This document shows, one piece after another, positions 1 through 27,001 of a DNA stretch of 27,001 nucleotides; position 1 is the stretch's first letter, and every line of letters starts with the position of its first letter. Both the position numbers and the translations under genes were made by a program. Source of the DNA: a virus. The notes under the pieces are model-generated. The model saw only the letters and a program-made list of their open reading frames with translations. It was not told where the DNA came from and did no database searches. The DNA lies in the IMG/VR virus record IMGVR_UViG_3300023227_000025, positions 1 through 27,001 of that record. The stretch is one strand, 5' to 3'.

Positions 1-1
1 C

Positions 2-1483
2 GAAAGCCTAAACCTATTCCCTGAGTCTGGCGTCATCCCAAACCTCTACGTGACCGGCACATCAACCATACGTTGCCAGCAGATCATCCGCGTAGCCCGG
101 CAGCCCGCAATCTACAGCGAGACATGGACAGCAGCGGGCACCACGTTCACAGGCACGCTAGACGCATCAACCGCCCGCGTGGCGCAACTTCTCAACGACG
201 ACCGTAGCGCTCAAGTCGTGTTTGAGGTCAAGGCCGACGACACCATCCTTTGCTCCGTCCCTTGCCGCATCCTGCCAGCCGTAGCCTCCACGAGCTCATT
301 CACCGGCGCAAGCCTACCGACCCCTGTAACCGAGGCTTACGTGACCGCAGCCATTGCAGGGAGCCGCTCGCTGATCGGCAATACGATATTCGTCGCCAAG
401 ACTGGCACCGACACCCGCACCGGCCTCGACCCCCACGACATCCGCAAACCGTTTCTGACGGTCAACGCAGCGCAGGCAGTGGCGGTGAGCGGCGACACGA
501 TCACGGTCTTTGCTGGCGACTACAGCGCAGAGACCGCGCTCGGTGGCGTGGACGGCGTAGCTTACGTCGGTCAGCTCGGCGCAACGTTGCCAGCGTTTAA
601 CGTGACGACTGGGATTACTATTTACGGCAGCGGATTGGCGCAGTCGCTTCTTTGCAATCATGCCAGCGCGGTGATGAATTTCGCGCGGATGGATGCGGTT
701 ACTTCTATTACTTGCTCTAGCGGCGAGCAAACCGCTGGCAACGCGGGCACTTATATTGAGTGCAACGGCGGAATCCAGGCAGCAGGTAATGCTGGCACTT
801 CTATTTATTGCTCTAGCGGCGAGCAAACCGCTGGCAACGCGGGCACTTATATTGAGTGCTACAACGGCGAGCAAACCGCAGGTAACGCTGGCGATAATAT
901 TGTTTGCTACAACGGCGTGCAGACAGCAGGTAACGCTGGCGATAATATTGTTTGCTACAACGGCGTGCAGACAGCAGGCAACGCAGGCACTTCTATTTCT
1001 TGCTCCGGCGGAGTGCAAAACGCAGGCAACGCAGGCACTTTTATTGCTTGCAGCGCCGGCGTGCAAACAATCACTCGCGCAAACTTCACCTCAACAGACC
1101 GCCCCGTCAGATTGTCAGGATCAGGCAGCCTCACCATCACGGGCCGCATCGAGTCCACCCAGTCAAACGGTGTGATCGTGGACATCTCAAATAACTGGAG
1201 CGGCACACTCAACGCCGTCGACTGCGACCTCACAGCCACAACCGTCGGTGGCGACGGCGCAACCATCGGCATCAATTACGGCACTGGCGTCACGGGCAAT
1301 GTGCAGCTCAAGAACTGCACCATCATCACGGCCAAGAACGGCAGCGGCACCGCCAAGAGCATCGACGCGCCATCAGCACAGACCGTCTACGTGCAGGGCT
1401 CGCTCAACCAAACACACGCGGTTGATTCCGACATCACGCTGGCAGGCGGCGCTGCGATCACCAACACCGCATTCACCGTGTAG
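2..1483 (+). CDS. Tail spike/fibre protein, 5'-truncated, with beta-solenoid repeats
   Basis: The reading frame is open to the left edge, so the gene probably starts outside the window; a GTG at 50 is possible but has no supporting leader. The N-terminal part (to about codon 100) resembles the small beta-domain that begins many phage fibre proteins. The stretch FVAKTGTDTRTGL followed by KPFLTVNAAQAV and GDTITVFAGDY matches the entry motif of pectate-lyase/DUF1565-type right-handed beta-helices (V.KtGsD..tG....PF.T...A...GDTI.V..G.Y). Eight 16-residue units follow (separate entry), then a beta-rich C-terminus rich in Gly, Thr and Asn. The likely role is a trimeric receptor-binding or glycan-cleaving spike. 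No catalytic residues could be assigned. The assignment as a tail protein is firm; enzymatic activity is only a possibility. Confidence 0.8.
   Translation, partial: ESLNLFPESGVIPNLYVTGTSTIRCQQIIRVARQPAIYSETWTAAGTTFTGTLDASTARVAQLLNDDRSAQVVFEVKADDTILCSVPCRILPAVASTSSFTGASLPTPVTEAYVTAAIAGSRSLIGNTIFVAKTGTDTRTGLDPHDIRKPFLTVNAAQAVAVSGDTITVFAGDYSAETALGGVDGVAYVGQLGATLPAFNVTTGITIYGSGLAQSLLCNHASAVMNFARMDAVTSITCSSGEQTAGNAGTYIECNGGIQAAGNAGTSIYCSSGEQTAGNAGTYIECYNGEQTAGNAGDNIVCYNGVQTAGNAGDNIVCYNGVQTAGNAGTSISCSGGVQNAGNAGTFIACSAGVQTITRANFTSTDRPVRLSGSGSLTITGRIESTQSNGVIVDISNNWSGTLNAVDCDLTATTVGGDGATIGINYGTGVTGNVQLKNCTIITAKNGSGTAKSIDAPSAQTVYVQGSLNQTHAVDSDITLAGGAAITNTAFTV
701..1072 (+). repeat. 48-bp tandem repeat, seven full units and a partial one
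   Basis: Units begin at 701, 749, 797, 845, 893, 941, 989 and 1037, with no length variation until the last diverges. Each encodes 16 residues of the form [TD]-x-I-x-C-x-x-G-x-Q-x-A-G-N-A-G. The GEQTAGNAG half is nearly constant. The two x positions around Ile vary (S/T, Y/E, S/Y, Y/E, N/V, N/V, S/S, F/A). Most variable codons end in T, unlike the C-ending codons around them. One Cys per rung would stack as a ladder in a beta-solenoid. Exact spacing makes slippage or recombination between units likely. Confidence 0.9.
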
Positions 1484-1502
1484 CCGACCGCCGCGAATCA
1501 CT

Positions 1503-1534
1503 TTGACAAAACGTATCCATAATCCTAATACACT
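1503..1534 (+). promoter_or_regulatory. Promoter-like site with copy 1 of the 19-bp GTATCC element
   Basis: TTGACA (1503-1508), 17 bp, then TAATAC (1526-1531) form a near-consensus sigma70 promoter upstream of the ATG at 1538. A start about 7 bp after the -10 would make the mRNA nearly leaderless. GTATCCATAATCCTAATAC (1513-1531) is also a copy of the window-wide element and ends exactly at the -10, so a binding protein would mask the promoter. Confidence 0.55.
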
Positions 1535-1537
1535 ACC

Positions 1538-1837
1538 ATGAGCCAACTTCCCGCACTCACTGCCAACGGCAGCACCACACCAATCGCCGCAAACGGCGCT
1601 TACACACTCTCCGCGGCTGGCACGTTCGACAGCGCGACCGTAACCATGCAAGCGTCATGGGACGGCGGCACCACATACCACGACTTGACTGACTCCAACG
1701 GCACGGCGTTTGCAGCTACGGACAACAAAGCCGAGAACATCGATGTGGCAAAGTGCCTGTTTCGCGCAACCATGACCGACGCAGGCGGTTCTTCCAGCGT
1801 GATCGTTTCAATCTCAACCTTCCGCGACCTCCGCTAA
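1538..1837 (+). CDS. Small beta-rich phage structural protein
   Basis: This 99-residue protein is rich in Thr, Ser, Ala and Gly with alternating hydrophobic strands (for example the segment around ATVTMQASWDGGTTYHDL). The pattern is typical of small fibre, baseplate or decoration domains in phage tail clusters. It has no signal peptide and no transmembrane segment. It lies between two tail genes, and its stop codon overlaps the next start as TAATG, so it is probably translated together with the downstream tail protein. A promoter-like site lies directly upstream. It may be a fibre accessory or chaperone-like subunit. The family was not recognised with certainty. Confidence 0.75.
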   Translation: MSQLPALTANGSTTPIAANGAYTLSAAGTFDSATVTMQASWDGGTTYHDLTDSNGTAFAATDNKAENIDVAKCLFRATMTDAGGSSSVIVSISTFRDLR

Positions 1838-3498
1838 TGCCAGTGCAGCCCATAGTCCGCAGCATCGTCCGCCCGACAGTCACCGGCATCGTCCGAAGTT
1901 TCGGGCAGCGGGCAAGCCCACTTGACGCCTACCCCGGAGCAGCAGGAGCATACTCCCCGATGGCACTGGCGAAAGATTTTGCGTCAGGCTCGCCTACAAT
2001 TAACGCACAGCGGAACAGCGACGAAGCTCGACGAGATTTTACTTATCAAGAAATCATAAATGGAGACCTTGCTACATGGTCTCAATCGGGCGGAGCGTGG
2101 ATTTTTATTTATTACGACCAATCTGGAAATACCAATAATTTAGTGCAAGCGACTCGATCTGCGCAGCATCAAATAGTTGCTGCGGGTGTGCTGCTCACAC
2201 AGCAAGAAATGCCTTGCGGGGTTTCCACGGGAACCAGTTTCTACGACTTTGAGACAACCGTTTCTTTGACTGGAGCGTTTTCTGTTTTTTCGGTGGTAGA
2301 GTATGGGGTAGGAGGAAACGGTACATTGTTAGGGGCAACGGGGTCACCTAACCCTCGACTTCGCGCAGTAGAAACCTCGGGAAATTGGGAAATTGTTAAT
2401 GGCGATGGAACAGTTAATATCAATGTAGGTTACTCTAATGATCGCCGTAGGCTTTCGCACATAAGGACAGCAGCAAATGTAAATAACGTCAGAACAGGAA
2501 CTTTTTCTAGGGGAACCGCGTCGCTTTCTGGCACGTTTTCTTTTTCCCGTGCTTTTTCCCGAAATAATGGGTTTGATTCTATTGATGGAAAAGTTCAGGT
2601 CTTAATAATTTACGCATCTGATCAAACGTCAAACCAAGCGGGGATTGATGCAAAACTAAATGCTCTATTAAAAAAGCCTAAGGATGTTTTTATTATGTTA
2701 GGTCAATCAAATATGGTTGGGCGTAATGTAGATGGGACATCAGCAACAACTCGTGCAAACGATGGTAACCTCCTTGAGCAACGAAATTTAGGGGGCAGTG
2801 ACGAATTTTATGGCAGATTTTTAGATTATTACCCGTCTGGCTCAGTTACAGGATTCGGCCCTAATGTTGGATTATCTCGTTATCTCTATGCCACTCACGG
2901 CAGTAGGAATATAAACATAGTAAGATTTGCCATCGGAGGAACATCTGTTGCGTCATTTTTAGCCGAAAGCCGCAGACTACTAGACCCCCAAGACGACTTG
3001 CCTCCAGGTGACGCGGATCAGTGGGCTTCAATGATTGCTTATGTTAATGCAAGGCTTGCCAAAATACAGGAAGATTCTGGCTCTTCCGTTCGTATTTATT
3101 TCGTGTGGTTTCAAGGCGCAGAGGATTCAAACTACACGGGTTCAGAAGGAGGCTACACACAAGATTTAGCTGGCATGTATCAAACGCACCTTACTCGCTT
3201 ACTTGAAGATTTACGCGCTAATGTAACAGGGGCAACTTCCGCCACTCGCGCTATTATTATACGGTCACCTGATTGGAATGGTAATGGTGAGGGCGGTGGA
3301 GATAAACCAGGTCAGAATGAAGTCCGCGCAGCACAGGTGACCGTTGCAAATTTAAGCTCAGCTAATATCTGGGTGGATTCCGATTCTCCCGAAGGTGTTA
3401 CAGCCACATGGGAAGACGCTAGCCATATAGATGCCGCGACTCAAGAGCGTCTAGGTATTGCTACCGCAAAAGCTTGGATCAATAATTCAAACGGATAA
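1837..3498 (+). CDS. Tail protein with lectin-like N-part and SASA/SGNH carbohydrate esterase domain
   Basis: The ATG at 1837 overlaps the upstream stop (TAATG); an in-frame ATG at 1753 lies inside the upstream gene and is less likely. The protein is 553 residues. Residues 1-40 look like a tail-attachment peptide. Residues 25-110 contain PLDAYPGAAGAYS and YYDQSGNTNNLVQAT, typical of the arabinofuranosidase-B/concanavalin-like domain found in phage fibres. Residues 285-553 match the sialate O-acetylesterase-like (SASA) SGNH family: FIMLGQSNM with the candidate nucleophile Ser291, WFQGAED at 424-430, and DASH at 527-530 with candidate Asp527 and His530. The likely role is de-O-acetylation of host surface polysaccharide. 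From about 1960 to the end, codon use is visibly richer in A and T than in the flanking genes, which suggests the body was acquired from elsewhere. Confidence 0.85.
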   Translation: MPVQPIVRSIVRPTVTGIVRSFGQRASPLDAYPGAAGAYSPMALAKDFASGSPTINAQRNSDEARRDFTYQEIINGDLATWSQSGGAWIFIYYDQSGNTNNLVQATRSAQHQIVAAGVLLTQQEMPCGVSTGTSFYDFETTVSLTGAFSVFSVVEYGVGGNGTLLGATGSPNPRLRAVETSGNWEIVNGDGTVNINVGYSNDRRRLSHIRTAANVNNVRTGTFSRGTASLSGTFSFSRAFSRNNGFDSIDGKVQVLIIYASDQTSNQAGIDAKLNALLKKPKDVFIMLGQSNMVGRNVDGTSATTRANDGNLLEQRNLGGSDEFYGRFLDYYPSGSVTGFGPNVGLSRYLYATHGSRNINIVRFAIGGTSVASFLAESRRLLDPQDDLPPGDADQWASMIAYVNARLAKIQEDSGSSVRIYFVWFQGAEDSNYTGSEGGYTQDLAGMYQTHLTRLLEDLRANVTGATSATRAIIIRSPDWNGNGEGGGDKPGQNEVRAAQVTVANLSSANIWVDSDSPEGVTATWEDASHIDAATQERLGIATAKAWINNSNG

Positions 3499-3507
3499 TT
3501 TAAGACC

Positions 3508-3792
3508 ATGCCAAACCAATCCAACACGATTCAAATCCCGAACAAATACGCGAGCTTAATACTGGTAGGATCGCTACTATTTTTAGGAATGGTATCGATC
3601 TACGCAGGCACCGAAGCCCGCGACCTCAAAAAAGCCGTGCAGGCAAGCAGCATGGCAGACGAGCGACAAGACGCGACGATTGACGCGATACTGCAAACGC
3701 AAGCGGACGGCAAAAAGGCCACCGAAAAACTGACTGATGCCGTGATCGGGCTGACCGTTGAAATCGCCAAGATACCGCGAGACAACCAATGA
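3508..3792 (+). CDS. Membrane-anchored coiled-coil protein, lysis-module candidate
   Basis: The protein has 94 residues. One hydrophobic segment at about residues 15-34 (ASLILVGSLLFLGMVSIYAG) is followed by a charged helical region with a heptad-like pattern to the C-terminus. This single-pass layout with a long soluble helix fits an inner-membrane spanin or a holin/antiholin-like protein. Overlap with the next gene is ATGA at 3789. It comes first in a row of three small membrane genes directly after the tail genes, which is where many phages keep lysis genes. No family was recognised, and no endolysin is visible in the window. Confidence 0.65.
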   Translation: MPNQSNTIQIPNKYASLILVGSLLFLGMVSIYAGTEARDLKKAVQASSMADERQDATIDAILQTQADGKKATEKLTDAVIGLTVEIAKIPRDNQ

Positions 3793-4019
3793 CCGACCGC
3801 ATCATCACCGCCGTACTTGCTGTATCCGTAATCCTGATACACTGCGCAGGGTGTGCGTCGCGACCACTTCCGACGCCGATGGCAACGGTTGATATTTACG
3901 TGACCGACGATGGATTCTTCGTGATCACCGAGCGCGACTCTGACGAGTCTATCGCCTACAGATTTAACGTCACAGATATCCACCCAATCGAACCGCCAAC
4001 ACCAATCCCAACGCCATGA
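3789..4019 (+). CDS. Small putative lipoprotein, o-spanin-like candidate
   Basis: The protein has 76 residues. A short basic start (MTDR), a hydrophobic core (ITAVLAVSVILIH) and CAGCAS resemble a lipoprotein signal with Cys near residue 22; the lipobox is imperfect because Leu is missing at -3. The C-terminus is proline-rich (IEPPTPIPTP), as in Rz1-like outer-membrane spanins. It overlaps both neighbours by ATGA. Copy 2 of the 19-bp element (3822-3840) lies inside the coding sequence and encodes the VSVILI of the signal core. An internal ATG at 3880, after the element, would give a shorter cytoplasmic product. Role inferred from layout only. Confidence 0.55.
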   Translation: MTDRIITAVLAVSVILIHCAGCASRPLPTPMATVDIYVTDDGFFVITERDSDESIAYRFNVTDIHPIEPPTPIPTP

Positions 4020-4669
4020 CACTCCGAAACATCACAACCCTTTTTACTGTATCCATAATCCTGATACTGGGCGCAGGTTGTTCGAGTGTCGGACTCCAGA
4101 GCAAGCGCATTTTCCAAGACAACGTCGCCGCGCCCGTGGTCAAGGAGGTTACCGAGGACATCCGCCAAGCCGCCGACTACTTGTCAAAAGCCGTAGAACA
4201 GCCCGCAGAAGCAAAGGGCGTAGCGATAGACCTCTCGCAGCGTGTAGGCTCTCCTGAGCGTCCTATCCTCGCAGCAAACGACGTTTCCGCCGCACTGACC
4301 AAAGGTAACCGCTCACACGAGGATGATCTAGCCGACTTGATGGCATGGCTCGACAAGCGCGAAGGCACGGCACTGGAAGGCACTGGACTGTCGCTATGGG
4401 GCGCAGGCGGCTTTGTCGTCGTGCTGCTGATCGTCGTCGCTTGCGTGCTAGTGCCTGCGCTAATCCCGCTCGTCATACAGCTAGTGCAGACCATTGCAGG
4501 CACATCGCGAGCCGTGCTAAAGCAGACCGGCGCGGCCATGGTGTCGGCGATTAGCGAATGGGAAACCGAAAACCCGACCGAAGCCGAAGAACTAAAGGCG
4601 ATACTGTCGCGCAAGATGGACACCAAGAGTAAGACGATCGTCAAGAAGCTCAAAGCTGGCCATCTCTAG
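4016..4669 (+). CDS. Putative lipoprotein with internal membrane segment
   Basis: The protein has 217 residues. The start MTLRNITTLFTVSIILILGAGC is a lipoprotein-like signal with Cys near residue 22. A helical soluble region follows (to about 120), then a strong hydrophobic stretch at about 128-165 long enough for one or two membrane spans. The tail is charged and ends in a Lys-rich helix. The signal-peptide DNA (4049-4067) is copy 3 of the 19-bp element and almost identical to that in the preceding gene. A lipid anchor plus a later membrane span is unusual; the protein could link two membranes, as unimolecular spanins do, but this is inference. It is the last gene of the rightward late block. 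Confidence 0.6.
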   Translation: MTLRNITTLFTVSIILILGAGCSSVGLQSKRIFQDNVAAPVVKEVTEDIRQAADYLSKAVEQPAEAKGVAIDLSQRVGSPERPILAANDVSAALTKGNRSHEDDLADLMAWLDKREGTALEGTGLSLWGAGGFVVVLLIVVACVLVPALIPLVIQLVQTIAGTSRAVLKQTGAAMVSAISEWETENPTEAEELKAILSRKMDTKSKTIVKKLKAGHL

Positions 4670-4730
4670 TGCCAGCGCCCACGCAGCGACAACTGCACTG
4701 GTATTGTGCTAAACAGCACCTCAAATCACG

Positions 4731-4773
4731 CCGCCTGCGACTATGCCTACACGAGCTAGTCAAGGCGGTTTTT
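4731..4773 (+). terminator. Intrinsic terminator of the tail/lysis block
   Basis: CCGCCT (4731-4736) pairs with AGGCGG (4763-4768), and GACTA (4739-4743) pairs with TAGTC (4757-4761) inside it. A T5 run follows at 4769-4773. The site lies between convergent genes ending at 4669 (plus) and 4799 (minus). Confidence 0.75.
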
Positions 4774-4798
4774 CCGTCGCTGCGGTTGCCGCTGTGAC

Positions 4799-5038
4799 TT
4801 ACAGGTTTTTCTCAATCCGCGCCATCTCCGCAATCCGCGACGGCTTATCAACCACAAACCAGAACGCCCGCGCAGCCCGCACGAACGCGCCGATCCACGC
4901 CCACGTCACGACAGCCGAGAACTGCATAGCCTCGCCCGCCGTGTTTTCGCCGGTGAACACCAGCTCGATGCCGTCTAGGGTCAGCGCGAACTTCGGCACG
5001 TTGACGCGCCGGAATCTGTATTTGTGCGCTTCACTCAT
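4799..5038 (-). CDS. Small hypothetical protein, last gene of minus operon
   Basis: The 79-residue protein starts MSEAHKYRFRRVNVPKF. Its first half looks beta-rich, and an amphipathic to hydrophobic stretch (FSAVVTWAWIGAFVRAARAFWFVV) lies in the middle. The start overlaps the upstream gene's stop by 8 bp, so the two are translationally coupled. It is the promoter-distal gene of a chain of four overlapping minus-strand genes and lies opposite the terminator at 4731-4773. I do not recognise a family. Confidence 0.6.
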   Translation of the reverse strand: MSEAHKYRFRRVNVPKFALTLDGIELVFTGENTAGEAMQFSAVVTWAWIGAFVRAARAFWFVVDKPSRIAEMARIEKNL

Positions 5039-5297
5039 GTTCGCCCTCCGCGTCTAAAATCGCGTCAATGTCAAACCGGCTCCAGCAGTCCAACCGATCA
5101 AGGGAGTCGTCGCTTTCGCTTAGCAGCCAGTCCAGCCGCGCCCGCTCAGCAGCAAGATCAGCCTCGGCGGCGTGCATGCGCAGCTCGATCTTGCGGCAAA
5201 ACGCGGCGTTGATCGTGTGCCCATAGCCGCGCCCTTCGTCGATGAGCTGGCGGTCGGTCAGCGGTGTGGTGGTTGGTGTGGTGGTTGGCGTGCTCAT
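5031..5297 (-). CDS. Hypothetical protein with Thr/Pro-rich start and helical body
   Basis: The ATG at 5297 was chosen because it forms an ATGA overlap with the upstream gene; a longer frame to 5492 lies inside that gene. The 88-residue protein begins MSTPTTTPTTTPLTDRQL, a low-complexity linker, followed by a charged helix with Ala, Glu and Arg (likely coiled coil) and an acidic end. It is coupled to the next gene by an 8-bp overlap. No family recognised. Confidence 0.65.
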   Translation of the reverse strand: MSTPTTTPTTTPLTDRQLIDEGRGYGHTINAAFCRKIELRMHAAEADLAAERARLDWLLSESDDSLDRLDCWSRFDIDAILDAEGEHE

Positions 5298-5593
5298 AGT
5301 GCGCAATCCTCCATTGCTGCCGTCAGGGTTGCAAAAGTGGCCTCTGCCTCTCGCAATGTCTGAAACGACCAGCCAGCGCGCCCCCACAACGTAGACGAGG
5401 GGTAAGACTCCGTTCCTTTCAGTGTCTTCTTGCCGACTGGCCAAGTGTAATCGGCCTTTGCTCGTTGGATCGTAATGACCTCGTAGCTGCAATGCCCTGC
5501 GCCCTTGCTTTTTCGGTATAGCGCATGCCCTGCGGTGCGCGTGAGTTGATCGTAATCAAAGCCGTCGTGGCGAATGTGAGTAGGTAGTTTCAT
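5294..5593 (-). CDS. Hypothetical protein
   Basis: The 99-residue protein is basic and probably mixed alpha/beta. It contains two Tyr-Asp/Lys-rich strands near the start (FDYDQLTRTAGHALYRK) and a C-terminal helix (LREAEATFATLTAAME). Both ends are ATGA overlaps with neighbouring genes, which supports the reading frame and start. I do not recognise it. Confidence 0.65.
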   Translation of the reverse strand: MKLPTHIRHDGFDYDQLTRTAGHALYRKSKGAGHCSYEVITIQRAKADYTWPVGKKTLKGTESYPSSTLWGRAGWSFQTLREAEATFATLTAAMEDCAL

Positions 5594-6183
5594 AGTGATT
5601 CGAGAATCTCCTTACTGTTAGTGATTGCGTGCGACATTGCGGCTTTCCACCCTGCGCGGAAGTGCTCTTCGCGGGGAAACGTATACGCGCCCCCATTTGA
5701 GTGAGCATTCCACGCTACATCAATTGCGCACGGCGCAACGTATGCGCGGATGCGGCAGTGATCGGGGTAGTTCCTTTGTGTCCATGCGGTGCGCACGTCA
5801 ACGGCGTAGTGGCTACGGGGTGCGTCAAATCCGCCAACCCATTGACTGCGTGAATCCACCATGTAATATTGCCCTTCTGACTCGGGGATGTCTTTGCCAA
5901 ATCCCACATACGCCAGCCACGGCGCCAGCTCCGGGCAGCCGGCTGGCGCGCGGCACGGGTCAAGCTCGGTGACGGTGAAGCAGTGCTGCAATTGCAGCAA
6001 GTAACTGTCGTTAAACACCTGATAGGGATTTAAGCAATTAAACTTAATCGCCAAGAGCCTAAGCTCAATATAATCAAGGTCAGGGCCCATCTGAAAATAT
6101 AGGGATTCGCCAGCCTCCGTAAGTCGAAGTGCTTCACCTGTGCTGGCGACTAGCGCGTATGTTTTGATTGTTTCGTTTTTCAT
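5590..6183 (-). CDS. Hypothetical protein, first of a four-gene overlapping operon
   Basis: The 197-residue protein starts MKNETIKTYALV at 6183. This start is preferred over an in-frame one at 6405 because copy 4 of the 19-bp element and a CA-rich leader lie directly upstream, and because the longer frame would run through the small membrane-protein gene at 6213-6314. The C-terminal third (YTFPREEHFRAGWKAAMSHA) resembles the small 'F..GW.AA' end motif seen in short phage proteins of unknown function. It is coupled to the next gene by ATGA. Function unknown. Confidence 0.7.
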   Translation of the reverse strand: MKNETIKTYALVASTGEALRLTEAGESLYFQMGPDLDYIELRLLAIKFNCLNPYQVFNDSYLLQLQHCFTVTELDPCRAPAGCPELAPWLAYVGFGKDIPESEGQYYMVDSRSQWVGGFDAPRSHYAVDVRTAWTQRNYPDHCRIRAYVAPCAIDVAWNAHSNGGAYTFPREEHFRAGWKAAMSHAITNSKEILESL

Positions 6184-6191
6184 AGTCGTGT

Positions 6192-6210
6192 GTAGTTGAT
6201 TTATGGATAC
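6192..6210 (-). promoter_or_regulatory. 19-bp GTATCC element, copy 4
   Basis: On the minus strand it reads GTATCCATAAATCAACTAC and continues CACGACTATG into the start at 6183. It sits between the stop of the 33-residue gene (6213) and the next ATG, as other copies sit just before starts. Confidence 0.6.
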
Positions 6211-6212
6211 GC

Positions 6213-6314
6213 TCACAGGCCCGCCCGCCACGACATGACCACGACTATAAGCGCAGCAGCAGACGGGGCGAGTAGGCACGCTGTGAGCGCGTAGAGTGCG
6301 AGTGTGTAGATCAC
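6213..6314 (-). CDS. 33-residue hydrophobic peptide
   Basis: A GTG at 6314 overlaps the stop of the upstream HTH gene as GTGA, and the frame runs 33 codons to TGA. The product is almost entirely hydrophobic (ALYALTACLLAPSAAALIVVV with short polar ends), enough for one long or two short membrane spans. Translational coupling and composition argue for a real small membrane protein. No homologue family is claimed. Confidence 0.45.
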   Translation of the reverse strand: MIYTLALYALTACLLAPSAAALIVVVMSWRAGL

Positions 6315-6568
6315 GCGAGCTCCGCTCTCCTAGCGCGCGCAGTGCGGCAGTAGATGCTTTGCGGATGGATGCCGAGATCGGCAGCGACGGCAGACGGACG
6401 CTCACCGTTGCCGACGCGGATCATTGCGGCGTCAACCGTGCTGGAGTCGGATCGGCTGCGGTTGCCGTCGCAAATGTCGCCAGTCCGCATCATTGTTTCC
6501 ATCTTGAGCTTGAGTGAGTTAGCGTAATCCATGCAGTGGGATTCGCGGGAGTGATTCATGTGAAGCAT
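6311..6568 (-). CDS. Small helix-turn-helix DNA-binding protein
   Basis: The protein has 85 residues. The C-terminal half contains DAAMIRVGNGERPSAVAADL then GIHPQSIYCRTARARR, matching the resolvase/Hin-type or transposase-type HTH (G.RPS.VA..LGI.PQ.IY..). The N-terminal 40 residues are polar with several Met. Its leader contains ACCGAACCCACTACGAA, a 17-bp sequence identical to the leader of the tandem array at 22330, so the two may share control. It is one candidate for a regulator of the repeated promoter elements, without direct evidence. Confidence 0.65.
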   Translation of the reverse strand: MLHMNHSRESHCMDYANSLKLKMETMMRTGDICDGNRSRSDSSTVDAAMIRVGNGERPSAVAADLGIHPQSIYCRTARARRAELA

Positions 6569-6601
6569 AGTTCGTAGTGGGTTCGGTGTGGTGCTCGTCG
6601 G

Positions 6602-7999
6602 CTAGGTTAGCCAGCTTGGAATAATTGCTTTTACGGATGGATTATAGTCGTTCCTTTCGTGATTCATAAAATCCGACATAAGGTCAACCATTCGGTCAAA
6701 TCCCTCTTCGGACAATTTTGTTTTTCGCTGTAGGTTTTTCAGCACCGCTTCGTCGGCTTGAGTGCTCACGACATCAATGTCAACGGAACTAGTCTGACCA
6801 AATCGCCAAGACCGGCGCACGCATTGATAATACTGCTCGAAGCTGTGAGACGGGAACACGGTTTGATGATTACAGTGCTGCCAATTGTGCCCAAATCCTG
6901 CCAGCTTTGGCTTAGTAACCAATGCTTTTATCTCGCCTCTCCGAAATGCTTTAAGCTTTTCCTCTTTCACTTCGTCAAGCTCCGATCCGGTAAGCTCAAC
7001 TGATCCCGGTATCATGTCAGTTACGATCCTTGATTCCGCGTTAGTTGACACCCATGATACTGACGTAGTGCCGCGATCAACGACTAATTTAGCGGCAAGC
7101 TCGCACCGCTCGTTGATAGTCCTAGTCCTTGCTTGCCGTTGCTCTAATAGTCCTACCGCCGGGAGGGCGAATAAGAACCCATCCGCTACGGTTTCAGATT
7201 TTACTAGGTGCAAGTTTTCGCGTAGCTCTGGCAAGTCGTATCCAGTGTCGTCATACCCAAGGTCTGATGGCTTACGAATAGCTCTAGCCCATGAGCATAC
7301 CCATCTCCAAAACTCCTCTTGAGAGTGTCCTTTGAATCTCATCTTTCCGCCGAATGACCTAGATCCTCCGCGTGCCTTTCCGCCTGAACCGCCAATAGCC
7401 ATACTTCCATCGTCCGATTTGAAAAACTTTTTAAGCATATCCATATATCCGAAATGCCCCAAAGCCTCAGAGCTAGTTCCCAGCTCTATATAGTCATTCG
7501 GCGATGCTGTAGCGGTGCATAGTAGCCGGTATGACATTTTCCGCATAAATGCGGTTACCTCCATCTTGGTCTTACCTTTTACGTTTTTAAGGATGCTGGA
7601 TTCGTCGCAAACGCATCCTACAAAATCTTTTGAGTCGTATTTATGAAGTTGCTCATAATTGGTTATGACTATCTTGCAATCTGGTAAAACTCCATCACGC
7701 GCTCTCTCGGCTTCGATCCCAAACTTTTCGGCCTCTTCTACCGTCTGCTCGCTTATAGATAGAGGAGTCAATACCATTACGCGCCCGTTTGTTTTCATTG
7801 CGATGTTTTGCGCCCATACCAATTGTTGAACTGTCTTACCTAGTCCGCAGTCCTCGAAAAGCCCACATCGTGCATTAAGAACAGACCATTGAACTAGGGA
7901 CTTTTGAAAGTCCTTTAGATAGTCGGGAACGAACAGGGCATCAAATCCACCCTCCTTTGCAAATTGAGTTTTGCCGCCTATAAAAATGTCGAAGCTCAT
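6602..7999 (-). CDS. DEAD/SNF2-type superfamily 2 helicase
   Basis: The 465-residue protein has Walker A at 50-56 (DCGLGKT, Lys55), a DExx Walker B as CDESS at 131-135, motif III-like TATASPND at 162-169, and motif VI QCVRRSWRFGQ near 392-402 with the arginine fingers. It is shorter than cellular SNF2 proteins but normal for phage DEAD-like helicases. The ATG overlaps the methyltransferase stop as ATGA, so the two are made together. An ATP-driven DNA translocase working with the methyltransferase, in replication or in a restriction/anti-restriction role, is inferred. No nuclease domain is visible here or next door. Codon use is more A/T-rich than in the replication genes. Confidence 0.88.
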   Translation of the reverse strand: MSFDIFIGGKTQFAKEGGFDALFVPDYLKDFQKSLVQWSVLNARCGLFEDCGLGKTVQQLVWAQNIAMKTNGRVMVLTPLSISEQTVEEAEKFGIEAERARDGVLPDCKIVITNYEQLHKYDSKDFVGCVCDESSILKNVKGKTKMEVTAFMRKMSYRLLCTATASPNDYIELGTSSEALGHFGYMDMLKKFFKSDDGSMAIGGSGGKARGGSRSFGGKMRFKGHSQEEFWRWVCSWARAIRKPSDLGYDDTGYDLPELRENLHLVKSETVADGFLFALPAVGLLEQRQARTRTINERCELAAKLVVDRGTTSVSWVSTNAESRIVTDMIPGSVELTGSELDEVKEEKLKAFRRGEIKALVTKPKLAGFGHNWQHCNHQTVFPSHSFEQYYQCVRRSWRFGQTSSVDIDVVSTQADEAVLKNLQRKTKLSEEGFDRMVDLMSDFMNHERNDYNPSVKAIIPSWLT

Positions 8000-8976
8000 A
8001 GTGCTAGATCCTCCTGGTTCGACTGCGACTTAACCTCTTGCATGTTTTTAATGGCTTGCTTGAAATAACTCTCCTTTAGCTCAAATCCTATGGCTTTTCG
8101 GTCATTAAGAACCGCGCCAAAGCACTCCGATCCGACTCCCATGAATGGAGTCATTACTATTTCGCCTGGGTTGCTCCTTAGCACAACGACTCGCTCAATC
8201 ACGTCCAACTGTAACGGGTGAACGTGTCGCTCGTCGTCCGGGTCTTTGCTCTCCTCGTATGGCAACACCTCGCCGATTCGGATGTCATCCCAAATGCTAG
8301 ATGCGTAGTTTCTCCAAATAAAATGAGAGAAGCGGTTCTTTTTCTGATCGCCTACAAATCCGCGCCAATCCAATGCTTCGGTAGGGATTTTGTTTGCACC
8401 GGCGTATCTATGCAATCCGGTAGGATACGATACAGGCACGGCGTTTTCGCCCCGCTTGCGGAACTCCAAAATGTAGTCTGCGCCCGCAACCGTAGTCAGC
8501 GTAGCATCGTCGCAAATCTGCTTATGCGCGAGGCCTTTTGACATCGTGCGAAGGCGCACGGCTAGAGGCTCCTTCCATACGGCGCGGCGTGTCCAAAAGT
8601 CAAACCCTAGCTTTTCATGTAGCCGGATAATGTCGCCGGGGAAGTCTTTGTATCCGCCGATAGTGGCAGAGCTTCCAGACTTAGGAGTGTCCATGCAGTG
8701 GACTACAGTGAATCGACCCGGCTTTGTCGTCCTCGCGATCTGCGAAACTACGTATTCGTAATGCTCAAAAAACTCTTCGTAGTTGTCGCAATTGCTAAGG
8801 TCGCGAGGCGACGAAGAGTATTGATACATTCCGCAAAAAGGCGGAGAATATACTGACAAATCGACTGAGTTGTCGGGTAGCATTTCCATTCCGTCTATGC
8901 AGTCGGAATGGTATATTGACCAGTTTTCGCCGTGTGCCTCATTTAGCACGTTTCCTGTTTCTCGTTCTTTTTCCAT
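7996..8976 (-). CDS. DNA N4/N6 methyltransferase, beta-class
   Basis: The 326-residue protein has motif IV as YSPPF at 43-47 before the AdoMet-binding motif I, TPFMGVGSECFGAV at about 276-289, followed by IGFELKESYFKQA (motif II region). This order is the beta class of the N6_N4_Mtase family. SPP[FY] is more common in N4-cytosine and some N6-adenine enzymes, so the base is not settled. The start ATG at 8976 follows a leader ending ACTACGAAAT. It is the first gene of the methyltransferase-helicase operon, downstream of a TGCACA-type promoter at 9030-9074. Likely roles are protection of phage DNA or regulation. Confidence 0.88.
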   Translation of the reverse strand: MEKERETGNVLNEAHGENWSIYHSDCIDGMEMLPDNSVDLSVYSPPFCGMYQYSSSPRDLSNCDNYEEFFEHYEYVVSQIARTTKPGRFTVVHCMDTPKSGSSATIGGYKDFPGDIIRLHEKLGFDFWTRRAVWKEPLAVRLRTMSKGLAHKQICDDATLTTVAGADYILEFRKRGENAVPVSYPTGLHRYAGANKIPTEALDWRGFVGDQKKNRFSHFIWRNYASSIWDDIRIGEVLPYEESKDPDDERHVHPLQLDVIERVVVLRSNPGEIVMTPFMGVGSECFGAVLNDRKAIGFELKESYFKQAIKNMQEVKSQSNQEDLAL

Positions 8977-9029
8977 ATTTCGTAGTTTCCTATCGTGTGT
9001 GTTCGTCGCGTTAATCGCTTCGATACCAA

Positions 9030-9074
9030 GACTCTGGACGGCGTTGTGCAGGTCGTCAAGTCTTTTTTGTGCAT
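9030..9074 (-). promoter_or_regulatory. TGCACA-flanked promoter for the methyltransferase operon
   Basis: On the minus strand, TGCACA (9073-9068), then TTGACG (9059-9054), then CCTGCACA (9052-9045). The -35 box lies between the half-sites. A weak AGAGT-containing -10 falls near 9031-9036, about 55 bp before the ATG. The DUF4406 stop at 9088 is just upstream. Confidence 0.65.
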
Positions 9075-9087
9075 ATTTATTGATTAT

Positions 9088-9384
9088 TTACTGATAGCTA
9101 ATATCCAGCCCCAACGCTTGCGCGACTACGTGCTCAGCCAACGCACCATTAGAGTGCGCCCATCCCCGCAGCATGTAGACGGCATCGACGCAGAGCAGCT
9201 GCGCGATCGACAGCCGCATATACTGCGCGTGGGTGACCGCAGAAGCGCCGTCGTAGTTGACCGCTGGGTCGATGACCGCGTAGCCTAGCTGCCGCCACTC
9301 GTAAGCAGAAGAGGCGAACGCGGGGCGATTGTGTAGCGGGATGCCCGTGATCGGGCCGCTGATGTAGATGATGCGTGTTTTCAT
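9088..9384 (-). CDS. DUF4406-family protein (nucleoside deoxyribosyltransferase-like)
   Basis: The 98-residue protein starts MKTRIIYISGPITGIP; this start is chosen over the open frame to 9555 because the motif is at the natural N-terminus of the family. IYISGPITG, NRPAF, YAVIDPA and the tail GALAEHVVAQALGLDI match DUF4406, a small Rossmann-like family related to nucleoside 2-deoxyribosyltransferases. It is common in phages, with a suspected role in nucleotide metabolism. No operon overlap; the next gene upstream is the 42-residue peptide. Confidence 0.8.
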   Translation of the reverse strand: MKTRIIYISGPITGIPLHNRPAFASSAYEWRQLGYAVIDPAVNYDGASAVTHAQYMRLSIAQLLCVDAVYMLRGWAHSNGALAEHVVAQALGLDISYQ

Positions 9385-9392
9385 AGTGTTTG

Positions 9393-9521
9393 TTAGAATG
9401 AAATGCTCACATTCGTGAACACCCATATAATTATTTCGATAAGTTTCCACACACCGAAGATTCCGAATATCGAAAGAATCGCTATAAACGTTCCGAGACC
9501 TGCAAACATGTTTCCGTCCAT
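9393..9521 (-). CDS. 42-residue single-span membrane peptide
   Basis: ATG at 9521, TAA at 9395-9393. The product starts MDGNMFAGLGTF and then has a hydrophobic stretch (IAILSIFGIFGVW), Lys-Leu, and a second one (IEIIIWVF), ending NVSISF. The leader CAACTACTAAAATATT resembles other starts in the window. It lies 8 bp before the DUF4406 gene. A holin-like or superinfection-type membrane peptide is possible; function unknown. Confidence 0.55.
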   Translation of the reverse strand: MDGNMFAGLGTFIAILSIFGIFGVWKLIEIIIWVFTNVSISF

Positions 9522-9554
9522 AATATTTTAGTAGTTGGTAATTTAATGAAATCA

Positions 9555-9725
9555 CTACCCTTTGAAATTGACCCGAGCCTTCGGCATCAGCCGGCCTTCC
9601 CTCTGCGCCTCCATGCGCTCGCTGTCGCGGTCAGGCTCGCGCTCGATGAACGCGGGGCGGCCGTATGGGCTGAGGCGGGCGCAGTGTGTGGGCTGCTCGG
9701 TGGGGGGTGGCTGTTTGTCGGTCAT
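9555..9725 (-). CDS. Small Pro/Glu/Arg-rich protein
   Basis: The ATG at 9725 follows a (CA)n leader of the kind found before many genes here. The 56-residue product starts MTDKQPPPTEQPT and is strongly polar, with many Arg and Glu and no hydrophobic core, so it is probably disordered. A longer frame to 9827 crosses the CA repeat and is not preferred. No family recognised. Confidence 0.5.
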   Translation of the reverse strand: MTDKQPPPTEQPTHCARLSPYGRPAFIEREPDRDSERMEAQREGRLMPKARVNFKG

Positions 9726-10135
9726 AGTTCGTGTGTGTGTGTGTGAAAGTGTCCCCGCTTGCCTTATTGAGTTGCTGCACGGCGGGAGCGCGCACATCGC
9801 CGAAAGGCTCGGCCTTACCCTTAACATGCTTCGGGCTTCGATTCACTTTATCTTACGACCGTCTGGTCATGGCATGGCAAAGTGTCCACCAGCCGCGATC
9901 CCCCACACTTCCTCGCGGTGTACTGCATATAGGATTATCAGACCCTTCGGGGGGCTGCTGGTGGGAGCAAACGCAGACGGCGCGGTGTGCGCAGAGGGAA
10001 ACAAAAACCTCGTCTGTGAATGCCCTGAAATTGATAAAGAACGTGCCGTCTTTCCGGCTGCCATGCCCCATCTACGGTTGAGGTTTTGCGGCGTCAAGTC
10101 CAGCCCTTGACTCGGGCTCGTGATGGTGTGAGCCG
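9726..10135 (-). other. 410-bp stretch without a clear gene; interrupted reading frame
   Basis: On the minus strand, one frame reads from an ATG at 10071 through KDGTFFINFRAFTDEVFVS, is broken by TAA at 9855-9853, and continues two codons later in the same frame with KHVKGKAEPFGDVRAPAVQQ until past 9631. Two half-open frames in register around a single stop look like a decayed or recoded gene. The same stretch holds a three-way-junction fold (9886-9964) and a GTCAAG/CTTGAC hairpin near 10101-10120. No decision between relic gene and structured RNA is possible by eye. Confidence 0.35.
9886..9964. ncRNA. Three-way-junction RNA candidate
   Basis: CCACCAGC (9886-9893) pairs perfectly with GCTGGTGG (9957-9964). 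Inside lie CCGCGA/TCGCGG (9893-9898 with 9913-9918) and a CCCTTCGGG hairpin near 9942-9951. The stems can form on either strand. No terminator T-run follows. Confidence 0.35.
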
Positions 10136-10363
10136 TCAGGCGATGGGAAGTGTTCGCCAGTGCGTAATCGTAGATGGCTTGCAGTGCTCGCCTGGCTCGT
10201 TTTCGACCCCTGCAATTCCGTAGCCATTGTATTTTCCTCGCTGGATTAAGTACATTTGCTCTTTGTAAAATCCGAAATTTAGCACTTCAAAAGCAACGCC
10301 CTTTGGGGGCCTACTTGACTTGATCGACTTCCAGCGATTTGGGGCTTTGTTAATAGTGTTCAT
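10136..10363 (-). CDS. Small DUF551-like protein
   Basis: The 75-residue protein starts MNTINKAPNRWKSIKSSRPPKG, 4 bp after the upstream stop; an ATG at 10381 overlapping that gene is the alternative. It has WKSI...RPP near the start and ends ITHWRTLP, the layout of DUF551 proteins (Trp-x-x-[IV]..., Pro-Pro, C-terminal THW..LP). These are short phage-enriched proteins of unknown role. Second gene of a minus-strand pair. Confidence 0.65.
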   Translation of the reverse strand: MNTINKAPNRWKSIKSSRPPKGVAFEVLNFGFYKEQMYLIQRGKYNGYGIAGVENEPGEHCKPSTITHWRTLPIA

Positions 10364-10367
10364 GTTT

Positions 10368-10610
10368 TTAATATCCTGCATTCATTTCAATTAAACCAGA
10401 TTTGCGACGGGCAACAGCGCGCTCTTCGCATTTAGCAAAAACTTTTTCCATTTTTTCTTTAGCAATTTTTGATGCCTCAACTGTTACGGCAAGCTCGCGA
10501 CGTGCAACGCTTTCACGGTCGCGGCAGTAAGTTAGCGCAGCTTGGGCTTTTTGCACCAGCGCCTTATCTTTGTTTTCGTTTTCTTCTGCTGTATTTACGA
10601 TGTTGTCCAT
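10368..10610 (-). CDS. Small coiled-coil protein
   Basis: The ATG at 10610 follows GGGGG at SD distance, and its leader matches that of the gene at 12605; the frame upstream to 10637 would run through the promoter. The 80-residue product starts MDNIVNTAEENENKD and is one long charged helix (ALVQKAQAALTYCRDRE and on), a likely coiled coil ending in a basic segment. Function unknown. Confidence 0.65.
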   Translation of the reverse strand: MDNIVNTAEENENKDKALVQKAQAALTYCRDRESVARRELAVTVEASKIAKEKMEKVFAKCEERAVARRKSGLIEMNAGY

Positions 10611-10615
10611 GCCCC

Positions 10616-10658
10616 CAACATGCGCCGACCTGCACACGTGTCAAACACTTGTGTGCAT
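10616..10658 (-). promoter_or_regulatory. TGCACA-flanked promoter with perfect dyad
   Basis: On the minus strand, TGCACAC, 13 bp containing TTGACA, then GTGTGCA: here the half-sites form a perfect inverted repeat rather than a direct repeat. TTGACA (10644-10639) is followed after exactly 17 bp by ATGTTG (10621-10616), then GGGGG and the ATG at 10610. Confidence 0.7.
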
Positions 10659-10682
10659 ATTTATGAAATAAATAGTCGCGCC

Positions 10683-10925
10683 CTACTCAGCCGCGATTCC
10701 GCGCATCCGCAGAATCGCCGTCATTGCACCAGCCCGCTGACCAGCCAGCCTCGCTGCCAGCTTCCGCGCAGCCTTGACCTCGCTCGCCCGCTGCGCCTGG
10801 TAGGCTTCGAGGTCTCGGTCTATGTAGCCATCGATGACCGGCGGTAGTCCACGGTCGGCTCGCTGCTGCTTTCGCTCGGCGGCCTTCGTCGCCTTTTCCC
10901 TGTCGGTCATTCGCGGTCGTCCCAT
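10683..10925 (-). CDS. Small Ala/Arg-rich helical protein
   Basis: The 80-residue protein starts MGRPRMTDREKATKAAERKQ. The GRPR start is an AT-hook-like minor-groove motif. The rest is a charged helix with a central GLPPVIDGYIDRDL and a basic Ala-rich C-terminal helix (AARKLAARLAGQRAG). It could bind DNA, but the family is not recognised. Met6 is an alternative start. It is the outermost gene of the minus cluster, facing the structured gap. Confidence 0.6.
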   Translation of the reverse strand: MGRPRMTDREKATKAAERKQQRADRGLPPVIDGYIDRDLEAYQAQRASEVKAARKLAARLAGQRAGAMTAILRMRGIAAE

Positions 10926-10995
10926 AGGAGGGCACTTTCTAGCGTGGTATGCGGCGCGTCAAGGCATTGTAATAAAAAATATGGCAATAGGGCTT

Positions 10996-11014
10996 GTATT
11001 CACAATCTGAATAC
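10996..11014. promoter_or_regulatory. 19-bp element, palindromic variant GTATTC-N7-GAATAC
   Basis: GTATTCACAATCTGAATAC has perfect 6-bp arms. Its centre (ACAATC) matches copy 8 at 15477, which links it to the GTATCC family. Confidence 0.55.
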
Positions 11015-11064
11015 GCACAGTGACAGATGCAAAGACGGTTTCGTAGTCGTTCTTCGTGTGTTAA

Positions 11065-11106
11065 GCGTCCCCACTAACTGAATAGGTGGGGGCGCTTTTT
11101 ATTTTT
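11065..11106 (+). terminator. Strong intrinsic terminator
   Basis: GCGTCCCCAC (11065-11074) pairs with GTGGGGGCGC (11086-11095) over 10 bp with one G-U, and T5-A-T5 follows. No plus-strand gene precedes it within 100 bp, so it ends a short untranslated transcript or blocks readthrough. Confidence 0.8.
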
Positions 11107-11162
11107 CCCCGGGGACTTCTTCCTTAACCCTTTGCAGTTAATAGGAGCCGGGGTTCTTTTTT
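11107..11162 (+). terminator. Second terminator-like hairpin
   Basis: CCCCGG (11107-11112) pairs with CCGGGG (11148-11153); inside, TAAC pairs with GTTA with an outer TCC/GGA. TTC and T6 follow. It starts directly where the preceding terminator ends. Confidence 0.5.
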
Positions 11163-11225
11163 CGTATAAGGTATTGACACGCGGGCGATTCGCTGCATTT
11201 GTAGGAGTATCGAAACGACCTCGTA

Positions 11226-11304
11226 GCCTGCCAGCACGAAATATTTCCCGTCCAATGTGACACTTTAAAACCGAGATTTTGCTGGCAGGCGTCTCGGTTT
11301 TTTT
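11226..11304 (+). ncRNA. Interlocked hairpins (pseudoknot or terminator switch)
   Basis: GCCTGCCAGCA (11226-11236) pairs perfectly with TGCTGGCAGGC (11280-11290). AAAACCGAGA (11267-11276), inside that loop, pairs perfectly with TCTCGGTTTT (11292-11301), which runs into T7. The 3' strand of stem 1 lies in the loop of stem 2, so the stems form a pseudoknot or exclude each other. A TTGACA lies at 11174-11179 with a weak -10. This is the layout of an attenuator, or of a terminated small RNA. Confidence 0.55.
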
Positions 11305-11326
11305 GGTCTCAGTTTATAGGAGCAAG

Positions 11327-11507
11327 CGATGAGATCCATTAGCCCGAGTCCTACGGTGCAGTCGTCAACTCATAACTGGGGACTGCTTAATACGGATTCG
11401 ATGACCGCTTCAGGAATGTCATCGCGTGCACTACCCTGCTATCATGCCTACTCATCGGGAACTGAGGCCAGCATCGGGGGTAGAGCGAAAAGCTTGGCCT
11501 CTTTTTT
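11327..11507 (+). ncRNA. Multi-stem RNA candidate ending in a terminator
   Basis: An outer stem CGATGAG (11327-11333)/CTCATCG (11451-11457) encloses GCAGTC/GACTGC (11358-11363 with 11381-11386) and CGATGAC/GTCATCG (11399-11405 with 11418-11424). GAGGCCA (11464-11470) then pairs with TGGCCTC (11495-11501), followed by T6. A coding alternative from ATG 11330 is discussed under rejected items. Confidence 0.5.
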
Positions 11508-11514
11508 AAGGACA

Positions 11515-11568
11515 GCACGATTCTCCCATAATTCAAGGTTTAGGCTTTGGGGTATGGGGGAACCGTGC
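11515..11568 (+). other. Long 16-bp imperfect hairpin
   Basis: GCACGATTCTCCCATA (11515-11530) pairs with TATGGGGGAACCGTGC (11553-11568) with one mismatch and one G-U, around a 22-base loop. No T-run follows. It lies 90 bp before the next start codon. Confidence 0.5.
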
Positions 11569-11621
11569 CCGTAGCCCGGCGCAGCATTTTTAATAAGGTT
11601 TGCCACGTAGCATCCCGCCAC

Positions 11622-11640
11622 GTATCCAGAAACCAACTAC
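11622..11640 (+). promoter_or_regulatory. 19-bp GTATCC element, copy 6
   Basis: GTATCCAGAAACCAACTAC is followed by ACTACCACGAAACGACC and the ATG at 11658. Its left part is identical to the perfect dyad at 26560. Confidence 0.6.
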
Positions 11641-11657
11641 ACTACCACGAAACGACC

Positions 11658-12032
11658 ATGAACGACCCCGACACGATCACACTAGGATTCCCTGACATCG
11701 AAATGCTGAAGACTTCGAAAGGCGGCTACAAGCGCAAGACGCTCGAATACATAGGCGTAAGCTGGCCACCGAAAAAAGGCTGGCCTGCCCGCATCGTCGG
11801 AAACGTGATTAAACTGTCCGCATACGAGGCCGCCCTACATGATACTGAAATTCCGTCAGGGAAGAAAAACCAGCAACCCGAGCCGAGGCACCCCGAAGCC
11901 CCGCGCTCACGTGGGGAAATGCTCACAGTCATTCAGCGGTGCCAAGCCGGGGACATTGATGCCCTCGGGATGCTGCGGATATTTGAGCACGAGACTGACA
12001 AAGCGATTTCGGCTGTTTTGGCTGACTCGTAA
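11658..12032 (+). CDS. Hypothetical protein, first gene of plus replication cluster
   Basis: The 124-residue protein starts MNDPDTITLGFPDIEML after the 19-bp element and a CA-rich leader. The frame is open upstream to 11547, but that part lies in a hairpin. Residues 40-60 (PKKGWPARIVGNVIKLSA) look beta-rich, the middle is Pro/Glu-rich and the end is helical. No family recognised. It may be an early regulator, given its position at the gap. Confidence 0.65.
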   Translation: MNDPDTITLGFPDIEMLKTSKGGYKRKTLEYIGVSWPPKKGWPARIVGNVIKLSAYEAALHDTEIPSGKKNQQPEPRHPEAPRSRGEMLTVIQRCQAGDIDALGMLRIFEHETDKAISAVLADS

Positions 12033-12037
12033 AATAT

Positions 12038-12067
12038 GCACACAAGTATTGACAGACCTGCACGAAC
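12038..12067 (+). promoter_or_regulatory. TGCACA-flanked promoter
   Basis: TGCACACA (12038-12045), TTGACA (12050-12055), then CCTGCACG from 12058. The half-sites start 22 bp apart (12038, 12060). No good -10 is visible. It lies before the gene at 12104. Confidence 0.6.
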
Positions 12068-12103
12068 CCGCGCAAGGTGCAGCTACGAAAACACGACACG
12101 ACT

Positions 12104-12550
12104 ATGGAACCAAAAAAGCCCCGTAAAAACGCCAAGCCAGTCAACCCCGTAACCGGCATCACGGACGGCAAACTGCGCACGCTGATCAAAGGCAACCTGC
12201 GCCCAATCTGGCGCGACACGTCACGGCGCGTATTCATCGCGTCGATCCGTCGCCAAGAGCTAAACCCTGCGACTGGCAAAATGCGTTTCGTCATAGATTG
12301 CGCGGCCTGCTCCCGCACTATGGGAATATCGGAGAAGGAGTTTCGGAAACTCAAAAGCGGCAAGAAACGCGCCAAAGCAAGCCTGGTGTATGAGATTGAC
12401 CACGTGGACGGGATCACGCCGTTAGCGGGCATCCAGGACACTCTAGGCGACTACGTGCATTCATTGCTATTCGGTGCGCAGCAGGCGGTTTGCCACGCGT
12501 GCCACGCTGAGCGGACGGCTCGGCAATTAGGGGCGCGTAAAAATAAATAA
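12104..12550 (+). CDS. HNH-like zinc-binding nuclease
   Basis: The 148-residue protein starts MEPKKPRKNAKP; the frame extends to 12077, but ATG 12104 follows a typical CA-rich leader. CAAC at 66-69 and CHACH at 130-134 give a paired zinc knuckle, and YEIDHVDG at 96-103 supplies the Asp-His of the HNH beta-beta-alpha core. The order C..C - DH - C..CH is that of HNH proteins. The basic N-terminus would bind DNA. It may act as a resolvase or junction nuclease in the recombination cluster. The exact subfamily is not assigned. Confidence 0.7.
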   Translation: MEPKKPRKNAKPVNPVTGITDGKLRTLIKGNLRPIWRDTSRRVFIASIRRQELNPATGKMRFVIDCAACSRTMGISEKEFRKLKSGKKRAKASLVYEIDHVDGITPLAGIQDTLGDYVHSLLFGAQQAVCHACHAERTARQLGARKNK

Positions 12551-12557
12551 ATAAATG

Positions 12558-12599
12558 TGCACACAAAGACTTGACGACCTGCACAATGCGCCCATGTTG
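12558..12599 (+). promoter_or_regulatory. TGCACA-flanked promoter
   Basis: TGTGCACACA (12556-12565), TTGACG (12571-12576), CCTGCACA (12578-12585), 17-bp spacer, ATGTTG (12594-12599), then GGGGG and ATG 12605. The segment from GCGCC through ATGGACAA repeats the minus-strand promoter at 10616 almost exactly. Confidence 0.65.
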
Positions 12600-12604
12600 G
12601 GGGA

Positions 12605-12796
12605 ATGGACAATATAAATTATCAAATCGAAAAAGCAAAATCAACTCTACGCGGCACAATGGCTGCAATCAACAGCGGCACACTTGCCAAGTGGGAAATG
12701 AAGGAATTTCAAGCGGCAAGACTTCAAATGATTGCGACAATTAAAAATTGGGTTGGGATCAAACGTGAATACCTTGAAATTTACGGGAACAGATAA
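12605..12796 (+). CDS. Small helical protein
   Basis: The 63-residue product starts MDNINYQIEKAKSTLRG and is mostly amphipathic helix. GGGGG lies at ribosome-binding distance, one of the few SD-like sites in the window. Its first four residues (MDNI) and leader match the gene at 10610, but the rest does not. It is followed by a terminator. Function unknown. Confidence 0.65.
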   Translation: MDNINYQIEKAKSTLRGTMAAINSGTLAKWEMKEFQAARLQMIATIKNWVGIKREYLEIYGNR

Positions 12797-12823
12797 CTGA
12801 AACCAAACCACCCACAGCCCCCA

Positions 12824-12849
12824 GCCTGCCCTCACACGGCGGGCTTTTT
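12824..12849 (+). terminator. Intrinsic terminator
   Basis: GCCTGCC (12824-12830) pairs with GGCGGGC (12838-12844) with one G-U, followed by T5. It ends the transcript of the gene at 12605; the next gene starts 33 bp later. Confidence 0.7.
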
Positions 12850-12881
12850 GGGTGCCAGCATTCCGCCGGTCACCACCCATT

Positions 12882-13250
12882 ATGAGCACATTTACAATTA
12901 AAGGCCGCGTGACGGTCATCAAGGACGAGCAGACGTTCGGCAGCGGCTTTAACAAGCGCGAATTCGTGATAAGCGACGAAGCGGACAAATACCCGCAGGA
13001 GATTCAGTTTGAGACCGTGAAGGATAAGACCGAGCTGGTAGCGAAACTAAACCTAGGTGATCTAGTCGAAATCGGATTCGTTATTAACGGGCGCGAGTAT
13101 AACGAGAAGTATTACGTAAATCTCAAAGCGCTACAGATCACCGTGCTAGAGTCGGCGAACCCGGCACCGCGCACCGTGCAAACGGCAGACGCCCCCGAGG
13201 GCGACGGATTTGACCTCGACGATCCGCTAGGCGAAGACGTTCCTTTCTGA
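12882..13250 (+). CDS. Single-stranded DNA-binding protein, DUF3127-like OB fold
   Basis: The 122-residue protein starts [20 protein letters not shown]. The pattern of a beta-barrel start, [11 protein letters not shown] with YPQEIQFE, then [20 protein letters not shown] matches DUF3127, an OB-fold family used as SSB by some phages and Bacteroidota-type bacteria. The C-terminus [12 protein letters not shown] is the acidic tip that SSBs use to recruit repair and replication proteins. An upstream ATG at 12852 lies in the terminator region. It coats ssDNA for replication and for the annealing protein two genes downstream. Confidence 0.85.
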
Positions 13251-13290
13251 CCTGCAACAGCAACCAACCACAGCAACCACACCACACACC

Positions 13291-13482
13291 ATGACAGATC
13301 AACCAGCACCAATCAAAGCAGCCCGCGTCAACCGCGTGAGGCTCAACACGTTCATCACCCCGACCACGCACGCGACGGTCAAACGGCTCAACCGCGAAGG
13401 CGTCGGACGCAGCGACGGCGCAGTCATCGACCTCGCCGTCAGTGACCTCGCATACAAGGTAGCCAAAGGGGGCAGCGAGTGA
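13291..13482 (+). CDS. Small protein, possible ribbon-helix-helix
   Basis: The 63-residue product contains RVRLNTFITPTTHATVKRLN followed by GVGRSDGAVIDLAV. The layout is a short strand, a helix, a GRSDG turn and a second helix, as in MetJ/Arc-type ribbon-helix-helix proteins (strand, helix, G.[ST].[GS].., helix). The leader is CA-rich (ACCACACACC before ATG). The 3' end contains GGGGGCAGC, which serves as ribosome-binding site for the overlapping next gene. Confidence 0.6.
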   Translation: MTDQPAPIKAARVNRVRLNTFITPTTHATVKRLNREGVGRSDGAVIDLAVSDLAYKVAKGGSE

Positions 13483-14297
13483 GCGCGGAAACAAAGGCCA
13501 CACGCCAGCCGCTATTTGCTCGACTATCAAGCATTAACGTAAGTGAGCACACGGAAAAAAAGAAGGATCTAACGTATCTTTCTTGGGCACACGCATGGCG
13601 CATATTTAAGACTGAGGCACCTGATGCAACATATGAAATAGGTAAAACCGAAAACACTCCTGGCCTCGGATTTATGTGCCATACTAAAGTCACGGCAGAG
13701 GGCGAAAGTCATGTAATGTGGCTACCTGTCATGGACGGAGCAAATAAAGCGCAGAAGATTGATAGCTATACCTATGAAACGCGTTACGGGCAGAAAACTT
13801 GCGAAGGCGCGACCATGTTTGATATCAATAAAACAATTATGCGCTGCCTAGTTAAGAATCTGGCAATGTTCGGGCTAGGCATCAATATTTACGCAGGTGA
13901 AGACTTACCCGCTGGCGAGACACCTGAGGCTGAGAAACCTGCACCTAAGGCCACGACACCAACCACACCACACCCCGCCACCATACAGAAGACGCCCGCA
14001 GAAAAAGCCGAGGCATGGGCGGCCAAACGTGCCGAGCTGAAATGGTTCGAGATTGTCAACCCGCTGGCGACTCCGGCGAAGTGGAAGGGCAAACCGCTTT
14101 CTGACCTCGCTGCTGACGGCGACATTAAGAGCCTACAGGCAATCAAGACATTCTTTGCAAAGTCAGAAAGCGCTAACACTCCCGCGCTCACCGGGCTACT
14201 CAAAAAACTAGACATGGCCATAGCGGAGGCCAAGTCCAACGAGGTGCCGACAGCTACCGATCCCGAAACAGGTAAAGAGGTCAATGCCCCGTATTAG
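13479..14297 (+). CDS. Single-strand annealing protein, DUF1071/Rad52-like (Sak-type)
   Basis: The 272-residue protein starts at GTG 13479, overlapping the upstream gene by 4 bp, with GGGGG 9 bp before it. YLSWAHAWRIFKTEAPDATY (33-52), WLPVMDGANKAQ (81-92) and the long block FDINKTIMRCLVKN with MFGLGINIYAGEDLP (114-144) are hallmark DUF1071 motifs. This family is placed with Rad52-like phage annealing proteins. Residues 150-180 are a Pro/Thr/Ala linker, and 180-272 a helical extension not normally part of the core, perhaps for contacting SSB or a nuclease. It anneals complementary ssDNA during phage recombination. No exonuclease partner was recognised nearby. Confidence 0.88.
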   Translation: MSAETKATRQPLFARLSSINVSEHTEKKKDLTYLSWAHAWRIFKTEAPDATYEIGKTENTPGLGFMCHTKVTAEGESHVMWLPVMDGANKAQKIDSYTYETRYGQKTCEGATMFDINKTIMRCLVKNLAMFGLGINIYAGEDLPAGETPEAEKPAPKATTPTTPHPATIQKTPAEKAEAWAAKRAELKWFEIVNPLATPAKWKGKPLSDLAADGDIKSLQAIKTFFAKSESANTPALTGLLKKLDMAIAEAKSNEVPTATDPETGKEVNAPY

Positions 14298-14318
14298 CTG
14301 AGCATAGACATCCCGACC

Positions 14319-14337
14319 GTATCCACAAATCAACTAC
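14319..14337 (+). promoter_or_regulatory. 19-bp GTATCC element, copy 7
   Basis: GTATCCACAAATCAACTAC continues ACTACGAGC into the ATG at 14347. It is the first intergenic space after the annealing protein. Confidence 0.6.
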
Positions 14338-14346
14338 ACTACGAGC

Positions 14347-14502
14347 ATGAGTGACCAGACCGACAAGCCCGCCTCGCCCGATAAGGTGCAAGCAGAAAAA
14401 GAAGCCTCTCTCGCCGAAGTCGCGCAGTCAATCAGTCCACGCACTGCGCGGCTGGGATGGATGCCGGACGAGTGCCGCAATTTCGAGGACTGGGACATAT
14501 AA
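14347..14502 (+). CDS. 51-residue small protein
   Basis: ATG 14347 to TAA 14500-14502, nine bases after the 19-bp element. The product starts MSDQTDKPASPDKVQ, has a Glu/Ala helix (EKEASLAEVAQSI) and ends with an acidic-aromatic tail (NFEDWDI). That tail resembles the protein-recruiting C-termini of SSB-like or clamp-binding proteins. No family recognised. Confidence 0.55.
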   Translation: MSDQTDKPASPDKVQAEKEASLAEVAQSISPRTARLGWMPDECRNFEDWDI

Positions 14503-14544
14503 CTGTTCCTCTACCTCACCACATAACACACACACGAAAACGAA

Positions 14545-15426
14545 ATGAAAAAACCACACGAAATTACGATTCCCGAAATCGACGAAAGCGCACCGCTCGC
14601 CTTATTTAATGGCGACCGGCTCAAACTGGAAATCGACAAGCTGGAGCTAGAAATTAAATCCCTTGTCCTCGATCCAACCAACCCCGCTGAGCACAAACAC
14701 TACGGCAGCATCGGCCTCAAGATCGGTAAATTTTTCGCAGCCATCGACCGCGCTGGAAAGTCGCTAGTCGATCCACTCAAGCAGGAAGCTAAGAAGGTTG
14801 ACGCTCAGCGCAGCATTGCAAAGAGCCGAGGCGCAGAGCTCAAGGCTGATTTCCTCTTTCCGCGCACGCAATACGACGCGGAGGTCGCAGCACACGCCAA
14901 AGCGATCACGGACGCGATGGAGCTGATGCAGAACGGGCATCACCGCGTAGGTGAGTTCCGATCCGCAACGCTGGCCGAATGGGACGCGCACATTGCAGCA
15001 ATCAACGCCGTGGAGCTGTCACAGTCGTTCTTCGGCGACCGCCTAGCCGAAGCCCGCGAACTGCAAGGCACCGCGCTGGAAATGAACACAGCACGCCGCG
15101 CCAAGTTTATCGAAGACGAGGCAGCACTAGAAGCAGGCCGCGCCGCGCTCAAAGTGCAACAGGACGCCGAGGCAGCAAAGCGCCACGCTGAGCGCGTAGC
15201 GGCGCAGGAAAAGGCTAAGGGTGATGCCGCGCCCGCGCAGCCCAAAGAGGAAGTGAATCCTTTGTCACTGAAAGAGTGGGAATCAAGTATGGAATTACTC
15301 GTAAAAAATGCAAAGAATAATATTTACGGGCATCTTGTAGCTTACGGAATGCCCAAAGAAAGCGCAATTAAGTTCATCGACGCGATTGCCGATGGACTTA
15401 CTGAGCACCTGAAAATCGTAACTTAA
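14545..15426 (+). CDS. Coiled-coil protein of the recombination cluster
   Basis: The 293-residue protein starts MKKPHEITIPEID after a CA-rich leader. Residues 25-125 are a long charged helical region (KIGKFFAAIDRAGKSLVDPL, KKVDAQRSIAKSRG) like the helical proteins that accompany phage annealing or RecT-like proteins (DUF1351-type layout). An Ala/Glu/Arg coiled coil runs from about 160 to 235, and the C-terminal 60 residues form a separate small domain with a more A/T-rich codon use. The role is unproven; it may be a partner of the annealing protein. Confidence 0.65.
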   Translation: MKKPHEITIPEIDESAPLALFNGDRLKLEIDKLELEIKSLVLDPTNPAEHKHYGSIGLKIGKFFAAIDRAGKSLVDPLKQEAKKVDAQRSIAKSRGAELKADFLFPRTQYDAEVAAHAKAITDAMELMQNGHHRVGEFRSATLAEWDAHIAAINAVELSQSFFGDRLAEARELQGTALEMNTARRAKFIEDEAALEAGRAALKVQQDAEAAKRHAERVAAQEKAKGDAAPAQPKEEVNPLSLKEWESSMELLVKNAKNNIYGHLVAYGMPKESAIKFIDAIADGLTEHLKIVT

Positions 15427-15476
15427 TCAACCAGCCGACGCGCACCCACAGCGCGCGCCAAGGCTCAATCAACGCT

Positions 15477-15495
15477 GTATCCACAATCCCACTAC
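15477..15495 (+). promoter_or_regulatory. 19-bp GTATCC element, copy 8
   Basis: GTATCCACAATCCCACTAC ends two bases before the ATG at 15498, the closest spacing of any copy. Confidence 0.6.
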
Positions 15496-15497
15496 AC

Positions 15498-16010
15498 ATG
15501 CAAATACTCAAATTCATACTCAAGCCGAAACTCGTGCTTTCAAAGATTAACAATGACTCCGACCAAGGCGAGGAAACCCGCACGAGCGAGTCACCTGAAA
15601 AGCCGATGGACGAATGCTTCACCGCAATGCAAGCGCTCTCTGACGTTGTAATCAGCGTGCTTGAACTACCCACCACATACGCTGGCAAGAAAGGCGAGGA
15701 AACCCTGCGCCCGTATGGTTTCAACCTGAGCCACACTAGCGAGGGGACGCGATCAATCAGCGTGCTCTTCAAGAAGGCGCTCCGAAACGGCAAGACGCAC
15801 AAAGGCGAGACCCCGCTAATCCAGATCGACGAGCCAGCAGGCTCGGAGAAAGAAGAGCGCGGACTTGCTGCCGGCGAGGCGGCAACTTGCAACCAAGCAA
15901 TCGCTGCCGCAACATTGTATATCGCTGGCACGCGTCAGCAGCAGACAATGGACGGGATGATGGTAGGGAGGATTGACCCCAACCAGGAAGACCTAGGGCT
16001 AGAAGACTAA
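15498..16010 (+). CDS. Hypothetical protein
   Basis: The 170-residue protein starts MQILKFILKPKLVL. Residues 35-115 look like a compact alpha/beta domain (ECFTAMQALSDVVISVLEL, then TRSISVLFKKALRNG). Residues 125-150 form an Ala-rich helix (AAGEAATCNQAIAAATLYIA), and the end is acidic (DPNQEDLGLED). No family recognised. It lies between the coiled-coil protein and an unknown protein in the recombination/replication block. Confidence 0.65.
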   Translation: MQILKFILKPKLVLSKINNDSDQGEETRTSESPEKPMDECFTAMQALSDVVISVLELPTTYAGKKGEETLRPYGFNLSHTSEGTRSISVLFKKALRNGKTHKGETPLIQIDEPAGSEKEERGLAAGEAATCNQAIAAATLYIAGTRQQQTMDGMMVGRIDPNQEDLGLED

Positions 16011-16017
16011 CCTGTGC

Positions 16018-16044
16018 GCGGCGCAAGTCCGACCCTCGCGCCGC
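16018..16044 (+). other. GC-rich leader hairpin
   Basis: GCGGCGC (16018-16024) pairs perfectly with GCGCCGC (16038-16044) around 13 bases. No T-run follows; it may be an mRNA 5' or 3' stabiliser before the ATG at 16063. Confidence 0.4.
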
Positions 16045-16062
16045 AACCAAACCACACACACC

Positions 16063-16857
16063 ATGACTACGATCCACGAAGAAGCCCGCGAGCTATACCG
16101 CCGCATTGCAGCCCGGCACAAAGCTAGCCAAGACCCGCTTGACCATCTCGTGATGGTGACGCTAGCCAAGATCATGCCGATGATACCAGAGCGCAAGCCC
16201 GGCGGACTGCACCCTTTTCACATCACGCTGATCAAGGGACTGACGCCGAACTTTGACCCCAATGTTAAACGACCTGAGAGCGAGACAAAAGCGTGGAAAA
16301 AGATCGAGGCGCACGTCACAGCAACCGGAGCGGAAACCGTCCGCATGTTTATGCGGCTCCCGAAACCAAAAGCAAAATCGAACGGCGACTCGTTTGACGA
16401 CCATCTGAGTAAGCGCCCTAAGAGCGTGCAGCGGCTCTGCAATATCTACGCGGACATCCTAGCGACCGCAGACGACTATTTCAGATTGCACCCGTCCAAA
16501 GGGCGGGGCCGCAACTCCACAGCGTCGAACACGCCATCCGCACCAGCTGACTGGGTTGACCGCGTGCCTGGCGGCTGGAAGCAATTCGCGTGGGTGGATT
16601 TCTGCCGCAAATACCCGACCGAATCAGCGCAGGTATTTCGTGGCGAAGATTTGACTATCGGATTTGAAGAGTGCACGCCTGCCGATTTAGACGCGGCCTT
16701 ACGTGGCGAGGGCATTGAGTTTAAGCCGCTGACGAAATGGCAACAAGCCGAGGCTGACGCGAGCCGACTACGCCGTAACGAGGACAAACAAGCGATGCAG
16801 TATGGCCGCGCTGAGCTAGAGCGGCGTGATGGGGGCGCTGTGACGAGCGGGATCTAA
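16063..16857 (+). CDS. Hypothetical phage replication-block protein
   Basis: The 264-residue protein starts MTTIHEEARELYRRIAARHK after the leader ACCACACACACC. It has a helical N-terminus, then a basic middle (NVKRPESETKAWKKIEAH, LPKPKAKSNGDS, KRPKSVQRLC), then a linker of Ser/Ala/Pro (NSTASNTPSAPADW) and a C-terminal charged helix. Its length and position between recombination genes would suit a replication initiator or helicase loader, but no diagnostic motif is visible and I do not recognise it. Confidence 0.65.
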   Translation: MTTIHEEARELYRRIAARHKASQDPLDHLVMVTLAKIMPMIPERKPGGLHPFHITLIKGLTPNFDPNVKRPESETKAWKKIEAHVTATGAETVRMFMRLPKPKAKSNGDSFDDHLSKRPKSVQRLCNIYADILATADDYFRLHPSKGRGRNSTASNTPSAPADWVDRVPGGWKQFAWVDFCRKYPTESAQVFRGEDLTIGFEECTPADLDAALRGEGIEFKPLTKWQQAEADASRLRRNEDKQAMQYGRAELERRDGGAVTSGI

Positions 16858-16861
16858 TATC

Positions 16862-17329
16862 ATGCCACTAACCAAACAGACCTACCGCGTAATCCTACGC
16901 ACCCCCCAAGACGTAGCCCGAACGCACGCAATCATCGACAACGCGCAGGTGGGCACCGACACACCTTACGAGGTCACGGTCAAACCGTATGAGCTGACTC
17001 GCTCGCAGGCTCAGAATCGGCTCTACCGCAAATGGCTGGCGATCATCTGCGAAGAGACAGGTCAGGACACCGACAGCCTACACGTGCTATTCAAGGAGCG
17101 CTTCTTAGTGCCGCTACTATGCGCCGCAGATGATACGTTTGCTGACCGCGTGCAGGCGGTCAAACAGCTACGGCGGGATGGGGCGCACGAGATGGCGGAC
17201 TTCGCCAAGGGCATCATACTGGACTACGCCAGCACCACCTCGCTGAAAGTCCGCGGAATGACAACATACCTTGACAACGTGTCGGTTTTCGCGGCTGAAT
17301 TAGGCATCACGCTTTTACCACCAGAATAA
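16862..17329 (+). CDS. ninB: NinB/Orf-family recombination mediator
   Basis: The 155-residue protein has PYEVTVKPYELTRSQAQNRL then YRKWLAII (35-62), the hallmark of the NinB family (lambda Orf), where 'R...QNrlyw.wl' opens the helical core. The length is close to lambda Orf (about 146). Orf binds ssDNA and SSB and helps load recombinases in place of RecFOR. It lies 4 bp after the preceding gene. Together with the SSB and the annealing protein it forms a recognisable recombination module. Confidence 0.85.
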   Translation: MPLTKQTYRVILRTPQDVARTHAIIDNAQVGTDTPYEVTVKPYELTRSQAQNRLYRKWLAIICEETGQDTDSLHVLFKERFLVPLLCAADDTFADRVQAVKQLRRDGAHEMADFAKGIILDYASTTSLKVRGMTTYLDNVSVFAAELGITLLPPE

Positions 17330-17351
17330 TAACCATCAACCAACACACACA

Positions 17352-17771
17352 ATGATAAACGAAAACACGAAACTAGAACATGGCGGCAAAGTCAAAATAT
17401 CGGGATTATGGCACGGCGTTTTTTGCAGCGGCACCACAGCACCTGAAATTATAATCGGATCAGCGTATGTAAACGCAGGCCACTTAAAGGGAGTGATCGA
17501 GGCTTACGAGCCGCCCGAACCAAAACCTTACGACTGGTCGACAGGCTGCGCAACGTTTGGCGACGACATCAACGCCGCACTGACAGCACGGCACGGCGAC
17601 CCGACGATACGCACGTATGCGGGCGAGGATGCGGCGCAGTATGGGCTGACGGAGGATTCGCGCGTATTGCTCTGGGTCGATGAGCGCTGGATAAATTTCC
17701 CTTTTGAAGCTATTAGTCAAGGCGATCAATGGCGCAAGCAGCCCGCAGCACCAGAGGGAGCCACTGTATGA
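17352..17771 (+). CDS. Hypothetical protein
   Basis: The 139-residue protein starts MINENTKLEHGGKVKISGLW after the leader CAACACACACA. The first 50 residues look like a small beta-barrel (GKVKISGLWHGVF, EIIIGSAYV), joined by a Pro-rich linker (EPPEPKPYDW) to a second small domain ending in VLLWVDERWINFPF. It overlaps the next gene by ATGA. Function unknown. Confidence 0.65.
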   Translation: MINENTKLEHGGKVKISGLWHGVFCSGTTAPEIIIGSAYVNAGHLKGVIEAYEPPEPKPYDWSTGCATFGDDINAALTARHGDPTIRTYAGEDAAQYGLTEDSRVLLWVDERWINFPFEAISQGDQWRKQPAAPEGATV

Positions 17772-18001
17772 GCAAACTGAAATACAGAGCCTGCCAGCGC
17801 GTGAGATTCACCGCCGCCGATACACTACGCGAGGGAGTGATCGACTTTGCACTTAGCTCGCCCGCAGACGACCCATTTGCTGACACCCTCTACGACATCC
17901 AGGACGATCAAGGGCACATGTTCTATGACATCCCAGAGGTGCAGGTGCATGGGCTGGCCGTAGCAAGGGACATATACCAGCGCAAAAGGGGGGGGGCATG
18001 A
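17768..18001 (+). CDS. Hypothetical SH3/KOW-like small protein
   Basis: ATG 17768 is chosen from the ATGA overlap. The 77-residue product reads KYRACQRVRFTAADTLREGV, then DTLYDIQDDQGHMFYDIPEV, the pattern of a small beta-barrel domain (strand 'G..V.F', 'L.Y.I.DD.G..Y.IPE..V'). The last codons (RKRGGA) contain an uninterrupted run of nine G at 17988-17996. A change in run length would alter the C-terminus and the coupling to the ATG at 17998. Confidence 0.65.
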   Translation: MSKLKYRACQRVRFTAADTLREGVIDFALSSPADDPFADTLYDIQDDQGHMFYDIPEVQVHGLAVARDIYQRKRGGA

Positions 18002-18324
18002 GCCGACTCAATCCAGCACACAGTCAACGCGTTACGTTGCCCCCGCACATTATGAGCTTGACGGATTCTGAGCGGCGTTATAATCCGAAGCGTAGCAAGG
18101 ATGAGCAGAGCCTCGGTGCCGAGCAGCGATGCCGGGCGCACAGTGTCACGCAGGATGCCGGGCAGCAGTCACGCTGCGGTAGGTATAGGGTGACACCGTG
18201 CAGGCGCGTGGTGCGGCGTGTGAGTGAGCGGTGGATAGCGTGGGACAGGGGCACATGCAGTGCGGGGCGGGGTTTGGAACAGGGGTTGACATTCTCCGCT
18301 AAGAGTCGGATAAGTAAGCCATGA
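17998..18324 (+). CDS. Doubtful Arg/Cys-rich ORF
   Basis: It starts with an ATGA overlap immediately after the G9 run and reads 108 residues, very rich in Arg and Ser with scattered Cys, and with no hydrophobic core. Its 3' end covers a good promoter and the start of the next gene. The alternative is a 320-bp non-coding spacer; an ATG at 18052 gives a shorter form. The composition looks unlike the other genes, so I rank it as doubtful. Confidence 0.3.
   Translation: MSRLNPAHSQRVTLPPHIMSLTDSERRYNPKRSKDEQSLGAEQRCRAHSVTQDAGQQSRCGRYRVTPCRRVVRRVSERWIAWDRGTCSAGRGLEQGLTFSAKSRISKP
18286..18314 (+). promoter_or_regulatory. Sigma70-like promoter of the HNH operon
   Basis: TTGACA (18286-18291), exactly 17 bp, then GATAAG (18309-18314). 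The ATG at 18321 is six bases further, so transcription would begin close to the start codon. Confidence 0.6.
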
Positions 18325-18503
18325 AAAAACAAATTACATGGGAGTGGCTGGAAGAGCGGTTACAATTGATCAATGCCCGCGCACTTGAAAAGTGGTGTAA
18401 TATGTATCGCGGCAAGCTCAACGATGTGAAACGCGGCAAGGTTAAGCTGACAAGCGCAGAGCTAGACACACTTACGGAAGCTATGGGGGAATTCAAGGTA
18501 TGA
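18321..18503 (+). CDS. Small protein coupled to HNH endonuclease
   Basis: The 60-residue product starts MKKQITWEWLEERLQLINAR, with a basic middle (YRGKLNDVKRGKVKL) and an acidic C-terminal helix (SAELDTLTEAMGEF). The helix - basic turn - helix pattern suggests a small HTH domain, as in the two-helix regulators that precede homing-type endonuclease genes. It overlaps the HNH gene by ATGA and shares its own promoter. Confidence 0.6.
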   Translation: MKKQITWEWLEERLQLINARALEKWCNMYRGKLNDVKRGKVKLTSAELDTLTEAMGEFKV

Positions 18504-19333
18504 CACCGCAAGAGATGACAAACGCTCTTTGCTTCGTCGGTAAGCCAAGAGGCATGGCTAAGAACCGAGGGCTGCATACTTGGGACGTGTTAAAGTATCA
18601 AGGCAAATTGAAGCATGGTAAGGAGGGCAGCCAGTATAAGGGTAGCACCTTCGGGAAGCTTAGCATACCAATGGCGTTGATACAGTCTGCCAATGGTATG
18701 AGTAACAAGGAAATTGCGAAAGGGCAGGGAGTGGCTGAGTCAACAGTAAGTCAGTTCTTGAAACCCCTTGAGATGACCAGCTTCCGACCTTACGGCAAGG
18801 GAATGCGATTCCCGACGCTTGAGAAAGCTTACTTACTAATGGAAGAGCAGAGGCTTAGGGAAAAAGCAAAGGAGTCGAAATACGACGAACGGCGTCATTG
18901 GTCGAAACATACTTCAGTTGCGACACACCGAACATCTAAGAGATACCACAGTGACCCTGCCTTTCGTCTTCGCGCATGTATCTCGTCAGGACTTCGGAAG
19001 CTAATAGGAGGCAGAACTCATAGGCAGCGCAAACTAGAGAAGTTTTGCGGATGCTCGCTTGAGTATTTGAAAGCCCATATCGAATCACAATTCACCAAGG
19101 GCATGGGATGGCATAACTCTAGTGAGTGGCATATAGATCACATCATGCCCAAGTCTTTATACGACCATGCAGATGAAGAGCAAGTAAAGCAGGCATGGAA
19201 CTGGCAGAACCTTCAGCCACTGTGGGCAGCTGATAACCTAACCAAGATGACTAAGATCACCAGACCACAGCAATATCTAGTGCTGGACATAGGTAATCGT
19301 CCCAAAAAGAAAATGGTTCCTCTAAAAGCTTAA
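18500..19333 (+). CDS. HNH endonuclease with internal HTH
   Basis: The 277-residue protein has an HTH at 67-90 (GMSNKEIAKGQGVAESTVSQ), a basic middle, then GCSLEYLKAHIESQF (184-198), MGWHNSSEWHIDHIMPKS (202-219) and WNWQNLQPLWAADNLTK (233-249). The last three blocks are the standard phage HNH layout: W.IDHI.P.S with catalytic His, then NLQPLW..dN..K. Such genes are often free-standing homing endonucleases, and location beside terminase genes is common for HNH proteins, either as mobile genes or as packaging cofactors. Codon use is more A/T-rich than that of the terminase. Confidence 0.85.
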   Translation: MTPQEMTNALCFVGKPRGMAKNRGLHTWDVLKYQGKLKHGKEGSQYKGSTFGKLSIPMALIQSANGMSNKEIAKGQGVAESTVSQFLKPLEMTSFRPYGKGMRFPTLEKAYLLMEEQRLREKAKESKYDERRHWSKHTSVATHRTSKRYHSDPAFRLRACISSGLRKLIGGRTHRQRKLEKFCGCSLEYLKAHIESQFTKGMGWHNSSEWHIDHIMPKSLYDHADEEQVKQAWNWQNLQPLWAADNLTKMTKITRPQQYLVLDIGNRPKKKMVPLKA

Positions 19334-19431
19334 AAAAAACGAGGATTTACGACCTTGCTGCAAAAAGAAAACTTTTCCAAAAATCAGCAACTTGTCATCC
19401 CATTAAAAATCCGCATACTAGGATCAACAGC

Positions 19432-19458
19432 ATGAACAAAACTAATCCGAACCCATGA
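19432..19458 (+). CDS. Possible eight-codon upstream ORF
   Basis: ATG 19432 opens the short frame MNKTNPNP and stops at 19456-19458, overlapping the terminase ATG at 19455 as ATGA. The same kind of overlap joins real genes throughout the window, so it may couple translation. Chance is quite possible. The AT-rich 120-bp spacer before it has a weak TTGTCA/CATACT promoter at about 19391-19418. Confidence 0.25.
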   Translation: MNKTNPNP

Positions 19459-19901
19459 GCAAACCAGCCACATTGACAATGACAAACATCTGCGCCGGAT
19501 GGGACGTCTCCCGCCCGACCGCAGCAATCCGATTGACCGGTGTGGACTTCGCGAAGAAGGGAAACTCCAAGCACTACAAATTGCGCGACGTGGTGAAAGC
19601 CTTTGCCGATCCATCCAAGGTTGCCCCGTCCGAAATGGGAACGACCGACCGCAAGAATCTATCGCAAGCTGAGATCCAAGAAGAGAAGCTCAAGCGCCTG
19701 CGCGGCGAATCAGTCAACGCCATCGAAGTCGAAGCCCTGTTCTGCGACATCTTCAAACGCCTCGCTGACGCCATCAAGGCGTGGGACTGGCTGCCGATCA
19801 AAGCCCGCCGCTCAATCTGCGATCAAATCCGCAGCGAAATTGAGCGGTGCGGAGGAGACGTTGCCAAGTGCAGATTCAAAGTTGCCAACCCGGAAACCTA
19901 A
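19455..19901 (+). CDS. Small terminase subunit
   Basis: The 148-residue protein starts MSKPATLTMTNICAGWDVSR. Residues 8-50 look like a winged-helix/Nu1-type DNA-binding domain (NICAGWDVSRPTAAIRL, YKLRDVVKAFAD). A linker and a charged helix (LSQAEIQEEKLKRLRGE) follow, then a region like the DUF1441/Nu1 C-terminus (EALFCDIFKRLADAIKAWDW) that contacts the large subunit. The stop overlaps the large-subunit start (TAATG). It recognises the packaging site. The assignment rests on position and domain layout. Confidence 0.75.
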   Translation: MSKPATLTMTNICAGWDVSRPTAAIRLTGVDFAKKGNSKHYKLRDVVKAFADPSKVAPSEMGTTDRKNLSQAEIQEEKLKRLRGESVNAIEVEALFCDIFKRLADAIKAWDWLPIKARRSICDQIRSEIERCGGDVAKCRFKVANPET

Positions 19902-21850
19902 TGCCCACCGCCTACCAGCCCCTAGCCCGCGCCGCTCTCCTCTGCATCATACCAGAGGTGCCGCATGTCCATCTCTGGGCGAGGGAGCACCGCATGATGA
20001 CTTCGGAAGTCACGGCTAAGGCTGGCATGTATGACATCAGTCAGACGCCATACATGAAGGAGCCGGGCGAATCAATCGACGACCCCGAGGTCACGACCAC
20101 GGTCTTGCAGCTGGCTTCGCGCCTTGGCAAGACGGAAAACTGTATTCTTAACCCGATAGGCCGGTCGATCCACCTTGACCCGCACAATATCCTCGTAGTT
20201 TACCCGACGAAAGACGCCGCTGGCAAGTTTGCGAAAGAGCAACTAATGACGACCTTCGCCGCTTCGCACGTATTCGACGGGATCGTCATGCCGACAGGCA
20301 AAGGATCAACGATGTATTCAAAGCGGTTCCTCGGCGGGCGCGTGTCCATGATTGGCGCAAACTCGCCCTCTGCTTTCCGGCAGATTCAAGCTCGATCCGT
20401 TTTTCTCGACGAGGTTGACGCTATGAACTTCTCGGAGGAAGGCGACCCGATCACACTAGCGTTTAAGCGAGCTGACAACTACGCGGACGCAACGCAAGTG
20501 GTGATGAGCACGCCTACAATCAAAGGGTTAAGCAACATCGAGAAATGGATGCTCAAGTCAGACTACCGCCAGTATTTTGTACAGTCCCCATTCACAGGCA
20601 ACTGGCATGTGCTGGACTGGGCAAACCTCGTGTTTACGGACGCGAAGAAACGTCGCACACCAGAGGCCGCATACTATGCCGACCCCGAGACCGGCGACCC
20701 ATGGACAAACGAGCAGCGCGTTGATTCGATCCAAGCGGGCGAATGGCGACCGACCCTACCGTTTACCGGCGTTCGCGGTTACCAAGCCAACGCAATGATA
20801 AGCCTTTTCCCGCACAAGAAGGGATACAAGTCTAAGTATCACCAGTGGGCGGGCGAGTTTCTGGAAGCTAAGGACGCCGGGGTTGAAGCGCTCAAGACGT
20901 GGACGAACACCTTTAAGGCTGAGACATGGGAAGACGTGCTCGGCGAGTCCGTGGACTGGCACCCCGTATACGAGCGCCGCGAGGACTACCCGACGGACAT
21001 TCTGCCGGACGGCGTGCTCTGCATTACGTTCGCGGCCGACGTGCAAGAAGACCGCATCGAGTTTGAGTGGGTCGGCTGGCGTGACGGCTTTGAATCCTAC
21101 GGGCTGCGCTACTCAACGATAGTCGGCGACACTAAGCGAGGGGAGGTATGGGAAAAGCTCAACCGTGAAATCCTGCGCACGTGGAAACACCCTGCGGGCG
21201 GCGAGCTACGCATGTCACGCGGGTTCATTGACGAAGGCCACAACACCGAGCAAGTGCGCATGTTCTGCCTCAAAATGCTCGCCAGCGGCTACGAGGTATA
21301 TCCGTCCAAAGGACTCGGGCGTGCCGGTCAAAGCGAGCCTGAGCTTGTCGCGTTTAATGCGCAGAAACGTCAAAGCGGGGTCAAGGCTCCGACCTTTAAC
21401 ATCGGGGTCAACCGCGCTAAGCGCACGATCTACAGCCACCTAAACCTTGACCCACCGGGCGCACACACCATGCACTTTACTGACCAGCCCGAGGCCGGTT
21501 ACGACGAGCACTACTTTGAGATGCTGACAAGCGAGCGCATCAAGACGCGCTACTACCTCGGCCAAGCTTACAAAGTATTTGAAAAGCCTAGCAGCTCTAC
21601 ACGAAACGAAGCGCTCGACATCCGCGCGTATGGCTACGCGGCCATCGTGTCGCTAAACCCGTCGTGGGATGGACTGCGCAAGATGATCGACAAGATGCTG
21701 CCAGCGGAGAAGGTGATGCACCTGAAGCCAGAGGCTGAGGCGACGGCGGGCGGCGACAAGTGGACGGTTAACCCACAGAAACCCACGGTAAAGCGCCCAG
21801 CGAAGACGGCGGGCAAGCGCGCGCGGGGCGGATTTATTAACAACTGGTAA
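19901..21850 (+). CDS. Large terminase, lambda gpA family
   Basis: The ATG at 19901 overlaps the small-subunit stop; an in-frame ATG at 19847 lies inside that gene. The 649-residue length matches lambda gpA (641). The P-loop is the non-classical SRLGKT at 73-78, Walker B is VFLDEVDAM with Asp170-Glu171, and MMTSEVTAKAG precedes the ATPase core. The later block CITFAADVQEDRIEFEWVGW supplies the first acidic residue of the RNase H-like nuclease, and SRGFIDEGHNTEQV a later one. It cuts concatemers and powers DNA packaging into proheads. GpA-type enzymes usually make cohesive ends. Confidence 0.93.
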   Translation: MPTAYQPLARAALLCIIPEVPHVHLWAREHRMMTSEVTAKAGMYDISQTPYMKEPGESIDDPEVTTTVLQLASRLGKTENCILNPIGRSIHLDPHNILVVYPTKDAAGKFAKEQLMTTFAASHVFDGIVMPTGKGSTMYSKRFLGGRVSMIGANSPSAFRQIQARSVFLDEVDAMNFSEEGDPITLAFKRADNYADATQVVMSTPTIKGLSNIEKWMLKSDYRQYFVQSPFTGNWHVLDWANLVFTDAKKRRTPEAAYYADPETGDPWTNEQRVDSIQAGEWRPTLPFTGVRGYQANAMISLFPHKKGYKSKYHQWAGEFLEAKDAGVEALKTWTNTFKAETWEDVLGESVDWHPVYERREDYPTDILPDGVLCITFAADVQEDRIEFEWVGWRDGFESYGLRYSTIVGDTKRGEVWEKLNREILRTWKHPAGGELRMSRGFIDEGHNTEQVRMFCLKMLASGYEVYPSKGLGRAGQSEPELVAFNAQKRQSGVKAPTFNIGVNRAKRTIYSHLNLDPPGAHTMHFTDQPEAGYDEHYFEMLTSERIKTRYYLGQAYKVFEKPSSSTRNEALDIRAYGYAAIVSLNPSWDGLRKMIDKMLPAEKVMHLKPEAEATAGGDKWTVNPQKPTVKRPAKTAGKRARGGFINNW

Positions 21851-21863
21851 AATAAACAAAAAA

Positions 21864-21906
21864 CCTGCACACAGCTATTGACACCTGCACACATTACAGC
21901 AGAGTT
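21864..21906 (+). promoter_or_regulatory. TGCACA-flanked promoter, 20-bp direct repeat
   Basis: CCTGCACACA at 21864-21873 and again at 21884-21893, exactly 20 bp apart, with TTGACA (21878-21883) between. A weak AGAGTT -10 (21901-21906) touches the ATG at 21907. Confidence 0.65.
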
Positions 21907-22209
21907 ATGGGCATGCACATTATGGATGAATTATTTAAAATCGAAGAAAGCAAATCGCCTCGGCTGAAATGGCTAGAGGCTAGTGGTATAACAACACACT
22001 ACGCGCCACACATGGGCGAAGAAGGATATACGTGGTGCGCGTGGGGCAAAGCGAACGATACCGATGGCAATGGCATCCCCGACGATCCAGAAGCTTGCGG
22101 ATACGGAAACTCAGAGGATGAGTCGATAGCTGACCTGTGCCAAAAAATAAAGAAGCCGCTTTGGAACGAAGTTTCTCTTTCTAACGAAAAAATGGATAAT
22201 GGCGAATGA
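21907..22209 (+). CDS. Small acidic hypothetical protein
   Basis: The start could be ATG 21907, 21913 or 21922 (MDELFKIEESKSPRL). The product of about 95-100 residues has WLEASGITTHYAPHMGEEGYTW and the Asp-rich loop NDTDGNGIPDD, which looks like a calcium-binding loop although the spacing does not identify a family. It ends by an ATGA overlap with a 32-codon ORF. It lies between the terminase and the tandem array under its own TGCACA promoter, so it is probably accessory. Codon use is A/T-richer than in the terminase. Confidence 0.6.
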   Translation: MGMHIMDELFKIEESKSPRLKWLEASGITTHYAPHMGEEGYTWCAWGKANDTDGNGIPDDPEACGYGNSEDESIADLCQKIKKPLWNEVSLSNEKMDNGE

Positions 22210-22304
22210 AACGCCCATACAGATCACACTTTGAGCAAGACGCCCTAGGCCGCTGGCGTCGAGTCCTCTGCTACGTGCAGCGGTCTGGCGTCCGAACCGC
22301 GTAA
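22206..22304 (+). CDS. 32-residue basic peptide
   Basis: ATG 22206 overlaps the upstream stop (ATGA), TAA at 22302-22304. The product MKRPYRSHFEQDALGRWRRV and on is basic and aromatic. Coupling to the preceding gene is the main support; it could be a chance frame. Confidence 0.35.
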   Translation: MKRPYRSHFEQDALGRWRRVLCYVQRSGVRTA

Positions 22305-22329
22305 CACACAAACCGAACCCACTACGAAA

Positions 22330-22758
22330 ATGACCGAACCCGAGAAACAGTGCAGAAAGTGCCTAGCGTTTAAACCGCTGGGAGAGTTTAATAATGATAA
22401 AAGCAAGAAGGATGGAAAGAAGCCTGCCTGCAAATGCTGCACGAGAGAATACTCCCGCCAATACCGAGCCGAAAACCCTGAGAAAGCGAGAGAATCGCAG
22501 CGCCAATACCGAGCCGAAAACCCTGAGAAAGTAAAAGAAAGCAACCGCCAATACCGAGCCGAAAACCCTGAGGAAATCAAAGAAAAAAACAGCAAACGCT
22601 ACGCCGCAAACCCTGAGAAATGGAGCGAAGCGCAGCGCAAACGCCGCGCCGTTACCCGCCACGCCCGCAACCAGTGCGCAGTAATCAACGCGCTCGATCC
22701 CAAGAAATGGGAACTGCTAGAGTCCAAGCTCAAAACATTGAACCCACTACGAAAATGA
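22330..22758 (+). CDS. Zinc-knuckle/15-residue-repeat protein, array copy 1
   Basis: The 142-residue protein starts MTEPEKQCRKCLAFKPLGEF with Cys8, Cys11 and Cys34-x-x-Cys37, a zinc knuckle like the N-terminus of proteins annotated as recombination endonuclease VII-like. Four basic helical repeats of about 15 residues follow (RQYRAENPEKARESQ and variants), then the end block RHARNQCAVINALDPKKWEL shared by all three copies. The endonuclease catalytic core (DHdH...LLC..CN) is absent, so nuclease activity is not supported; nucleic-acid binding is inferred. The last residues NPLRK are encoded by leader-like DNA (see findings). The leader ACCGAACCCACTACGAA is shared with the HTH gene at 6568. Confidence 0.8.
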   Translation: MTEPEKQCRKCLAFKPLGEFNNDKSKKDGKKPACKCCTREYSRQYRAENPEKARESQRQYRAENPEKVKESNRQYRAENPEEIKEKNSKRYAANPEKWSEAQRKRRAVTRHARNQCAVINALDPKKWELLESKLKTLNPLRK

Positions 22759-23318
22759 CCGAACCCGAGAAACAGTGCAGCAAGTGCCTAGCGTTTAAGC
22801 CGCTGGGCGAGTTCAGCAATCACAAGACGAGTAAAGGCGGGAAGCGGGCGAACTGCAAATGCTGTGCGAGCGAAGCGCAGCGCAAACGCTACGCCGCAAA
22901 CCCTGAGAAGCAGCGCGAAGACCGCCGCAAACGCCGCGCCGCAAACCCTGAGAAATACAAAGAATACGACAGCAAACGCCGCGCCGCAAACCCTGAGAAA
23001 TACAACGAAGCTGCCCGCAAACGCCACGCCGCCAACCCTGAGAAGCGCAACCAATCCCGCCGCAAACGCCACGCCGCCAACCCTGAGAAACGGAGAGAAT
23101 CCTCCCGCAAACGCTACGCCGCAAACCCTGAGGAAATCAAAGAAGACCGCCGCCAATACTACGCCGCCAACCCTGAGAAGCAGCGCGAATACCGCCGCAA
23201 ACGCTACACCCGCGCTCGCCACGCCCGCAACCAGTGCGCAGTAATCAACGCGCTCGATCCCAAGAAATGGGAACTGCTAGAGGCTAAGCTCAAAACATTG
23301 AACCCACTACGAAAATGA
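22755..23318 (+). CDS. Zinc-knuckle/15-residue-repeat protein, array copy 2
   Basis: ATG 22755 overlaps copy 1's stop as ATGA. The 187-residue protein has the same Cys8/Cys11/Cys34/Cys37 knuckle, seven repeats of 15 residues (KRYAANPEKQREDRR type) and the same end block, ending NPLRK. It is 135 bp (three repeat units) longer than copy 1. Its first 130 bp differ from copy 3 by about one base, which shows recent duplication or gene conversion. The repeats are strongly basic with an NPEK helix cap in each unit, which fits binding to DNA or RNA. Confidence 0.8.
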   Translation: MTEPEKQCSKCLAFKPLGEFSNHKTSKGGKRANCKCCASEAQRKRYAANPEKQREDRRKRRAANPEKYKEYDSKRRAANPEKYNEAARKRHAANPEKRNQSRRKRHAANPEKRRESSRKRYAANPEEIKEDRRQYYAANPEKQREYRRKRYTRARHARNQCAVINALDPKKWELLEAKLKTLNPLRK

Positions 23319-23845
23319 CCGAACCCGAGAAGCAGTGCAGCAAGTGCCTAGCGTTTAAGCCGCTGGGCGAGTTCAGCAATCACAAGACGAGTAAAGGCGG
23401 GAAGCGGGCGAACTGCAAATGCTGTGCGAGCGAAGCGCAGCGCCAACGCCGCGCCGCAAACCTTGAGAAATACAGAGTTCGCGAACGCCAATACTGCGCC
23501 GCGAACTCTGAGAAAATCAACGAATGCCGCCGCCAACGCCGCGCCGCAAACCCTGAGAAAATCAACGAAGCCCAGCGCCAACGCTACGCCGCCAACCCTG
23601 AGAAAATCAACGAAGCCCGCCGCCAATACAGCGCCGCAAACCGTGAGAAAATCAACGAATACGCCCGCCAATACCGCGCCGCCAACCCTGAGAAAATCAA
23701 CGAAGCCCAGCGCAAACACGACGCCGCCGAACGCCACGCCCGCAACCAGTGCGCAATAATCAACGCGCTCGATCCCAAGAAATGGGAACTTTTACAGTCC
23801 AAGCTCAAAGCTATGGACTCAACCAAAACCAAAGAAAAGGAATAA
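23315..23845 (+). CDS. Zinc-knuckle/15-residue-repeat protein, array copy 3
   Basis: ATG 23315 overlaps copy 2's stop as ATGA. The 176-residue protein has the same knuckle and six repeats, most of the form RQRRAANPEKINEAQ; this copy is enriched in 'EKINE'. It keeps the block RHARNQCAIINALDPKKWEL but ends DSTKTKEKE instead of NPLRK, so it probably carries the original 3' end. One unit has AANSEK, one AANLEK and one AANREK in place of AANPEK. One base separates its stop from the next ATG. Confidence 0.8.
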   Translation: MTEPEKQCSKCLAFKPLGEFSNHKTSKGGKRANCKCCASEAQRQRRAANLEKYRVRERQYCAANSEKINECRRQRRAANPEKINEAQRQRYAANPEKINEARRQYSAANREKINEYARQYRAANPEKINEAQRKHDAAERHARNQCAIINALDPKKWELLQSKLKAMDSTKTKEKE

Positions 23846-23846
23846 C

Positions 23847-24461
23847 ATGACTACGGAAATAACAAAAACAACGAAAACAGAAGCTCGTCTCAAAGAACTA
23901 TCGCTACAAGAGTTGATCGAAGATTGCTCACTATGCGCGGCAAACATCGCAGACAGCACCGTCGAACTCGGCGGGCTACTCAGCGAAATAAGTCGCCGCT
24001 ATGGGCACGACGGAATCAACATGACGTGCGAGACACTCGGGCTAGCTCGACCCCTTGCGAGCAAGCTCGTGGCCTGCTATCGCGGAGTAATGCACCCCGC
24101 AATCGCCATTGGCACCGTATCGCATTGCAGGCAGCTCGAAAAGCTCACGATGGAAGAGCAGACCGACATCATCGAGAAGGGCGTGCCATACCTCGAAAAG
24201 CTCGGCAAAACGCACGCTACCAAGCGCGTCCCGCTGGAAAAGCTCAGTCCAAAGCAGATCGCGCAAGTCTTCGCTGGCGACAAGATACGCTCTGAGGATG
24301 AGCAGTTCCAGTTTCTCAAAGAGCTGGCTGCCGAGCCAAAGAAGGAAAAGCCCGTGACAGGACACAAGCCGGACTACGAGGTAAAGAACGGTAAGCTCGT
24401 GGTCAACCGCCCGCACAATTTCACCCTGCGCGAGCTGCTCGCCCTCACGGCGCAACTGTAG
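23847..24461 (+). CDS. Hypothetical helical protein
   Basis: The 204-residue protein starts MTTEITKTTKTEARLKELSL. Residues 20-85 (LIEDCSLCAANIADSTVELG, INMTCETLGLARPLASKLVA) form an all-helical region that could hold an HTH. The middle is charged, and the end LVVNRPHNFTLRELLALTAQ is a small strand-helix. It is followed by a terminator. Gene position between the array and the joiner gives no function; a packaging regulator is possible. No family recognised. Confidence 0.65.
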   Translation: MTTEITKTTKTEARLKELSLQELIEDCSLCAANIADSTVELGGLLSEISRRYGHDGINMTCETLGLARPLASKLVACYRGVMHPAIAIGTVSHCRQLEKLTMEEQTDIIEKGVPYLEKLGKTHATKRVPLEKLSPKQIAQVFAGDKIRSEDEQFQFLKELAAEPKKEKPVTGHKPDYEVKNGKLVVNRPHNFTLRELLALTAQL

Positions 24462-24476
24462 TTGCTTTCTGGATAC
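24458..24476 (-). promoter_or_regulatory. 19-bp GTATCC element, copy 9 (minus)
   Basis: On the minus strand it reads GTATCCAGAAAGCAACTAC, preceded by CTGTGAGC exactly as copy 4 at 6192 is. It overlaps the stop codon of the gene ending at 24461, and no minus-strand gene follows it. Confidence 0.5.
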
Positions 24477-24483
24477 GCTCACA

Positions 24484-24510
24484 GCCCGCCCTAGCACGGC
24501 GGGCTTTTTT
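24484..24510 (+). terminator. Intrinsic terminator
   Basis: GCCCGCC (24484-24490) pairs perfectly with GGCGGGC (24498-24504), followed by T6. It separates the array/helical-protein transcript from the head genes. Confidence 0.85.
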
Positions 24511-24527
24511 GTGTTCAAAGCGTAAGA

Positions 24528-24564
24528 TTGACAATCCGCCTTGTATCCGTTTTATGGATACGCA
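24528..24564 (+). promoter_or_regulatory. Head-gene leader with TTGACA and palindromic GTATCC element
   Basis: TTGACA at 24528-24533 and GTATCCGTTTTATGGATAC at 24543-24561 (copy 10, 6-bp arms with GTATCC/GGATAC). The ATG at 24565 follows after three bases. No -10 at normal distance from the TTGACA. Confidence 0.5.
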
Positions 24565-25113
24565 ATGGCAACCGCAACGACCGAACCGCTTGAGCTCACG
24601 GCAGGCTTTACATCTAACTGGGATAAAACCCTCAGTGACTACTTGCCGTCGCTCTACACGCTTGAATACACGCTCGCGCCGATAGCTGGCGGCGAAGTGC
24701 TGGGCATCACGGCGACAAGCACGCTGGACACTTTCAATCTTCGTCTGACGCCGACCATCACCAGCGGGTTGTCGGCAGGAACGTATCAGCTTATTGGATA
24801 CGTCAAGGACATCGCAACAAGCGGCGAAACGACCACCGCACGCGTATCGACAACCCGCACCACTGTCCTCGCCGCTGTCGATTCGATAGTTGACCGCCGA
24901 ACATTTGCTGAGGAAATCGTAGCGGACTTGCAAGCAACCTACGCAAAGCTCGCAAAGAACACGATCAGCAGCGCAACCGTGAACGGCCGCACCTACACGA
25001 AGAAAGACTTAATGGCTATCCGCGAAGAAATCGCATTCTTCCAGAATAAGGTGCGCTCCGAAATGGGAGGGGCAACCCGCCGCATCGCCGTAACCTTCCC
25101 ACCAGTTAGCTAA
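24565..25113 (+). CDS. Head-tail joining protein candidate (gpW-like C-terminus)
   Basis: The ATG at 24565 is chosen because it directly follows the palindromic element; a TTG at 24541 lies inside that element. The 182-residue protein has a beta-rich N-terminal domain (LELTAGFTSNWDKTLSDYLP, TLEYTLAPIAGGEV) and a C-terminal helical part, VADLQATYAKLAKNTISSAT then YTKKDLMAIREEIAFFQNKV. The C-terminal part resembles lambda gpW, with its helix, hairpin turn and helix ending in an arginine-rich strand. Position between terminase and portal agrees with gpW. The N-terminal extension is unusual. The stop overlaps the portal start (TAATG). A 19-bp element copy (24783-24801) is inside the coding sequence. 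Confidence 0.65.
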   Translation: MATATTEPLELTAGFTSNWDKTLSDYLPSLYTLEYTLAPIAGGEVLGITATSTLDTFNLRLTPTITSGLSAGTYQLIGYVKDIATSGETTTARVSTTRTTVLAAVDSIVDRRTFAEEIVADLQATYAKLAKNTISSATVNGRTYTKKDLMAIREEIAFFQNKVRSEMGGATRRIAVTFPPVS

Positions 25114-26597
25114 TGGAATTTCACATACCTTTTACCCGCAAAAAAAAGCCTACTGTTACGCGCCAGTTTAACGCCGCTCAGCATACGCGCCTTACTGCCG
25201 ACTGGATATCGTCGCCTACGAGCGCAGACGCTGAGCTGAAGGGCAACATCGCCACTATCAGGGAGCGCGCCCGCGACCTAGAGCGCAACGAAACCTACGT
25301 AGAAAAGTTTTTGTTTGAGCTGGAAAACAACATCGTCGGAACAGGTATCAAACTCCGCAGCGAGCCGCGCAACCCTGACGGCAAGACCGACGCGCTCGCC
25401 AAGCAAGCTATTGAGTGGGCGTGGTATCAACAGGGACAACGCGAGAATTACACTGTCACCGGGCAGCAAACTGAGCAGAGCGCCGACCGTCTCGCGATCC
25501 GAAGCATCGCGCGGGATGGCGAAGTTCTCGTCCGCATTATTCGCGGCGCTCCAAACAAGTTCCGGTTTGCAGTTCAGCTGCTTGAGCCTGATCACCTTGA
25601 CGCGACGTTCAGCGGTAAAGCGCCGAACGGAAATGAGATACGAATGGGCGTAGAGCTGAATGAGTGGAAAATGCCGATGGCATATTGGATAGACATCAAC
25701 CACCCAGGCGACTACTACCAGACGATGCAGACAGGCGGGCAACGCCGCACACGCATTCCGGCTGACGAAATGCTGATGCCGTTTCGCAGCAACCGCGTAG
25801 AGCAAACGCGCGGCGTGTCATGGCTCGTAACGGCAATGAATCACCTCAAAATGCTCGGCGGATACGAAGAGGCCGAACTCGTGGCCGCCCGCACCGCCGC
25901 CGCTAAAATGGGCTTCTTCGTGAGCGACGGCACCGACTACGGGCAAACCGATCCAAGCAACCCGAACGCCGATTTCTCGATGGAAGCCGAGCCGGGTATG
26001 TTTGACCAGATACCGCAGGGGTTAAAATTTCAATCATGGGATCCGCAGCACCCGACCACCGCATTTGAGGGATTCCGTAAGGCGATGCTGCGCCGCGTTG
26101 CTTCCGGCTTAACCATGAGCTACAACACGCTCGCCAACGACCTTGAAGGGGTAAACTACAGCAGCCTGCGCGACGGCAAGATTACCGAGCGCGACGGCTA
26201 CAAGGTAATACAGGACTGGATGATCGCCACTTACAAGCGCCCTATCTATCTAGCTTGGATTAGCTGGGCAATCGACACCGGACAGATCAAGATGAATCGC
26301 GGGATTGGCTCGCCGTTACCCGCCGCCAAGATGGAGAAATTCACGGAGCACTCGTTTATCCCTCGCCGCTGGCAGTGGGTTGACCCGCTCAAGGACATGA
26401 AGGCTATGGAGCTTGCGCGCAAAAACAATTGGACATCTGACAGCCAGATTGTGAGCGAGCAAGGTTATGATTTGACTGAACTTTACGACCAACAAGCAGA
26501 AGACGAAGAGTTACGGATTCAAAAGGGCATCGAGAAACCTATTGACAAATCACTAACAAGTATCCAGAAACTGGATACACCACCAGCAAGCCAATGA
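25113..26597 (+). CDS. Portal protein, lambda gpB family
   Basis: The 494-residue protein shows the Phage_portal_2 pattern: RERARDLERNETYVEKFLFE near the start, then NIVGTGIKLRSEP, SIARDGEVLVRIIRG, FRFAVQLLEPDHLDA, RIPADEMLMPFRSNRVEQTR with GVSWLVTAMNHLKML, and MSYNTLANDLEGVNYSSLRD. The last block is the most characteristic of gpB-like portals. The dodecameric portal forms the entry vertex and receives the terminase. Length is close to lambda gpB (533). The stop overlaps the protease start as ATGA. Its 3' end carries the perfect 19-bp dyad at 26560. Confidence 0.93.
   Translation: MEFHIPFTRKKKPTVTRQFNAAQHTRLTADWISSPTSADAELKGNIATIRERARDLERNETYVEKFLFELENNIVGTGIKLRSEPRNPDGKTDALAKQAIEWAWYQQGQRENYTVTGQQTEQSADRLAIRSIARDGEVLVRIIRGAPNKFRFAVQLLEPDHLDATFSGKAPNGNEIRMGVELNEWKMPMAYWIDINHPGDYYQTMQTGGQRRTRIPADEMLMPFRSNRVEQTRGVSWLVTAMNHLKMLGGYEEAELVAARTAAAKMGFFVSDGTDYGQTDPSNPNADFSMEAEPGMFDQIPQGLKFQSWDPQHPTTAFEGFRKAMLRRVASGLTMSYNTLANDLEGVNYSSLRDGKITERDGYKVIQDWMIATYKRPIYLAWISWAIDTGQIKMNRGIGSPLPAAKMEKFTEHSFIPRRWQWVDPLKDMKAMELARKNNWTSDSQIVSEQGYDLTELYDQQAEDEELRIQKGIEKPIDKSLTSIQKLDTPPASQ
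26560..26578. promoter_or_regulatory. 19-bp element, perfect 7-bp-arm dyad
   Basis: GTATCCAGAAACTGGATAC has GTATCCA and TGGATAC arms around five bases, the best palindrome of the family. It lies inside the portal 3' end, 15 bp before the protease ATG at 26594. Confidence 0.6.
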
Positions 26598-27001
26598 GTA
26601 AGATTAAACAAATCCCGCGTCACCTAAACCGCATCGCTCACGTCGAGCTGGAGCGCGGTTTAAACGTGGAGGCTCGCGAAGTCACGCTTTCGCTTTCGTC
26701 GGAAATGCCGATTCAAGACTTCCCTGGTGAGTTTACGATCCTCGACCACGGCACCGATGCCGTAATGCTTGAGCGCCTAAACACCGCGTCACCATTGCTT
26801 TTTAATCACGACCGAAACATGCACCTCGGCAAAGTCACGAGGGCATATATCGAAGATCGCAAACTTTACGTGATCGCCAGATTCGGCAACTCCGAACTGG
26901 CGCGCGAGAAATTTCAAGATGTGCAAGACGGGATACTTACGGAAGTCAGTGTCTCTGCAAAGATCCACGAAGTTAAGCTGGAAGAGTCCGAGTCGGACGG
27001 G
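26594..27001 (+). CDS. HK97-type prohead protease, 3'-truncated by window edge
   Basis: The first 136 residues are present. AREVTLSLSSEMPI, FTILDHGTDAVMLERLNTAS with PLLFNHD, the pair HLGKV and RAYIEDRKL, ARFGNSELAREKFQDVQDG and ILTEVSVSAK match the prohead protease family (U35/PF04586). His72 in the NHD motif and Ser119 or Ser121 in VSVSA are the expected catalytic residues. The enzyme cleaves the scaffold and capsid delta domain during head maturation. Fusion to a capsid or scaffold domain beyond the edge cannot be judged. The start overlaps the portal stop. Confidence 0.9.
   Translation, partial: MSKIKQIPRHLNRIAHVELERGLNVEAREVTLSLSSEMPIQDFPGEFTILDHGTDAVMLERLNTASPLLFNHDRNMHLGKVTRAYIEDRKLYVIARFGNSELAREKFQDVQDGILTEVSVSAKIHEVKLEESESDG

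Follow-up and report, generated by a model that had tools for sequence, protein, structure and literature searches.

Analysis of a 27,001-nt stretch of viral DNA (IMG/VR record IMGVR_UViG_3300023227_000025, positions 1 to 27,001; here called the window) revealed an array of three consecutive genes that are tandem paralogs of a gene carried once in relatives, between the genes for the terminase large subunit (terL) and a 204-amino-acid (aa) protein. The array is best explained by duplication of the gene together with its leader, formation of a third copy by exchange between copies, and a role of the products as nucleic-acid-binding rods devoid of a nuclease, a combined reading to which we assign a probability of roughly 0.55. 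The origin by duplication and exchange is the well-supported part of it. The window is a complete IMG/VR contig from environmental sequencing, and its terminase and portal genes point to a tailed phage.

The three genes (Table 1) share N- and C-terminal blocks and are joined by ATGA overlaps at positions 22755 to 22758 (copies 1 and 2) and 23315 to 23318 (copies 2 and 3), and the open reading frame (ORF) coordinates agree with the initial annotation. Also in line with that annotation, copies 1, 2, and 3 contain four, seven, and six 15-residue units, each recognized by its N[P/R/S/L]E[K/E] motif and spaced by exactly 45 bp throughout, and the repeats were picked up by independent tandem-repeat detection as well. 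An identical three-copy arrangement is present in four other IMG/VR contigs (L005 to L008), and L009 spans copy 3; since four further contigs carry the same three-copy order, the array is not an assembly accident. Compared with L005 and L006 (6.2 and 7.7 kb shared), the window shows three differences only, all within copy 3.

Table 1. Features of the array locus and of the Sak gene, in window positions
Feature	Position	Strand	Remarks
Sak single-strand annealing protein	13479..14297	+	PF06378, E 6.9e-42
Terminase large subunit (GpA family)	19847..21850	+	Left flank of the locus
Small basic ORF preceding copy 1	22206..22304	+	32 aa in the window; L029 has 48 aa, L010 a remnant of the tail
Copy 1 leader, SD-less (ACCGAACCCACTACGAAA)	22312..22329	+	Ancestral non-coding position; same or near-same leader in L010, L029, L013
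Copy 1	22330..22758	+	ORF, 142 aa; N-block 22330-22443; four 45-bp units 22444-22623; C-block 22657-22758, end NPLRK-stop
Copy 2 leader	22740..22754	+	Doubles as copy 1 C-terminal codons NPLRK
Copy 2	22755..23318	+	ORF, 187 aa; N-block 22755-22868; seven units 22869-23183; C-block 23217-23318, end NPLRK-stop
Copy 3 leader	23300..23314	+	Doubles as copy 2 C-terminal codons NPLRK
Copy 3	23315..23845	+	ORF, 176 aa; N-block 23315-23428; six units 23429-23698; C-block 23732-23845, end DSTKTKEKE
204-aa gene	23847..24461	+	Conserved downstream, right flank in relatives

Between terL and the 204-aa gene, the window holds a 100-aa ORF, the 32-aa basic ORF, which was apparently shortened by deletions beside the array, and the three array genes. 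The site after terL is a cargo hotspot: L010 carries three ORFs at 1199 to 2652 (a 112-aa ORF, an HTH protein, and an RNA ligase matching PF09414 with an E value of 1.4e-18), the window has the 100-aa ORF at 21851 to 22209, and L029 has the 48-aa ORF alone at 5356 to 5565. An operator-like inverted repeat, ACGCACAAATGCGTAA ... TTACGCATTTGTGCGT, lies upstream of the L010 cargo genes with the HTH protein (~1217 to 1265), and promoter-like TTGACACCTGCACACATTACAGCAGAG follows terL in the window (21878 to 21904), and the corresponding position in L029 and L030 holds closely similar sequences. Further observations concern other parts of the window. An HTH-plus-HNH protein is encoded at 18500 to 19333, and its HNH half is 38% identical to the C-terminal half of the Methanosarcina virus MetMV protein AZF89935. 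A second coding tandem repeat (701 to 1069; 48-bp period, ~7.7 copies) lies in the ORF from 50 to 1483 and consists of CSSGEQTAGNAGTYIEC-type units. In L007, 37 differences are confined to the equivalent of window positions 24704 to 25850, with the rest of 6.4 kb almost identical, which may reflect a recombination tract or an assembly chimera.

Relatives whose flanking genes are 93 to 95% identical carry one gene only, with three units in L010 to L012 and eight units in L029, so that the tandem copies, which mark a segmental amplification, are missing from these close relatives. In L013 and L030, one leader and start are present, and the sequence ends inside the gene. Across relatives, the copy number is 1 or 3 and the unit number 3, 4, 6, 7, or 8. 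The initial annotation regarded both numbers as free to change; they do vary between relatives, but the 4/7/6 pattern is constant in the four further assemblies spanning the array, which argues against free change on that time scale.

The leader before copy 1 links the three genes with this earlier state. Its 21-nt sequence, GAACCCACTACGAAAATGACC, occurs exactly at 22315, 22740, and 23300, with 0 occurrences expected in shuffled sequences even when three mismatches were allowed. As had been noticed initially, it recurs at the ends of copies 1 and 2, where it is read as NPLRK and a stop, and copy 3 ends differently, in DSTKTKEKE; before copy 1 it is non-coding. Instead of three ancient, diverged genes lacking leader identity, the relatives have the leader upstream of a single gene (exact in L010, slightly altered in L029 and L013), and it is non-coding in each. 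DSTKTKEKE is the end of every complete single copy, and NPLRK is confined to copies 1 and 2; because complete single copies terminate like copy 3, NPLRK is the derived end. These outgroups, with their non-coding leader and never an NPLRK end, support the proposed conversion of leader DNA into coding sequence. At the nucleotide level, the comparison shows that duplication carried the SD-less leader of the gene into the preceding gene, where it supplies the last codons.

The leader also occurs outside the array and represents a recurrent SD-less start leader of the phage: an exact 17-nt copy, ACCGAACCCACTACGAA, stands directly before an unrelated 85-aa minus-strand ORF starting at 6568 (window positions 6568 to 6587), which contains an HTH-like stretch. 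Most starts of the phage lack a strong Shine-Dalgarno motif, and the leaders before them tend to be A/C-rich, with a G content of 0.18, compared with 0.26 at the remaining ATGs (p = 3e-4). There are nine instances of ACTACG at most 8 nt from an ATG versus 1.0 expected; the array accounts for three of them, and some fall within genes. The overlaps may couple translation of the copies, as claimed initially, but every copy has its own leader and SD-less starts are general in the phage, so that independent initiation fits the arrangement equally well. Coupling between the copies is plausible but not required.

Comparison of the end blocks pointed to exchange between the copies. In the 114-nt N-block, copies 2 and 3 differ at 1 site and copies 1 and 2 at 25, and L013 has the block most similar to that of copy 1 (91%). 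In the C-block, copies 1 and 2 share 97.8% identity, and copy 3 is nearest to L010 (95.6%). At sites that distinguish copy 1 from copy 3, copy 2 agrees with copy 3 at 25 of 26 positions in the N-block and with copy 1 at all 9 in the C-block (p = 1.4e-7). The aligned sites show copy 2 as a mosaic of a copy-3-type N-block and a copy-1-type C-block, as would be expected from unequal recombination. An ACATT junction is common to both derived ends, which would follow from later copying of a single junction. The first junction reads AAGCTCAAA, ACATT, GAACCC, with a possible CAAA match to the leader plus the filler ACATT, which the duplication model does not account for.

One clean unequal crossover as the whole story fits the end blocks, yet the repeat tract of copy 2 follows neither parent: it is unlike copy 3 near its N-terminal end and unlike copy 1 near its C-terminal end, except for a shared NPEEIKE in the second-last unit. 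Units are more alike within a copy than between copies (p = 4e-4). As the tract of copy 2 matches neither parent, the tracts must, in addition, have undergone replacement or diversification. The notion of a simple recent tandem duplication thus needs revision: the end blocks are 98 to 99% alike in crosswise pairs, whereas the repeat tracts, only ~70 to 75% alike between copies, call for recombination or diversification. We propose that the third gene arose when the two members of an earlier array underwent unequal, homology-driven exchange, in which the conserved N- and C-blocks would serve as homology arms and the tracts between them would be swapped or diversified. The Sak annealing protein encoded in the window would be the likely agent of this exchange.

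Each protein is predicted to comprise a C4 zinc finger, a kinked rod built from one 14-residue helix per unit, and a short helical C-block. The motif had been described as a Cys knuckle, but the invariant residues C8, C11, C34, and C37 are spaced CX2C-X22-CX2C with no conserved finger His, which does not fit the retroviral CCHC type (CX2CX4HX4C). N11 is invariant in every unit. AlphaFold models of copies 1 and 2, based on a 12-sequence alignment (mean pLDDT, 87.0 and 91.8), display a small beta finger around the four cysteines, then helices of 14 residues with one break per unit, and finally a short helical tail, with one extra helix per extra unit. Low pTM values (0.49 and 0.47) leave the overall rod shape uncertain. 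The net charge is +17 to +33 per protein, with a pI of 9.8 to 10.4.

With a CX2C-X~22-CX2C finger followed by 15-residue N[PR]EK units, the copies have the composition of a finger-plus-NPEK-repeat arm, and residues 2 to 114 of copy 1 match the PHROG 2340 profile (E = 4.7e-14). In other proteins, this arm is joined to EndoVII (L049 and L055) or to another HNH class (MetMV and L048), and it occurs with no recognized nuclease in L046, L081, PSonyx gp78, and Pasteurella phage APQ42443. Named structural relatives of the models are mostly viral HNH/endonuclease proteins. Among solved structures, searches by sequence gave nothing but a designed protein at E = 0.47, and searches by fold gave no significant match (best E = 0.76, Hpy99I); the copies have no match in NCBIfam, and nothing relevant was found in the literature on NPEK repeats in phages. 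The C-block is kept in every complete relative; homologs of this end block were absent from named phages even at E = 10, and those in IMG/VR belong to the same phage group only. The window family has no relatives in cellular genomes, where a made-up arm consensus as the query retrieved four distant relatives, and the only plasmid match to the arm was a weak one, in Flammeovirga.

Pfam searches of the copies gave no match to PF02945 (Endonuclease VII) or HNH at E values up to 1, although Pfam also misses the HNH class of MetMV, and the positive controls L049 and L055 matched PF02945 at 1.7e-24 and 5.6e-23. The models of copies 1 and 2 contain finger, helical units, and short tail only, with no conserved nuclease core, in agreement with the initial view that the endonuclease VII core is lacking. 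Considering charge, family, and architecture, the copies are most likely nucleic-acid binders that do not cleave. They would bind through the finger-plus-helix arm, as is presumably the case in phage HNH/EndoVII proteins, with no nuclease of their own; unit number would set the contact length and copy number the dose. Acidic residues are also numerous (21 to 24 per copy), and the rod may have a protein-protein role.

Variation among the units bears on further readings. Change rates at codon positions 1, 2, and 3 are 0.31, 0.29, and 0.20, with the third base mostly kept, and variable unit positions include 3, 4, 8, and 15; clustering of hypervariable positions on a helical wheel was not significant (p = 0.08). 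In the units, pN (0.28) exceeds pS (0.21), and pN/pS of ~0.2 to 0.4 in divergent pairs indicates constraint on the N-block. The pattern is suggestive of diversification; we do not claim positive selection, as the units are paralogous and the third-base bias is strong. The lack of a nuclease core, variable unit number and sequence, and the excess of pN would also be expected if the copies were decaying remnants of an HNH/EndoVII gene whose repeats drift freely. This is quite improbable given that each of the six sequences is open, that neither the four cysteines nor the N11 of any unit varies, and that the N-block constraint is accompanied by a C-block kept in every complete relative. The concentration of changes at codon positions 1 and 2, leaving variable codons mostly NNC, recalls targeting by a diversity-generating retroelement. 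No RVT_1/reverse transcriptase was found, however, in seven records (the window, a left-overlapping contig, and five relatives' records, all fragments), whereas the same search was positive in control genomes, and no template repeat occurred among the repeats of the array region; the NNC appearance is accounted for by a preference for C-ending codons. This idea is largely refuted and exceedingly improbable. It is a rather remote prospect that the units form a modular recognition rod, in which a near-fixed scaffold (E2, R5, A9, N11, E13, and K14) would carry hypervariable positions 1, 3, 4, 8, and 15 that select the target, specificity being varied by swapping repeat tracts between conserved end blocks, with several versions kept per array.

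Two other readings concern the locus as a whole. MetMV AZF89935 unites a copy-like N-terminal half (38 to 42%, E down to 3e-21) with a C-terminal half like the window HNH (38%, E = 4e-26), which makes it attractive to assume that the copies act in trans with the phage's own HNH nuclease, arm and nuclease being split here and fused elsewhere. Yet the two genes do not co-occur in relatives: the HNH gene is missing from its site before terS in L029, L030, and L031/L032, which are single-copy lineages, and the rest of those fragments did not yield it either. The arm gene thus persists on its own, and such a partnership is improbable. The array could instead be a gene-dosage (accordion) amplification of a host-takeover or counter-defense gene, with extra copies selected for a greater supply of the protein against a host target. 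Tandem amplification of counter-defense genes through short homologies is known in phages, as for T4 tifA amplified against toxIN (PMC9391042) and SegB-driven amplification in T6 (PMC13096335), and the stretch from terL to the 204-aa gene, a cargo hotspot, differs in gene content in each relative. Experimentally amplified copies are new, however, and the low identity of the tracts here implies that the copies have been separate or diversified for longer; moreover, no family of a defense-system library, which is without counter-defense coverage, matches the copies. We regard this accordion reading as unlikely and favor the nuclease-less binding rod that arose by duplication and exchange.

Finger-plus-helix arms occur on many phage HNH/EndoVII proteins. 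The locus offers a natural series of 3, 4, 6, 7, and 8 units with similar ends and no nuclease to confuse assays of contact length and affinity. It is also a clear example of a leader turned into coding sequence by duplication, with outgroups preserving the earlier state.

Several known systems share parts of this arrangement. With T4-like segmental amplification (tifA and SegB), the array has tandem copies of a phage gene in common, but it is a natural array with diverged tracts. A likeness to the Stc1-type finger (PF12898; PDB 2luy) is weak and restricted to the finger: the relatives L055 and L021 match below the cutoff (E = 3e-4 and 9e-4), Foldseek ranks 2luy third, and the window copies have no PF12898 match. 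Corynebacterium phage PSonyx gp78 (annotated as HNH) and the L081 gene from a beta-proteobacterial MAG likewise combine a finger and several NPEK units with a short tail that is not a nuclease, but they are not tandem in the stretches seen, and their tails are unrelated (that of PSonyx is Myb/SANT-like by eye). With the PHROG 2340/1035 phage HNH/EndoVII-type proteins, such as MetMV AZF89935, the copies share the finger and the 15-residue helical units by profile, BLAST, and predicted fold; unlike those proteins, they have no nuclease domain, carry the group-specific C-block RHARNQCAVINALDPKKWELL, and stand three in tandem.
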